From Methanomethylovorans hollandica DSM 15978 (GTDB lineage Archaea; Halobacteriota; Methanosarcinia; Methanosarcinales; Methanosarcinaceae): 64,000 bases of DNA. A program made the translations under genes and the position numbers. This document shows, one piece after another, positions 1 to 64,000 of this stretch; within the stretch, counting starts at the first letter, position 1; each line of letters opens with the position of its first letter. The notes under the pieces are model-generated. The model did no database searches. It saw only the letters and a list, made by a program, of their open reading frames with translations, and had not been told where the DNA came from. The stretch is taken from positions 992,001 to 1,056,000 of the forward strand of contig NC_019977.1 of NCBI RefSeq assembly GCF_000328665.1. Reading direction: 5' to 3'.

Positions 1-1062
1 CACCAGTTATTGCTCGATGGCAGAGGACCTGAAGCGATACGCCTGTCTGCTTTGGGAAGCGCAGGTTCTGTCATTGTATCCATTATCCTGCTTTTGCCTT
101 TTGGTTTCCTGTTGTCCACAATATACCCTCTTATACAGGACTACATAGGCTGGATCCTCCTCTTTATAGCATTAATTATGATCATAACTGAAAAAGGTGA
201 ACACATACCAGGCCAGGGATCCTTTACTCGTTACAGACCCATCTCTTATGCATTCTTGGTGTTCATGCTGAGTGGCCTGCTGGGCATCTTTGCATTCGGA
301 AAAGAGAACATGGCAAGTTCACTCTTTGGATCGGACAGTCCATCGATACTGCTGCCTCTGTTAAGCGGTCTTTTTGGAGCTTCACAGTTAGTAGTAAGTC
401 TGACAACCGGTTCAGTTATTCCACCCCAGCATACTTCGCTTATCACACTGCCTGCCAACAGGACAATAAAAGCGATTACCACCGGAAGCCTTGCAGGTTC
501 TTTTGTAGCCTGGTTGCCTGGAGTATCATCTTCTGTCGCTACATTGCTGGCAGAACTGGTTGGAAGGATCGGGAATAAAAAAGATCATGACAAATATAAT
601 ATGACAGATGACCCTCTGAACGAAGCACGAGAGTTCATTATTTCAGTGTCTGGTGTCAACACAGCCAATGCTGTTTTTGGTCTTTTTGTTTTTTTCTTTA
701 TTGGAAGGGCCCGTAACGGGGCCATAGTTGCGATGTCATCGTTCTTAGAACCATCAGCAATTAGCACACCCATTATCCTTATTCTGTTGTGTGTTGTCAT
801 CCTTGCATCGATCTTTTCGTATTATTCCACTATCAGAATAGGAAATACAGTCCACCTGTTCATGGAAAAAATTGACTATAGAAAACTGAGCATCACTGTG
901 CTGACAGGTCTATCAGTTATGGTGATTGTATTCACTGGCGTCTTCGGTGTCATAATATTCCTCATGGCCACATCCATAGGGCTGCTGCCGTCTTTCATGA
1001 ACGTGAGAAAGAGTAATGCTATGGGTGTGATCTTACTGCCGGTTATTCTGTATTTCCTGTAA
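1..1062 (+). CDS. TctA/DUF112-family integral membrane protein (5' partial)
   Basis: The reading frame is open from the first base (first codon CAC), so the true start lies left of the window; 353 residues are visible. Nearly the whole chain is hydrophobic, with roughly eight to nine predicted membrane spans separated by Gly/Ser/Pro-rich loops such as WLPGVSSSVATLLAE and SVSGVNTANAVFG, which are typical of the TctA/DUF112 family. Bacterial TctA is the large membrane subunit of tripartite tricarboxylate transporters; archaeal DUF112 members usually stand alone and their substrate is unknown. I see no TctB or TctC partner here. It ends with TAA, 7 bases before the end of the convergent cooC. 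Family assignment fairly sure; substrate unknown. Confidence 0.8.
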   Translation, partial: HQLLLDGRGPEAIRLSALGSAGSVIVSIILLLPFGFLLSTIYPLIQDYIGWILLFIALIMIITEKGEHIPGQGSFTRYRPISYAFLVFMLSGLLGIFAFGKENMASSLFGSDSPSILLPLLSGLFGASQLVVSLTTGSVIPPQHTSLITLPANRTIKAITTGSLAGSFVAWLPGVSSSVATLLAELVGRIGNKKDHDKYNMTDDPLNEAREFIISVSGVNTANAVFGLFVFFFIGRARNGAIVAMSSFLEPSAISTPIILILLCVVILASIFSYYSTIRIGNTVHLFMEKIDYRKLSITVLTGLSVMVIVFTGVFGVIIFLMATSIGLLPSFMNVRKSNAMGVILLPVILYFL

Positions 1063-1069
1063 ATGCAGA

Positions 1070-1834
1070 TTATTGTTGGAAGCCATTGATCATCTGCATC
1101 ATATTATCCTTGATATGTTCCACAGCATCTACCCATTTGCCTCCCACATCAATGGGTGCAACGCCTTCGAGATCTGCCCGGACAAGATCTTCATCATAGG
1201 GTATCTCACCAAGTACAGGTATCCCAAGAGCCTCAAGCTGAGGTGTGAGGTTCACAGACTTCCCTTTGTTGATGACCGCTGCCAGATGTTTGACCTCTAT
1301 GCCCTCTGAGAGATGCTTTATCCTTTCAGCGGTTTCCAGGGAACGCTTGCCGGGCTCAACAACGATGATCATCAGGTCTATACCCTTTGTAGTCCCTCTG
1401 CCCAGGTGTTCGATACCCGCCTCCATATCAAGTATCACTGCACTTTTATCCTTCAGTACAACATGCCTGAGAAATGCCTTAAGGAAAGAGGATGCAGGAC
1501 ACATGCAGCCGCTACCCCCGCTATCAATGGTACCCATCACAAGCATTTTTACATTATCAGGGCCCACGACCCCGAAACTGTCTACGATATCGTCAACTTT
1601 TGGGTTTAATTTGAACAATCCTCCTTTTTCCCCTGCACGCTCTTCGATCATATCCTGATAGTCGGTAAGAGGATTCGGAGGATTGTTTATGCCGATGGAT
1701 GAAGCGAGGTTCATATCTGCATCAGCATCTATGGCTACTACATCAAAACCATCCCTTGCAAGCATCCGCGCAAGAGTACCCGAAAGCGTGGTCTTACCTA
1801 CACCACCTTTACCTGTGACAGCAATTTTCACCAT
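1070..1834 (-). CDS. cooC: CooC-like nickel-insertion ATPase (CO dehydrogenase maturation factor)
   Basis: 254 residues, a normal length for CooC. The N-terminus carries a deviant Walker A motif GKGGVGKTT (residues 8-16) as in the MinD/Mrp/CooC ATPases, then DADADMN as switch I, a CMC pair at residues 110-112 (context GGSGCMCPAS) that forms the dimer-interface metal site in CooC, and LDMEAGIEHLGRG as the Walker B/switch II stretch. CooC uses ATP hydrolysis to help load Ni into the C-cluster of CO dehydrogenase/acetyl-CoA synthase, which fits a methanogen using the Wood-Ljungdahl pathway. The CODH genes themselves are not in the window. The gene is alone on this strand, with an AT-rich promoter region shared with the divergent CDF transporter. 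Paralogues in methanogens make the exact client uncertain. Confidence 0.88.
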   Translation of the reverse strand: MVKIAVTGKGGVGKTTLSGTLARMLARDGFDVVAIDADADMNLASSIGINNPPNPLTDYQDMIEERAGEKGGLFKLNPKVDDIVDSFGVVGPDNVKMLVMGTIDSGGSGCMCPASSFLKAFLRHVVLKDKSAVILDMEAGIEHLGRGTTKGIDLMIIVVEPGKRSLETAERIKHLSEGIEVKHLAAVINKGKSVNLTPQLEALGIPVLGEIPYDEDLVRADLEGVAPIDVGGKWVDAVEHIKDNMMQMINGFQQ

Positions 1835-1919
1835 GCATTGAACAGGGTTATAATATAAATTATACCTTCCGGTATCCTGTTATTATATGGTCTGTAAGTT
1901 ATATTAATGCCGTCATATG

Positions 1920-1954
1920 TGTATCATTTATGTATCATTTATGTACATCATTCA
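1920..1954. repeat. tandem 11-bp repeat upstream of the CDF transporter gene
   Basis: The unit TGTATCATTTA occurs at 1920-1930 and again at 1931-1941, followed by a degenerate third copy TGTACATCATTCA at 1942-1954. The array lies 34 bases before the CDF start codon in the cooC/CDF divergent spacer, a plausible place for an operator. Function is inferred from position only. Confidence 0.5.
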
Positions 1955-1987
1955 TAGTCGTAATATCAATAGTTGCTGAGGTAGAGA

Positions 1988-2863
1988 ATGGATAAAAGAT
2001 TCCGGCAGATAAAAAAAATAATGCTCCAGGTCCTGTTCCTGAACCTTATGGTTTCCTTCGCCAAGATCATCTATGGCATATTAACCAATACCCTCAGTAT
2101 GCAGTCCGACGGTTACCATTCCCTGTTCGATGGTATATCTAATATAGTGGGTCTGATAGGCATACAGGCAGCTTCCAAGCCTCCTGATGCAGAGCATCCC
2201 TATGGGCATCGCAAGTTCGAAACAATGGCATCTGTCTTTATCGCTGTGTTGCTGATGTTTGCAGGCTTTAATATATTGAACTCAGCTTTCCACAGATTTG
2301 GAAGTGGGGCTATACCTGAAGTGACCACATTTAGTTTTCTGGTCATGATCGGTACGATGGTAATTAACTACATGGTAACTACCTATGAACACCGCAATGG
2401 AGTGAAATTACAAAGCGAAGTGCTGATAGCCGATTCAATGCATACCAAAAGCGATATCTATGTATCCCTTTCTGTTATTCTGGGACTCATTGCCATTAAG
2501 GCAGGTTTACCTGTACTTGATCCGATCATAGCAATCATAATTTCAGGGATCATCGTCTATACAGGCATAAGGATAATTATGAAAAGCTCTTCCGTTCTGT
2601 GTGATACATCGCAGCTCAATGCTGAAGAAATACATAACTTAGTATGTGCAGTGGATGGAGTTATAGGTTGCAACAATATCAGGAGCAGGGGGACTGTAGG
2701 TCACATATACATCGACCTGCATGTGGAAGTGCATCCCACAATGCCTACCCTCAGGTCCCATGACATTGCGGATACTGTGGAATATGAACTGAAACAGCAT
2801 TTTGAAGGCGTCCAGGATGTTGTCATCCATATAGAACCTGCTCCACTTGAGCCTGCTTCATGA
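1988..2863 (+). CDS. cation diffusion facilitator (CDF) family metal transporter
   Basis: 291 residues with six predicted membrane spans followed by a soluble C-terminal ferredoxin-like domain, the standard CDF layout. Two metal-site signatures are visible: HSLFD in span 2 (H44-x3-D48) and HTKSD in span 5 (about residue 157), the H-x3-D pairing usual for zinc transporters, plus the PYGHRKFET loop after span 2 (about 71-79). The C-terminal domain has the typical HIYIDLHVEVHP strand and ends VVIHIEPA. CDF proteins export divalent cations (Zn, Fe, Mn, Co, Ni) against protons. Divergent from cooC; monocistronic. The exact metal is not determinable; H/D pairs favour zinc. Confidence 0.9.
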   Translation: MDKRFRQIKKIMLQVLFLNLMVSFAKIIYGILTNTLSMQSDGYHSLFDGISNIVGLIGIQAASKPPDAEHPYGHRKFETMASVFIAVLLMFAGFNILNSAFHRFGSGAIPEVTTFSFLVMIGTMVINYMVTTYEHRNGVKLQSEVLIADSMHTKSDIYVSLSVILGLIAIKAGLPVLDPIIAIIISGIIVYTGIRIIMKSSSVLCDTSQLNAEEIHNLVCAVDGVIGCNNIRSRGTVGHIYIDLHVEVHPTMPTLRSHDIADTVEYELKQHFEGVQDVVIHIEPAPLEPAS

Positions 2864-2913
2864 CCTGAAAATGCGGGATAAACTATAAGATAAGTAAGGA
2901 TGATTTACTAACG

Positions 2914-4005
2914 ATGTCTGGCAACACTTTCGGAACTGTTTTTAAAGTTACCACCTGGGGTGAATCACATGGCAATGCCCTGGGAGTAGTGGTGGATGGA
3001 ACTCCTGCAGGTCTGCTTCTTGATGCCTCCGTTATACAGAAGGAATTGGACAGGCGCAGACCCGGGCAAAGCAGTGCATCTACTTCACGTAACGAAGCTG
3101 ATACTGTTGAAATATTATCAGGTGTGTTTGAGGGAAAGACCACTGGTATGCCAATTTCCATGATGGTCCGCAACAAGGATGCAAACTCAAATGCTTATGA
3201 TTATCTGCGGACTATCCCAAGACCCGGGCATGCAGATATGTTGTACAGGGAAAAATATGGTACCCGGGACCACAGAGGCGGAGGCAGATCATCCGGCAGG
3301 GAGACCCTTGGCAGGGTGGCTGCAGGAGCCATTGCAAAGCATTTGCTTTCCTGCTACGGCATCACAGTTGTTGCACACGTGATCGAGCTGGATGGCATTA
3401 TTGCTTCAGAGATGTCTTTTTCCGAAGTGATGGATAATGTAGAAAAGACACCAGTACGTTGCGCTGATCTTAAGGCAGCTCAAAGGATGATGCAAGCAAT
3501 AGAAGATGCATGCAAAGAAGGAGATAGCCTTGGAGGCATCGTAGAGGTCATTGCCACAGGGGTTCCCAGAGGTCTCGGAGAGCCTGTATTCGATAAACTG
3601 GATGCCGATATCGCAAAGGCACTGATGAGCATTGGTGCAGTAAAAGGGCTGGAGATAGGTGCAGGTTTTGCAAGTGCACGCATGAAAGGGAGCCAGATGA
3701 ACGATCCGTTCATAGTAAAAGACGGTCAGATCACATGTCCGACCAACAATGCAGGCGGCATAATTGGCGGTATATCTACGGGACTACCTATCATATGCAG
3801 GGTTGCAGTGAAACCTACACCATCCATTTCAAAGAAGCAGAGAACAGTGAATATGGAAACTGGTCAGGAGTGTGAAGTGCAGGTCCATGGGAGGCATGAT
3901 CCTACCATACCTCCCCGCCTTGTGCCTGTAGCTGAGGCCATGGTTGCGATAGTGCTTGCAGATCACATGTTACGAAGCGGTTTTATTTCCCCCTCATCTA
4001 TTTGA
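2914..4005 (+). CDS. aroC: chorismate synthase
   Basis: 363 residues, the family's usual length. Shows the chorismate synthase signatures WGESHG near the N-terminus, RPGHADMLY and [20 protein letters not shown] in the first third, and [13 protein letters not shown] in the last third. The enzyme converts 5-enolpyruvylshikimate 3-phosphate to chorismate using reduced FMN, the last common step of aromatic amino-acid synthesis. Starts with ATG 50 bases after the CDF gene, so it may be co-transcribed with it. No other aro genes are adjacent. Confidence 0.97.
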
Positions 4006-4298
4006 TACGAGACACAACATCTGCTGAAAACCATGTAAATAGTTTTTCCTTCACATGGCATAAAAGGGGATTCCACAGTTGATACTTACTGTATCCTTCT
4101 GCACACTTATCCGCTACAAACTTAGGGGTACCTAAAAATAATTAGAAGTACGTGTTTCCAGATCTAGCATATAGATTTTCGATGAGTTGTATATAATACC
4201 GTTTTTATCAATGGACCCAGTGTTATAGACAGATCAACGCTAAATTATAGGTTGATATTATAGTAAATCCATTATGTTTATGTATTCCGGATAAGTAT

Positions 4299-5342
4299 AT
4301 GCCAATATATCAGAATCCAGGGTGTGTTGTTATAGACTATGAACAAAGAAAGATCCAGTTGACTGGTGGCTCCACATACATCATATCTTTACCCATTAAA
4401 TGGGTTCGGGAGTGTGGGCTTAACTCAGGTGACACTTTAACGCTGCTGCCACAAAACAATTGTGCGCTTTTGCTTTCTGCCGATTCAAAGATAGATAAGA
4501 AAAAATCTGAATGCGTGATCCCGATACTTCAGGAGGACAAACTCGAGGACAATTTCAGGATACTTGTGTCCTACTACCTTGCTGGTTATGATCTTATACG
4601 GCTGGTATCAAGCAAAGGTTTCCATGCGCTTGATCGCAAGTTCTTCAAGGATGTAACCCGTCAGCGCCTTATTGGCATTGAAGTGATAGAGGAATCAAGG
4701 AATGAGATCGTTCTGCAGAGCCTTATGAACTATCAGGAACTGCCAATTACCAAAGGTTTGCAGAACATGTCCCGGCTTATCACTTCCATGCTAGAGGACG
4801 CATTAATCGCTCTGAAGGGGCATGATCTGGAACTTGCACGGGATATTGTCAGCAGAGATAATGAAGTGGACAGATTCTACCTTCTGACCGTAAGGCAGTT
4901 GAAATCAGCGGTCGAAGATCTAAAATTTGCCGAAAAAATAGGTGTAGAAAGACCCCGCCAGTGTCTGGGATACAGACTTGTTACAAAAATCATCGAGCGC
5001 ATAGGAGACCACGTGCAGAGGATAGCACAGCAGATCATTATGATGGATGCTACAGTTCCTGAAAAGGATGCTGTGTTTGCCATGGGCACTCTTGCACAAA
5101 AGGTTTTTTCTGATTCTATGAAGGCCCTTGAAGAGATGGATATAAAGTTCTCGAACAAAGTGGTCAATCTTGCCAGGAAGTTCGAAGATTACACTGCCAT
5201 ACGCAATGAGCAGGGAGCAGCACGCTGCAAATCCGAACAAATGGTCTCAATAATCGAAAGCCTCAAAAGGATATCCGAATATAGTGCCGATATCGCTGAA
5301 ATGTCCATTAATATGAGTTCAGAAAGAGATAGAGGGAAGTAA
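4299..5342 (+). CDS. PhoU-family regulator with N-terminal AbrB/SpoVT-like domain
   Basis: 347 residues. Residues 16-50 form an AbrB/SpoVT-like swapped-hairpin DNA-binding motif (IQLTGGSTYIISLPIKWV, then LNSGDTLTLLP), and the rest is two helical PhoU repeats with the conserved NEVDRFYLLTVRQL and IERIGDHVQRIAQQI patterns. Such archaeal proteins are annotated as phosphate uptake regulators; in bacteria PhoU restrains the Pst transporter. No pst genes lie nearby, so it acts in trans or regulates something else. The 290-base upstream region is AT-rich with a TATATAATA box near 4189. Ends TAA, convergent with dapL 30 bases away. Confidence 0.82.
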   Translation: MPIYQNPGCVVIDYEQRKIQLTGGSTYIISLPIKWVRECGLNSGDTLTLLPQNNCALLLSADSKIDKKKSECVIPILQEDKLEDNFRILVSYYLAGYDLIRLVSSKGFHALDRKFFKDVTRQRLIGIEVIEESRNEIVLQSLMNYQELPITKGLQNMSRLITSMLEDALIALKGHDLELARDIVSRDNEVDRFYLLTVRQLKSAVEDLKFAEKIGVERPRQCLGYRLVTKIIERIGDHVQRIAQQIIMMDATVPEKDAVFAMGTLAQKVFSDSMKALEEMDIKFSNKVVNLARKFEDYTAIRNEQGAARCKSEQMVSIIESLKRISEYSADIAEMSINMSSERDRGK

Positions 5343-5371
5343 ATATTCACACTTCTCTCTTCTGCTCATTT

Positions 5372-6529
5372 TCATAATCTGAGTTTTTCCATTCTTGCAA
5401 CCGCTTCATTGATCCTGTCCACGGATTGTGTCAGAGCGAACCGGATGTAACCTTCACCGTGTTGACCAAAACCTACTCCAGGTGTGGCCACTATTCCAGC
5501 CTCTTCAAGCAACAGCTGTGAGAACCCCATAGAATCATAACCATTCGGAACCGGAGCCCATACATAGAATGTCGCCTTGGGGGGTTTAACATCAAGGCCT
5601 ATGCCCTGCAGACCTTTAAGCAGCGCATCCCTTCTCTTTTCATATATCCGATTCATGTCGCTTACACATTGCTGGGAATCCGTAAGTGCAGTTATGCCGG
5701 CCATTTGTATAGCATCAAATGCTCCGGAATCGATATTCGACTTAACCTTTCCAAGCCCTTTGATAAGATCTGCATTGCCTACAGCGAATCCCAGACGCCA
5801 TCCGGTCATATTATACGTCTTTGAAAGGGAATACAATTCAATGCCCACTTCCATGGCACCATTTACATTCAGGAAGCTTGGTGCCTTATACCCTTCATAG
5901 ACCATTTCTGAATATGCATTATCATGCACCACTATGAGATCGTTGTCCTTTGCGAATTCCACAACCTCTTTAAAGAATGAACCGTCAGCTGTTGCTGATG
6001 TGGGATTGTTCGGATAATTGAGGAACATCATTTTTGCCCTTGCCAGCATGTCTGCCGGTATAGCATCAAGGTCGGGCAGAAAGCCATTCTCTTCCAGAAG
6101 AGGCATTGTGAAAGGTTCCCCACCTGCGAACTGTGTGCCTATCTTGTATACTGGATAACCCGGATCTGGGCACAATACCACATCATCAGGATTGATGAAA
6201 GCCAGAGGAATATGAGCAACACCTTCCTTGGAGCCTATAAGCGTAAGGGTCTGGTTTACAGGGTCTATGTCAATATCCCTTGATTCCTGGCACCATTTGG
6301 CTGCAGCTTTCCTGAACTCCAACATACCAGTATAGGATGGATATCTGTGTGTGGCAGGATCCCTGACTGCCTGGCACATTGATTCCACTATATGTGACGG
6401 TGTAGGCTGATCAGGATCACCTACACCAAGGTCTATTACATCTACTCCTTTTGCCAGCATTCTGGATTTGGATTCATCGATCGCTGCAAAGAGGTAGGGC
6501 GGTAGAGCATTGATTCTGTCTGCGTACAT
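5372..6529 (-). CDS. dapL: LL-diaminopimelate aminotransferase (class I/II PLP aminotransferase)
   Basis: 385 residues. Fold-type I aminotransferase motifs are all present: NYPNNPT (171-177), the PLP-contacting DNAYSEM (203-209), the Schiff-base lysine K237 in [15 protein letters not shown], and a C-terminal arginine in GYIRFALT. Overall sequence matches the archaeal LL-diaminopimelate aminotransferase group, which makes LL-DAP directly from tetrahydrodipicolinate in lysine synthesis; closely related aspartate aminotransferases are the alternative. ATG start preceded by AGGTGAAAAG. An imperfect hairpin (about 6542-6565) lies just upstream of the ribosome site. Monocistronic. Confidence 0.88.
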
Positions 6530-6670
6530 CTTTTCACCTGTAGAAGGTTCCTCTGAAGGACCTTCACCTTATACTTTGCACATATTTAATAAATATGGCT
6601 ATTGGTTATCCTAACTAACCTATCTGTGGAAATCTTTTTATACATATATTATATTTATATTTCTATAATA

Positions 6671-8554
6671 ATGTCTCTGATCCACGACACCTGCGTCTTG
6701 GGAGAATGCACATCGAACACTCCGGAAATTGCTACATGTACTTCATTTGCACTGCTGAAGATAATAGACCTCCTTAACTCCAGCCTACCGGTACATTCTC
6801 TTATAAGTATGCTTGTAAGATCGTTGCCTGAAGCAATGTTGCCTCTTCAGGTGTACGGTGTCATTGCAAAAATAGACGAAAAGATTTATGGATATCCGGA
6901 AAACGGCCAGTATCCAGCCATATCCGTGGATGTAGTGGTCCATGGCAAGATACGTGGTTACATATCAGCACTGTACAGTAAAGAGAATCAGAATTCCGAA
7001 CAATGGACACAGGCACATACAATTTTGCACATTCTGTGTGGTTGCCTTAACAATTTGATGGAAAAGAAAGAGCTTGAAGCAATCCACATGGAAGATGTAC
7101 GCCGCTACAGTTCCTTTTTCCACAATTGTCCTGTGGGCCTTTTCACTGACAAGCAGGGTAATATTGTTCATTGCAACCATAAACTTACAGAAATATTAGG
7201 AGTATCTGAAGACAGGATAGTGGGTCTGCACGTTACTGACCTTATAGACAATGAAACTATGTGGAAGACTTTTTCCTCACATAAGCTACTTTCCGGACCT
7301 ATTGCTGCCGAATATGAGATCAAACTGAGGAATGAAACTGTCAAACTTCGTTCTTTATACTTGCCGGAACTGACAACAGAGGGTGAATTGAAGAGTGGCC
7401 TTGGAATTATAGAGGACATAACCAAGATAGAGGAAGCAGCACAAGTCCAGCAACAGCAGAAGAAACTTCTTATCAATACCTTCAATGCGATTAATGATCT
7501 GATACTGGTACTCGATAGGGATTTGAGGATCGTGACCAGTAACTGGAAGGGCCTTGAGCACATATCCAAAGAAGAACGGCAGAAACATCCCCTTAGAAAT
7601 GATGTCCTTATACATGATGCAGACACGTGTGAAAGTTACCACGTGCTGGAGGCTTTTGTTACAGGTATTGCTAAAGAAGCACTCTGGACGGATCCTGCAG
7701 ACGGGAGTATTAGGGAAATGAAGGCTTATCCCATCTTCGATGAAGACGGGGAGGCCATAATGGTAGTTGAACACCTTAGGGACATAACTGAAATAAAGCG
7801 CTCCGAAGAGAATCTTATGAAGGCTAATCAGGATCTTGCACATGCATATGAGAACCTGAAGTCCCTGGAAAAGCTCAAAAATGAATTCCTTTCCAATATT
7901 CAGCATGAAATCAATACGCCACTTACAAGCATCAAAGGGTTCAGTGAACTTGTACATGATGAAGATCTTGGGCCATTGAATGCTGAACAGAAAAAAGCAA
8001 TGACGAGAGTGGTCGAAAAAACAAGACAACTACAGACTGTTCTGGATTCCCTGCTGTTCGTCAGTTCTGCAACCCATGGTGTTATTAAGTATAATTTTGA
8101 ACGTTTGTCAATAACCAAAATGTTACATGTTGCATTGAATATGGTAAGCGAGAAACTGAAGCACAAAGGTCTTGCACTGGAAGAGAATATAGCCCCGAAG
8201 CTGCCTGAAATAATTGGCGATATCGATTATTTACCCCGGGTATTTGTTCACATACTTGACAATGCCATCAAGTTCACAAATAATGGAGGAAAGGTCACAG
8301 TATCGGTCACAGAAGATGCTGGGCTCTTGCATTTGATCATCAATGATACAGGTATAGGCATAGCCGAGGAGAATTTAGAAAAGGTTTTTCAGATGTTCTT
8401 TCAGTTAGATGGCTCATCAACACGTAATTACGGTGGCAACGGATTAGGACTATTTATGTGCAAGATCATAATCGAAGAGCATAAAGGCAAGATCTGGATA
8501 GACAGTAAGGAAGGACAAGGCACTGCAATACATATACTGCTTCCCTGTGCCTAG
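6671..8554 (+). CDS. PAS/GAF sensor histidine kinase
   Basis: 627 residues from ATG 6671; an in-frame TTG at 6602 would extend it, but that stretch is a TATA-rich promoter (TATATTATATTTATAT), so I take the ATG. No membrane span is evident, so it is cytoplasmic. Order: GAF-like region (about 20-140), PAS domain (about 145-245), second PAS (about 260-385), coiled linker, HisKA with H-box QHEINTPLTSIKG, and HATPase_c with N-box DNAIKFT, G1 NDTGIGI and G2 GNGLGLF. A sensory autokinase; signal unknown and no response regulator is adjacent. The kinase core closely resembles that of the next gene. Ends with TAG. Confidence 0.9.
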   Translation: MSLIHDTCVLGECTSNTPEIATCTSFALLKIIDLLNSSLPVHSLISMLVRSLPEAMLPLQVYGVIAKIDEKIYGYPENGQYPAISVDVVVHGKIRGYISALYSKENQNSEQWTQAHTILHILCGCLNNLMEKKELEAIHMEDVRRYSSFFHNCPVGLFTDKQGNIVHCNHKLTEILGVSEDRIVGLHVTDLIDNETMWKTFSSHKLLSGPIAAEYEIKLRNETVKLRSLYLPELTTEGELKSGLGIIEDITKIEEAAQVQQQQKKLLINTFNAINDLILVLDRDLRIVTSNWKGLEHISKEERQKHPLRNDVLIHDADTCESYHVLEAFVTGIAKEALWTDPADGSIREMKAYPIFDEDGEAIMVVEHLRDITEIKRSEENLMKANQDLAHAYENLKSLEKLKNEFLSNIQHEINTPLTSIKGFSELVHDEDLGPLNAEQKKAMTRVVEKTRQLQTVLDSLLFVSSATHGVIKYNFERLSITKMLHVALNMVSEKLKHKGLALEENIAPKLPEIIGDIDYLPRVFVHILDNAIKFTNNGGKVTVSVTEDAGLLHLIINDTGIGIAEENLEKVFQMFFQLDGSSTRNYGGNGLGLFMCKIIIEEHKGKIWIDSKEGQGTAIHILLPCA

Positions 8555-8716
8555 AACTTTAATGCCTGCTTTTCTGCGGTCCGGCTTTGATTTAGCTTTT
8601 TGATGTGCAAAACATCATTACCGTATCTTTTGTTCTCTTATTCTTTTATTCTCTTTATCTTATACACCAATGTACGACCGAAAAGGTATTTAATGCATTA
8701 AAAGCCACAAAATCAT

Positions 8717-10615
8717 GTGGATAATATTTGCATAGGAATTCTTGCAAGTGCCTGGAAGGGGGTCTGGGCAGTTGACCGGGAGAACCGTTTTATTTTTTTC
8801 AATAAAGGTATGGAGGACATTTCCGGCCTGATGTCAGATTATCTGATGGGTAAGGACCTGATGTTATTCCTTCCTGACCAAACGATCATAGATGAAGTGC
8901 ATTTCAGGGAATTGTTCCATAAAGCCAGGGAGGAGCTGACGCCAGTAAACTATTCCTTGCTGCCTATTATCAACTCCAAAGGAGAACTTATGGAACAAAG
9001 CGGCCAGTTGTTGCCTCTTCTGGATGAAGATGGAAGCTATACTGGTATGGTTGGCACTGTAGAGTATTTCAGTACAAAGAAAATAGGTGCATCTGCCGGA
9101 GGAGATGGATCTTCAGAAAGGAAACTGGATGTTATATACAGAAATAGCCCTGTTATTGCTTTTCTCTGGAAACCCCTGCCCGGATGGCCTGTAGTTTTTG
9201 TATCCGAAAATATATCCCGATTTGGGTACCATGCAGAGGAGTTCACATCCGGAAAAATGCTCTATAGTGATATGGTATATCCTGAAGATCTTAGTGGCCT
9301 TACTTCTGAAATATCGGATTTTGAAAAGCTGGAAAATCTGTACTTTACCCGGGAGTATCGCATTGTAACGCGCTATGGAGAAGTAAAGTGGGTTACCGAA
9401 AGGTCAATGCTGGCAAGAGATGAGAGGGGAGGGCCGAGCTATTACCAGGGCATAATCATAGACATCACGCACCTCAAAGAAATGGAGTATGCACTCAAGG
9501 AATCTGAGGAGAAGTACAGGCTTATATTTGAGAATTCCCCTCTTGGTATTTTTAACTTTGGTAAGGATGGTACTGTTACCCATTGTAACGATAAGATAGC
9601 TGATATCCTGGGCATACCTAAAGAACAGATACTAGGTTTCAACATGAACACATCCCTGAGGGATGAAAAAATGAAAGCGGCTTTCAAAGAAGTGCTCTTG
9701 CTGCGTCAGGGTCACTTTGAGGGAGAATACAGGTCACGGGAAAATGGTAAAGCAGCATTCATAAAAGTTGATTACAGTCCAAACATATCAGGTGATGGAA
9801 CCTTGTTGGGTGGCGTGGGCATTGTTGAGGACATCCGTGAGCGTAAACAGGCAGAGGAAAAATTGAGGGAATATGCTGATGAGCTTAGCAAGATGAACAA
9901 GGAATTGCAGTCTGTCGACAGGATGAAGAGCGAACTGCTCTCAAACGTGAGCCATGAACTGAGAACACCTCTTACTTCCATCAAAGGATACAGTGACCTT
10001 CTTATGGAAGGCACCTTAGGGGAAATGAACTATCAGCAGCTTAAAGCTGTCAACACTGTCATCCGTAATACTGAGAGACTCCGCAGACTTGTTGATTCTT
10101 TGCTGTACGTAAGCATGGCTGAGGTTGAAAATATAAAGTATGATTTTAGCAAGATCGATGTCCTTGAGGTAATTGATAATGCGGTTACAGATATGACAAT
10201 ACCTGTCACTGAGAAGAAAATAGATGTTCTTCTCCATGTACAGGAAGATGTTCCGCAAATAGAAGCAGATGCCAAAAAGATCGCGGATATGCTGACAAAT
10301 GTGTTGGACAATGCTGTTAAGTTCACACCTTCAATGGGTAAGATCAGCATTTCTGCCAGAAAGGAAGGAGAAATGGTACATATCAGCGTAGAAGACACTG
10401 GAATAGGCATACCTTCAGAACTGGTACCGCATTTATTTCAGAAATTCTATCAGATAGATCCTTCCATAAGACGCAAATACGGGGGCACAGGCCTTGGATT
10501 GTTCATTTCCAGGAACATCGTGGAAGCCCATAAAGGTAAGATATGGATCGAAAGTGAGGATAGCCAGGGCACTACTGTGCACATCCTGCTTCCTGTCCAG
10601 CAAGGCGGTGCATAG
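8717..10615 (+). CDS. multi-PAS sensor histidine kinase
   Basis: 632 residues. The only usable start is GTG 8717, because the ATG at 8715 is in another frame and closes after six codons. No membrane spans. Three PAS modules are visible: residues 1-115, 135-255 (ending DITHLKEMEYAL) and 260-385 (IFENSPLGIFNF ... GIVEDIRERKQAEE), then a coiled linker, HisKA with H-box SHELRTPLTSIKG and HATPase_c with DNAVKFT, EDTGIGI and GTGLGLF. The C-terminal 230 residues are a close paralogue of the preceding kinase, suggesting a tandem duplication with divergence of the sensor half. About 160 bases separate the two genes. Ends with TAG. Confidence 0.9.
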   Translation: MDNICIGILASAWKGVWAVDRENRFIFFNKGMEDISGLMSDYLMGKDLMLFLPDQTIIDEVHFRELFHKAREELTPVNYSLLPIINSKGELMEQSGQLLPLLDEDGSYTGMVGTVEYFSTKKIGASAGGDGSSERKLDVIYRNSPVIAFLWKPLPGWPVVFVSENISRFGYHAEEFTSGKMLYSDMVYPEDLSGLTSEISDFEKLENLYFTREYRIVTRYGEVKWVTERSMLARDERGGPSYYQGIIIDITHLKEMEYALKESEEKYRLIFENSPLGIFNFGKDGTVTHCNDKIADILGIPKEQILGFNMNTSLRDEKMKAAFKEVLLLRQGHFEGEYRSRENGKAAFIKVDYSPNISGDGTLLGGVGIVEDIRERKQAEEKLREYADELSKMNKELQSVDRMKSELLSNVSHELRTPLTSIKGYSDLLMEGTLGEMNYQQLKAVNTVIRNTERLRRLVDSLLYVSMAEVENIKYDFSKIDVLEVIDNAVTDMTIPVTEKKIDVLLHVQEDVPQIEADAKKIADMLTNVLDNAVKFTPSMGKISISARKEGEMVHISVEDTGIGIPSELVPHLFQKFYQIDPSIRRKYGGTGLGLFISRNIVEAHKGKIWIESEDSQGTTVHILLPVQQGGA

Positions 10616-10697
10616 AGGTCAATACCGATTCTTTTTTAAGTGTACAGGCCGTAACCACGCAACAACCTGATTCCCAATGAAATAAAAGAGGTACCAG

Positions 10698-12176
10698 ATG
10701 AGTAATATTCTACGCAGAGGGCGCTTGGCCAGCACGCCCGATGAGGACATAATGGAATTCACATCTTCGATGAATGCTGACAAATGGATATTTGATGCGG
10801 ACATAATGGTGGACTTTGCCCATACCATCATGTTAAAGGAACAGGGAATAATAAAGGACCAGGACTGTTCCAGCATTCTTAATGGCTTGCTACGCATAAG
10901 AGAAGAAGGTATAGAAAAACTGGATCATACCTACGAAGACATTCACATTGCTCTTGAATCAAGGCTCATTGATATGGTTGGCGAAGACGTGGGAGGCAGG
11001 ATGCACTCCGGCAGGTCCCGTAATGATGAGGTTGCGACATGCATCCGCCTGACCCTGCGTGAAGAGATGCTTGCCCTTATGGAAGAATTACATCTGCTGC
11101 GCTGTACTCTGTGTTCAGTCGCATCAGAAAATACTGAAACCCTTATGCCTGGTTTTACACACCTGCAGCACGCACAGCCTACTACTCTGGCCCATCATCT
11201 GATAGCACATATGGATGCTCTAGGCAGAGATGGCGAGCGTTTCCTGAGCGCTTACTCACGGGTGAACCTCTGTCCTCTGGGGGCCGCAGCATTTGCTTCC
11301 ACAGGCTTTAACATCAACAGGGAACTCACCAGTCAACTGCTGGGCTTTGACGGCCTTGTGGAGAATTCAATGGATGCTGTCAGCAGCAGGGATTTCCTTA
11401 TAGAATGTACTGCTGTCCTCACAAATCTAATGATCAATCTGAGCAAAATGGCAGAAGAGCTTGTTATCTGGTCTACTTCGGAGTTTGCGTTCATAGAACT
11501 GGATGACCGCTATGCATCCACCTCGTCTATCATGCCGCAAAAAAAGAACCCAGATACCGCAGAACTGCTGAGGGGAAAGAGCGGTGTGATAGTGGGTTCC
11601 TTGATGGCTCTTATTACTACATGCAAAGCTCTTCCCTTAAGCTATAACCGTGATCTGCAAGAAGCCACTCCTCACATGTGGAAGGCAATGCAGACCACTA
11701 GAAGTTCTGTACGCATGATGGAAGGCATGGTAAGGACAATGATGGTCAACAGGGAAATCATGGCTTCAAAGTCCACAATAGGCTTTACCACAGCCACCGA
11801 GCTTGCAGACACACTGGTAAGGGCAACAGGGATACCCTTCAGGACGGCTCATCAGATCGTAGGCGTACTTGCAAGAGGAGAAGGGGCCATCTGTCTGCAA
11901 CAGATAGACACTGTGGCTGATAAGGTTCTGGGAATTAAACTCAGCAGCAAAGGGCTTACAGAGGAGATGGTAAGTGAAGCTCTGGACCCGATCTCGAATA
12001 TAAAGAAACGGAATATCATAGGTGGTCCTGCGTTTGAGGAAATGGAAAAGACCATCATCAGAAGAAAAGAAACTTTGAAACATGCAAAGGAAGAGATAAG
12101 TGCATTAAGAAATGGATCCGAAACTTCCTTAAATAAGCTCATAGAACTTGTGAAACAGTATATCTCTAAAACATGA
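10698..12176 (+). CDS. argH: argininosuccinate lyase
   Basis: 492 residues. Contains the fumarase/aspartase superfamily signature SSIMPQKKNPD (about 279-289), the substrate-binding GRSRNDEVAT (about 109-118) and TLMPGFTHLQHAQP (about 150-163). Cleaves argininosuccinate to arginine and fumarate, the final step of arginine synthesis. ATG start 22 bases after a weak AAAAGAGGTA ribosome site. Followed closely by gatD, so the two are probably co-transcribed. Confidence 0.97.
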   Translation: MSNILRRGRLASTPDEDIMEFTSSMNADKWIFDADIMVDFAHTIMLKEQGIIKDQDCSSILNGLLRIREEGIEKLDHTYEDIHIALESRLIDMVGEDVGGRMHSGRSRNDEVATCIRLTLREEMLALMEELHLLRCTLCSVASENTETLMPGFTHLQHAQPTTLAHHLIAHMDALGRDGERFLSAYSRVNLCPLGAAAFASTGFNINRELTSQLLGFDGLVENSMDAVSSRDFLIECTAVLTNLMINLSKMAEELVIWSTSEFAFIELDDRYASTSSIMPQKKNPDTAELLRGKSGVIVGSLMALITTCKALPLSYNRDLQEATPHMWKAMQTTRSSVRMMEGMVRTMMVNREIMASKSTIGFTTATELADTLVRATGIPFRTAHQIVGVLARGEGAICLQQIDTVADKVLGIKLSSKGLTEEMVSEALDPISNIKKRNIIGGPAFEEMEKTIIRRKETLKHAKEEISALRNGSETSLNKLIELVKQYISKT

Positions 12177-12203
12177 TCAATGCGATCAGCAGATGTGATC
12201 TTC

Positions 12204-13460
12204 ATGGAATTCCAACAGGGTGACAGGATAAGTATAGAAAAGGACGGTGTAGAATACGAGGGCATGGTGATGCCAAGCAATACACACCATATTGTCCTCA
12301 AGATGTCAAATGGTTATAATGCAGGTATATCTGCGGAGAACGCAAAGATAACCGTACTTCAGAAAGCTTCGAATGTTCAGGATGCTCATGCTAATGATAC
12401 CTCTCAGCTAAACAAGACTACTAAGGGCAAACTGCCTAAGGTTTCCATTCTTTCTACAGGCGGTACAATTGCAAGCAAGATAGATTACAGGACAGGTGCG
12501 GTTACAGCGAGGTTTTCTGCAGATGATATCTTAAAAGCTATCCCAGAACTTACGGAAATTGCAGATTTTTCGGGGAGGGCCATCTATAATATACTTTCCG
12601 AGAACATGAGGGCCGAATACTGGGAGGAGCTTGCCAGGGCGGTAGCTGAAGAAATAAGAGATGGTGCAGATGGAATAATCATTGCACATGGTACTGACAC
12701 AATGATGTATACTGCCGCTGCACTAGCCTTTATGGTACGTACTCCAGTGCCGATCGTATTCGTGGGTTCACAGCGCAGTGCTGACCGGCCAAGCAGTGAC
12801 AATGCCACGAATGCGATATGTGCGGCTAAAGTTGCAGTAAGCGACATTGCCGAAGTGTGTGTGGTGATGCATGGCAGTGAATCGGATGATATATGCGATA
12901 TTCACAGGGCCACCAAGGTCAGAAAGATGCACACCTCCAGAAGAGATGCATTCAGGTCCATTAACTCCGAACCCATAGGTTTTGTCGACTATCTTACCGG
13001 GGACATACATACTCATCTGGAATATAATAATAGGAACTCACAGGAACTCGATCTTCTCGAAGGTTTCGAACCGAAATGTGCACTCATCAAGTTCACGCCT
13101 GGAGCAAGTCCTGATATAATATCATATTATCTTGATGCCGGATACAAAGGCATTGTAATAGAAGGTACTGGATTGGGACATGTATCGTCCGAATGGGTGC
13201 CTATGATAGCACGTGCCACTTCTATGAACGTGCCCGTGGTAATAACTTCCCAATGCCTGCACGGACGTATATGTGACCGTGTTTATGACACCGGCAGAGA
13301 TATGCTGAGAGCCGGGGCCATTGAAGGAGAGGATATGCTGCCTGAAGTAGCCCTCGTAAAGCTCATGTGGGCCCTGAAAAGGTCAGATGACCACGCTGCT
13401 GTGAAAAAACTGATGGTTCAGAACATTGCATTTGAGATCAATGAGAGAAGTCCGGAATAA
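12204..13460 (+). CDS. gatD: Glu-tRNA(Gln) amidotransferase subunit D
   Basis: 418 residues from ATG 12204; an in-frame ATG at 12180 would add eight residues, but homologues begin MEF-QGDR and a GTGATC ribosome site precedes 12204. An N-terminal SH3-like AnPRT domain (about 1-75) is followed by a type I L-asparaginase-like domain with STGGTIASK (about 94-102) holding the catalytic threonine, [10 protein letters not shown], and [14 protein letters not shown]. GatD releases ammonia from Gln/Asn for its partner GatE in the archaeal tRNA-dependent glutamine pathway. gatE is not adjacent here, which is unremarkable. Start four bases after argH (using 12180) or 28 (using 12204). Confidence 0.93.
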
Positions 13461-13470
13461 AACATCGTTA

Positions 13471-13492
13471 TATAAAAGTAATTACTTTTATA
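13471..13492. promoter_or_regulatory. perfect 22-bp palindrome containing TATA boxes, upstream of aspS
   Basis: The two 11-base arms (TATAAAAGTAA and its exact reverse complement) meet without a loop. Each arm contains a good archaeal TATA box, one on each strand. The plus-strand box lies about 55-60 bases before the aspS start codon, consistent with a promoter and a 30-base leader. Palindromicity could reflect a dimeric regulator or a bidirectional promoter; that is inference. Confidence 0.55.
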
Positions 13493-13546
13493 CTGCAAGG
13501 ATCGTTATTGAGGAAAAAGATCACTACTCTTTATACAGGTGAATAT

Positions 13547-14875
13547 ATGTCGTTGAATTTAAGGACACATTATACGTCCCAGATAAACCCGCAAGCCATG
13601 AATGGTGCGGAAGTGACCCTGGCTGGCTGGGTGTACGAAGTAAGAGACCTTGGAGGCATTTGTTTTGTCGTGCTGCGTGACCGGGAAGGCCGTGCACAGG
13701 TGACCCTTGTCAAAAAGAGGACGGACCCTGAACTTCTTGAAACTGCAAGGAAGCTTATGAGAGAATCCGTCATTGCTGTCACTGCCACTGTCAAGGCTGA
13801 AGCAAAAGCACCGGGTGGATATGAGCTTATACCTAAGGAGATCACGTTGCTCAATGAAGCTGAGTCACCTTTGCCCATGGACACTACGGGAAAAGTGGAA
13901 GCAGAGCTGGACACTCGTCTTGATTCCAGGTTCATGGACCTGAGGAGAGATAGGACCACAGCTATTTTCAAAATACGCCATGAAACCTTGCGAGCTGTGA
14001 GGAACTACCTTAGCGACAATGGCTTCATCGATGTGACAAGCCCGAAGGTCGTGGCAACTGCCACAGAAGGTGGAACTTCTCTTTTCCCTATAACCTACTT
14101 TGACAGAGAGGCTTTCCTCAACCAGAGCCCACAGCTTTTCAAGCAGATCCTGATGTCAGGAGGACTTGACAGGGTCTTTGAGATCGGGCCCATATTCAGG
14201 GCCGAGGAACATGATACAAGAAAACATCTCAATGAAGCTACTTCTATCGATATAGAGGCAAGCTTCTGCGACCATTTCGATGTTATGGAAATACTCGAGA
14301 ACATGGTAGCCTATGTTTACTCCCGGATAAAGGAAAACGAAGCAAGGTCACTTGAAGTACTTGGCGTAGATCTGCAGGTTCCTGCAGTACCTTTCCCCAA
14401 GATAACCTATGATGAAGCACTTGAGATCGTGAACGCGCATGGTGAAGAATCACTGAAATGGGGAGACGATCTGAGCACCCTTTCTGAAAACACGATCGGA
14501 GCTCATGTGTTCAAAGAAATGGGGGTATCTCACTATTTCATCATCGACTGGCCCACAGAGATAAAGCCTTTCTATGCAATGCCATACGAAGACAAGCCAC
14601 AGTTAAGCAAGTCCTTCGATATGATGCACAGGACCATGGAGCTGTCATCCGGTGCCCAGCGTATACACATTCATGATATGCTTAAGAAAAGGATAGAGTC
14701 TCAAGGATTGGACCCAGAGGGTTTCGATTTCTATCTGAAGGCTTTCAGATATGGAATGCCCCCGCATGCAGGCTGGGGTGTCGGATGCGAACGTCTTGTA
14801 ATGACAATGCTGGGTGTTGAGAATATACGTGATGTGGTACTGTTCCCAAGGGACAGGCGAAGATTATCCCCATGA
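13547..14875 (+). CDS. aspS: aspartyl-tRNA synthetase (archaeal type)
   Basis: 442 residues from ATG 13547, chosen over the TTG at 13508 because GGTGA sits 6 bases ahead and homologues begin just before [10 protein letters not shown]-terminal OB-fold anticodon-binding domain (about 1-110), then a class II catalytic core with motif 2 FRAEEHDT and motif 3 GVGCERLVM near the C-terminus. Charges tRNA-Asp; with GatDE in the genome and the archaeal OB-fold it could be discriminating or not, which I cannot tell. Upstream lies a palindromic promoter. Start of rpiA follows 13 bases after its stop. Confidence 0.95.
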
Positions 14876-14888
14876 GGTAAGTGATAAC

Positions 14889-15593
14889 ATGCAGGAAAGG
14901 AACGCAGCTTCTGGAAATACAGGTAAACAAGCAGCCGGAGAGGCTGCTGCCTGGATGGTAGATGATGGTAGTGTGATAGGTCTTGGTACCGGCTCTACCA
15001 CAGCTTATGCTATAAAGGCTATAGGCAGAAGGATCGATGAAGGACTGGACGTGCTGGCTGTGGTCACATCATACCAGTCTGAAATGCTGGCCATTGAAGC
15101 AGGCATACCCCTTACAACACTGGCCGAGCACCCTGAACTTGATATCGCCATCGATGGTGCCGATCAGGTTGATGCGGATCTGAATGTGATCAAAGGCGGA
15201 GGAGCTGCACACACAAGGGAAAAGGTTGTTGCATTCTCCTCGGAACAATTCGTGGTCGTGGTAGACGATTCGAAAATGAAAGAAAAGCTTGATCACTTCG
15301 TACCCATAGAAGTGTTGCCCTATGCAAAGGACCTGGTCATGAGATGCGTGCGTGAACTTGGCGGAGAACCACAGCTTCGCCTTGCATCCCGAAAAGATGG
15401 GCCTGTGATCACTGACAACGGGAATTTCGTAATAGATGCATCTTTTGGAGTTATCGAGAATGTGGAAGCTCTTGCCATTTCCCTGTCAATGTGTCCCGGA
15501 GTTGTGGAACACGGAATTTTCACCGATGTAACGGATATGGTACTCATCGGCAATACGGACGGATCTGTAACAAGGCTTGATACCCTTATCTAA
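14889..15593 (+). CDS. rpiA: ribose-5-phosphate isomerase A
   Basis: 234 residues from ATG 14889, preceded by GAGGTAAGTGAT; the earlier start at 14814 would overlap aspS and adds unrelated residues. RpiA signatures: [16 protein letters not shown] (phosphate loop), DGADQVD (catalytic Asp), [12 protein letters not shown] and DDSKMKEKL. Interconverts ribose-5-P and ribulose-5-P, feeding nucleotide synthesis through the archaeal RuMP-type route. Likely co-transcribed with aspS. Its stop codon lies within a terminator-like palindrome. Confidence 0.96.
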
Positions 15594-15601
15594 GGGTATC
15601 A
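15578..15601. terminator. bidirectional hairpin overlapping both convergent stop codons
   Basis: Arms TGATACCCTTA (15578-15588) and TAAGGGTATCA (15591-15601) are perfect complements with a 2-base loop. The rpiA stop TAA (15591-15593) and the stop of the convergent PhoU/TrkA-C gene (TGA on the minus strand, 15601-15599) are both inside it. It looks like a shared terminator for the two convergent genes. Confidence 0.6.
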
Positions 15602-16804
15602 TCTATTCACGTCAAGCGGGCAGGCGCACATTTCTATAAGTGCTTCTTCTCCGATGTGCGACCCGCGGGCTATGAGCACATCTCCGGCATGTACCTGTGT
15701 GTTCTTTTTAGGACTGTACAGCCATTTTTCTCCCCTCTTTATAGCCATAACATAGACCCCGGTCTCGGTCTCAAGTTTAAGCTGGCCGAATGTTTTACCC
15801 ACGATGGGGGAGCAGCTTTCCACAGTAAGGCGTGTTATCACTTCATCGGATTGGCGTACAGCTATAGTTACTATGGGATGGAGTTCTATGCCCCTGAGCA
15901 CAATATCAGCTATAGCATATGCTGCATCGGAGATGGATTCAGAGGCATGCGCAAGGTGTAAAAGCCCGCGCAGCTGGTTGACATCGGAAACATGCTTGGC
16001 GGTCTGAAGCACCCAATGCTGCAGTTCGTGCTTCATGCAATCCATCTTATATTCTATGGCTTTGACCTCTTCGGCGATATCCTCATTATTGAAGAGCAAT
16101 GCAGAATATGCAAGACCCACAGACATTTCGGCCATATCCTTCATATCCACAATGATATCGACAGCTTTTTCCAGATCTTGCAACATTTTCTCATGTTTCA
16201 CTTCTTTTGGGGTGTACTTTTCATTTGTCACAAGTTCTGCAAAGATAGGCACGCCTTCATCGTGTCCTCTTGCAAACAGCACATCATCAGCTCTGATCCT
16301 TGTTTCATGATTTGGATTATAGATCCAGTCATTCTGCCTGCGGATGGCTATCAGCCACATGCCCGTCTCGGTATCGAGTTCAATGTCCCCCAAAGTGTGG
16401 CCTGCAACCTGGGATTCCGGATTGACCGTAGCTCTTACTATGGTCTCGGCGGCTTCTCTTAAAGCAAGCTTCAATTCCATTGGTATGCCCATTTCCATGA
16501 GCACTATCTTTGCAATATCTCCGGCAGCATCGGCGATCCCTTCTGAAGCCTGGGCAATCTGCAGCACGCCGGCCATCTCTTCGGCTTCTTCCACACGCCT
16601 TGTACTTAGCATGGCAGTGATCTTCATGTGATAGTAAAGAGTATCCATCTTGTCTTCAAGACGCACTACCTCTTCAGCAATGTCCTCATTGTCATAGATC
16701 ATTGCAGAATATGCCAGATCCACCATCAGTTCTGAGGTGTCTTTTATCTCAATGAGCATATCCTTCATGTTTCTTGGAGTATATCGTATCTCTTTCGGAC
16801 TCAT
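15599..16804 (-). CDS. duplicated PhoU-like/TrkA-C domain protein, likely ion-transport regulator
   Basis: 401 residues built as two tandem copies of a PhoU-like helical segment followed by a TrkA-C (RCK-C) domain: helices 10-110 and 215-310, TrkA-C about 115-195 and 315-395. The repeats align plainly, e.g. ELMVDLAYSAMIYDNEDIAEEV with MSVGLAYSALLFNNEDIAEEV, and WIYNPNHETRIRADDVLFARG with WLYSPKKNTQVHAGDVLIARG. TrkA-C domains bind nucleotides or ions and gate K+ or other transporters. It is the third gene behind two MgtE-like genes (60-base gap), so I infer it controls them. Soluble; no catalytic motif. Confidence 0.85.
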   Translation of the reverse strand: MSPKEIRYTPRNMKDMLIEIKDTSELMVDLAYSAMIYDNEDIAEEVVRLEDKMDTLYYHMKITAMLSTRRVEEAEEMAGVLQIAQASEGIADAAGDIAKIVLMEMGIPMELKLALREAAETIVRATVNPESQVAGHTLGDIELDTETGMWLIAIRRQNDWIYNPNHETRIRADDVLFARGHDEGVPIFAELVTNEKYTPKEVKHEKMLQDLEKAVDIIVDMKDMAEMSVGLAYSALLFNNEDIAEEVKAIEYKMDCMKHELQHWVLQTAKHVSDVNQLRGLLHLAHASESISDAAYAIADIVLRGIELHPIVTIAVRQSDEVITRLTVESCSPIVGKTFGQLKLETETGVYVMAIKRGEKWLYSPKKNTQVHAGDVLIARGSHIGEEALIEMCACPLDVNR

Positions 16805-16864
16805 AATCTTCTATCAGCTCTGATCAATTTTCATGTTAGAATATGTCTCTCGGGTTTATTAATA

Positions 16865-17422
16865 TTATAGCATGCCGAGCATGCGCAATGTAACAAATAT
16901 GCCTGCTACACCCATCAGGTCTCCCAGGGTCGCAATAATGGGGATAACTGTATCGTCGGGATCCAGTCCGAATCTGTGGGACATAAAGGATATCAGTACG
17001 GTCGTTAAGAACACAACTGTAAGCTCAATGCTTCCTGCGATCATGCATATTTTAAAAAGCACAAACAAACCTATTCCTATACCCAGTATGTGTCCTGTAA
17101 GCCAGACTATGAAACTTAAGACTGCGCTCGCTGTGAGACCCACTATCAGGGCTGCGAGCACACTGTTCCTCACGACGGGGTTCTTTGTGATCGGTCCGCC
17201 AAGACCCATGTGCAGGGCTGAGGATATCCTGGCACCCAGCATACTGCCTGTGTCTCCTCCTATCTTGATGAGCGAAGGGATCAGCAATAGGATTATGGGC
17301 ATGGAAACAAGCTGGTCAAGCCGGTAGTTCAGGATCTGTCCGGTGATAAGCCCGACGAACGAGGTAGCTACCAGGATCGGGAAACCTCTGCCTACGATGC
17401 CTCTTATTGTGTAATAGGTCAT
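16865..17422 (-). CDS. MgtE-type divalent cation transporter membrane domain (half-size, second copy)
   Basis: 185 residues with about five membrane spans and no N-terminal CBS or MgtE-N domain, so it is only the membrane part of a bacterial MgtE. Family signatures: IPSLIKIGGDTGSMLGARISSALHMG and DPDDTVIPIIATLGD near the C-terminus, where the Asp residues line the ion path. Overlaps the preceding gene by 4 bases (ATGA), so the two are translationally coupled and probably form a heterodimer. Predicted to move Mg2+ or a similar divalent cation. Confidence 0.87.
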   Translation of the reverse strand: MTYYTIRGIVGRGFPILVATSFVGLITGQILNYRLDQLVSMPIILLLIPSLIKIGGDTGSMLGARISSALHMGLGGPITKNPVVRNSVLAALIVGLTASAVLSFIVWLTGHILGIGIGLFVLFKICMIAGSIELTVVFLTTVLISFMSHRFGLDPDDTVIPIIATLGDLMGVAGIFVTLRMLGML

Positions 17423-18039
17423 AGGAGGAGCACCACCTTCGCAGCCAGGAAAAGCATTAACATGGAAACGATGTCTCCAATGGTCGCAATGGCAGGCGTT
17501 ACCACATTATCCGGGTCGAAACCGAACCTGAACATTCCGATGGACAAAAAAACCGCTACTACTGACAGTATAATCCCTGAAGATAGCCCTGCCAGCACAG
17601 CTATGAACATGAGCGTCAGCGCACCGGCACTTTCAAGACCAAATGCAATGGTGACGAAATGTCCTAGCAGCCCCAGGATGGCGGAAATGATAAAACTCAG
17701 CAACAATGAACCTCCAATGTTGTTGGTAAGTTCAGGATTGTTCTCAATTTTGGTGATAAGACCCATGTGTATGGCGCTTCCCAGACGGGAGCCCAGAGTA
17801 CAGGAAATATTGCCGCGCATACCAAGCACTGCAGGTGCTATGACTATCAGCCCGGGAATGAGTTGCAACTCTTCTGTCATACCGGAAAGAATGATGCCAG
17901 CTATCACTCCTCCCATGGTTGCTATGATCTCAAAAGGCAAAGCTTCACGTACTATCGAGGATATGCTGGCATAGTCGCCAATGTATTCTTCGACTATCTC
18001 TATCTCATCCTCGTCTTCAGGACGTGTACGATGAAACAT
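17419..18039 (-). CDS. MgtE-type divalent cation transporter membrane domain (half-size, first copy)
   Basis: 206 residues: a short acidic N-terminal tail (RPEDEDEIEIVEEY) then five predicted spans. Same signatures as its partner: APAVLGMRGNISCTLGSRLG and DPDNVVTPAIATIGD. First gene of the three-gene operon with the second MgtE half and the PhoU/TrkA-C protein. Bacterial MgtE works as a homodimer; here the two halves have diverged into separate genes, so a heterodimer is likely. The missing cytosolic gating domains may be supplied by the PhoU/TrkA-C protein (inference). Confidence 0.87.
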   Translation of the reverse strand: MFHRTRPEDEDEIEIVEEYIGDYASISSIVREALPFEIIATMGGVIAGIILSGMTEELQLIPGLIVIAPAVLGMRGNISCTLGSRLGSAIHMGLITKIENNPELTNNIGGSLLLSFIISAILGLLGHFVTIAFGLESAGALTLMFIAVLAGLSSGIILSVVAVFLSIGMFRFGFDPDNVVTPAIATIGDIVSMLMLFLAAKVVLLL

Positions 18040-18166
18040 AGTAGCTATATTTACATCTTTATATTAAAACACTGTTCCTAGTCAGATATCCCCAATCCAT
18101 CAAAAAAGGCTATATACCCCTAGTTACATTTAGGGTACCGCACAACACTACTTAGTTACAAAATAA

Positions 18167-18240
18167 GGGCCCGTGGTCTAGCCGGTTATGACATCGCCTT
18201 TACACGGCGGGGATCCTGAGTTCGAATCTCAGCGGGCCCA
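18167..18240 (+). tRNA. tRNA-Val (anticodon UAC)
   Basis: 74 bases fold as a cloverleaf: acceptor GGGCCCG (18167-18173) with CGGGCCC (18233-18239) and discriminator A (18240); anticodon arm CGCC-TTTACAC-GGCG giving anticodon TAC; T-arm with TTCGAAT. CCA is not encoded. A TATA box (TATATA, 18111-18116) lies 50 bases upstream. Its 3' end plus downstream flank is duplicated 141 bases further on. Confidence 0.95.
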
Positions 18241-18418
18241 CTTCTAAATTCTGTTTCTTTTGATGCTGATCTTTGTAATATACTAAGTATTCTTTTGTCA
18301 TCATTGAGGTATTGAGCAAAGCGAAATACCTCTATCCGCGCTCCCGAAGCGTCATCGGGGTTGCGTATCTCCTCGGGCCCACTTCTAAGTTCTGTTTCTT
18401 TTGATGCTGATTCTTGTA
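18224..18418. repeat. direct repeat of the tRNA-Val 3' end and flank (att-like)
   Basis: A stretch of about 54 bases at 18224-18277 (beginning in the tRNA T-arm and including CGGGCCCACTTCTAA) recurs at 18365-18418 with about seven mismatches; the offset is 141 bases. Between them an 8-bp-arm hairpin occurs (GAGGTATT 18306-18313 with AATACCTC 18325-18332). On the minus strand an open frame runs 18476-18186 through both copies into the tRNA, starting with a coiled-coil-like LESRVESLEKQLKLLQE. Tyrosine recombinases that use a tRNA as att site often end inside the tRNA this way, so this may be a duplicated integrase tail. No catalytic part is present. Confidence 0.6.
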
Positions 18419-18696
18419 AGAGCTTGAGCTGCTTTTCTAAGGATTCAACTCTTGATTCAAGCGTGTTGTTGAACATCGGTTGTGTAACTATAAGTAGCCC
18501 GGTTCAGTAAAATGTGATAAATAAAGCAATAAATGGCTCTGTAGAACTCCTACCTTCTAATCAACTCAAGGACGCTAAGGCGCAAAGAATGGTATCCTTG
18601 CGTCTTGGCGGCTTTGCGTTTCTCTTTTAGATGAGTGGAATGTTGATTGGAGGCTTTGATCAAGTTGGTTTTCTGCAGAGCATGTAATTCGTAAAT
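18241..18696. other. 456-base spacer: att-like duplication plus a dispersed inverted repeat
   Basis: The first 180 bases hold the second tRNA-3'-end copy and the antisense relic frame described for the att-like repeat. The rest holds one copy of the CGCAAAG/ACGCTAAGG repeat at 18569-18622. I see no intact gene. The open minus-strand frame (18186-18476) reads through the tRNA and should not be taken as a functional protein. Confidence 0.6.
18569..18622. repeat. dispersed CGCAAAG/ACGCTAAGG inverted repeat, copy 1
   Basis: Imperfect inverted repeat: GACGCTAAGGCGCAAAG (18571-18587) on the left and CTTGCGTCTTGGCGGCTTTG (18598-18617) on the right. Related copies lie at 21855-21904 and 62811-62892. 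All are intergenic. Confidence 0.6.
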
Positions 18697-19437
18697 TTAT
18701 TTGACTTTCGAGAACAGATACTTATCGACCCATTGTGGTAAATGATTTTCATCTTTTATTTGAATTGTTCCATCGATATCTTTTTCTGCAATTAAGACTG
18801 CAGAATCATTCGAATTGTCAAATATATATGCTCTCCTGCATAGCTTTACGGCATCATATAATAAGTTGTTTGATTTTATGTACCTTGTTGTTATTTTGTG
18901 ATCAGGAACGTCATGTTGTCCCTTTTCAACACGTTCTTTCACTCGTCCTTGGTTAATGGCACTATCTGATGTGCTTATAAAATAAAGATATAGCTGCCAT
19001 CCTTTTTCTTTAGCCCGTTCCATGAATTCAATTTTAGATCCATGTGAAAATACTGTTTCAAATGAAAACAAGTTGATATCCAAGTCAATTATCTTATCCC
19101 GGATGAAATCTGCTGCCAATGAACCCAAATAGGGGTTGTTTAGATCGTTGATAAGACAATTGTTTTCAAATTTTATATGCTTAATATCAATTTTACTTAT
19201 TGGGAGCAGGGTCGAATCTAAAAGATGTTTTTTGAATTCAGTAATATTTGTTTGTATCCCAAACTTTCCAAAATCAATAATTTTTGTAATATTAAGTTTG
19301 TCAGGATCAATATGTAATTGTGTATTTATTAACCATGGGTCATCTTCAATGAATTGCTTGACCAGAGTAGATTTACCTGATCCATTCGGATCCGCTTCAT
19401 AGTTTATACACAAGTTTTTTTGGGACAACAAATGCAT
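18697..19437 (-). CDS. zeta-toxin-like P-loop kinase
   Basis: 246 residues. Walker A ADPNGSGKST (15-24) opens the protein as in zeta toxins and UDP-N-acetylglucosamine kinases (PGPNGSGKST type), followed by a conserved HIDPDKLN strand (about 42-49), FSFETVFSHGSKIEFMERAKEKG (second strand and the catalytic region, about 124-146; quoted in part) and the Arg-rich RVKERVEKGQHDVP lid (about 164-177). Zeta enzymes phosphorylate UDP-GlcNAc or act on other small molecules; archaea lack murein, so the target differs. It overlaps the small upstream gene by 41 bases, as toxin-antitoxin partners do. AT-rich compared with neighbours, which suggests transfer. Confidence 0.75.
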   Translation of the reverse strand: MHLLSQKNLCINYEADPNGSGKSTLVKQFIEDDPWLINTQLHIDPDKLNITKIIDFGKFGIQTNITEFKKHLLDSTLLPISKIDIKHIKFENNCLINDLNNPYLGSLAADFIRDKIIDLDINLFSFETVFSHGSKIEFMERAKEKGWQLYLYFISTSDSAINQGRVKERVEKGQHDVPDHKITTRYIKSNNLLYDAVKLCRRAYIFDNSNDSAVLIAEKDIDGTIQIKDENHLPQWVDKYLFSKVK

Positions 19438-19690
19438 TTTCGAGTGTTTTTATTACTTCGACCCTACCATCCGGGAATTTCCTGACAATAGCATTACCCT
19501 GTTGAATCGTAATAGCTCTGCCATTTTTGAGAGCATCATTTGCTGCATGAGTTGTTGCTTTTCGCGCTAGCTCTTCGATGTGTTTAGATTGCTCATCAGG
19601 TGACAATCCCATAGAGTTATTACATGCTGATTGTGTACCGATTTTTTCAGGAAAACTAGATCGAACATTGGATTTAGGTATTTTTGACAT
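19397..19690 (-). CDS. small protein upstream of the zeta-like kinase, possible antitoxin
   Basis: 97 residues, ATG start. No family recognised with certainty. The middle is helical (EELARKATTHAANDALKNG, about 39-57) and the C-terminal part is a beta-rich stretch IRKFPDGRVEVIKTL. Its 3' end overlaps the kinase start by 41 bases, so translation is coupled; similar small genes precede zeta-like kinases in prokaryotic toxin-antitoxin modules. Role as antitoxin is inferred from position only. Confidence 0.6.
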   Translation of the reverse strand: MSKIPKSNVRSSFPEKIGTQSACNNSMGLSPDEQSKHIEELARKATTHAANDALKNGRAITIQQGNAIVRKFPDGRVEVIKTLENAFVVPKKLVYKL

Positions 19691-20109
19691 GTAATTTCCT
19701 CATTGCCTAGGTATAGTCCAGTATATTATTGTGTACATAAATAAGTTTGTCTTTATCGCATAATTGAGTTTCTCGATCGTATCCAATGGCAAAAATTGCT
19801 AAACAAATTGTTCATATATAGGACCTATATATTGAATATGATTTGAGCAACAGTAGACCATTTTAGTCCTATTTTTATTATGATCGCTTTGAAGGTGCAG
19901 CAATAGCTCCTCAAAAAGGAAAAGCATCAATGATCCTTCGATATTCATCCTTTGCTTGCTGCATTTTATTCAAATAATGCGCACTTCCAATGGTGGCAGG
20001 TGCGCTATTTGTAGATTATCTTAGAACTTACGCGTTTGAATCTCGTTTGCTTCAGCAATTAGTAATATGAACAAATGCAACCTACACTCTTAAGTTTTGG
20101 AAATATCAT
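19691..20109. other. 419-base AT-rich spacer with a possible gene relic
   Basis: No intact gene. On the minus strand a 30-odd residue frame (about 19916-20020) reads SAHYLNKMQQAKDEYRRIID and closes with TGA at its end; it has no start codon and looks like the tail of a lost gene. The remainder is AT-rich, with promoter-like sequence for the small gene ending at 19397. Confidence 0.4.
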
Positions 20110-20670
20110 CTACTTCCTTATCTTCAGATAATAATTTTTCTGCGTGGCAATTTCATCCAATAAAGAATGGAGTAGTTTGGATCTGTCTTTGATGTTCAAT
20201 CCATATGATCCGTTTTTTGCCCTGTGCAATGCTTCTTTTAATTCCCCGATCTCTAAAACAGTTGAGGCAATACAATAATAACTTTTTGAACGTCCTTCGT
20301 TAAATTCCTGTAACATTTCTTTTAGTAATCGTTCTCTGGCCTTTTGTGACTTTTCAAAATCATCCACTCCATTTTTTTGGATAAAGGCAATGTCATCTTC
20401 CAGTTTCTGATAGCACTTGAAGGAATCTCGCTTTTTCCCTGCATCCCTGTGCTTTTTCCACTTGGCACAGGTTGCGCTTTCTTTGCAGTCCCAGCAAAAC
20501 TCGATCCCTTTTTTCTTTATTGCACAGGTGATAAAAGGACAACCTACAATCATTCTGCCTTCGCTCTTACAACCTGAACACCTGCTTTCTGTGTTCATAT
20601 AATAGCTTGGACAAAGTCTGCAAGAAAGACCGCATACTCCGATTTCAGGGTATTTTATTTCCATAGCCAT
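20110..20670 (-). CDS. DUF3795-type Cys-rich zinc-ribbon protein
   Basis: 186 residues. The N-terminal 80 residues hold ten or more cysteines in the DUF3795 pattern: CGLSCRLCPSYY, CSGCKSEG, CPFITCAIKKKGIEFCWDC and CAKWKKH. These probably bind zinc or an Fe-S cluster. The C-terminal half is helical and Lys/Glu-rich. DUF3795 proteins are common in methanogens and have no established function. Stands alone. Ends in TAG; a readthrough would add 17 residues before TAA. Confidence 0.8.
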   Translation of the reverse strand: MAMEIKYPEIGVCGLSCRLCPSYYMNTESRCSGCKSEGRMIVGCPFITCAIKKKGIEFCWDCKESATCAKWKKHRDAGKKRDSFKCYQKLEDDIAFIQKNGVDDFEKSQKARERLLKEMLQEFNEGRSKSYYCIASTVLEIGELKEALHRAKNGSYGLNIKDRSKLLHSLLDEIATQKNYYLKIRK

Positions 20671-20843
20671 TTATTTGTATATCATTTGCGTTTATTATTT
20701 TTGTTGTGGCAGTGATCATGCTTCATCAGAAAGACATATATGTGTTAATAGTTTTCTTAAAAATCAGCTGAAGGCTATATAGAATTATGTTCATTCAGAA
20801 TCAGGGACCATGATTGTATTATCTGGTAACATGGAGGTGTTTT

Positions 20844-21779
20844 ATGTTCACTATTTACAGATCTATAGACAACGAGATAATAAGCCTCGATAAAATTGAA
20901 AAGGGAGCATGGGTAAATATCGTGGATCCCACTGAAGAAGAGATCGTCTATGTTTCTGAGAATCTTAAGATCCCTATAGAGTACCTCAAAGCTGCTTTGG
21001 ACGAAGAGGAGCGTGCCAGGATCGAAGTGGACGAAGAATGCACCATTGTGCTGATAGATATTCCTGTGGCGAGCAAGGATGCGGCAGAAAGAGGGATCTA
21101 CTATACCATACCCCTCGGGATCATAATAAATAATGAGAACATTGTAACTGTTTCTTTGAGAGAGAACCTGGTTATAAAACCATTCTTAGAAAATACGGTC
21201 AAGTATTGCTGGACGTTTAAAAAGACACGTTTCTTATTACAGATACTTTACCGCAACTCCATAGTTTACCTTCAGTATCTGCGAAATATAGACAAGACAA
21301 GTGACGTTATTGAAAGCCGGCTACACAGATCCCTGAAGAATGAGGAGTTGATTCAGCTCTTAGAACTTGAAAAGAGTCTGGTCTATTTTTCAACTTCCTT
21401 AAAAAGCAATGAGATCGTCCTTGAGAAGATCCAGAGAGCAAATCTAATAAAAATGTATCCTGATGACATGGAACTGCTAGAAGATGTCATCATAGAGAAT
21501 AAGCAGGCCATAGAGATGGCTAATATTTACAGTAACATTCTCACCGGCACTATGGATGCCTATGCTTCCGTGATCTCCAACAACCTCAACATGGTACTGA
21601 AATTCCTGACTTCTGTTACGATAATTATATCGATCCCAACAATGGTTGCAAGTTTTTTTGGTATGAATGTACATGTCCCCTTCGAAAACAATCTACATGC
21701 ATTTGTAATAATATTCATAATATCAACCTTGTTCTCTGTGATTTTAGCAGTTGTCATGTTCCGAAAAGAACTGTTCTAA
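20844..21779 (+). CDS. corA: CorA-family magnesium/divalent cation transporter
   Basis: 311 residues from ATG 20844, which follows a clear GGAGGTG ribosome site; the upstream in-frame start at 20814 has none. A large cytosolic N-terminal domain (about 1-245) is followed by two membrane spans at the C-terminus, with the CorA selectivity motif GMN in FFGMNVHVPF between them. CorA forms a pentameric Mg2+ (or Co2+/Ni2+) channel. ETVK/Lys-rich basic ring typical of CorA is not prominent. Monocistronic. It is the second Mg-type transport system in this window after the MgtE pair. Confidence 0.92.
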   Translation: MFTIYRSIDNEIISLDKIEKGAWVNIVDPTEEEIVYVSENLKIPIEYLKAALDEEERARIEVDEECTIVLIDIPVASKDAAERGIYYTIPLGIIINNENIVTVSLRENLVIKPFLENTVKYCWTFKKTRFLLQILYRNSIVYLQYLRNIDKTSDVIESRLHRSLKNEELIQLLELEKSLVYFSTSLKSNEIVLEKIQRANLIKMYPDDMELLEDVIIENKQAIEMANIYSNILTGTMDAYASVISNNLNMVLKFLTSVTIIISIPTMVASFFGMNVHVPFENNLHAFVIIFIISTLFSVILAVVMFRKELF

Positions 21780-21854
21780 AAAGTATATTCAAAACAGAAT
21801 ATAGATGAGTATTCCGATAAATCTCTTTTATGATCGATCTGCACAACCTTTTAT

Positions 21855-21904
21855 CAACGCTAAGGTGTTAAGAAGTAAATAACAAGCTTCGCGTCTTTAC
21901 GTTG
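21855..21904. repeat. dispersed CGCAAAG/ACGCTAAGG inverted repeat, copy 2
   Basis: CAACGCTAAGGTGTTAAGAAG on the left and CTTCGCGTCTTTACGTTG on the right form an imperfect hairpin; the outer five bases CAACG/CGTTG pair perfectly. Lies in the spacer between corA and cheW, where it could also act as a transcript-end hairpin. Confidence 0.55.
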
Positions 21905-22032
21905 AAAATTAATTGCATTAAGAAATAAATAAGAATCAAAACAATAGCAGAGCGAGTTCTGATATACTAAAGCGTCTTATTAAAAGGATTGGTGCTGAAT
22001 TACAGTCCGGCTTCAGCATTGTTTGTAGCTTA

Positions 22033-22539
22033 TCAGCAGTACACTACCTTTGAAGGTGCATCTTCCATTACCACTTTTGTGATATCAAGAAGTATCAGCA
22101 TCCTATCTTCCAGTTTAGCAACGCTTTTTAAATAGTTGGCATTGATCTTACCGGAGATTATTTCAGGAACCGGCTCAAGCGTAGATAAAGGCAGTCTCAG
22201 GACCTCACTTACTGAATCCACTACAATGCCCACAACATTTTCATCTACTTCCGCTACTATGATACGGGAATTATCATCATGTACCTTTTGCTCCATACCG
22301 AACCTTGTATCCAGGTTAACTACAGTTATGATCTTGCCCCTTAAGTTGATGACACCTTTTACATAATCCGGAGAGTGCGGGATACGTGTAATATCGGGTA
22401 TGCGGATGATCTCCTGTACCTGCATGATGTCAAGTCCGAATTCTTCTTCACCGAGCTGGAATATCACAAGCTGCAACAGTTCTTCCGAACGTGTTTCTTT
22501 TTTAAGTCCTGTTTCTTTTTTCCGTGCTGATTCTGCCAT
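22033..22539 (-). CDS. cheW: CheW-like coupling protein
   Basis: 168 residues. A charged N-terminal tail (about 1-20) precedes a complete CheW SH3-like fold with LVIFQLGEEEFGLDIMQVQEI, the conserved IPHSPDYVKGVINLRGKI loop (NLRG, 69-72) and DSVSEVLRLP. CheW links chemoreceptors to CheA. No cheA, mcp or other che gene is present within the window, so it is an orphan here; its partner must be elsewhere. Transcribed alone with an AT-rich promoter. Confidence 0.93.
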   Translation of the reverse strand: MAESARKKETGLKKETRSEELLQLVIFQLGEEEFGLDIMQVQEIIRIPDITRIPHSPDYVKGVINLRGKIITVVNLDTRFGMEQKVHDDNSRIIVAEVDENVVGIVVDSVSEVLRLPLSTLEPVPEIISGKINANYLKSVAKLEDRMLILLDITKVVMEDAPSKVVYC

Positions 22540-22825
22540 GAAGATACCTCAAAAGATTTAACAAGCATTATACTCACAGAATATATTTAAACATTATTAT
22601 TTTAATAAATTGTATTTAATTAACTATACATAAAGAATGCCTGCTGATGTAAACGGAAAACAAGATAAAAAAATGCTTTTTGACCAATGTTTTTAAAATC
22701 TATGTATAAATATGTATGTATATATACATGCATATTTATATGTGCGCATGCATGTAAATCTCTCTAAAGCAAAGCCAAAAATTAAAAAGAAGTGTTGGAC
22801 CCACAAGAGCCCAAAAACAGCAAAT

Positions 22826-23251
22826 TCATGCTTCAATGATCTTAATACTAAAGGTCAGGGCCTGTCCGGCAAGCGGATGATTCACATCTATAATGATCGT
22901 TTCCTCTGTCAGCTCAGTTATCATTGCAGGCATTTCCTGACCATCAGTAGTTCCTAGCATAATAATCATGCCGACCTCGATCTCTGTATCAGACTGAAGT
23001 GCTGATCTTGGGAATGTCTGTATGAGATTCGGATCGTGTGCACCATAGGCTTCACTAGCTTCTATCCTGAAGGTTTTTTCCTCCCCCACTTCCATGCCTC
23101 GTACTGCATCTTCGAAACCCGGTATGACCTGTCGTGCTCCCACGGTGAATTCAAGAGGTTCGCCATGGTCTTCAGAACTATCAAAAACAGTACCGTCATC
23201 CAGTGTACCAGTATAATCTATCTTTATGGTATCTCCATCTTTTATTGCCAA
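22826..23251 (-). CDS. FKBP-type peptidyl-prolyl isomerase (SlyD-like)
   Basis: 141 residues using TTG 23251; no ATG is available and TTG 23260 would add three residues. The start at 23251 matches homologues (MAIKDGDTIKIDYTG-type). FKBP core strands YTGTLDDGTVFDSS and GEPLEFTVGARQVIPGFEDAV surround an insert-in-flap domain (about 70-125), as in archaeal 17-kDa FKBPs and SlyD. Catalyses proline isomerisation and chaperones folding in the cytoplasm. Alone on its strand. Confidence 0.93.
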   Translation of the reverse strand: MAIKDGDTIKIDYTGTLDDGTVFDSSEDHGEPLEFTVGARQVIPGFEDAVRGMEVGEEKTFRIEASEAYGAHDPNLIQTFPRSALQSDTEIEVGMIIMLGTTDGQEMPAMITELTEETIIIDVNHPLAGQALTFSIKIIEA

Positions 23252-23373
23252 AAATATCAACTCTGTGTATGCATTTGAAAATTGCCTTATGTAGCATAAA
23301 TGAATGATCGATTAAAAAAGAGGTTCATCGAAATCCTCTGAATTGTCAAATAATTGCTTCGCATTGCAATTTA

Positions 23374-24015
23374 TCAGAGACCTTTCAATATCTCCCCGTA
23401 GTTTTCCAGACGCTGCTGTCCTTTTTCCTGTGACTGGCTGTTCACAGAGAACATTATGTACGAAGGTAATACCTCAAGACCAACATACTCAAAAATACAA
23501 TGAGTGATGTATTTTAAAAGTGTATGGATATCCCCATGTGACCCGCCTTCCGAATACGTGTTCTCATCAGCTCCGGTGGTAATTGTCATCATGACCTTCT
23601 TGCCTTTTAATAGACCATTTTCATAGACACCCTGAGTGATGGGGTCAAATGCAAAGCCTGCTGTAAAGATCCTGTCGAGCCAGCCTTTCATGATGGCAGG
23701 CATACCAGTGAAGTAGATCGGGAACTGGAATATGAGCAGATCAGCCCATTTTACCTTATCCATCTCTTCCATTATATCCGCCACAAAAGTACCTGTCTTA
23801 GTAGCATTGATCTGCTCAGGAAAAAGAGCCAGTTTTTCAGGCTTTTTCCTTTGCATGAAGTCATTGGCATCAAGCACAGGCTTGAAGTGCATGGCATAGA
23901 GATCGCTGACCTTAACATTGTGACCGGTCTTTTCAAATGTTTCCACAGCAACAGCCTTCAGAGCTGCGTTAAACGATGCAGGTTCCTGGTGTGCATAAAT
24001 ATAAAGTACATTCAT
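23374..24015 (-). CDS. NAD(P)H-quinone oxidoreductase / flavodoxin-like fold protein
   Basis: 213 residues from ATG 24015 (preceded by GATCAAT); the earlier in-frame start at 24069 adds 18 unrelated residues. Flavodoxin-like fold of the NQO1/MdaB family: N-terminal NVLYIYAHQEPASFNAAL for FMN/FAD phosphate binding, FQFPIYFTGMPAIMKGWLDRIF in the middle (isoalloxazine contact, about 101-122) and MMTITTGA. Reduces quinones or related acceptors with NAD(P)H; methanophenazine, azo or nitro compounds are possible substrates in a methanogen. Monocistronic. Confidence 0.88.
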   Translation of the reverse strand: MNVLYIYAHQEPASFNAALKAVAVETFEKTGHNVKVSDLYAMHFKPVLDANDFMQRKKPEKLALFPEQINATKTGTFVADIMEEMDKVKWADLLIFQFPIYFTGMPAIMKGWLDRIFTAGFAFDPITQGVYENGLLKGKKVMMTITTGADENTYSEGGSHGDIHTLLKYITHCIFEYVGLEVLPSYIMFSVNSQSQEKGQQRLENYGEILKGL

Positions 24016-24132
24016 ATTGATCTTATATCCTTTATGAGGTAGTACTATATGAGAATAGTCCTCCATCAAAGTTCAAATAATCAAAAGGCCTGCACATCAG
24101 TAAGTAGAAGTATAAAAAGACAAAAAAATAAG

Positions 24133-24159
24133 AATGCCACTCTTATCCAAGAGGGCATT
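24133..24159 (-). terminator. hairpin-plus-T-tract terminator of the mtb operon
   Basis: AATGCC (24133-24138) and CTCTT (24140-24144) pair with AAGAG (24149-24153) and GGCATT (24154-24159), with one bulged base and a 4-base loop. On the minus strand it is followed by a T-rich run (complement of 24122-24130). It starts 22 bases after the mtbP stop codon. Confidence 0.7.
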
Positions 24160-24180
24160 TTCGTGCAATGTGATCTCACA

Positions 24181-25641
24181 TCAGGCTTTGTTTTTGGCTA
24201 CATGCACTTCGTGCTGAGAGTATAACCACAGTGGAATGTACAGACTCAGCACAATGAAACCTACAATTGTAGAGGTCCAGCCGATCTCAAGGCTGTTGAG
24301 ATAGACAATACCAATAAGACACAGAGGCAGGTTGAAAAGACCAAAGAGCAGTGCAACGTTCTTCCAGCCGGATGGAGCCTTGAAAGGCCTGTCCAGAGCA
24401 GCAAGTCGTGGGTTTGACTTAGCCTTAAAGTATGCAAACAGGCTGATACCGTTGGCACAGACATATCCGATAGCAGATGCCGCCAGAATGGCAGTAGGTG
24501 TTCCAAAAGATATGAGACCCAGGTTGAACAGAGCTATCACGACCATAGCAACTATAGGAGTACCATTAGCATTGATCTTACCAAAAACACGTGGCAGGTT
24601 GCCTTCAGTTGCCATGGAGTGCATAGCCCTTGCAGACCCCAGGAAAGCTGTCTGGATGATCAGAACCATTGCTGCCACAAGCATGATAATGGCTATGTAT
24701 GTACCAACAGTGCCCAATGCGGCCTGAGCCAGCGGCAACATGGGAGAAACAGGTTGTGCAAGCACTCCTTCCACACCCAGCGTCCCTGTAACCGCTGTCT
24801 GGACAAGAATATAGGTGAACAGACAGACTGCACCACAACTGAACAAAGCCTTAGGAACATCAGAACCTGGTTTCTTATATTCAGGACCATATATGGCCGC
24901 TGTTTCCCACGCGCATGCACTCCACTGTGCCATTGCGAAAATACCCAGCAGGATCAGTATATGATGTAAATCCCAGGCCCAGTCCGCTGGGAACCATGAG
25001 CCAGTAATGTTGGACAGTACAAAATCACCGGTTGCAAAGGGAGATAATGTGATTATTGCCAGTGGTGCAAGGGACAGGAAAGCAAGTATATAACCCATAG
25101 TTGCACCACTTGAAAGCCCTCTGGAATTAATTAAAAGCAGAGTTGAATATATCACAACACCTGCAGCAAGAGACAAACTGTATGCTGAATACCCGGAAAG
25201 TGCAGGGATCAGACCCTGAAGATAACTTCCCACAAGGATTGCAAAAATAGCGAGCACAGGGTTCCATGCGAACCAGTAGCTCCATGCACTGAAGCCTCCT
25301 ATGAGATTACCTTTGTCGTATTTTGATTTGCCATCGCCTTTAAATACATTCTGGGCAAATCCGGGAAGTCCGGAAGCATTAGGGAAGGTTGTGGCAAGTT
25401 CTCCGTAGGCAAGATTCTGCATAAAACCCTGGAACACGGAAAGACCCCACACAATAATTGCAAATGAGTATAGATAACTTGCAAAATAACCTATAGATGG
25501 TAATATAAGGAGAGGTACACCAATAGCAATAGCAAGACCCTGTTTCCAGTCAATGGTTCGTTCCAGGCTGCCGCCTTCACACACGACCTTGGAACATTGA
25601 GCTGCTTGTTGCCAGTCAACTCCTTCTTCTTTAGAAGCCAT
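24181..25641 (-). CDS. mtbP: dimethylamine permease (APC-superfamily transporter)
   Basis: 486 residues from ATG 25641, preceded by GGAGTGATAATT; a GTG at 25650 is in frame but less likely. About twelve predicted membrane spans, APC-superfamily architecture with LPSIGYFASY in span 1 and WSACAWETAAIYGPEYKKP in span 6-7 region. It closes the mtbC-mtbB-mtbP gene order known from methylotrophic methanogens, where MtbP is the presumed dimethylamine importer. The substrate is inferred from operon context, not from transport residues. Separated from mtbB by a spacer with a strong GC hairpin. Confidence 0.88.
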   Translation of the reverse strand: MASKEEGVDWQQAAQCSKVVCEGGSLERTIDWKQGLAIAIGVPLLILPSIGYFASYLYSFAIIVWGLSVFQGFMQNLAYGELATTFPNASGLPGFAQNVFKGDGKSKYDKGNLIGGFSAWSYWFAWNPVLAIFAILVGSYLQGLIPALSGYSAYSLSLAAGVVIYSTLLLINSRGLSSGATMGYILAFLSLAPLAIITLSPFATGDFVLSNITGSWFPADWAWDLHHILILLGIFAMAQWSACAWETAAIYGPEYKKPGSDVPKALFSCGAVCLFTYILVQTAVTGTLGVEGVLAQPVSPMLPLAQAALGTVGTYIAIIMLVAAMVLIIQTAFLGSARAMHSMATEGNLPRVFGKINANGTPIVAMVVIALFNLGLISFGTPTAILAASAIGYVCANGISLFAYFKAKSNPRLAALDRPFKAPSGWKNVALLFGLFNLPLCLIGIVYLNSLEIGWTSTIVGFIVLSLYIPLWLYSQHEVHVAKNKA

Positions 25642-25705
25642 AATTATCACTCCTTCATTATTATAACTACTCTACTTAGCTAATTCTATTGAATCTCTAT
25701 GAGAG

Positions 25706-25751
25706 AAGTCGGGCCGTTCCCCTGCACCGCAAGTTCCCGGCCCCGCGACTT
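25706..25751 (-). promoter_or_regulatory. GC-rich hairpin between mtbB and mtbP
   Basis: GGGCCG (25711-25716) pairs perfectly with CGGCCC (25738-25743), and AAGTC (25706-25710) with GACTT (25747-25751) after a 3-base bulge; loop 21 bases. It is the most GC-rich stretch of an otherwise AT-rich 118-base spacer. No T-tract follows on the minus strand, so it may act as RNA-processing or 3'-end-protecting element that sets mtbBC above mtbP rather than a terminator. Confidence 0.55.
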
Positions 25752-25759
25752 AAACTAAG

Positions 25760-27160
25760 TTATCTCAGCTTACCTCTGAACTTCTCACAGCAGTTGATCT
25801 TGATATCAAGCAGCTTTTCGATGTTCATCTTTGCAGCAATTCCCTTGGGGGCACCTGCAACGGATGTTATGACACCGATACCGAGCTCTTCCCTGAGATC
25901 TCTCATGACATACTCGTCAGAAAGATCCATTGTGGAAACTCCCAGTTTCTTAGCCACATAGTCCTTTGCATCGTTAAGCCTCATGTTCTTGGAGAATTCC
26001 ATCCTTGCCACAAGGTCACCAGCTGCCCTGATACCGCTCATACCGGAGGTCATTATGTGAGTGATCGGCATACCCATCGGGTCGCCGACCCCTATCTATA
26101 TACCATCCACGCCAGCAATTTCCACCATGGCCTTGCTGGCCCTGGAAACTGCATCAATGGTCGGGGTCTCAAGCATTGGGATACCACCCACACCCATACC
26201 CATGTTAACATGACATGGTATTGGTGATACCTTCACAGCCTCTTTTACAAAAGTGACTGCCCTGGCGAGGTTCCAGGCTGAGGATTTGCTGGTGTTTGTG
26301 TTCACCACAGGTCCGAATACATTGGCACCTGCCTTTGCTGCCAGAGGAGCCTGCTGGTGTGGCCACAGACCTGCGAGTGTGGTGTTATCATACTGCAGCT
26401 CACCGTGCATACCCAGTACAAGTTCGCCTGCCATACCCACTTCAATATACATGTCAGGATACTGTTTTCTCAAGGCTTCCACTGCCCTCAGGGTTGCGAA
26501 CATGTCACCATCGCCGGCTGCACCGGTAGTATCAAAGTTAGCACCATCTGCACCCGCGAACATCATCTTCTGCATGATCCAGACTATGTCTCTGGTCAGA
26601 TGATCAGCAGCGTGCTCCATAGATGCCTGGGCCTCAGTGATCTTGAATGCCTTCATCAGGTCACCAGGGTTCTCGAAAGGACCATCAGGAGTGTAGTACA
26701 GGCCCATGTTAGGCATAGCACCGTAGAACAGAGGTACTATCATGTTCTGCTGGCATACTTCCATTGCCTGCTGTTCCTGTGAGATGACAGGCTTCACTGG
26801 CTTATAGCTGTAGTCTATGTGACCAAGTTCCATGGTGTCTGCGCCCATGGCCCTCTCGTGTATCATACACCCTGCAAGCCTGCTTGTGGGGATACCCACA
26901 CCGCTGTTACCCTGATCACCATCAAGCCTGATGGTGCCTATGTCATGGGTTACTGGTACTTCTTTACCTGGCTCTACACCGACCATTCTGGCAGGCATCA
27001 TCAGGATCTCGGCCAGCTTGTCCAGCTCATTGCCGGTCAGTGCTGGAATACTTCCCAGGTCTGCAGCATCTGCAGTACCTGCTTCCAGATCGGCTCGGAT
27101 CTGTTCCTTCGTAAGGAAGATCCTCTTACCGTCTCCCATCCTCAAAGCATATTCTGTCAT
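25760..27160 (-). CDS. mtbB: dimethylamine methyltransferase with in-frame UAG (pyrrolysine)
   Basis: The frame runs 27160-26099, meets TAG at 26098-26096 and continues without a break to TAA at 25760, giving 466 residues with pyrrolysine at position 355. This equals the usual MtbB length. Sequence around the amber codon is VDGI-(Pyl)[10 protein letters not shown], as in known MtbB. The enzyme moves one methyl group from dimethylamine to the Co(I) corrinoid of MtbC; Pyl activates the amine as an imine adduct in a TIM-barrel active site. ATG start behind AGGTGATATAA, 11 bases after mtbC. The tRNA-Pyl/PylS/PylBCD genes must lie elsewhere in this genome. Automated callers would split it in two. 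Confidence 0.96.
26096..26098 (-). other. amber codon decoded as pyrrolysine in mtbB
   Basis: TAG in frame between GGT ATA and ATA GGG. Conserved MtbB sequence lies on both sides in the same frame and the total length is the family norm, so termination here is very unlikely. No obvious strong stem-loop directly follows it. Confidence 0.95.
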
Positions 27161-27171
27161 TTATATCACCT

Positions 27172-27816
27172 TTAAAGCAGAAGCTCTTTTGCCCTTGTAA
27201 CGGCTTCGCTTGCATTTTCTGCATAGCAGTCAGCGCCTATCTTATCGGCCCATGTCTGGGTTGCCGGTGCACCGCCTACCATGACCTTGATCTTGTCCCT
27301 CATGCCCTGTTCCTTGAGCATCTCGATGACATCCTTCTGACCTGCCAGCGTGGTGGTCATCAGAGCGGAAAGACCTATCATCTGGGCGTTGGTTTCCTTG
27401 GCCTTGTCAATAAAGTTCTGCAAAGGTACGTCCCTGCCGATGTCATGTACTTCAAAACCTGCAGATTGCAGCATGGTGGACACAATGGACTTGCCAATGT
27501 CATGCACGTCACCCTCAACGGTACCGTTGACGATAACGCCCAGTTTCTTGGAAGCTTCTCCCTTAGGCATGTCGGCTTCCAGGAGATTGACGCCTTCCTG
27601 CATAGCACCTGCAGCCATCATAACGTGGGGTAAGAACAGTTTACCTCTCTCGAACATGACACCCACTTCGTTCATACCTGCTGCAAGACCCTTTTCTATG
27701 ATCTCAGCAGGTGCAATACCCTGGCCTTTTGCCTTGCTTACAGCAGCGACCACAACATCCTTTTTACAGGAAATTATAGCATCTGCTAATTCCTTGAACA
27801 TTTCTTCTTTGCTCAT
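27172..27816 (-). CDS. mtbC: dimethylamine-specific corrinoid protein
   Basis: 214 residues. N-terminal four-helix cap (about 1-88, with MFERGKLFLPHVMMAA) and C-terminal Rossmann-like cobalamin domain carrying the base-off/His-on signature DVHDIG (about 102-107; H104 is the lower cobalt ligand), then GLSALMTTT and VGGAPATQTWADKIGAD. MtbC accepts the methyl group from dimethylamine via MtbB and passes it to coenzyme M via MtbA (not in this window). First gene of mtbC-mtbB-mtbP; strong ribosome site AGAGGAGGTTT. Closely related MtmC/MttC proteins exist; the mtbB neighbour decides the name. Confidence 0.95.
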   Translation of the reverse strand: MSKEEMFKELADAIISCKKDVVVAAVSKAKGQGIAPAEIIEKGLAAGMNEVGVMFERGKLFLPHVMMAAGAMQEGVNLLEADMPKGEASKKLGVIVNGTVEGDVHDIGKSIVSTMLQSAGFEVHDIGRDVPLQNFIDKAKETNAQMIGLSALMTTTLAGQKDVIEMLKEQGMRDKIKVMVGGAPATQTWADKIGADCYAENASEAVTRAKELLL

Positions 27817-28157
27817 CTTAAACCTCCTCTTTTAACTTAACCCAGCTTATTTGAAAGTTGGTCAGCATGGTTAACAAGCTAGAATTTATGTATGCTAAGA
27901 GGCGCTATATATCCTAAATTCAAGTCAATATATCTTTAATGATATAATATTTAACTTATAGCATAATATCATATTAATAAGTAATTACTATGCTGTTGTT
28001 ATAATATTACAATACCATTGCAACCTTCGCTGTAGTTTATTATAAGAATTAAACAAAGATACTTACTAAGGCCTTTGTACTGTATTTACAATAATGTTGT
28101 GATATTGCATTACTTTATTTCATATTTCAAGTTGGACAGCAAAAGGTGTTACACTCC
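27817..28157. promoter_or_regulatory. divergent promoter region between mtbC and the sensor kinase
   Basis: 341 AT-rich bases. A minus-strand TATA candidate (GATATATAGC) lies at about 27905-27914, giving mtbC a leader of some 65 bases; a plus-strand candidate (TTTATTATAAG) lies at about 28036-28046. The 13-base motif AAGTTGG(T/A)CAGCA occurs at 27855-27867 and 28129-28141, close to each start codon, and could be a shared regulator or RNA site. Start points are predicted, not measured. Confidence 0.5.
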
Positions 28158-30200
28158 ATGAGATGGAAAAATGTTTCTCTAACGGTAAAACTAATCTTTT
28201 ATATGGTTATGGGCGTACTGCTAGTGCTTGCCAGCACAACTGCGATGATAATTTCCACGGTAACCACTCAGGAGAAGGCTCTTGCATATCAGCAGGCTAT
28301 TGAAATGGCTAGAAGTTATGCCAACGAGTTCAACGGGGATATGGAAGCTAACCAGGCTATTGGAAAAACAATAGCTACTTCCATGAGTAATTATGAGTCT
28401 TCCGATAGGGATGAAGTGAACAATATGCTTTATGCTATATTGGTCGCTCACCCCACATTGATGGGCACATATGTGGCATATGAGCCCAATGCTTTTGATG
28501 GGAACGATGAACTGTATGTAAATGTGTCAGGACATGATGCAACCGGTCGGTTCATACCGTACTGGAACAAGATGAATGGTACAATTAAGATTGATCCACT
28601 TCTATATTACGATACCTCTGATTATTACCAGTTGCCAAAGAAGTTGCAGGCAGATGTGCTTACTGAGCCTTATTACTATGAGGGCGCGTTCATAGTAAGC
28701 TATGCTTCTCCCATAATGAAAAACGACACCTTCATAGGTATTGGTGGCGTTGATGTTTCATTATACTATCTTGATGATATCCTGAGCAATGTCAAAGCCT
28801 TTGATACTGGCTATGCTTTCATGACCAGTAATTCAGGCATGCTTTTATCCTACCCATATAACAAGCAATGGATAGGCAATAAGACATTGTATGATTTTGA
28901 GATAGATAATTTCTCACATGCTGCAGATGATATTAGAATGGGTAAAAGCGGACATGTAGAAACCATAGACCCGAACACAGGCAAAAGAGTGGTAATGTTC
29001 TATGAGCCCATAAGGACAGGTAATTTCTCTTTTGTACTGGTGGTCCCAAAGGACGAGATCTTCGCTGGAGTAATGGCCCTGAGAACAAAACTGTTGTTCA
29101 TTTCCATGGCTGCTGTCATTTTCATGGCTGCAATAGCATATCTTATAGCCCTTTCAGTGACAAGGCCCATCAAACAGATAGTGGCAGGCTTCAAAATGAT
29201 CTCTAAAGATGCCGTTAAAGGCAAGCTTGACACAAGGGCAAGCAGTGATGTGGAAATAGATTTCAGGGAAATACCACGTGGTCTCAACGAGATCCTGGAT
29301 GCTGTCATAACGCCTGTAAGAGATACTATAAGAGTGACAAATGCCCTTGCTAAGGGAGAGCTTGAAACGAGGTCTAAACTGGATGTCCAGGGAGAATTCA
29401 AACAGCTTGCGGATACGCTGGATGATTTTGCCGAATCCCTGGATACAATGATCAAAGATTCAAATGCCGTACTCACTGCAGTGCAGAATAATGATTTCTC
29501 ACATGAGGTACAGGTACACGGAGAAGGAGATTTCAGGATCCTAACGGAAGGCATTGACAGGACACGTGAAACCCTGGACCATATGATGGCTGAACGTAAG
29601 CAGATAGAGCAGATCCGTAAAAAAGAGATACACCACCGTATAAAGAACAACCTGCAAGTCATCTCAAGCCTGCTTGATCTGGAATCCGATAAATTTCAGG
29701 ACCCTTTGGTTATAGAAGCTTTCAGGAACAGCCAAAGCCGGGTAATATCAATGGCTTTGGTACACGAAGAACTATACAGGTCTGAAGACATGGAGAGCAT
29801 TGATTTTTCTGATTATATCCTCAAGCTTGTAAATGACCTTTCACGCTCCTACAGAACGGATAATCGGAAGGTCAATATCAGAACGCGCATAGAGAATGTT
29901 TTTCTGGATATGGATGTAGCCATACCTCTGGGTATGATAGTGAACGAGTTGGTATCCAATTCTTTCAAACATGCTTTCGGACCAGAGGATACAGGAGATA
30001 TTCTCATTGATCTGAGCTGTGACAGGAAAAAGTTCACATTGGTGATATGTGACAACGGTAAGGGTTTCCCCGAAGATGTTAATTTCAGAGAGACCGAATC
30101 ATTGGGATTACAGCTTGTGACCACACTAGTGGATCAGATAGACGGAACCATTGAACTTGAAAGGAATGATGGTACGAGGTTTACAATAAATTTCAAATGA
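28158..30200 (+). CDS. Cache-HAMP sensor histidine kinase (HisKA_2 type)
   Basis: 680 residues from ATG 28158, which follows AAAGGTG; a GTG at 28146 would add four residues. Membrane span 1 (about 8-30), an extracytoplasmic double-Cache sensor (about 40-300, with GTYVAYEPNAFDG and IGGVDVSLYYLDD), span 2 (about 310-330), HAMP and a HAMP-like linker (331-485), then HisKA_2 with phospho-acceptor in HHRIKNNLQVISSLLDLE and HATPase_c with NELVSNSFKHAF and CDNGKGFP. dCache domains bind small ligands such as amines and acids. Divergent from mtbC and followed by a receiver and an Msr-type regulator, so a role in sensing methylated substrates is inferred. Confidence 0.92.
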   Translation: MRWKNVSLTVKLIFYMVMGVLLVLASTTAMIISTVTTQEKALAYQQAIEMARSYANEFNGDMEANQAIGKTIATSMSNYESSDRDEVNNMLYAILVAHPTLMGTYVAYEPNAFDGNDELYVNVSGHDATGRFIPYWNKMNGTIKIDPLLYYDTSDYYQLPKKLQADVLTEPYYYEGAFIVSYASPIMKNDTFIGIGGVDVSLYYLDDILSNVKAFDTGYAFMTSNSGMLLSYPYNKQWIGNKTLYDFEIDNFSHAADDIRMGKSGHVETIDPNTGKRVVMFYEPIRTGNFSFVLVVPKDEIFAGVMALRTKLLFISMAAVIFMAAIAYLIALSVTRPIKQIVAGFKMISKDAVKGKLDTRASSDVEIDFREIPRGLNEILDAVITPVRDTIRVTNALAKGELETRSKLDVQGEFKQLADTLDDFAESLDTMIKDSNAVLTAVQNNDFSHEVQVHGEGDFRILTEGIDRTRETLDHMMAERKQIEQIRKKEIHHRIKNNLQVISSLLDLESDKFQDPLVIEAFRNSQSRVISMALVHEELYRSEDMESIDFSDYILKLVNDLSRSYRTDNRKVNIRTRIENVFLDMDVAIPLGMIVNELVSNSFKHAFGPEDTGDILIDLSCDRKKFTLVICDNGKGFPEDVNFRETESLGLQLVTTLVDQIDGTIELERNDGTRFTINFK

Positions 30201-30218
30201 ATGAAATAGGTGAATTCA

Positions 30219-30641
30219 GTGGACGAAATAAAGATACTGGTAGTAGAGGACGAGAATATAATCGCTCTGAATATAAAGAAAAAACTTAAAAGTTTTGGTT
30301 ATGAAATTCCTGCCATTGCCTCTACAGGAGAAGAAGCTGTCAAAATGGCTGAGATCATTTTACCGGACCTAATCCTCATGGATATAATGCTGAAAGGGGA
30401 TATGGATGGAGTGGAAGCTGCAAAAGAAATAAGGAAACATTTTGACATCCCTATCATCTATCTGACAGCTTACTCAGATGATAAGGTATTGGAAAGAGCA
30501 AAGATAACTGAACCCTATGCTTACATTGTGAAACCCTTCAAGGCTAATGACCTGCGTTCCAACATCGAGATGACTCTTTATAGGCATAGTGTAGAGAAGG
30601 AGGACAAAAGGAAAAAAGCTTCTTTAGAAGGAAGGATATAG
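30219..30641 (+). CDS. stand-alone response regulator receiver protein
   Basis: 140 residues from GTG 30219, chosen because GGTGA (30209-30213) lies 5 bases ahead and the receiver fold starts directly ([13 protein letters not shown]). CheY-like: acidic pocket EDE, phospho-acceptor Asp in [14 protein letters not shown], Thr/Ser switch LTAYSD and Lys in VKPFKA. No output domain, only a charged tail (EKEDKRKK). Starts 18 bases after the kinase gene, so it is the obvious phosphoryl acceptor. Ends with TAG. Confidence 0.92.
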
Positions 30642-30721
30642 ACAAATGTTTCCTTTTGTTCCATCCAACATTTATACTGAGAATAGTACATAAGTATTCT
30701 AATAGAAATAGTGAGGGATAA

Positions 30722-31507
30722 ATGAAAACTTCCCTGATAGACACCATGCTCAACTCAGAAAAGAGAAAGAATTTGCTGCTTCTGCTTATGGAAGGAGAGA
30801 AAGGTCGGGACGAGATCAAAACATCTCTTAATGTGACTTCTACGGCTATCATCCCACAGATAAAGAAACTAAAAGAATGCGGTCTTGTTATTCAGGAGGA
30901 AGACCGGTATCGTCTTTCAAACATGGGTGAAGTACTGGTCGAGAACATGCTACCTTACCTCAATATTGTGGAGGTGTTCGAGGAGAACACGGAATACTGG
31001 CTGACCCATGACCTTACAGGTATACCATGGCCGTTATTAAAAAGACTAGGCGAACTTGGAAATTATCTTATCATTGAACCTGATCTTAATTATCTTTTTG
31101 AGTTCCCCAGGGAATTCAAGGAAAACATTTTAAAGTCGAATTATGTAAAGGTTTTTACTGCTTACTTTCATCCGGAATATCCTGCGATTTACTCAAAACT
31201 TGCCGAGCAGGATGTAAATGTTTCCCTTGTGCTTACACCTTCTGTTCTGGCAAGATTCCAGAAGGATTATGCTGAACAGATGGAAAAACTGGAGATTGCA
31301 GATAACACAGAGATTCTGATCACCAATGACATATGTGGGCTGGCTACCATTGTAACTACTGACAGGTTCCTATTTTTGTGTTTCTTCAATAAAAGTGGCC
31401 ACTATGACCACCGTATCATTATGAGCTTCGATCCGAAGGCCCTGCAATGGAGCCAGGAACTGTTCCTGCAGTATAGGGAAAACGCTGAAAGAGTGAAAAG
31501 GGATTAA
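30722..31507 (+). CDS. Msr-type transcriptional regulator (ArsR-like winged helix + DUF1724)
   Basis: 261 residues. N-terminal winged helix (about 8-75: KRKNLLLLLMEGEKGRDEI, then QIKKLKECGLV and wing EEDRYRLSNMGEV) followed by a DUF1724 domain (about 130-250; DICGLATIVTTDRFLFLCFF). This pairing is that of the Methanosarcina Msr regulators, which control methanol and methylsulfide methyltransferase genes. It has a GTGAGGGA ribosome site and sits 80 bases after the receiver gene, close to the mtb operon, so mtb or related genes are the likely targets (inference). Confidence 0.85.
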   Translation: MKTSLIDTMLNSEKRKNLLLLLMEGEKGRDEIKTSLNVTSTAIIPQIKKLKECGLVIQEEDRYRLSNMGEVLVENMLPYLNIVEVFEENTEYWLTHDLTGIPWPLLKRLGELGNYLIIEPDLNYLFEFPREFKENILKSNYVKVFTAYFHPEYPAIYSKLAEQDVNVSLVLTPSVLARFQKDYAEQMEKLEIADNTEILITNDICGLATIVTTDRFLFLCFFNKSGHYDHRIIMSFDPKALQWSQELFLQYRENAERVKRD

Positions 31508-33716
<2,209 letters not shown>

Positions 33717-33726
33717 GGTGTAGCAC

Positions 33727-36222
33727 ATGGCAGATGATAATAAAGAAAATAATGGAATGGATGAGAATCCTCTGGGTATCCAGCCTACAGACACAGGTGA
33801 GAAGATAGTTCCTGTCCTCATAGAGGAAGAAATGAAGAACTCCTACATCGATTATGCCATGAGCGTGATCGTGGGGCGTGCCCTGCCTGATGCAAGGGAT
33901 GGTTTGAAACCTGTCCACAGAAGGATACTGTATGCCATGTACGAAGCCGGCATCACCCACGACAAGCCCTATAAGAAGTCTGCCCGTGTAGTGGGAGACG
34001 TGCTGGGTAAATATCACCCACATGGTGATTCTGCGGTGTATGAAAGTATTGTAAGGATGGTGCAGGAGTTCTCCCTGCGTTATCCTTTGATAGATGGCCA
34101 GGGTAACTTTGGTTCTATTGATGGCGATTCTGCAGCTGCCATGCGTTACACCGAAGCACGCATGAGCAAGATTTCTGATGAAATGCTCCAGGACCTGGAT
34201 AAAGGAACGGTCCTGATGAACCCTAACTATGATGGTTCTATGGAAGAACCTTCCGTGCTGCCGGCAAAGCTTCCGAACCTGCTGATCAATGGATCCACAG
34301 GTATTGCAGTAGGCATGGCCACCAACATGGCGCCTCATAATTTAGGAGAGGTTGTGGATGCAACCCTTATGCTTATAGAAAATCCTTCTTCCACCATACA
34401 TGACCTTATGACTGTTGTCAGGGGGCCGGATTTTCCTACAGGTGGAACTATTCTGGGCATGCATGGCATACGGGAAGCCTATGAGACTGGCAGAGGTAGG
34501 ATACAGCTGCGGGCTGTGGCTGCCATAGAAGAGATAAGAAAGGACAAGAACGCTATTATTGTAACCGAGATACCTTATCAGGTAAACAAATCTAAGCTCA
34601 TCGAGGATATTGCGTTACTTGTCAGGGAGAAGAAGATCGTAGGTATCTCTGATCTGAGAGATGAGTCAGACCGTGACGGTATCCGGGTAGTTATAGAGAT
34701 TAGCAGAAACGCTGATCCGAACGTGGTACTCAACCAGTTGTATAAACATACCCAGATGCAGACGACCTTTGGCATCATCAACCTGGCATTGGTGGACAAT
34801 GTGCCACTGGAACTTAACCTGAAACGTATCTTACAGATCTACTTGGAACACAGGATAGATATCATCCAGAAACGTACCCAGTTCCAGTTAAGAAAAACTG
34901 AGGAACGTGCCCATATACTCCGGGGCCTGAAGATAGCCCTTGACCAACTGGATGCTGTGATATCTCTCATACGTGCTTCGGCTACGGTGGAGGAAGCACG
35001 ATCTGGACTGGTAGCTAACTTCGGGCTGGATGAGATCCAGGCAAAGTCTATCCTCGACATGCGCCTGCAGAAACTCACTGGCCTTGAAAGGCAGAAAGTG
35101 GAAGATGAGTACGAAGAGCTCATGAGGCTCATTGCAGAATACCTGTCCATCATTGGAAGCGACGAGAAGAAATATGAGATGATCAAAGCAGAACTTATTG
35201 AGCTTAAGCAAAAATATAACAATGAGCGCAGAACGCAGATCAAGGCTTCACATGTCGAGCTTGATCTTGAAGATCTCATACCGCAGGAAGATGTGATAGT
35301 CACCATTACTAACAGCGGGTACGTTAAAAGACTGCCTGTAAGCACATATTCCCAACAGCACAGGGGAGGTAAAGGCGTTATTGGTATGGAAACCAAGGAA
35401 GAGGATTTCGTGGAGAACATCTTCGTTGCTTCCAGTCATGACTATATCATGTTCTTTACCAATAAGGGAAGACTATACTGGAAAAAGGTCTATGAGATCC
35501 CTGAGGGAAGCAGGCAGTCCAAAGGTAAAGCCATAGTCAATCTGCTGGAGCTGGGAGAAGGAGAATATGTTACTGCTATGATACCCGTAAAGGAATTCAC
35601 AGATGATCAGTACCTCTTTATGGCTACACGCTCAGGAACTGTTAAAAAGACATCTCTTTCGGATTTCAGCAATCCACGCAAAGGCGGCATCATAGCGGTC
35701 ACTCTGCTGGAAGATGATGAGCTTGTGAACGTGGCCCTGACCGACGGATCAAAAGATGTGGTATTGGTATCAAGACACGGCAAAGCCATCCGATTCTCAG
35801 AGAACGATGTCCGATCCATGGGCAGGAGTGCACAGGGTGTGCGTGGCATCAAACTCGAGCAGAGCGACAAAGTAGTAAGCCTGGATGTGGTGGATGAACA
35901 CTCTACCTTATTAAGTATTACTGAAAATGGGTTCGGTAAACGTACCGAGTTTGGAGAATACCGCACAATGCGCCGTGGAGGCATGGGTGTCATTACCATA
36001 GTGACAAGTCTGCGTAACGGGCCTGTGGTCAATGTTAAAGCTGTACGTGAGGAAGATGAGGTGATGATCACCAGTTCCGAAGGCATAGTTATCCGTATAC
36101 CTGTCACAGATATCAGAATACAGGGCAGGAACACCCAGGGTGTTAAGATAATGGATGTACGCCAGGGAGATAAGGTGGTAGGTGTGGCCCGCATAGAGCC
36201 TGAGAACGGAGAAGAGAAGTAA
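33727..36222 (+). CDS. gyrA: DNA gyrase subunit A
   Basis: 831 residues. Winged-helix/tower region with the catalytic tyrosine in [11 protein letters not shown] (about Y140), the quinolone-pocket region [18 protein letters not shown], a coiled coil, and a C-terminal six-bladed beta-pinwheel with the GyrA box variant QHRGGKG, which marks a true supercoiling gyrase rather than topoisomerase IV. Forms A2B2 with the upstream gyrB product. A palindrome overlaps its stop codon. Confidence 0.98.
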
Positions 36223-36241
36223 TGCTTATAAGCATTACTTC
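36216..36241. terminator. 26-bp perfect palindrome overlapping the gyrA stop codon
   Basis: Arms GAAGTAATGCTTA (36216-36228) and its exact complement (36229-36241) meet with no spacer; the gyrA TAA is at 36220-36222 inside the left arm. As RNA it gives a strong hairpin at the gyrBA transcript end. The pdxS TATA box (about 36251-36263) follows directly, so it may also act as a boundary or operator. Confidence 0.55.
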
Positions 36242-36308
36242 CAATTAGGAACATTTATTTATACGTGAGCGCGTAGGATGTCCAAGATAGAATTATAGGA
36301 TGAGAATT

Positions 36309-37205
36309 ATGGAACTTGAGAAACTGAGACATGGTACTGAACTGATCAAGCGTGGTTTTGCCAGCATGCAGAAAGGAGGTGTCATTATGGATGTGACAAA
36401 TCCCGAACAGGCAAAGATAGCAGAGGATGCCGGAGCAGTTGCGGTGATGGCTCTGCAGGCCGTGCCGGCCGACATCAGGAAAGCCGGGGGTGTTGCAAGG
36501 ATGGCAGATCCTCAGATAATAACGGAGATCATCGAATGTGTAACCATCCCTGTCATGGCAAAAGCACGTATCGGACACTTTGTAGAAGCTGAGATTCTGC
36601 AGGCTCTGGGAGTTGATATGGTGGACGAGTCTGAGGTGCTTACACCAGCAGATGAAAAATTCCATATAGATAAGACCCAGTTCACCGTTCCTTTCGTGTG
36701 CGGAGCCCGTAACCTTGGAGAAGCATTGCGCAGGATCAATGAAGGTGCTGCAATGATACGCACCAAAGGCGAAGCCGGCACGGGAGATGTAAGGGAAGCT
36801 GTGCGTCACATGAAACAGATCACAGGAGAGGTCAGAGCCCTTGCAGGCAGGAATAAGGAAGAATTGATGTCCACAGCCCGCGATATCGAGGCTCCTATTG
36901 AGCTTGTTATTGAAACTGCACAGCTGCAGAGGTTACCTGTGGTGAACTTTGCAGCAGGCGGCGTGGCAACACCGGCAGATGCAGCCCTTATGATGAGATT
37001 AGGTGCTGACGGTGTGTTCGTAGGTTCTGGAATCTTCAAGGCAGAGAAACCTGAGCTTATGGCATCGGCCATAGTGGAAGCCGTCAATAACTATGATAAG
37101 CCTCAGGTGCTTGCAGAGATATCAAAAGGCATTGGTGCTGGCATGAAAGGCATAAGCACGGATACAATCCCTCCTGAGCAGGCTTTACAGACCAGAGGAT
37201 GGTAA
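36309..37205 (+). CDS. pdxS: pyridoxal 5'-phosphate synthase subunit PdxS
   Basis: 298 residues from ATG 36309 (AGGATGA ahead); the ATG at 36300 would add MRI. TIM-barrel synthase with [20 protein letters not shown], catalytic lysine in [10 protein letters not shown], second lysine in [12 protein letters not shown], and [16 protein letters not shown]. Makes PLP from ribose-5-P, glyceraldehyde-3-P and ammonia in the DXP-independent route. Ammonia comes from PdxT, encoded next. Promoter: TTATTTATA at about 36255-36263. Confidence 0.97.
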
Positions 37206-37232
37206 ATCCTCTTCTTTTTCAGGGTGTAGGCA

Positions 37233-37838
37233 TTGCGTATAGGTGTTATAGCGATACAAGGTAACGTTGCTGAGCATGTTGAGGCTCTTGAGCGTGCCAT
37301 CTCCGAAAGAGGGGAAGAGGCGGAGATCATCACTATAAAGCATAAAGGTCTGGTACCCACATGTGATGCTCTCGTACTGCCCGGCGGAGAGAGTACCACG
37401 CTTGGCAGGCTATTGCTAAGAGAGGGTATTGCCGATGAAATAAAGGCAATGCATGCAGCCGGTATGCCTATTCTGGGTACATGTGCAGGTCTCATTTTGC
37501 TTGCAAAGAAAGGCGATGAGCAAGTGAGAAAGACTCATCAGCATCTGCTTGGACTGATGGACACACAGGTCAACAGGAATGCATTCGGAAGACAGCGTGA
37601 ATCCTTTGAGACACATCTTGACCTGGCTTTCCTTGAATCTCCCTTTAATGCTGTTTTTATAAGAGCCCCTGCTATCACACATGTCGGAAAGGATGTAAAG
37701 GTGCTCGCAACCGTTGATAACATGATAGTGGCTGCAGAACAGGGAAACCTGTTCGCTCTGGCATTCCACCCGGAGCTTACCTCGGATAGCCGGGTACATC
37801 AGTATTTCCTTGATAAGGTATTTACCAGTCGCATGTAA
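37233..37838 (+). CDS. pdxT: pyridoxal 5'-phosphate synthase glutaminase subunit PdxT
   Basis: 201 residues, TTG start (position 37233) directly at the conserved MRIGVIAIQGNVAEH. Class I glutaminase: GGESTTLGRLL, nucleophile Cys in GTCAGLILLA and the His-Glu pair in AFHPELT. Channels ammonia to PdxS. 27 bases after pdxS, same operon. Confidence 0.97.
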   Translation: MRIGVIAIQGNVAEHVEALERAISERGEEAEIITIKHKGLVPTCDALVLPGGESTTLGRLLLREGIADEIKAMHAAGMPILGTCAGLILLAKKGDEQVRKTHQHLLGLMDTQVNRNAFGRQRESFETHLDLAFLESPFNAVFIRAPAITHVGKDVKVLATVDNMIVAAEQGNLFALAFHPELTSDSRVHQYFLDKVFTSRM

Positions 37839-37902
37839 TAAGCAGAAGGGTCATCTTTTATACTATGTTATCTGATAACCTTGATACCAATCAGGTGATA
37901 CT

Positions 37903-38310
37903 ATGGTAAAACTCAATTCAGAGATGAAAAATGCATTTTCCAAAATGAGGATATTCCCGCTGGCAACGGCTTCAAAGGACGGCGTTCCGAACGTCATACC
38001 CATCGGCTTCTGTAAATTGCAGGAAGACGATGAAACTGTCTGGATAGCAGACAACTTTTTCCTGAAAACCCTTGAAAACCTTAAGGAAAACCCCAGGGTG
38101 GCCCTGTATGTATGGGGACCTGAGACCCAGGGCTGTTTCCAGATCAAAGGACCCATAGAGATAAAAACAAGTGGCGAGGATTACGAAAAAATGTACAAGA
38201 TGGTCAAGTCCATGGGTGACAGGTTCCCCGCCAGAAGCCTTGTGATCATGAAGATCACTGAAGTTTATGAGTGCGTATCCGGACCAGATGCAGGTAAAAA
38301 ACTGCTCTGA
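37903..38310 (+). CDS. pyridoxamine 5'-phosphate oxidase-like flavin-binding protein
   Basis: 135 residues, split-barrel FMN-binding fold: MRIFPLATASKDGVPNVIPIGF at the N-terminus, then a TLENLKENPRVALYVW strand. Family members bind FMN or F420 or haem; a true PNPOx role is not shown and the protein is shorter than PdxH. Lies 64 bases after pdxT with its own TATA box (TTTTATAC, about 37857-37864), an AGGTGATACT ribosome site and a GTTATC-T-GATAAC palindrome in its leader. Function in detail unknown. Confidence 0.85.
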   Translation: MVKLNSEMKNAFSKMRIFPLATASKDGVPNVIPIGFCKLQEDDETVWIADNFFLKTLENLKENPRVALYVWGPETQGCFQIKGPIEIKTSGEDYEKMYKMVKSMGDRFPARSLVIMKITEVYECVSGPDAGKKLL

Positions 38311-38315
38311 CAATT

Positions 38316-39128
38316 TTATTCCTTTTTTGGTTCAAATTCTGGAACATCCGAGACTTCCCATTCTGCTTCAAGCAAATGTTTCACAAAGGACACGAACTCC
38401 TTTCCACTTGACCAGATAGCTGTGAGCTCTTCTCTTTGACCCGAGTATTTTCGAAGATCTATCAGTACCTCTGAACCATCTATCAAAATAGCTCCACCTT
38501 TCCTTAATTGATCATTTTTCACGGAATGCAGCCTGAGTTCTGCACCGGGGATGAGTTCTGCTATATTGTTCAATTCCTTCATTGAATAAATGATCATGCG
38601 TACTTGTACACCTTCACCAATTTTGCGATTCAATTCCTTAACAAGTTGATCATAATGTTTTTCTACCACAGGATACACGCGCTCAAGATTCCTGAAAGTA
38701 GGATGAGGTGCTTCTATTATGATCTCTGATCCTGCACTGCAAACAACCTGAATCATTCTATAGCTAATGTTCTTAAGGCCATTTATGGTCCAGACGATCT
38801 CTTTCTGATGGATATTTTCTTCACTTGAGTATATATTATTGAGTTTTTCGAGAGCTAACTCTGTTTCCTGCTCGAAATCCTTTTTAATTCTCTCAATGGC
38901 TTCTTCAGGGGAAATACATTTGTAGCGCATGGGTTTTGTATGCTGCACTTCAATGATCCCACGTTGAGCAAGCTTTTTTAATACTCCATATACAGCAGAT
39001 CTTGGTATACCTGAGAACAGATGAATATCGGTGGCTGTGCCACTGCCATGTCTGGCAAGAGCTATGAATACCTTTGCTTCGTATTCAGTGAGCCCTAAGT
39101 TCCTAAGTGAGTCTATAAGTGAACGCAT
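38316..39128 (-). CDS. TrmB-family transcriptional regulator
   Basis: 270 residues. N-terminal winged helix (LRNLGLTEYEAKVFIALARHG, then SAVYGVLKKLAQRGIIEV, about 8-60), a short coiled coil (about 75-100) and a C-terminal TrmB effector-like domain (about 115-260). TrmB proteins respond to sugars or other small ligands, activating or repressing. It lies directly downstream of the RND-exporter operon on the same strand (39-base gap after 39168), so it may be its regulator or be co-transcribed. Ligand unknown. Confidence 0.87.
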   Translation of the reverse strand: MRSLIDSLRNLGLTEYEAKVFIALARHGSGTATDIHLFSGIPRSAVYGVLKKLAQRGIIEVQHTKPMRYKCISPEEAIERIKKDFEQETELALEKLNNIYSSEENIHQKEIVWTINGLKNISYRMIQVVCSAGSEIIIEAPHPTFRNLERVYPVVEKHYDQLVKELNRKIGEGVQVRMIIYSMKELNNIAELIPGAELRLHSVKNDQLRKGGAILIDGSEVLIDLRKYSGQREELTAIWSSGKEFVSFVKHLLEAEWEVSDVPEFEPKKE

Positions 39129-39167
39129 GAACCTGTATCCGTATATGAATAGCCGGAAAGAGGGATC

Positions 39168-40253
39168 TCATTTTTTATCCGTCTTTACTTCTTTCTGTTT
39201 TCTGTAGATGAAGAAAACGCCTACTGCAATGATCACTATAGCAATTACCACGAAAAGTCCCGTGTAATTTGACAGCGATTCACCAAAAGATCTCGCAGGC
39301 TGTGCTTCAGTTTTTATCTTTATGGTATCCGATATATGGCTGTGCCCATCCTCATCTTCATATTTTATCTCACTGTTGATGGAATAAGCTTTGGCAACTG
39401 CCATTTCATCAACCTTCAGCTTAAATAACGCTTCTGCAGTCTCTCCGGGTGCCAGTGTACCCAGGAAGGCCTGGTCATCTGTGGTACTGAACGGATCGTC
39501 CACACTGATCCTGACCGTGGCATCTTTTGCTGTCATCTCGCCTGTGTTCTTGTAAGTAACACGCAGCATGCCATCGGCATCTGCATATAGTGTACCTGTG
39601 ACGTTGACCACTTCGAAATAAGCCTCATTACCCACCTTTATGTCTATCGTCTGGTTCTGCTGACCCACCGAATACCAGAGTCCTACTTCCATATTGGTGA
39701 TACCCAGATCTGTTTCATCATCACCGCTGATCTGCACGTCCTGCTGATACCCATAGTACAGCTGCAGTTCCAAGGGATAAACACCAGCTGGAGCATTCTT
39801 GGAGATCTCAATGTTGAACTCGACAGGATTTTCGGTTTGTTCTCCCGAGGGAAGAGAACCTGCTTCCTGGGGTCCGGATTTCACCTTTATGTAGGGATTA
39901 TCGGAGGTAAGGACAGATACTATTCCGATAGCAGTTGTCCGCTGAGCTTCATAGTTCATCTCTGTCATCTGTATCTTATGTTCCAGATCGTCAAGGCTCT
40001 TCCTGCGAACTCCATCCTCAAACCCTGTGATCACACCTTTGTTCATAAGATTGAGATCTATTGTCACTGTGTCCCCCCGGTAATACTCATTGTCACCTAC
40101 CAGGGTAGCAGTTACGTTTGGTCCTCCGTAGACTACATAGTAATTATCGTCGAAGTTGAAGAATTCCGGTAATTGTGCATATGCAGGTGTTGTAATACAA
40201 ACTACCAGAAATAGAAATGCTATGGCATTGATCACATTTTTCAGGCTGTTCAT
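39168..40253 (-). CDS. secreted, membrane-anchored beta-domain protein, RND partner (copy 2)
   Basis: 361 residues: signal peptide (about 1-26, ending TPAYAQ), an extracytoplasmic region of beta-sandwich character with NEW3/COG1361-like features (AGVYPLELQLYYGYQQDV, and VTYKNTGEMTAKDATVRI), one C-terminal membrane span (about 330-350) and a basic tail. It is a paralogue of the gene before it (shared SKNAPAGVYxLxLxLxYxY). Overlaps that gene by 4 bases (ATGA), third in the RND operon. I infer an extracytoplasmic accessory, anchored at the C-terminus; actual role unknown. Confidence 0.8.
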   Translation of the reverse strand: MNSLKNVINAIAFLFLVVCITTPAYAQLPEFFNFDDNYYVVYGGPNVTATLVGDNEYYRGDTVTIDLNLMNKGVITGFEDGVRRKSLDDLEHKIQMTEMNYEAQRTTAIGIVSVLTSDNPYIKVKSGPQEAGSLPSGEQTENPVEFNIEISKNAPAGVYPLELQLYYGYQQDVQISGDDETDLGITNMEVGLWYSVGQQNQTIDIKVGNEAYFEVVNVTGTLYADADGMLRVTYKNTGEMTAKDATVRISVDDPFSTTDDQAFLGTLAPGETAEALFKLKVDEMAVAKAYSINSEIKYEDEDGHSHISDTIKIKTEAQPARSFGESLSNYTGLFVVIAIVIIAVGVFFIYRKQKEVKTDKK

Positions 40254-41365
40254 TCTATCCCTCTGTTCTTTTGGTTCATGCTCCTTAATACATTCTTAAA
40301 TATCAGCACTATCAATGTAATGGCTATCCCGGCAATTGCAATGCCGGTTATGTTCAATTTGTCTTCAGCAGGTGCTACTGTTACATTTACTTTCATATTG
40401 CTCGAATATGCGATCTCATCATCTGTATCGATATATTTGACCTCACTGTCCAATCCATATGTTTTTATCACGGCTGCACGCTGCGCAGAGATATCAAAAG
40501 ATGCTGTTTTACTGAGACCCGGGGCAATGGTGCCAAGGGGTTGCATGGATCTGTCACAAGAGAAAGGTTTTATGGCAACTATCCTGGCAACAGCATCTGT
40601 AGCGGGAAGCTCCCCGGTATTCGTGTAGGTGACATTAATAGCACTGGTACCACCTGCTATGATCTGCCCGGAAACCTCAGTGACAGCTAACATGGGTTGT
40701 GGTCCTATGACAATAGGGATCGTAAGGGTCTTGTTGGCAGTCTGATAAAAGGCTGCATGATCCTTGTCAGGTAGACCCACGGCAGTTGTAATGCCCGCAG
40801 TCATTCGTATGTCTTTTTTGTACTCATATATTAGAGGTAGATCCAGCATATACACACCAGCAGGTGCGTTTTTTGAAACTTTCAGCGTAAATACGAGGGG
40901 GTCATCGGGCAATTGTCCCGGAAATACCTCTTCAAGGGTCTGACTGCTCGTAGTCGGGTCAACGTCTATATATTCGGAATTGCTCACCAGTGTAGCTTTC
41001 ACCCCATAGGCAACAGTGCGAAGAGATTCATATTCGAGTTCCTTGATAGCAAGAGCCTGTTTAGTCTCAGAAGTACCTACACCCTGTGCACTCTTTGCAC
41101 CGTATAGTACTCCTCTGTTGGAAATTACAATCCTTATATCTCTTGTTTCCCCTCTTTCCAGTTCCGTATCCCCAAGCACCGAAGCATAAAGATCCGGTTC
41201 TCCGTATCCGGTGTAAAAATTGATCGTGTGCTCGGATGCAGCCGGCAGGAATTCCTTTGCAGAAGCGGGGTGCATATCTATGATTGGGAACATTCCAAGC
41301 ACAAACATAACTGCCAGAATGAGAGTCAAATGTGTGAAAATCTTTATTCTTAATGTGCTTTTCAT
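40250..41365 (-). CDS. secreted, membrane-anchored beta-domain protein, RND partner (copy 1)
   Basis: 371 residues: N-terminal signal/anchor (about 8-36), extracytoplasmic domain with VSKNAPAGVYMLDLPLIYEY and the COG1361-like INVTYTNTGELPATDAVARI, followed by a TM span (about 340-362) and a short basic end. Aligns along its whole length with the next gene, so the pair arose by duplication. Translationally coupled on both sides (ATGA overlaps). Because archaea of this type have only one membrane plus an S-layer, it cannot be a classic outer-membrane-linked adaptor. Confidence 0.8.
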   Translation of the reverse strand: MKSTLRIKIFTHLTLILAVMFVLGMFPIIDMHPASAKEFLPAASEHTINFYTGYGEPDLYASVLGDTELERGETRDIRIVISNRGVLYGAKSAQGVGTSETKQALAIKELEYESLRTVAYGVKATLVSNSEYIDVDPTTSSQTLEEVFPGQLPDDPLVFTLKVSKNAPAGVYMLDLPLIYEYKKDIRMTAGITTAVGLPDKDHAAFYQTANKTLTIPIVIGPQPMLAVTEVSGQIIAGGTSAINVTYTNTGELPATDAVARIVAIKPFSCDRSMQPLGTIAPGLSKTASFDISAQRAAVIKTYGLDSEVKYIDTDDEIAYSSNMKVNVTVAPAEDKLNITGIAIAGIAITLIVLIFKNVLRSMNQKNRGIE

Positions 41366-43698
41366 GTGGAGCTAACCTCCATTACCCTGGAATGGTTATC
41401 ATTCATGCTTTTCATTTTTTTCTTCAATATCCTCTCTTCTCTGTGCTTGTCCAGCAGGACCAGAACAGGCGGGAACACAACGAATGTAGCGAACAGCGCT
41501 AACGTTACATCGATGACAGTAATGTAACCAAAATTGCTGGTCATACTAAAAGGGGAAGCTATCAATGCTGCAAAACCAAAGACTGTGGTAAGCCCTGAAC
41601 TTACGATGGCTTTGCCCATCTTTACACTTGCTTCGTGCATTGCTTCTTCGGGAGAGGCACCTTTGTCCTTCTCTTCAAAATATCTCTCCATCATAAGGAT
41701 AGCATATTCCGAACCTACTCCAAGGATAAGTGCACCAAGGGTTGCTGTCATGGGAGTGTACTCAAGACCAGTGTAGTACATGATGCCACCGGACCAACCT
41801 ACAACTATTAACATCGTAATGACCGGAGTGAAAGCTTTCAGATAATCTCTGTAGATGGCCAGCAGTCCTATGAATACAAAAACTATTCCCAGCATTGTCA
41901 TCAGCATGCGTCCTGAGGTGAGTGCACCTATCACCTCAAAGAATACCACAGAGCCTCCGGTGATAGTAACAGTGTCCCCCGGAGGTGGTGCTAACCATTT
42001 AAGGTCCTCTTTGACGGTATTTGAAAGATCTGCTATGCCTTCAAGTCCCAAATCATTCATGGCATTGCCAATGTTCAGATTGAGCACCATTATATTTCCA
42101 TCATGGATGTACTGTTGTTTCTGGATATCTGGCATCTGTGCATAGATATGTTTCACTTCTTCGGCAGTGCCCGGGATCTCGCCTCCGTTCATTTCCTTTA
42201 CGATGGACACTATACTGCTGGATCCATAGATGTGGGATCTGCCTTCAACTTCATGCTTTGAAAAATCGTCCACCCATTGCAGAAGAGCCGGATCTGCATT
42301 GTTGTCAGTTTTGATTATCAGATTGAGTTCTTCACTGCCACCCAGGATACTACCCAAAAGTTTCAGATCCAGTAAAGCTGGCATATCCTGAGGAACGAAT
42401 GTCTGCACATCTGTTTGCAGGGGCACCATGGTATCTACATACATGCCTCCCAGGCAGGTCAAACTTGCAACTATCAGAATGAGCCAGGGATACTTCAATG
42501 TGAAAGCGGTGATCCTTCCAAGTATACGATCAAGCATATCAGGCTGTGTGGTGCTGACACTATGATAGTTCTTTCTGGAGTTATTAGCATTCTTCAATTT
42601 TTTCTTGGTGTCTGCACGGTGCAGGTAATAGATCACTGTCACTCCCACAAAAAGAGATGACATAAAACACATCACTATACCGATGAGCAAAAGTTTTCCA
42701 AAATCCTGTATCATTGGCACCGGAGATGTAAAAAGGGACACGAATCCCAGTGCTGTTATTATCAAAGCTATCAGCACTGCAGGACCAATATGTTTGATGG
42801 TTTCCACCACGGCCTCTGCAGCATCTTCACCTTTACCAAGTTCTTCCTCTATGCGGTTATGGAACTGGATGGCATAATCTATCCCAAGGCCGATTAGCAC
42901 AGGGAAAGCTGCCATGGACACCATCGTCATGGGAATCTCTAAAAATCCCATTGCACCAAAGGTGAATATAATGCCTAGCAGCACAATAGGTAACGGAAGT
43001 AATCGCCATCTGACATGTCCAAATACCATGTACAGCACTACCATCATCAGTATGGCTGATATGCCAAGCAGAGGACCCATACTTGAATTCATCTCATCGT
43101 TGAGCGCAATGTTGAAAGCAGGATCCCCGGTGATTATTATACTATAATCCGGGGGAAACTCAGCAAATGCAACAGATGCTTCAGTTTCCTTTAAAATTTC
43201 TTGCTGCGTCTGGTCTGTTGCACTACCTTCTATTACCACTGACATGAATGCATGAGTATTATCCGGCATGAGGGCTGACGGCATATATGAAGCTACGATG
43301 TCCTTTATTATCGTTTCATCATCCGGTATTTCGGAATTTCCGGTCATTTTAGAGTTGGCTTCTTTTATTACTGTGGAAGGAGAAATTACTTCAATAACAC
43401 CCGGTATGCCCTGAGCTGACATGTGGGATCTGTCAAGGGCTTTCAGTAGATCCGGATTTGTGATGTCTTTACCCTCGACCATTACAACTATGGACTGGGT
43501 ACTGAAGAGCTTCAGGTACAAATGGTCGAAGTCCTGATATAGCTTTGAGGTCTTTTCCACGAAAGTATCGGTTCCTGAACTCATTTCAATGAGCTGGGCA
43601 CCCTGCAGGGAGAGAACAACTAAAAGCAGTGCAATAAGTAAAATAGCCACAGAGTTGTCCTCAATAATAATCCCAAGTTTTTCAAATATGTCTTTTAT
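41362..43698 (-). CDS. RND superfamily exporter, HAE3/MMPL type
   Basis: About 778 residues. Twelve predicted spans in the RND plan: span 1, large extracytoplasmic loop, spans 2-6, then a second copy. First half has GLGIDYAIQFHNRIEEELG, second half GVGSEYAILMMERYFEE, the acidic span-4 motifs of the HAE3/MMPL group. Proton-driven export of hydrophobic or amphiphilic compounds (lipids, hopanoids in relatives) is the family role. The first GTG (43650) falls inside conserved sequence; upstream residues KDIFEKLGIIIEDNS match N-termini of relatives, so the start is probably ATA 43698 (or ATT 43701) behind GAGGTG. First gene of the operon with two paralogous partners. Confidence 0.87.
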   Translation of the reverse strand: MKDIFEKLGIIIEDNSVAILLIALLLVVLSLQGAQLIEMSSGTDTFVEKTSKLYQDFDHLYLKLFSTQSIVVMVEGKDITNPDLLKALDRSHMSAQGIPGVIEVISPSTVIKEANSKMTGNSEIPDDETIIKDIVASYMPSALMPDNTHAFMSVVIEGSATDQTQQEILKETEASVAFAEFPPDYSIIITGDPAFNIALNDEMNSSMGPLLGISAILMMVVLYMVFGHVRWRLLPLPIVLLGIIFTFGAMGFLEIPMTMVSMAAFPVLIGLGIDYAIQFHNRIEEELGKGEDAAEAVVETIKHIGPAVLIALIITALGFVSLFTSPVPMIQDFGKLLLIGIVMCFMSSLFVGVTVIYYLHRADTKKKLKNANNSRKNYHSVSTTQPDMLDRILGRITAFTLKYPWLILIVASLTCLGGMYVDTMVPLQTDVQTFVPQDMPALLDLKLLGSILGGSEELNLIIKTDNNADPALLQWVDDFSKHEVEGRSHIYGSSSIVSIVKEMNGGEIPGTAEEVKHIYAQMPDIQKQQYIHDGNIMVLNLNIGNAMNDLGLEGIADLSNTVKEDLKWLAPPPGDTVTITGGSVVFFEVIGALTSGRMLMTMLGIVFVFIGLLAIYRDYLKAFTPVITMLIVVGWSGGIMYYTGLEYTPMTATLGALILGVGSEYAILMMERYFEEKDKGASPEEAMHEASVKMGKAIVSSGLTTVFGFAALIASPFSMTSNFGYITVIDVTLALFATFVVFPPVLVLLDKHREERILKKKMKSMNDNHSRVMEVSST

Positions 43699-44048
43699 AA
43701 TGACACCTCTAAACTGTTGCAGCTTTCTGTCCGAATATGGGCGTATATATGTGACTGATATTTATAGTTTTTTAAAAATTACAATTTTGTTGTTATTTTA
43801 ATAACAACCAATTATCATGACAAATTGTTACGCATAATTCTCTGTACATCTGCATCTTTTTGATCTTCAAATTATATTTTACAGTATTCAGCTACACTGC
43901 GCAGTTAGTCGAGGTACTCGTTGGCCTTGCCAGAAATATGCAAAGCTCATTAGATATAAGAGGACTCTACTATCTACTAATTCTAATTATAATGAGGTGC
44001 TTGTCTTTCCGGATCTTTTTTAGACGAGCTATTAAACCACTTTTACTT
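43699..44048. other. 350-base AT-rich spacer upstream of the RND operon
   Basis: Contains the minus-strand promoter of the RND operon (TATA box ACTATAAATA, about 43757-43767) and the palindrome at 43789-43808. The plus-strand frame 43860-44087 is Leu/Ile-rich but has no ribosome site and I do not regard it as a gene. Nothing else seen. Confidence 0.45.
43789..43808. promoter_or_regulatory. 20-bp palindrome upstream of the RND operon promoter
   Basis: GTTGTTATT (43789-43797), TT, AATAACAAC (43800-43808): perfect arms of 9 bases. It is 20-odd bases upstream of the RND operon TATA box, the usual position of an activator site. The TrmB-type regulator at the operon's end is a candidate binder (inference). 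Confidence 0.5.
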
Positions 44049-44585
44049 TTATTTCACATTATTTGCAGTATTGTGCAAAGCACCTGAGTACATTTTAAAA
44101 GCTATCTGGTTGTAACACACCAGGATTACTTCATCAATAGTTTTCACTTCAGTGAGGAAATCCCACACGGACCGAACAGCGATGCCCGCAGCCCTCTCTA
44201 CAGGAAAACCATAAGCACCTATGCTTATTCCCGGAAATGCGATCGATCCTATGTCATATTGGTGTGCAAGTTCCAGAGAGCTCTGATATGCACGGTAAAG
44301 CATTTTTTCCTCTCCGTGCATGCCTCCTTTCCATACGGGTCCTACAGTGTGTATCACCCATTTTGCAGGCAGGCTGTACCCTTTGGTGATCCTCGCCTCT
44401 CCTGTGGGACATCCTCCAAGCTTACGGCATTCCTCAAGCAGTTTGGGACCTGCTGCCCGGTGGATCGCTCCGTCCACTCCTTCTCCGCCAAGCAAAGAAT
44501 TGTTAGCTGCATTAACGATGGCATCGACATGCTGTGTCACGATGTCATCCATTATGACAGATATCCTTTCAGCTACTTCCGTCAC
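44049..44585 (-). CDS. macro-domain protein, O-acetyl-ADP-ribose deacetylase-like
   Basis: 178 residues from GTG 44585, which follows AAGGAG by 9 bases; the TTG/ATG-like starts upstream to 44687 add 34 residues with no similarity. MacroD/YmdB-type signatures: [22 protein letters not shown] (Asn and Asp for hydrolysis), [21 protein letters not shown] and the [12 protein letters not shown] loop. Removes ADP-ribose from proteins or hydrolyses O-acetyl-ADP-ribose. Divergent from pepD. Good family fit; physiological target unknown. Confidence 0.9.
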
Positions 44586-44697
44586 TTTGATGCTCCTTGT
44601 ACTTTGAATACGTTTTAGATCTCTGTGGATATAAATCCTGAGCCATCCGGATGATGGATATGTACAATAAAATACTAATAAAGACAATTATCACTGC

Positions 44698-46179
44698 ATG
44701 GACCAGCGTACACAAAGTATACTCTCGTTATTCGAAGTGATAAGTAGCATTCCACGGAGTTCCAAACATGAGGAGCGCATAGCCAGCTGGCTTAAGGAAT
44801 GGGCTTTATCCCACCGACTTAGCTTCAAGTCCGACAGTGTGAATAATGTAATGATAACTGTCCCTCCTTCTGTGGGGTATGAGAGCTCCCCCACGGTGGT
44901 CATCCAGGGCCATATGGATATGGTATGTGAGAAAGCAGAGTCCTCTCCTCACGATTTCAGCTGCGATCCCATTAAGCTTATCTATGATGGGGATTGGCTG
45001 CGGGCAGATGGCACTACCCTGGGGGCGGACAATGGCATTGCTCTGGCTATGGCACTTGAACTTGCACAGGATCCTGGCATTAAGCATCCTCCTCTGGAAT
45101 TGCTTTTTACTGTGGACGAGGAGACATCCATGCAGGGTGCCAGTGCCCTTGCTCCAGACTTAATTTCCGGACAGGTCTTCCTCAATCTCGATTCCGAAGA
45201 AGAAGGAGTATTCATTGCAGGTTGTGCAGGTGGTGTTACCACCAACATTGAAATGGAACTGGAGTGTGTGCCTGTTCCTGATTCGTATGGCATATGTAAG
45301 CTAGTTGCCGAAGGCATGGCTGGCGGTCATTCCGGTGTGGATATCCATGAAAAAAGGGCCAATTCCAATAAAGTGCTTGCAGCTGCCATTGACAGGCTGA
45401 TGCGTTTCAAGGATGCACATCTCAAGGACACGCATTTTAAGGACCCTGGTATACTTCTGATATCTGCAGATGGGGGTAAGGCACACAATGCCATTCCCAG
45501 ATACTCGCAGGCTATCCTGGCTTATCCTGTCGATAGTCTGCCGCAGATGGAATCGACCATTGCACAACTGGAAAGTGAATTGCGCCCAGAGTATGCTGAA
45601 AGAGAGCCGGGATTAACCCTGCGGCTTGAAAAGGTACACAAGGATGATACATATAAGGCAATTGCCCCCGAAATTACAATGAAGCTCTTGGGCCTTTTGC
45701 TGGATCTGCCTTGTGGCATCGTTTCCATCTCATCTGCCATGCCGGACTGTGTGGAAACATCCTGCAACCTTGCAGTGATCAAAACTGCACAGGATAAGAT
45801 CACCATTATCACAAGCCAGAGGAGTTCCGATATGGTCAGGCTTGGGGAGCTTACCGGCCGAATAGGCTCAATGGGTGGATCAGTGGGGGGAGCGGTACAT
45901 AACAGCGAAGGCTATCCTGCATGGAAGCCGGATATGGCTTCGCCTTTGCTGCGAAAATGTGAAGATGTCTATGAGTCTACCTTTGGAGAAAAGCCGGAAG
46001 TAGAGGTCATTCATGCCGGTCTTGAATGTGCAGTCATCGGGTCTAAGTTCATGGATCTGGATATGGTCTCGTTCGGACCTACCATAAAGAACCCCCATTC
46101 ACCCGATGAGCGGCTTTATATCCCTTCAGTCTCACGGACATGGGAGTTCCTTGTAGCACTGCTTGCTTCTTTCAGGTGA
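44698..46179 (+). CDS. pepD: beta-Ala-His dipeptidase / aminoacyl-histidine dipeptidase (M20C)
   Basis: 493 residues. Zinc ligands and catalytic residues of the M20C family: GHMDMV, GADNGIALAMALEL, TVDEETSMQGA, LNLDSEEEG and AGGHSGVDI. Cytosolic nonspecific dipeptidase acting on Xaa-His and other dipeptides. The ATG has no visible ribosome site and a TATA-like element is close (TAAAATACTAAT), so the transcript could be leaderless. Monocistronic; ends TGA. Confidence 0.95.
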   Translation: MDQRTQSILSLFEVISSIPRSSKHEERIASWLKEWALSHRLSFKSDSVNNVMITVPPSVGYESSPTVVIQGHMDMVCEKAESSPHDFSCDPIKLIYDGDWLRADGTTLGADNGIALAMALELAQDPGIKHPPLELLFTVDEETSMQGASALAPDLISGQVFLNLDSEEEGVFIAGCAGGVTTNIEMELECVPVPDSYGICKLVAEGMAGGHSGVDIHEKRANSNKVLAAAIDRLMRFKDAHLKDTHFKDPGILLISADGGKAHNAIPRYSQAILAYPVDSLPQMESTIAQLESELRPEYAEREPGLTLRLEKVHKDDTYKAIAPEITMKLLGLLLDLPCGIVSISSAMPDCVETSCNLAVIKTAQDKITIITSQRSSDMVRLGELTGRIGSMGGSVGGAVHNSEGYPAWKPDMASPLLRKCEDVYESTFGEKPEVEVIHAGLECAVIGSKFMDLDMVSFGPTIKNPHSPDERLYIPSVSRTWEFLVALLASFR

Positions 46180-46231
46180 TATTTTATACTTGCTCATAAC
46201 AAATATGATTAAAGATTAAAGAGGGGAGTCT

Positions 46232-47206
46232 ATGAAACAATTTCCAAAACCTATAGTGGTAGTCAGCAGATGTCTGGAATTCGATAAGGTACGGTATGAT
46301 GGCCAGGTGATACATTCTCGCATTGTCAGGGATCTGGAGCCTTTTGTGGATTTCGTTAAAGTGTGCCCGGAAGTGGAGATCGGGCTCGGTGTGCCGCGGG
46401 AGACCATCCGGATAGTGCGCAAGGACGGCTCTTACAGGCTTGTTCAGCCAGCCACCGGTGAAGATCTCACGGATAGGATGAACTCTTTTACCGAGGGTTT
46501 CATAAAGGATTTGCAGGAAGTGGATGGTTTTATATTCAAGTCCAAATCCCCGACCATAGGTCTTCGCAACATCAAAATATATGCAGGTGCAGAGAACGCA
46601 CCTGTGGTGGAAAGGGGCACTGGTTTCTTTGCAGGTAAACTGCTGGAAAATTATCCGGGCTATCCGCTGGAAGAAGATGACAGGCTGCGCAATACCAGGA
46701 TAAGGCAGCATTATCTCACTCACCTGTATACATTTGCAGATCTGCGAAAGCTCAGGAAGTCTGCAAGCCTTAAGGATGTGCAGGATTTCCTGAAAAGGAA
46801 CGAATTCCTTTTCCTGGCCTATAACAGGGATATACAGAAAAAGATGTTCGCACTGGTGCAGGATGGCTCGAAACCCATCGGCAATATACTGGGAGAACTT
46901 GAGTCTCTACTTAAACAATTGATGGTGAGTGCACCGGACCATGAGGCGAACATTGAGGCTGCAAGGGCAATGTTCCAGTCGGTGGCTACTGATGTCTCTG
47001 AAAAGGAAAAGCAGTTCTTTGAGGCTGTGCTTGGCCGTTATGAACAGAACAAAATATGTTTCAGCACGGTTCTGGAATTGCTGAAACTGCAGTTGCTTAT
47101 GTCTGGCAAGGACCCTGCATATCATTCGTTTATATTGCCATATCCCGAAGAGCTTATAATGGAAGTGGATGAGGACAGGGACAAGGACTTCTGGAAGCAG
47201 AGCTGA
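46232..47206 (+). CDS. DUF523/DUF1722 (YbgA-like) domain protein
   Basis: 324 residues. N-terminal DUF523 (about 6-150: PIVVVSRCLEFDKVRYDG, VCPEVEIGLGVPRETIRIV, GFIFKSKSPTIGLR) and C-terminal DUF1722/YbgA helical domain (about 185-310, YTFADLRKLRKSASLKDVQD). The same two-domain protein occurs in bacteria next to photolyase or DNA-repair genes; DUF523 has conserved Cys and may bind a metal or Fe-S cluster. Function unestablished. Precedes the Fe-S oxidoreductase by 4 bases, so co-transcribed. Confidence 0.88.
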   Translation: MKQFPKPIVVVSRCLEFDKVRYDGQVIHSRIVRDLEPFVDFVKVCPEVEIGLGVPRETIRIVRKDGSYRLVQPATGEDLTDRMNSFTEGFIKDLQEVDGFIFKSKSPTIGLRNIKIYAGAENAPVVERGTGFFAGKLLENYPGYPLEEDDRLRNTRIRQHYLTHLYTFADLRKLRKSASLKDVQDFLKRNEFLFLAYNRDIQKKMFALVQDGSKPIGNILGELESLLKQLMVSAPDHEANIEAARAMFQSVATDVSEKEKQFFEAVLGRYEQNKICFSTVLELLKLQLLMSGKDPAYHSFILPYPEELIMEVDEDRDKDFWKQS

Positions 47207-47210
47207 TCTC

Positions 47211-48305
47211 ATGGATGAATTGCAGGGACTGGCTGATCAGTGTATCGATTGTAAGAAGTGCTGGGATGTATGCCCTGTGAATATGGTTACAGCAGGCGAC
47301 ATCTATACTCCTCAGGGCAAGATCGGGTCATTGTCAAAGATACTTGCAGGGGAGGAGCTGACAGAGAACGAGTTCAATAATATCTACCTTTCCACGAGAT
47401 GCGGTGCCTGTGATGATGTATGTCCTGTGGATATTCCCATTACGCAGATCATCCAGTACGAGCGCAAGCTGCTGGCAGAGCAGGGCAGGGAGCCTGCAAA
47501 GACCACCCTTATCTCAAAGAACATCCTGGAGAAGAACAGTCCGGGAGGCAAGGACCCGGCTCTGAGGTTCTCATGGGTGACGCCTGACCTTGAGATCGCT
47601 GAAAGTTCGGATGTGGCTTACATGGCCGGGTGCTGGGTAGCCTACAGCCATCCGGAGATCGCCCAGTCCACTATCAGGTTGCTCAATAAGGCTGGCATCA
47701 AGCCCATGATACTGAAAGAGGAGAAATGCTGCGGCATTTTCCTTATCGACAGCGGCCATCTGGATGAGATAGCAGCACATGGCGAGAGATATATGGAATA
47801 CATCGAGTCCCTGGGTGTGAAAAAGCTGCTGGTCTCCTGTCCGGGATGCTATCACAGCATCAGGGATTCGTATGCTGAGCTGTGCAGAGCTCCCAAGTTC
47901 GAAGTGGAGCTTACTATAAATGTGTTCAAGGAACTGCTGGACGAAGGCAAACTGAAGCCAAAAGAACTAAACCGGATCGTGGCTATCAGGGATGCCTGTC
48001 CCATACGTCATCTTGCAGGCGTTCCCAGGTACATCCTCAGGACCATCGGTGTAGAGGTCATCGAGCTATTCGATGGCAAGACACGGTGTTGCGGTGGTCC
48101 GGGCGGCCTCAAGCCCAACTTCCCCCAGATCTCCGGGGATATCGCCATGATGGCTGTCAACAGGTACAAAGAGGTCTCAGACACCCTGGTCTCATATTGC
48201 CCGTTCTGCATGCACCACACCGAAGGCGTCTGCAAGGAACGCAACGCAGAACTGAACATGAAGGACATTTCGGTGCTGCTGGCTGAGAGCGTGCTGGGGG
48301 AGTGA
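47211..48305 (+). CDS. HdrD-like Fe-S oxidoreductase (two 4Fe-4S, two CCG domains)
   Basis: 364 residues from ATG 47211; upstream in-frame codons lie within the preceding gene. Two 4Fe-4S motifs (CIDCKKCWDVCP about 10-21 and CGACDDVCPVDIP about 67-79), then two CCG domains with the CX(n)CCG...CPGC pattern (KCCGIFLIDSG ... CPGCYHS, and RCCGGPGG ... CPFCMHH). That is the layout of HdrD, GlpC and related proteins; HdrD reduces the CoM-S-S-CoB heterodisulfide, but HdrE (cytochrome b) is absent here and many HdrD paralogues serve other substrates. I call it HdrD-like only. Confidence 0.88.
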   Translation: MDELQGLADQCIDCKKCWDVCPVNMVTAGDIYTPQGKIGSLSKILAGEELTENEFNNIYLSTRCGACDDVCPVDIPITQIIQYERKLLAEQGREPAKTTLISKNILEKNSPGGKDPALRFSWVTPDLEIAESSDVAYMAGCWVAYSHPEIAQSTIRLLNKAGIKPMILKEEKCCGIFLIDSGHLDEIAAHGERYMEYIESLGVKKLLVSCPGCYHSIRDSYAELCRAPKFEVELTINVFKELLDEGKLKPKELNRIVAIRDACPIRHLAGVPRYILRTIGVEVIELFDGKTRCCGGPGGLKPNFPQISGDIAMMAVNRYKEVSDTLVSYCPFCMHHTEGVCKERNAELNMKDISVLLAESVLGE

Positions 48306-48400
48306 GACTATATAACATTATTTCATTTTTAATTTATCCAAATTAATACTTTAACTAAAAAATGAAAGGATATGTGTGAAATGCCCTCCTAAAAATCAAA

Positions 48401-50947
48401 TTATCCTTTGCTGTGCTCTTGAACACGAACTAAATATTTCTCTAAATGTGAAGTGTCTAGATTAAACTCTATTAATTTATCAAGGATTATTTTTTCGGAC
48501 AAACTTCTTTTATCTGGCAATGATTTATAAAAAGAAGAAATGCTATTTTTCAACAAATTTAATTGTTCTTCTTTAATTACCCATGCAGCATCACTTAAAT
48601 GTGCAACTGAGGATAACATATTTGATGGATGGATAAAAACAGGTTTTACCATAGAATTTTCATAAGTGTTTTTAAACCAAGATATGCTATTTTGCATTTG
48701 TCCCGATTCATCTTTTGAAATGTCATCGCGACTTAATTTTACTTGGTTTTTACATTCAATTACCCAATAAGACTTATTGCCTATAAACCATAAATTGTCA
48801 GGACCATCATCACTTACTTTTTCAGGCCTTTCTGAAATCAAACCCAACAATTCCCCAGTTTCTTTTATGCCTTCTTCAAATCTATCACTATCTACACCAA
48901 AATTAACTTTATCTAGAATCTGCTCAACGGCCAATATTAATGAACTTCGCGATTCTTTGCTCCTAATATATTCTGATATAACTTCTGCCCGGTTTTTTCC
49001 TTTTGCATCATGTTTAGAATAGCGTAGCCCTGCTTCAGGTTTAGATAGTCGAGAATTAACTTCATATGCTTTGATTTGAACGTCCATAGAATTTGTGGGA
49101 TCAGTAGCATATAAATAAGTTGATTTTAATTGCAAGTACCACCCACGGTCATCATGGGACTCTGATTTGGATATTAAATCATCAATAGTAGAAATTGTCT
49201 TAATAAGTTGACCATTCATGTAGTTTACTTCTGCTTCTCTTTCTAAAATGGAATTATTAAGATAGTCCTCATCCAATGTGAATCCTTTTAACTTGCTCAT
49301 TTCTAGCTTGTAATATTCTTTCCATCCTGCATCTCTGTCAATAGATTGCTGAATAGTTTCTTCTATTTTTGAGAGTGTAGCTCCTTCTTCTATCATTGCC
49401 GAAGTTAAAGTATCTCCAATCTCAATTTGTTTTTGTGCTTCCTCAGAAAGATACTGTTTCTTTTTTGTTTCTGAAAAGAAATTTGTTAAATCATTTCCGA
49501 TTACAATTACAATACACCAATCACTAATACCTCTAATAGCTCTTCCCATACCTTGTTCAATTCTTTGTGCAATCTGCCGATTTACTATTTTGGAATCTCC
49601 TCTTACTTTTTGAATGTATTTAGCCATTAATGAGGTATAATCAGGAAATGAATCTAGAACTAAAATTCTACATATATCATCTGGCAAATCGATTCCATCA
49701 TAAGCATTTACTAAAACCAATACATTATCTGCACTTTTTATTTTTATTTTCCCATTTAAAAAGTTAATATTTTGAATTACATCAGTAGATGTTGCTATAT
49801 TGGCTCCTAATGATTTCCATTCATTGGTTTTATAATAGGAAGGTACAATACTTACAACACCAAAATTTTTGTTTCGATTGGATATAGATGTAATCCACTT
49901 TATTAAATTTAATCTAGTAAGCCCAGTATTTACATTTGTAGGGAACAAAATTAGCCGCTCACCACTATATTTTAATATATCATACCTTAAAGGCTGACGA
50001 ACGCTTTCAGGATTAATTCCCAAATCCCTTACCAAAAATGAATCTTCAGTCAAAGTTGCAGACATAAAAAATCTTTTAGGTGCTTTATCAAAAGAAGGAA
50101 TTTGTGAGATTGAAATCAAGCGGGGGGCGATTTCAATTTTTTTCCCAGAAATCACACAATTACAATTTTTCAGCTCATTTTTTAATAAATTCCATGAAAA
50201 CTTAATGTTCTCATTGTCTTTATTATTTGCAAAAATGTTAATTATATCACTAATATTATCTTGCCACTTCCAAAATGGAACTGCTAAGAAACAATTTTCT
50301 TCGTTTTCTATATCAATACAAGTACCATGTCCTTGGTAATTGAGTGTTGATTTAAAAATATCCCAAAGTTGTTTGTAAATTGGATTTATAGACTTATCTT
50401 TTTGGTACTTATCAATAATAAATGAAAAAGATTCACGTATTATGTCTAAACACTTGTGGGCATCATCCATTAGAATTGCCCCGGGTATTATTTCTTCATG
50501 AAGTGAATCTCTTAATCCAAAGACGGACTTCCCATTAAAAACCTTTTTGCATGTAGTTACTAATATCGCTTCAGCGTTCAAGAAATCAATTGGGAACGGA
50601 CTATTCTCTTCAAATTCCACCGTCTTTATTCCAAATATTTTAGCGTGTGCTACCGTTTGAGCCACCAAATATGTATTTGGACAAAGATACACTACTGGCT
50701 CTTTAGTTTCATTTAATACTGATTGGAGCATGAGTAGTCCTATTAAAGTTTTACCTTGTCCAGTAGGTAACTTTACAATCACGTCTCTTTTGTTTTTATA
50801 GTCTTCATACCATCTCTTTAATACATGTTCTTGTGAGGGTCTAAGGCCTCCAATACTACTTTCTTTATCGAGATTTTCAAATATTTTAATTGGATCTGTT
50901 TCAAGCGTCAGTTCTTTCTTGCCAAGTAGCTTTTTATAATCGACTAT
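48401..50947 (-). CDS. helicase with C-terminal PD-(D/E)XK-like nuclease domain
   Basis: 848 residues if started at ATA 50947 behind GAGGG; the first GTG (50782) would cut off a conserved N-terminal motif RPSQEHVLKRWY. Walker A PTGQGKT (about 64-70), Walker B ILMDDAH (about 157-163), motif III-like FMSATLT and motif VI QRIEQGMGRAIRG place it in SF2, XPD/DinG-like in order. The C-terminus has a nuclease-type core (NLWFIGNKSYWVIECKN, about 735-751). Codon use is AT-rich and unlike the neighbours, and the gene stands alone, so it is probably transferred. Defence against phage or plasmid DNA is a reasonable but untested guess. Confidence 0.78.
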   Translation of the reverse strand: MVDYKKLLGKKELTLETDPIKIFENLDKESSIGGLRPSQEHVLKRWYEDYKNKRDVIVKLPTGQGKTLIGLLMLQSVLNETKEPVVYLCPNTYLVAQTVAHAKIFGIKTVEFEENSPFPIDFLNAEAILVTTCKKVFNGKSVFGLRDSLHEEIIPGAILMDDAHKCLDIIRESFSFIIDKYQKDKSINPIYKQLWDIFKSTLNYQGHGTCIDIENEENCFLAVPFWKWQDNISDIINIFANNKDNENIKFSWNLLKNELKNCNCVISGKKIEIAPRLISISQIPSFDKAPKRFFMSATLTEDSFLVRDLGINPESVRQPLRYDILKYSGERLILFPTNVNTGLTRLNLIKWITSISNRNKNFGVVSIVPSYYKTNEWKSLGANIATSTDVIQNINFLNGKIKIKSADNVLVLVNAYDGIDLPDDICRILVLDSFPDYTSLMAKYIQKVRGDSKIVNRQIAQRIEQGMGRAIRGISDWCIVIVIGNDLTNFFSETKKKQYLSEEAQKQIEIGDTLTSAMIEEGATLSKIEETIQQSIDRDAGWKEYYKLEMSKLKGFTLDEDYLNNSILEREAEVNYMNGQLIKTISTIDDLISKSESHDDRGWYLQLKSTYLYATDPTNSMDVQIKAYEVNSRLSKPEAGLRYSKHDAKGKNRAEVISEYIRSKESRSSLILAVEQILDKVNFGVDSDRFEEGIKETGELLGLISERPEKVSDDGPDNLWFIGNKSYWVIECKNQVKLSRDDISKDESGQMQNSISWFKNTYENSMVKPVFIHPSNMLSSVAHLSDAAWVIKEEQLNLLKNSISSFYKSLPDKRSLSEKIILDKLIEFNLDTSHLEKYLVRVQEHSKG

Positions 50948-51240
50948 AAAAATCCCTCAGAAGGATCATTTAATTGTTAATGAATATCAATATATGGCAA
51001 GCTATTCGCAATAAATATTCCTATGTTTCTCCTTCAAAATTGAATGTATGACTTTTCTAGTCCAGCAAATGAAAATACACTAATGTTAGAAACCTTAGAT
51101 AGAAAATTATTCGTATCACTTCTCATTTATCCAAAATATGAATTTTAGTCTATGACTATTCAGCTTCATAATCGAATATTCGCTGACATCGTGATCTTTC
51201 TGCATACATGACGTCCATAGCTAAGATTTTACCCTCGCTC

Positions 51241-51540
51241 CTATTCTCTTCTTACTTTCTCTTCCCATCCCTCATTAACCGCCTCCATCTTCTCCTTACC
51301 AAACACCCCTTCCACAGCATCGCACATCGCAATGACCCTCTCCATATCATGTGGTTCGGGCTCTCCATGGTAATAATCATCCAGGGAGCCGGTGTCGAAG
51401 ATCTTGTCCAGGGGCTTTATCTCTGTGTTCATTTCAGCAGGCACATTCACAAGCTTTTCCACGCTGTGGACCTAACCTTCGTCCCGGAACTGTTTCGCTC
51501 TGCGTAGGTATGCTTTTGCGTCCAGATCGGTAGTTTGCAT
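51241..51540 (-). CDS. small ORF with in-frame TAG (pyrrolysine candidate or amber pseudogene)
   Basis: From ATG 51540 the frame reads 22 residues (MQTTDLDAKAYLRRAKQFRD...), meets TAG at 51474-51472 and continues unbroken for 76 more codons to a second TAG at 51243-51241. The second part (EKLVNVPAEMNTEIKP ... GWEEKVRRE) is acidic and amphipathic, like a real protein, and a GTG at 51462 could start it alone. Either the TAG is read as pyrrolysine in this Pyl-decoding organism, or the gene is broken or a shorter protein begins downstream. No family recognised. No clear ribosome site before ATG 51540. Confidence 0.45.
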
Positions 51541-51642
51541 ATACTTTCAGTTTTGTTTGGAAAGTGCAATTGATGGAAGTCAGACGATTTGTAGAGGATC
51601 GGGAAAAAGAAAAAAAGAAGTTTTTTCACAAAATGATACACA

Positions 51643-51657
51643 AGGTCCAGAGGACCT
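51643..51657 (-). terminator. hairpin and T-tract downstream of the secreted-protein gene
   Basis: AGGTCC (51643-51648), loop AGA, GGACCT (51652-51657). On the minus strand it lies 18 bases after the stop of the next-listed gene, and T-rich runs (complement of 51604-51617) follow, giving archaeal-style termination. Confidence 0.55.
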
Positions 51658-51675
51658 GTGCATCCCAGGTTCACT

Positions 51676-52494
51676 TCAGTTCGAAGGAACCTTTACATCC
51701 AGGTGGATACCGTAGTACGCATACTGCGGAACAGTTATTGTAGCACTGCTGCCGGAGAACGTGCCCTTGTATGTGGTAAATTTACCGGGGGCTGGATTCT
51801 TCGCAGGTGGTACAGCTGTGTATCCCTGGATCTTCAGGTTTTCCTGTACATCAGAGAAAACTGCTCCATTCTTCAGGTTGATGGTGATGGTCACTTTCCC
51901 ATTGACAGGTGCTGAGAACGTGACAGTGCCTGCATCTATTTTTTGACCGGCATAGATCGTAACAGTATTTCCGCTCTTATAAGTGGTATATGTTGCCCAG
52001 TTGCCCTTAGGGACATATCTGTCACCGGCTGCCCAAGCGGTCTCCTCCTTATAGCAAACCTTGTCTTGCTGGTTTACGAAATTCAGGTTCTGGACCACAT
52101 TTATGCCGTCACTTCCTCCACTTAAGGTCACCTCATGGTAGCCAGTTGACGGGAATAGCTGTGTCCATCCGGTTTCCATGTTTTCGTAGACATAATAGGT
52201 TCCGTATACGGTACCTTTGTATTCAGGGTATACAGGCAACTTTCCAAGTTTTTCGCTGAAATTGTAATGCCCTGATGCATCTGTAGTTGTCTGAGCTAGA
52301 AGAACTGGTTCAGTTGTACCCACAGATTTGTACAGCTTAATAGTCCAGCCCTGCAGAGGATGATCTGTATAGGGGGTCCCATCGCCAAGTTCCTGGTATT
52401 TATAACCAGATATCTCACAAGCAGTTGCTACAGACACCAAGCCAAGTACGGCTACTGTCAGCAGCATTACTGGCATTAATTTGGAATATGTCAT
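51676..52494 (-). CDS. secreted protein with SdrD B-like/CNA-type beta domain
   Basis: 272 residues. Signal peptide about 1-24 (MLLTVAVLGLVSVATA) then mature chain beginning at a Cys. An N-terminal SdrD B-like repeat (about 26-125: SGYKYQELGDG, LQGWTIKLYK, TTTDASGHYNF) resembles collagen-binding surface-protein stalks, followed by a second beta region (about 140-270) with Thr/Lys-rich strands. No C-terminal anchor, so it is released or held by the S-layer. Probably a surface or matrix protein. Own promoter and terminator. Function unknown. Confidence 0.75.
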   Translation of the reverse strand: MTYSKLMPVMLLTVAVLGLVSVATACEISGYKYQELGDGTPYTDHPLQGWTIKLYKSVGTTEPVLLAQTTTDASGHYNFSEKLGKLPVYPEYKGTVYGTYYVYENMETGWTQLFPSTGYHEVTLSGGSDGINVVQNLNFVNQQDKVCYKEETAWAAGDRYVPKGNWATYTTYKSGNTVTIYAGQKIDAGTVTFSAPVNGKVTITINLKNGAVFSDVQENLKIQGYTAVPPAKNPAPGKFTTYKGTFSGSSATITVPQYAYYGIHLDVKVPSN

Positions 52495-52767
52495 TTTTTC
52501 CCTCCGTTTTTAGATCTTCTCCCTCGTCTAGGATGCGTTATCCTTTTTGGCCTTGCTTGTTTGCAGGCTAGGGTAAGATCTACACTCAAACATCGATTAT
52601 TCAAGTATTTAAACATCATGAATATATTAAATATGTTGATACTCATAATGATGAGGTCTGAGTATTGCAGGATATGTTGCTTCCACTCTTGGCAGGGCTT
52701 TTGCAACAGTCAAAACTCTATAAAACTACCCTCAAAGGAAGCAGCAATATATAAGTGCCTAAAAATG

Positions 52768-54948
52768 TCATTCTTCTGCCTTGTCCACCAGCACAGCATC
52801 CGTGATCGTGACCTTTGCAGTGTACTCATCCAGCTCGATGACCTCAAATTGACGGATCTCGATCTTCTTTTTGTACATGGGTGCGTCCACAACGAAGCTT
52901 TCGAACTCACCGCCTTCGCCTGCAACATTGAGCCCGATCTTCTCATTGAGCTTTACAAGACGGTCTATATCGTTCTCTGTGATGATGCGTCCGACCCATT
53001 TGCTGTTCAGACCATAAGCTGCTACGCTGCTGAAAATGAACCTGAAGCCCAGGGCAAGCAGTTGCCTCATCTCCTTTTCCTGGTCTATATGCCACAGGGG
53101 CGAGAATACCTTAAGCCCTAGTTCGTCGCATATCCGCTCGATCCGCTCCCGCTGGTAGTTGGAGTACAGGGCACCCGTGACAACTCCTTCGATGCCAAAT
53201 TCCTGCTTAGCTTGAAGCATGGCCTTTTTCAGGTCTTCCAGTTCAGTTTCCTTCTCTCCCTGGGTTATCTGCTCGATGAGAGGAATGCCCATAGCCTCGG
53301 CCTGCAATTGCGCCAGGCCGATATTGGGCGTGTGGAACATATAGGAATCAGGATTGATGCTCTTAATGGTTATCAGGCACTCAATGGCATAGTTCTGCTG
53401 CTGCATGATGTACATGGCATAGTTGCTGTCCTTGCCTGAGCTGAACAGCACACCCAGTTTCAGGTTGGGATAATCATAGAACTGTTTCAGGTACTCCGTC
53501 TTGGTGTCATACCCTGTTTTTCTGGTAAGCCTGTCGATGGCCTTATCGAACCTGCTGCCATACTGGGCAGCCTGTTTCTTCCTCCGGGTGAACTGTGCAG
53601 GTATGCCAATCCTTTCTCCGACCCTGCGCAGGATGAGCTTGTTCTCAGTAGCATTTATCTTGAACTCAGGTGGTATCCTAAGGCCATATTCCACGAACCT
53701 TTTATCAAGATAAGGCACTCGCATTTCGATATTGTGATACATTGCCACAACATCGTCCCTATAGGTGTTCTTCTCATAGATCTTCAGGATATCTGCATAA
53801 CAGTCCCTGCTGATATCCGTAGAACGTTTGTGCCTGTCGTACCCTGCGAACAGCTCGTCTGCCCCTGAGCCTGAGAACATCACGCGCATCCCTTCCTCCT
53901 TTGCCGCCTTGCAGGCCGTGTACATGGTAAGCGCCACTCCGACTTTGGGAACATTCGTATCCTCCACCAGAGGTACCACGGTCTTGAGGTACTCTTCCAC
54001 CTGCTCCAGGTCTATCTGATACACCACCAGCTCCAATCCGATGACTTGTGCTACCCGGCGGGCATATGCTATATCCGGCGGCTCTTGCACGTCCATAAGG
54101 CCCGCAGCATAGCATTTGAAGTCCTTTCCGGGAATTTTTCCAAGTCTCTTGCACATGTAAGCCAGGATGGTGGAATCCAGACCCCCTGAGAACAGTATCC
54201 CGAAAGGTTCATCAGGAAAGCGGATCTTTACAGCGTTTTCAAGCAACAGTTGCACTTGTTCTGCAATTTGCTCAAAAGTGCCTTCATGCCGAGGGGTAAT
54301 ATAAAAGAAATTTCTGGTGTAACGGTGAACTGTTCCACTCTTTATGTCATACGCCAGTATCTCCCTAGGATTGAGCTCTTTTATGTCAGTATAGCCTGTT
54401 GCTTTCAATGCCTTTTTCTCCGAGGCGAAGGCAAAACCCTCTGAAAAGCTGTACCAGAGAGGTTTCAAACCGATGATATCCCGCGCAATATAAACTATAT
54501 CTTCCAGCCAGTAGGCGAATGCGTACACACCCCTGAGCATGTCCAGAGCATCACAGATATTTTGCATCACTGCTGTGGGATCTGAGGTGTTCACATTGCC
54601 ATCTTGCAGCCTTTTTTCGATAAGCTTTACAAGCAGATCCGAATCATTGGAAGCTTCGATCCGGCAAGTTTCTGCCAGCTCTTTCCAGTTGTATATCTCG
54701 CAATTGGATGCAAAGATACCTGCATAAACAAGAGGCTGTCTGGTGAAATTTACCATGGAATGCAGGGTGTGACCGATGGTATTGTTCTCATGCGGAAGGT
54801 GCAGCTTCGCAGCAGCAGCCGCATATTCCACCCAACCGGGCCCTGCGGCGCCTGTGCTGTCCCTTCCGCGGTCTGACAGTATATGCAGCGCTTTGAGGGT
54901 TAGTTCGGCAGCACTCTCCCTGTTAAAAAAACCAGTAATACCGCACAT
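52768..54948 (-). CDS. asparagine synthetase (glutamine-hydrolysing) fused to Dph6-type diphthine-ammonia ligase domain
   Basis: 726 residues, a fusion. N-terminal class II glutaminase with Cys2 nucleophile (MCGITGFF), a PP-loop asparagine synthetase domain with FSGGLDSTILAYM (about 250-262) and SGSGADELFAGYDRH (about 355-369), then from about 500 a second PP-loop domain with LFSSGKDSNYAMY and GVVTGALYSNYQRER and the closing GEGGEFESFVVDAP, which is the Dph6/MJ0570 diphthine-ammonia ligase signature. The first domain would supply ammonia, and the second amidate diphthine in EF-2; whether Asn is still made is unclear because the Asn part is shorter than usual. Stands alone. Confidence 0.83.
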   Translation of the reverse strand: MCGITGFFNRESAAELTLKALHILSDRGRDSTGAAGPGWVEYAAAAAKLHLPHENNTIGHTLHSMVNFTRQPLVYAGIFASNCEIYNWKELAETCRIEASNDSDLLVKLIEKRLQDGNVNTSDPTAVMQNICDALDMLRGVYAFAYWLEDIVYIARDIIGLKPLWYSFSEGFAFASEKKALKATGYTDIKELNPREILAYDIKSGTVHRYTRNFFYITPRHEGTFEQIAEQVQLLLENAVKIRFPDEPFGILFSGGLDSTILAYMCKRLGKIPGKDFKCYAAGLMDVQEPPDIAYARRVAQVIGLELVVYQIDLEQVEEYLKTVVPLVEDTNVPKVGVALTMYTACKAAKEEGMRVMFSGSGADELFAGYDRHKRSTDISRDCYADILKIYEKNTYRDDVVAMYHNIEMRVPYLDKRFVEYGLRIPPEFKINATENKLILRRVGERIGIPAQFTRRKKQAAQYGSRFDKAIDRLTRKTGYDTKTEYLKQFYDYPNLKLGVLFSSGKDSNYAMYIMQQQNYAIECLITIKSINPDSYMFHTPNIGLAQLQAEAMGIPLIEQITQGEKETELEDLKKAMLQAKQEFGIEGVVTGALYSNYQRERIERICDELGLKVFSPLWHIDQEKEMRQLLALGFRFIFSSVAAYGLNSKWVGRIITENDIDRLVKLNEKIGLNVAGEGGEFESFVVDAPMYKKKIEIRQFEVIELDEYTAKVTITDAVLVDKAEE

Positions 54949-55071
54949 TTTCCTTTTCCTCTTCCCTGCAATAGCTCTGCAGGGACAGCAGATTAAATGT
55001 GGTTCCTTACTAATAACCTATTGCATCTCATCTTACGGCATCGACTTTTCTGTGGGGAAAAAGGTTGAGGA

Positions 55072-55473
55072 TCAGGGATTACAGTTGAACTCGACCCTCT
55101 CTTCAGGGGTTAATGCAATATAGAACCTTAGGATGTCATCAGGATCTATGTCATCTGCGAGTTTGAACCCTCTTTCTGCACCGGCGTTAAGGAAGTTTTC
55201 TTCCTTTTCATGCTTTTTTAGTATGAGTTCCCGTATCACATCATCACTCATAGAGGACATATCCACCCTTTTGAGCAAACCAATGTTTATAAAATTATCT
55301 TCTATGCGTTTGTACAGCTCATCAGCAGTTCTGTACTTTGTTTTTTCCTCGACCTCTGCTTCTGCATCTAGTAAAAAGATCTCTTCACCATTCATTTTTC
55401 TGTAGGACAAAGCTATCTTCTTTATTACCAGACCATTATTCTCACAAACCACCATCTTACGCTCAGGTCTCAT
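55072..55473 (-). CDS. conserved hypothetical protein
   Basis: 133 residues from ATG 55473, behind AGAGGTA; the upstream in-frame start at 55503 adds ten residues and has none. Acidic soluble protein with no membrane span or recognisable motif; helical stretches TADELYKRIEDNFINIG and SDDVIRELILKKHEKEENFL. No family recognised. Stands alone between the asparagine synthetase fusion and the phosphatidyltransferase. Confidence 0.7.
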   Translation of the reverse strand: MRPERKMVVCENNGLVIKKIALSYRKMNGEEIFLLDAEAEVEEKTKYRTADELYKRIEDNFINIGLLKRVDMSSMSDDVIRELILKKHEKEENFLNAGAERGFKLADDIDPDDILRFYIALTPEERVEFNCNP

Positions 55474-55709
55474 ATTTTTACCTCTTGCTGGGTGCGTGAT
55501 CACATTAAACCCTGGATGGATGTACCATCATTTTTCTTCCAGCAGCAGGTAAAAACCACTCAAATCCATATTTAATGTTTTCTATATTATACTGTATAAT
55601 ACTACTCATGCTCATCATAGGACAGGTTTATACAGTTGTTTACTTTCGTTCACAACAGATGACTAAAATAATATATTGTCAAAATCACTATAGGATAAGT
55701 GAGGGATGC

Positions 55710-56309
55710 ATCATTTTCAGCAAGTTCAAAAATACCGTAAGGAAGTCTTTATTACCTCTGGCTAAAGGAATAACCATTTCTCCAAACACGCTTACTGTTA
55801 TAGGCCTGGCTGTGAGCATTATAACAGCTATGATCTTCGCCAGAGGTTATGTGGTACTGGGCGGAGTACTCATCCTTGTCAGCGGTATCTTTGATGTGCT
55901 CGACGGCGCCGTGGCCCGGGCTTCCAACAGGATGACAGCCTTTGGAGCTGTGCTGGACTCCGTATGTGATCGCTATGCAGATGCCATTATCTTTGTCGGC
56001 ATCATTTATGGACTGATAAACGGAAGTATAGTCCCGTATCCTTTGTTCCTCATCCCGGATTGGCTTTGGTGTTCCCTTGCCCTTATTGGCTCTTATCTTG
56101 TCAGTTATACAAGGGCTCGTTCAGAAGCTGCAGGCGCTAAATCTATGGATGTCGGTCTTGCCGAAAGGCCGGAGCGCATGGTCCTTCTGGTCCTGGGTGC
56201 CTTTACAGGACATCTGGTACCATCGATAATGCTAATCGTCATCCTTACACACATCACTTCTTTACAGAGGCTGATACACGCAGAGCGCTCCCTGAGGACA
56301 AAGCTATAA
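55710..56309 (+). CDS. CDP-alcohol phosphatidyltransferase, probably archaetidylinositol-phosphate synthase
   Basis: 199 residues if started at ATC 55710 (or ATT 55713), 4-8 bases after GAGG; 199 is the normal length for this family. The upstream ATG at 55659 lies in a TATA-like stretch (TAAAATAATATATTG) and its 17 extra residues resemble nothing. The full family motif D-G-x2-A-R-x8-G-x3-D-x3-D is present (DGAVARASNRMTAFGAVLDS). About five to six membrane spans. Transfers a polar head group onto CDP-archaeol; archaetidylinositol phosphate is the best guess from archaeal homologues. Monocistronic. Confidence 0.85.
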   Translation: MIFSKFKNTVRKSLLPLAKGITISPNTLTVIGLAVSIITAMIFARGYVVLGGVLILVSGIFDVLDGAVARASNRMTAFGAVLDSVCDRYADAIIFVGIIYGLINGSIVPYPLFLIPDWLWCSLALIGSYLVSYTRARSEAAGAKSMDVGLAERPERMVLLVLGAFTGHLVPSIMLIVILTHITSLQRLIHAERSLRTKL

Positions 56310-56371
56310 AGCGTTATTTTTAATTGCGTGGTCTGTTATACTATAGCAACTAATCTAATTGAGGATAAATC

Positions 56372-56620
56372 ATGAGATATGAAACTGATGTGATCATCGA
56401 ATTAAAATCCGGTATGCTTGACCCGGAGGGCACTACTATAAAAAGAGCTCTGGAACACCTGGGGTACACCCCGGAAAGTGTGAATACTGCAAAGAAATAT
56501 ACTATCACGCTTGACTCAGACAACATCCATGCTGCAAGAGAGAATGTGGAAGAAATGTGTCAGAAGCTCATTGCAAATCCAATAATACACAATTATAGCA
56601 TCACTTTGAGGGAAATCTGA
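56372..56620 (+). CDS. purS: phosphoribosylformylglycinamidine synthase subunit PurS
   Basis: 82 residues, normal length: MRYETDVIIELKSGMLDPEG, ALEHLGYTPESVNTAKKYTI and NPIIHNYSI. Small subunit linking PurL and PurQ in the fourth step of purine synthesis. Overlaps purQ by one base (TGATG). purL is not in the window. Confidence 0.96.
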   Translation: MRYETDVIIELKSGMLDPEGTTIKRALEHLGYTPESVNTAKKYTITLDSDNIHAARENVEEMCQKLIANPIIHNYSITLREI

Positions 56621-57318
56621 TGACCGTTGCCATTATCCAGTTCGGCGGCAGTAATTGTGACCAGGATGTGCTTCACGTCCTGCAGGATGTTGTAGGTCTG
56701 GATGCAAGACTTGTATGGTACAAGGAAGAAAGTCTTTCTGGTTTTGAAGGGGTGGTCATCCCCGGTGGTTTCTCCTACGGTGATTACCTCCGGGCCGGTG
56801 CCATAGCAGCACGTACTCCTATTATGGAGTCGGTGAAGACACTGGCTAAAGAGGGCAAGCCAGTTCTCGGTATATGTAATGGTTTCCAGGTACTTACAGA
56901 ATCCGGCCTGCTTGCAGGTGCCCTGACAACCAATATGTACCCCAAGTTCAGGTGCCAGCCTAACTGTCTGCGTGTGGAAAGCATAGAAACTCCATTCACC
57001 TCCAGGTTCAAAAAAGGTGAAGTGGTGCATATCCCCATAGCCCATAAGGAAGGCAATTTCTATGCCACCGAGGATACTCTGGCGCAGCTGGAACACGATG
57101 ATCTTGTGGTTTTCAGATATGCAGATGCCGAAGGTCACATTACCGATGAGGTAAATCCCAACGGTTCACAGGAGAACATTGCAGGCATTGCCAGTACCTC
57201 CCGTAATGTACTGGGCATGATGCCACATCCGGAGAGAGCTTCAGAGGACATACTCGGCTCAAAGGACGGGCTTAAGATATTCGAATCCATGGCAGATCAC
57301 ATAACAGGTTCTGCATGA
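56620..57318 (+). CDS. purQ: phosphoribosylformylglycinamidine synthase glutaminase subunit PurQ
   Basis: 232 residues. Class I glutaminase with GGFSYGDYLRAGAIA, the nucleophile Cys in GICNGFQVLTESGLL and the His-Glu pair in MMPHPERA. Supplies ammonia to PurL. Co-transcribed with purS. A hairpin (AGGTTC-TGCAT-GAACCT, 57306-57322) followed by ATTTTTCTTT overlaps the stop, a good terminator. Confidence 0.97.
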   Translation: MTVAIIQFGGSNCDQDVLHVLQDVVGLDARLVWYKEESLSGFEGVVIPGGFSYGDYLRAGAIAARTPIMESVKTLAKEGKPVLGICNGFQVLTESGLLAGALTTNMYPKFRCQPNCLRVESIETPFTSRFKKGEVVHIPIAHKEGNFYATEDTLAQLEHDDLVVFRYADAEGHITDEVNPNGSQENIAGIASTSRNVLGMMPHPERASEDILGSKDGLKIFESMADHITGSA

Positions 57319-57322
57319 ACCT
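57306..57322 (+). terminator. hairpin-T-tract terminator of purSQ
   Basis: AGGTTC (57306-57311), loop TGCAT, GAACCT (57317-57322) then ATTTTTCTTT. It includes the purQ stop (TGA 57316-57318) and reaches the stop of the convergent rnhB, so may serve both. Confidence 0.65.
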
Positions 57323-57971
57323 ATTTTTCTTTAAGCACGTTTAGAGCGGTCTTCCACGAATGTCTGACAAAATCCGGCAGAGTACCATGTTCTCTGCTCC
57401 AGTCTTCAAGGAAACGCTTTGTTTTAGGATCTGAAGGATAGCCACTTCCCAGATCGATACCAATTCTATTTATCAGCTCTTTTACCAGTTCATCCCTTCT
57501 CACTTTGGCTACGATCGAGGCTGCAGACACTATCGGATATGTCGCATCTGCCTGGTGTTCGGAAACTACGGTCAGCTCTTCGGACTTTTCAGGATACTTT
57601 TTTGCATACTGTGCTTTCAGATTTGTTCCGAACCTTGCTGCATTCACATCCGCAGCATCGACATAGGCCATATCGGGCTGCAATTCTTCAAGCACCCTGG
57701 AAAAACCCAGGACCATTATCTGGTTCATGCTCATAACCTTGCGCAATTCATCGATCTGCGATGGAGATACCTCAAAAACGTAGACCTTGTGTGCATATTT
57801 ATTTATCTGGTGTGCAAGATGTTCTCTTTTCTTAGGTGTGAGTTTCTTGGAATCAGCAACTCCCAGATTCTTCAGGGAATCTAGCTTACCTTTATCTGCA
57901 AGCACACCTCCAATGCACATCGGACCGATCACAGGTCCCTTTCCGGCCTCATCTATTCCTGCTATTCTCAT
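57321..57971 (-). CDS. rnhB: ribonuclease HII
   Basis: 216 residues. Catalytic Asp-Glu-Asp-Asp set of the RNase HII family: GIDEAGKGPVIGPM at the N-terminus (D, E), YVDAADVNAARF and DATYPIVSAASIVAKVRRDE. Removes ribonucleotides misincorporated in DNA and RNA primers. Monocistronic; ends with TAG two bases after the convergent purQ. Confidence 0.96.
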   Translation of the reverse strand: MRIAGIDEAGKGPVIGPMCIGGVLADKGKLDSLKNLGVADSKKLTPKKREHLAHQINKYAHKVYVFEVSPSQIDELRKVMSMNQIMVLGFSRVLEELQPDMAYVDAADVNAARFGTNLKAQYAKKYPEKSEELTVVSEHQADATYPIVSAASIVAKVRRDELVKELINRIGIDLGSGYPSDPKTKRFLEDWSREHGTLPDFVRHSWKTALNVLKEK

Positions 57972-58011
57972 CCATTATTATAACCAGAGCAATGCATAAA
58001 AGTTGATATGT

Positions 58012-58944
58012 TCAAATGAACAGCGTGAAGATAACAAAACCAATTGTCATCATGATTATCGAATGCTTAAGCCCGGACATCACACTTCCTTCTCCCATAG
58101 CCCCGGCCATGAGTCCGGAGCTAAGTCCTTGTATCAGAGCTGCGTGTTTGAATAGCTGGGTATAGGCATCCAGATCAAAGCTTCCCAGAAAGCCTCCGGA
58201 AGATCCCGAAGCAGCCATTTTCTCCCCAGCTGCAGCCATTTCAGCAAGGAACGTAGTGGATATGACGAATATCACACCCACAAACACAAGGAAAGAAATG
58301 TAGATTATAACTATATAGATCATCATTCTCATGCTTCTTTCCCGGCGCATGGCCTGTTCAGAGGCAGCGTCCCTCGCAGCAACTATAAGCGCTTCACCGA
58401 TATCCCCGCTGGACTCATTTGCCTTTGTGATAAGAGAAAGAGAACGAGTGATCACCTGTGTTCTTAACCTGTTGGCGAAACGTATCAATGAATCATTAAT
58501 TTCAAGACCCCAGGTAATATCATTCCATATTTTCTTTATTTCCTTGCTCAGGATATTTGTATCTGATCTTGCCATCAGCTGTATCGAATCCCTAAGGGTA
58601 ATGCCTGTTTCATTGGTGATTGCCAGTTTCTTCAGCATATCTGGGAAATTGTTCTCTATCCTTTTCTTCTTCATATTCTTAATCTCATGGAATATAGCCA
58701 GAGGTATCAGGATAATGAAAAGTGAAAGAACAAGTTTATCGTCAATGAAATCCACCAGCTGTGCAGGAGTGGCAATACTATGCATGTTAAGAGCAAAAGG
58801 TATCATCAGTACAAGCAATGCAAGAGGAACAGTAACTATGGCTGAGAAGAGAGGTTTAGTGAACATGGGTGCAAGGGGATTCTTTAATGTGTTGTTTAAA
58901 TTGAGCTGTTTTTTAGATCTGATAAAACCTTCATAAATCTGCAT
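58012..58944 (-). CDS. type II secretion system F family (GspF/TadC-like), 5'-truncated
   Basis: 310 residues with about four membrane spans and one T2SSF domain (about 85-235: [23 protein letters not shown] is its start, then [21 protein letters not shown]). Archaeal homologues have a second, N-terminal half; here the frame begins at an ATG formed where the 3' end of a broken gspE-like gene is fused directly (TTTATGAAGG). So the first half was lost in a deletion. The reading frame of the remainder is intact, but a working assembly is unlikely. Confidence 0.68.
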
Positions 58945-60246
58945 GCATGGTGGAAAATGTTGTATGACCTGTGGACATGGCCTGGAAAAGTGTGAGTGCT
59001 TCCTTTCCTCTTACTTCGCCCACAAGCAGGTATTCCGGCCTTTATCTTAAGGCAGCCTTAAGCAGGTCATACATATCCACAGCCCCACGTTCGTCTGCGG
59101 TAAACGAATCCCTGGTAACACTGGGTATCCAGTTAGGATGGGGCAGTTTAAGTTCCCGTGTATCTTCAAGGGTGATGATTTTTGCTTTTTCAGGAATGAA
59201 CAGGGAAACAGCGTTAAGGGATGAGGTTTTACCCGATGCTGTACCTCCTGCATAGATCAGGCTCTTATTATTTTCAATACACAGCCAGAGATAAGCCATG
59301 GATTCAGCTGAGAACGTACCCCATTTGATAAGGTCCACAGGGGGTGATAGGAACATCGCTGAACTTACGTATGGTAAAAGTACTGCCATGCGCAGTTACA
59401 CATGTGCCCAGGGTCATCTGTATCCTTGACCCTTCGGGCATTGCGGCATCAACCATTGGTTCTGCCACATATATATGTTTTCCACTTCTTTGGGCAAGCT
59501 GGATAATGAAAGAGTTAAGTTCATCTTCATGAAAAACAATATTTGTTGCAATGTTAGTGTGTTTTCGGTGGTACAGGAATATAGGCAGATCGTGCCCGTT
59601 GCCTGAAACATCTTCAATGGAATCTTTTTTCAAAGTAGGTCAGTTCGGGTTCTACCACATAGTAAAGATGATTGTTACGCTCAGCATTGAAAAGGATGAC
59701 CACGAAATTATAAGGTTTCTTGACCCAGTAGTGTTCGATCTCCTCGTAGCCTTCAAGGCCACTAAAATGAGATATCTGTCCGTGTATCTCATGGTCGTAT
59801 TTCTCTATTTCTTGTTCTTCCTTTTCGAAAAGATTACGGATCTTATCCAGTACCGAAGACTTCTTTTTCAAACCGCCTTCAGATACACTGCATACGCTTT
59901 CAACTGTACTTTCTGCCCTTTCACTTTCGATAATAACCTTCTGAGCCTCACTGGAAATATTTTCATCTGCCCCGTATGGTCCATGTACTTCAATATTATG
60001 AGGAGATCCAAATTTTGGGGAGCGGGGTACCAGTATTCGAATATCGTTCAACAAGGAACAGGCACTCTCTTCTGTTTTAAATATATGCGCTAAAGCATCC
60101 TTTTGTTCGACTTTATTCTCTATAGTGGGTTCTTCGGTATTTTTAGATACATTTCCTTGCGTTGTTGGCAGAGCCCGATTTATTTGTGGCTCAATAATAA
60201 TAGTTTTTTTATTATCCTCTTCTTTCACACTGGAATTATCAAGCAT
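58945..60246 (-). pseudogene. GspE/TadA-like secretion ATPase, decayed
   Basis: Homology runs through three frames. N-terminal part 60246-59614 (acidic tail, then VRPSPKFG region and HYWVKKPYNFVVILF); a single extra A in an A-run near 59630 shifts into frame 59633-59304 (IYVAEPMVDAAMPEGSRIQM, TFTIRKFSDVPITP); a single extra C near 59342 shifts into 59389-59042 (Walker A AGGTASGKTSS, ITLEDTREL); then the Gln codon of [10 protein letters not shown] is TAA at 59044-59042, and the frame continues as [16 protein letters not shown] to STMHAD, where it is cut off and joined to the GspF gene. The P-loop ATPase would power pilus or secretion assembly. Both frameshifts are in short homopolymers, so sequencing error is possible for them, but the stop and the deletion are not explained that way. 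Confidence 0.75.
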
Positions 60247-60700
60247 TTTTCCACCAATTGATACTAGTAGTATGGCAATAATTTAATTTTAATATTTCTA
60301 TATTATTTATTTTTTATAAATAGTTCTTGTCATAAAGTTAATCAAATTTAGATAGTTCTACATTCAAAGATAGTGCGTAGCAACTACTGAAATCCACTAT
60401 TATTGCATTGTATCTATCGTGTAATCGTACCCTTTATATGTTAAGCACAGGACATTGATCTGGAAAATAAGCAGTGGCTCTATAATCTGTGTAGAAACCT
60501 ATATAAAATTTAATTATATATTCAACAATTTATTATAAACCCATTTGCCACTTAATTAATTTTATAAGTAACAATTTATTTTAAGCTGCTTACTTTTTTA
60601 TTTAAAGTATCTCAGTCATGTCCTGAACAAAAATATTAAATCTCAGATGGTTCATGTTCAGGTAGCATTCAGTCCTTCAATAAATAAGAGGCTACATTCC
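60247..60700. other. 454-base AT-rich spacer before pheT
   Basis: Very AT-rich with many TATA-like runs (about 60283-60330 and 60480-60560). The in-frame region upstream of pheT (60647 on) has no similarity to PheT. I see no gene, tRNA or repeat. Confidence 0.5.
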
Positions 60701-62317
60701 ATGCCAGTTATCACCCTAGATTATAATGACCTTGAAAAGCTTACAGGTGCCGATAGGAAAACCATTGTCAGCCGCATTCCAATGATCGGTGCGGATGTCG
60801 AACGTTTGGAAGATGATCATGTTGATGTCGAGTTTTTTCCAAGCCGCCCTGACCTATACAGCGTTGAGGGTGCCGCAAGGGCCATGCGCGGCTTCCTTGG
60901 AATCGAGAAAGGGCTTTGCGAATATGAGGTAAGACCTTACAGTGTCGAGATCTATAAAGATGCTGCAATAGATGATGTCAGACCGGTTCTGGGGTGCGCA
61001 GTTGTCAGAGGCATGAAGTTCACTTCTTCCTCTATAAAATCCCTCATGGACCTGCAGGAAGACCTGCACTGGGCCATCGGACGCAACCGTAAAAAGGTCT
61101 CCATTGGTGTGCATGACATGGCCCACATCAAGCCGCCTTTCAAATACCAGGCAGTGGATCCTGACTTCCGCTTTGTGCCTCTGGATTTCACTGAGCCTCT
61201 GTCCATGAGGGAAATAATTGAAAAGCACCCAAAGGGAGTAAGGTTTGCTCATCTTGTAGAAGGTCTGTCTAAATATCCGCTCATCACGGATGCCAATGGT
61301 AATGTCCTTTCTTTCCCACCAATCATAAATGGTACTCTTACGCGGGTGCATGAGAATACCACAGACCTATTTATTGACGTGACGGGTCTAAGTGATGCTG
61401 TATACACCGCTCTGATCATCGTTACAAGCGCCCTTGCTGAAAGAGGTGGACAGATAGAGTTCGTGCGCATCATCAATGCAGATGGTACGGAAAACATTAC
61501 ACCTGATATGGCTCCTGAGATAAGGCATCTCACCTCTGTAGAAGTATTGGACCTCTCAGGCATTGATCTATCTCCGGAAGAGATTGTTGCAATGCTTGAA
61601 AGTATGCGATTTGGTGCAAAGGTCCTGGAAGATGGGACTGTGGAAGTGCAGGTTCCTCGTTATAGAGCGGACATCTTGGATAATTCGGACCTTATCGAGG
61701 ACATAGCCATAGCCTATGGATACAAGAGCATAAAGCCTATCTTGCCCATGAATGCTACTATAGGTACTCAGCATCCGGTTTCTCTGGAACGTGGCCATAT
61801 AAGAAGCATTATGGTAGGTCTTGGCTTTTCGGAAGTAATGCCATTCACACTCACCAGTGAAAAAGTTCACTTTGAATGGATGTGCCGTCCGGTTACAGAT
61901 GATGTTACCTGCGTCATGCATCCTATCAGTGAAGAGCAGACCATGGTGCGGACAACGCTGCTGCCTAACCTGATGGAAATACTATCTCTCAACCAGCACA
62001 GGGAACTGCCTCAGCGCATATTTGAAGTAGGGGAGGTAGTTGTGAATGGGAAAAATTGTCTGCATCTTGCTGCGGTATCCATCCATGCAGGTGCAAATTT
62101 CACTGAAGTAAGGGAATTACTTGAGGCACTTATGCGGGAAAAGCAGATGCTTTATGAGGTTGTAGAGTCAGAAGATCCTGCTTTCCTGAATGGCCGACGT
62201 GCTGATATCCTTGTCAACGGAAGCAAAGTAGGTGTCATAGGCGAAATCTATCCACAGGTACTGGTTAACTTTGGTCTGGGACAGCCTGTGGTAGGCTTTG
62301 AGATCAAGCTTCTTTGA
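60701..62317 (+). CDS. pheT: phenylalanyl-tRNA synthetase beta subunit
   Basis: 538 residues from ATG 60701, the conserved start ([16 protein letters not shown]); the in-frame ATG at 60647 adds 18 residues. Archaeal-type PheT: B1/B5 domains and class II-like catalytic-fold residues, with [18 protein letters not shown] early and [21 protein letters not shown] and [18 protein letters not shown] in the second half. It forms an alpha2-beta2 enzyme with PheS, which is not next to it. Monocistronic. Confidence 0.95.
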
Positions 62318-62500
62318 ACATTTTGTGAAAGATAATATGGCATATACTCTATCATCTGATGAGTAATGTCATGTTTAATTATATTTTATTTTTCTTTTTA
62401 ATTTTAGTTATTGACAGTCTGATTTAATTCGCTTCCCATATATTATTTTCCTTTCAGTGCATCTTTCTTATTGAAGTCCCTTCCTAAACGTTGCCATAAT

Positions 62501-62758
62501 TTATTTCTTCAGTTCTCCGAACACAAGCTGTCCATACCTTTTTTGCCGTTTGATCTTGTCCATTACCTCATCTTTAGATGAGTTCTTCACATTCATGTGG
62601 ATGCGCCCTTCAGTGGATACTTCTTCATTAGCACATGTCTCACAGGGGAGTATGCTCTCACGCAGGGACAGATGATCCGGACATTGTTTTTTTCGAGAAT
62701 GGCTGCGATCTTTTCCCGGAGATAGCAGGCTCTGGCTGAAATAAAAAAGATCATGCAC
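62501..62758 (-). CDS. short hypothetical ORF, possibly a remnant
   Basis: 85 residues. The C-terminal half (GRIHMNVKNSSKDEVMDKIK, then RYGQLVFGELKK) reads like a real charged protein tail and there is a CETC pair, but the N-terminal half is unlike a protein start and no ribosome site is evident. Might be the 3' end of a degraded gene. No family recognised. Confidence 0.3.
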   Translation of the reverse strand: MHDLFYFSQSLLSPGKDRSHSRKKQCPDHLSLRESILPCETCANEEVSTEGRIHMNVKNSSKDEVMDKIKRQKRYGQLVFGELKK

Positions 62759-63064
62759 TATTTCTCTCTGTTGTTTTTTATCCTTATTTATTTCTTAATA
62801 CAATTCATTTGAAACGCAAAGACGCAATGTCGCAAGGAAGCAAAGCTTCTAATTCTCTTCTTTGCTCCTTAGCGTCTTAGCGCCTTTGCATTGATAAAAA
62901 ATTGTATCGATCGATCAAAAAAAGTTTATCTAAATTCTCTACAGAACCTATCTGGCAATGGTATAGTGGCAAAAGGGCAACTGAACCAAAGTCATGGAAA
63001 TGGTCAGCAATCTTTAATATGAACGTAGTTAGTTTAGATTATAGAGAGATCGTTCACGGATAAG
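62759..63064. other. 306-base spacer with a dispersed repeat
   Basis: Holds the third copy of the CGCAAAG/ACGCTAAGG repeat (62811-62892) and a short CGATCGATC palindrome near 62908-62917. The following stretch to 63064 is the AT-rich promoter of the MNT-HEPN pair. No gene seen. Confidence 0.5.
62811..62892. repeat. dispersed CGCAAAG/ACGCTAAGG inverted repeat, copy 3
   Basis: Left part AAACGCAAAGACGCAATG, right part CTTAGCGTCTTAGCGCCTTTGC; the arms are imperfect complements. Longest of the three copies in the window. Confidence 0.6.
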
Positions 63065-63370
63065 ATGGAGGGAAGGCACATAATAATGCATGATATGAAA
63101 GTCCTGATCAAGCAGCATAGGAATGAGATCAGACAAATGTTCAAAGCTGAGATCATAGGCATCTTTGGTTCTTATGCCAGAGGTGAACAGAAAGCTGACA
63201 GTGACGTGGACGTACTTGTTAATTTCGATGATGGTGCAACTCTATTTGATCTGGTGGGACTTGGAGACTACCTTGAAGAGATACTTGGCATTCCTGTTGA
63301 TGTGGTTTCCATGCGAGCCTTGCATCCAATGATGCGTGATGATGTGTTAAGAGAGCTGGTGGCTTTATGA
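63065..63370 (+). CDS. minimal nucleotidyltransferase (MNT) antitoxin
   Basis: 101 residues from ATG 63065; in-frame ATGs at 63089 and 63098 are equally possible starts. Minimal nucleotidyltransferase: GSYARGEQKADSDVDVLV, the G-S-x-x-R-G-x(n)-S-D-x-D active-site signature. In HEPN-MNT modules MNT inactivates the HEPN toxin by AMPylation. Overlaps the following HEPN gene by 4 bases (ATGA). Confidence 0.9.
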   Translation: MEGRHIIMHDMKVLIKQHRNEIRQMFKAEIIGIFGSYARGEQKADSDVDVLVNFDDGATLFDLVGLGDYLEEILGIPVDVVSMRALHPMMRDDVLRELVAL

Positions 63371-63720
63371 GGTCACCTTTGCTATACTTGTCTGAAATGA
63401 TCGATGCAGTAGAGGCAATAGAGGATTTTACTCATGGTATGGATAAAGAAGATTTCATGTGTGATGCAAAAACCAAGAGTGCAGTTGTAAGGCAGTTTGA
63501 GATACTGGGTGAGGCTGCCAAGGCAATACCTGAAAATATAAAACTTCTTGTTCCAGATCTACCCTGGAGCAGGATTGCCGGGATGAGAAACAGGCTTATT
63601 CATGCATATTTTATTGTTGATTACAATCTAGTGTGGGATACTGTGGAAAATGAACTGCCTGCACTAAAAACAAGGCTAGAGACATTACAAGGTGAATTAA
63701 ATAAAATTGATTCACCTTAA
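63367..63720 (+). CDS. HEPN-domain (DUF86) ribonuclease toxin
   Basis: 117 residues of all-helical DUF86/HEPN fold. The RNase motif R-x4-6-H is present as RNRLIHAYF (about 81-89), with the preceding IAGM. Partner of the MNT gene before it; together a type VII-like toxin-antitoxin system. Ends TAA. Confidence 0.9.
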   Translation: MRSPLLYLSEMIDAVEAIEDFTHGMDKEDFMCDAKTKSAVVRQFEILGEAAKAIPENIKLLVPDLPWSRIAGMRNRLIHAYFIVDYNLVWDTVENELPALKTRLETLQGELNKIDSP

Positions 63721-63859
63721 ATGCTTTTTCCTTATTCATCTCCGGCTGAAAGCTATCCATCCAACGTCAGCAGAAAAAAATTTTCAGCTAGCTCATGCAT
63801 CCTTTCCGCGAAACCGGACCTGCTGATAAGCAAAATGCAACATTCTCTCCGGGGCCGTT

Positions 63860-64000
63860 CTACGCGGCCATCCTTTTCCTTGCTGACCTCAGGATATATG
63901 CTTCTGCAAGAAGCAACAAAAAGATGCTGACCATCGTTGTGGTGATAACTGCAGGATACTGGCCGGCGAATCCTTCGGATGAAGTGTGTTTAAGTAATAT
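63860..64000 (-). CDS. C-terminal end of an unidentified membrane protein (5' partial)
   Basis: 46 residues visible on the minus strand, entering from the right edge and ending with TAG at 63862-63860. One hydrophobic span (TTTMVSIFLLLLAEAYIL) follows YPAVIT and is followed by a basic tail SARKRMAA, the usual pattern of a last transmembrane helix with a cytoplasmic positive end. Too short to name. Confidence 0.5.
   Translation of the reverse strand: MLLKHTSSEGFAGQYPAVITTTMVSIFLLLLAEAYILRSARKRMAA

Follow-up and report, generated by a model that had tools for sequence, protein, structure and literature searches.

The genes facing away from a dimethylamine methyltransferase operon of Methanomethylovorans hollandica DSM 15978 encode a sensor kinase, a receiver and an Msr-type regulator that probably form a dedicated methylamine-sensing circuit directed at palindromes of methylamine operons; we put the probability of this reading at roughly 0.6. 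The genes lie in a 64,000-nt stretch of the genome (in the following called the window; host assembly 2,428,904 + 285,109 bp). In the proposed circuit, an external double-Cache domain would bind dimethylamine, probably also tri- and monomethylamine, and the HisKA_2 kinase would phosphorylate the adjacent receiver. The receiver would act on Msr, a TrmB-like DNA-binding protein expected to read 19-bp palindromes that precede the kinase operon and, on the divergent side, mtbCB-permease. In Methanolobus, mtmCB is preceded by such palindromes too. Msr would activate its own operon and mtbCB-permease (and mtmCB). For the window, we infer the ligand, the binding of Msr to the palindrome, the signaling from receiver to Msr and the activation. 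To our knowledge, there are few archaeal two-component systems for which ligand, operator and regulon are all known. The set in the window supplies candidates for all three at once and bears on the input signals of Msr proteins, the roles of archaeal receiver-only proteins and methylamine-derived methane.

On the minus strand, the window contains mtbC for the dimethylamine corrinoid protein (27172–27816; NF041607, 382 bits, above the cut-off), mtbB for the dimethylamine methyltransferase (25760–27160; TIGR02368, 932 bits) with an in-frame TAG (pyrrolysine) at 26096–26098, and a gene for an APC permease (24181–25650), a probable dimethylamine permease according to Pfam and linkage. Divergent from these genes, on the plus strand, follow the kinase (28158–30200), the receiver (30210–30641) and the Msr gene (30722–31507). 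An earlier note on this DNA had described a Cache kinase, a bare receiver and an ArsR-like/DUF1724 regulator divergent from mtbC, and Pfam confirmed this gene set; DUF1724 is the former name of FilR1_middle (PF08350).

The membrane sensor kinase combines a dCache_1 domain (residues 44–297), HAMP/HAMP_2, HisKA_2 (494–569) and HATPase_c. The Cache domain lies between hydrophobic segments at residues 10–28 and 316–334. As expected of HisKA_2-type sensor histidine kinases, which have an H-box and a HATPase_c domain with N and G boxes, the protein contains an H-box (EIHHR) together with N, G1 and G2 motifs. The external ligand-binding domain and the HisKA_2 type attributed to this kinase in the earlier note thus found support. 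The reading frame opens with GTG at 28146, and the start conserved in alignments is the ATG at 28158, preceded by AGGTG, a ribosome-binding-like motif. Translation probably starts at this ATG, yielding 680 amino acids as in Methanolobus.

Among solved structures, the Cache domain matched best to PDB 3LIB from Methanosarcina mazei (2e-118, 62% identity over 281 residues), which places it close to a proven member of the dCache_1AM family. Candidate pocket residues, mapped to PctD numbering via the PacA alignment and spacing only, are the same as in 3LIB (R135, Y139/W140, Y160, Y176, S185 and D203), with M replaced by I at 183. For the 3LIB protein (R1; WP_011034866), isothermal titration calorimetry gave Kd values of 0.53 µM for dimethylamine, 10 µM for trimethylamine, 19.6 µM for ethylamine and 35 µM for monomethylamine (PMC10104139). 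Because of the close homology to this measured dimethylamine receptor, the case for an amine ligand is strong, and the window circuit very likely senses an amine. The earlier suggestion that the kinase may itself sense the amine thereby gains much in likelihood and loses its novelty, since the M. mazei sensor was published in 2023. Our phylogenetic tree places the window kinase among Methanolobus kinases whose genes are linked to dimethylamine and to monomethylamine genes; the kinases of the second, monomethylamine-linked type of unit fall into a clade of their own. Solo Cache proteins were considered as chemoreceptors and rejected, as they are HisKA kinases.

R1 shares with the window kinase the sensor family, the HisKA_2 type by homology and the clustering with mtbCB-permease; its clustering with a dimethylamine methyltransferase gene was noted in 2023, and regulation of this gene was proposed (PMC10104139). 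The passages of that paper considered here do not discuss receiver or Msr partners or an operator. R1 differs in its length of 861 amino acids and its position downstream of the permease, an 843-aa relative has an added PAS domain, and the Methanosarcina loci scanned lack the palindrome described below. One Methanosarcina genome (G082) encodes proteins identical to both M. mazei crystal structures. There, mtbCB-permease is followed immediately by the gene of the 3LIB-identical kinase. The other crystallised kinase (3LI8) belongs to an Msr-kinase-receiver unit on the divergent side of mtbC, ~6 kb further on.

To follow this arrangement in relatives, we surveyed 65 mtbB loci. A kinase of this family lies within 9 kb of 21 of the 30 permease-linked mtbB genes versus none of the 33 mttB-linked ones (Fisher p=5e-10; once three loci that had been chosen by their kinase are removed, 18 of 27, p=5e-9), although these p-values overstate independence because the loci are related. 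Receiver and Msr genes accompany the kinase in most units, in the order kinase-receiver-Msr in Methanomethylovorans and Methanolobus and Msr-kinase-receiver in Methanosarcina and neighbours, Methanococcoides and Methanohalophilus. The synteny of kinase-receiver-Msr with mtb genes, which the earlier note had proposed to survey, is therefore conserved across several genera of Methanosarcinaceae; a lack of such linkage, named there as counting against the proposal, is not what we found, because the linkage recurs in relatives. Kinases and Msr genes are plentiful in these genomes, so that the three genes might have come together by chance and be unconnected to amine use. Conserved synteny and linkage, the ligand homology and the shared palindrome leave this explanation with almost no probability. 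At a Methanohalobium locus (L045, 9177–13482), a kinase of this family and a receiver precede a second kinase, of PAS-HisKA_2 type, and a second receiver, with Msr and palindrome absent.

The receiver contains Response_reg as its single Pfam domain and a complete phospho-site (D58, K108 and the acidic pair) that does not vary among 19 aligned relatives, and thus has the features of a receiver-only response regulator. GTG 30219 is a possible alternative to the start at 30210. The Msr gene encodes an ArsR-like winged helix-turn-helix (wHTH; HTH_5, 22.3 with a cut-off of 22, and HVO_A0261_N) followed by PF08350 (122.8 bits, cut-off 27), the composition of Msr/FilR1_middle regulators. The protein ends after FilR1_middle, and the receiver is a separate gene. 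Comparison of the Msr sequence with solved structures gave no match. Its AlphaFold2 model (mean pLDDT 92.8) resembles TrmBL2 and TrmB according to Foldseek, and its C-terminal part resembles PLD-like proteins; the likeness to TrmBL2/TrmB is at the domain level because global TM-scores were low. Msr would thus share the wHTH and PLD-like domain with these proteins in its predicted fold, whereas sequence identity is ~15% and the sugar-binding domain of TrmB is missing. This predicted TrmBL2-like layout without an extra ligand-binding domain mildly favours an input via a partner protein.

Signaling from the receiver to Msr has a precedent, because FilR1 of Methanosaeta harundinacea fuses an Msr-like protein to a receiver. 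FilR1 (HTH-FilR1_middle fused to a receiver) activates target promoters, and better binding was reported when it is phosphorylated (PMC3991700). We consider it somewhat more probable than not that the window receiver signals to Msr. A search with a concatenated query detected no Msr-receiver fusion; a 410-aa frame in G297 was considered as a candidate and rejected as merely an N-terminal extension. Alternatively, the kinase and receiver might sense the amine but bypass Msr and address another target or serve as a hub, while Msr answers an internal signal and controls the palindromes. Such parallel inputs would fit preliminary data from M. acetivorans, in which MsrC/MsrX were excluded from the phosphorelay of another kinase, MA4377 (PMC11784639), the proposal that receiver-only proteins act as hubs, the ten full-length FilR1_middle (Msr) proteins of the host genome, and the Methanohalobium kinase-receiver units without adjacent Msr. 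We nevertheless judge this unlikely, as the three genes are adjacent across several genera in two different orders, FilR1 is a natural fusion of the two partners, and the Msr model suggests a TrmBL2-like protein with no obvious additional small-molecule domain. The earlier interpretation, leading from the amine to the receiver and by a putative further step to Msr, is supported in part, namely by the conserved linkage, the dimethylamine-receptor homologue and the shared palindrome.

From aligned divergent regions, we delineated a 19-bp consensus, ATTACAAY-NNN-RTTGTAAT, located ~10–30 bp before the kinase TATA-like element and often present in tandem ~22 bp apart. In the window, copy 1 (ATTACTATGCTGTTGTTAT, 27984–28002), the putative Msr operator, and copy 2 (ATTACAATACCATTGCAAC, 28006–28024), 22 bp from copy 1, each have 2 mismatches, and copy 2 is conserved in Methanomethylovorans. 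The kinase gene has a conserved TATA-like element, TTTATTATAAG (28036–28046, plus strand), 11 bp after copy 2, and a weak third copy lies downstream of it (28085–28103). Toward mtbC, alignments revealed a conserved BRE/TATA-like element, TTTAGGATATATAGCG (27900–27925, minus strand), of a kind also found in Methanolobus mtbC promoters. The window contains four matches with ≤2 mismatches versus 0.21 expected, three of them in the 329-bp mtbC-kinase interval, and the whole host genome contains 12 such sites versus 3 for the control. The remaining window site (43778–43796, one mismatch) lies 128 bp upstream of an unrelated-looking MMPL/RND transporter gene (41362–43650, minus strand). A scan for sigma-70 promoters was set aside as uninformative, the host being an archaeon.

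Upstream of the kinase, the palindrome matches at 14–16 of 16 positions in nearly all Methanomethylovorans and Methanolobus units and at 13 in one; one unit on an incomplete contig could not be scored. A scan of Methanolobus and Methanomethylovorans loci totalling 543 kb detected 24 strong sites, located upstream of the kinase/mtmC, permease-linked mtbC or the permease, and none in the mtt-mtb-mtm clusters scanned. All seven permease-linked Methanolobus mtbC genes examined have the palindrome upstream, and in Methanolobus mtbC promoters it lies ~60–80 bp before a conserved TTTATGATATATA element, to which the element of the window mtbC is alike in kind. For genome-wide searches, C or T was allowed at one position per arm. 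This relaxed pattern yielded 0–5 sites per genome among 27 Methanolobus genomes, and its reversed control was found once. The strict palindrome occurs 20 times in these 27 genomes, by coordinate reading always in methylamine clusters: 19 sites precede a kinase, mtbC or permease (including two at contig ends, where mtbC was inferred) and one lies beside a hydantoinase-like gene of a methylamine cluster. We used the strict form alone as evidence of specificity because looser variants match other promoters; ATTATAAY-NNN-RTTATAAT, for instance, precedes an ATP-grasp/MfnD-like operon in several Methanolobus (L212, L215, L224, L225).

Judged by these sequence patterns, the palindromes define a candidate regulon of the kinase operon, mtbCB, the amine permease and mtmCB, and they are a direct target for EMSA and reporter assays. 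The effect of Msr is most likely activation and not repression, a preference that stems from the position of the palindromes upstream of TATA boxes. The palindrome was not found at the units of Methanosarcina, Methanococcoides and Methanohalophilus (one weak site in 363 kb), and we therefore confine the operator claim to Methanomethylovorans and Methanolobus. It is likewise absent from two Methanohalobium units without adjacent Msr. The host genome carries mtbCB twice, at 25699–27839 of the window and at L032 7555–9697, with 99.4% identity over 2,143 bp and different upstream DNA. The second copy belongs to a cluster of mtt, mtb, mtm and mtbA genes that also encodes a PAS-GAF sensor and in which our scan found no palindrome. 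Control of mtbCB is therefore not solely via the palindrome, because this near-identical copy sits in a cluster without it.

As the sole DNA-binding protein of the unit, with its co-occurrence with the palindrome and a distinctive recognition helix, Msr is the likely reader, and we expect with good confidence that it acts at the palindrome. The recognition helix reads VTSTA[IL]IPQIK in units with the palindrome versus mostly VTSKAMMPQIK in units without it. A distant regulator might instead bind the palindrome, with the local Msr serving other promoters: one Methanolobus genome (G056) has kept kinase, receiver and palindrome and lacks the Msr orthologue, and about ten Msr paralogues exist in the host genome. 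However, within Methanolobus the palindrome occurs in 21 of 23 genomes with the unit versus 0 of 4 without, and in 20 of 22 with the Msr orthologue versus 1 of 5 without (p=0.004, uncorrected for phylogeny). Together with the lack of another DNA-binding protein in the unit and with the different element borne by paralogous monomethylamine units that have other Msr proteins, this renders a distant reader quite improbable. Such paralogous units, with two Msr genes divergent from mtmCB-permease, exist in the host genome and in Methanolobus. The host unit (L031, 5599–10510) is arranged Msr-Msr-kinase (956 aa, PAS)-receiver and is convergent with pylSBCD. The Methanolobus mtmC-Msr intergenic regions (L237–L247) have another repeat in common, TTGTGAATTGTAAG, which lies next to the TATA box and may be a second operator.

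The closest archaeal two-component system to the window circuit is FilI/FilR1/FilR2, which likewise comprises a kinase, a receiver-only protein and a FilR1_middle regulator and controls methanogenesis genes. It differs in the CHASE4 domain and other kinase type of FilI and in its acetate gene targets, and FilR1 is a DNA-binding protein with its own receiver, unlike the window Msr. MsrA-H of Methanosarcina acetivorans are HTH and DUF1724 regulators of methyltransferase operons as well, but were described for methanol and methylsulfide genes, with no receiver or amine sensor known to be assigned to them. The haem kinases MsmS/RdmS are also sensors associated with methyltransferases; they are cytosolic PAS/GAF proteins without an H-box, whereas the window kinase is a membrane Cache sensor with an H-box. 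In the open-access literature searched, we found no combination of sensor, receiver and Msr with a defined operator and regulon. The earlier note knew of no described example of this exact set, and within this literature its statement stands for the combination with receiver and Msr; the M. mazei sensor, its ligand and its methyltransferase clustering were already published in 2023. What is new is the target side, i.e., the palindrome and the candidate regulon, next to a published sensor family and ligand class.

More tentatively, and with somewhat less than even odds, the unit may represent a split response regulator, in which the phosphorylated stand-alone receiver would dock on the TrmB-like Msr and switch its DNA binding. 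This could be a general way in which archaeal amine sensors are coupled to methyltransferase operons, with separate dimethylamine and monomethylamine sensor-Msr-operator sets per cell. Hydantoinase/oxoprolinase-like genes are recurrent in the methylamine clusters (L031 15150–19074, L042, L049, L214 and L221).
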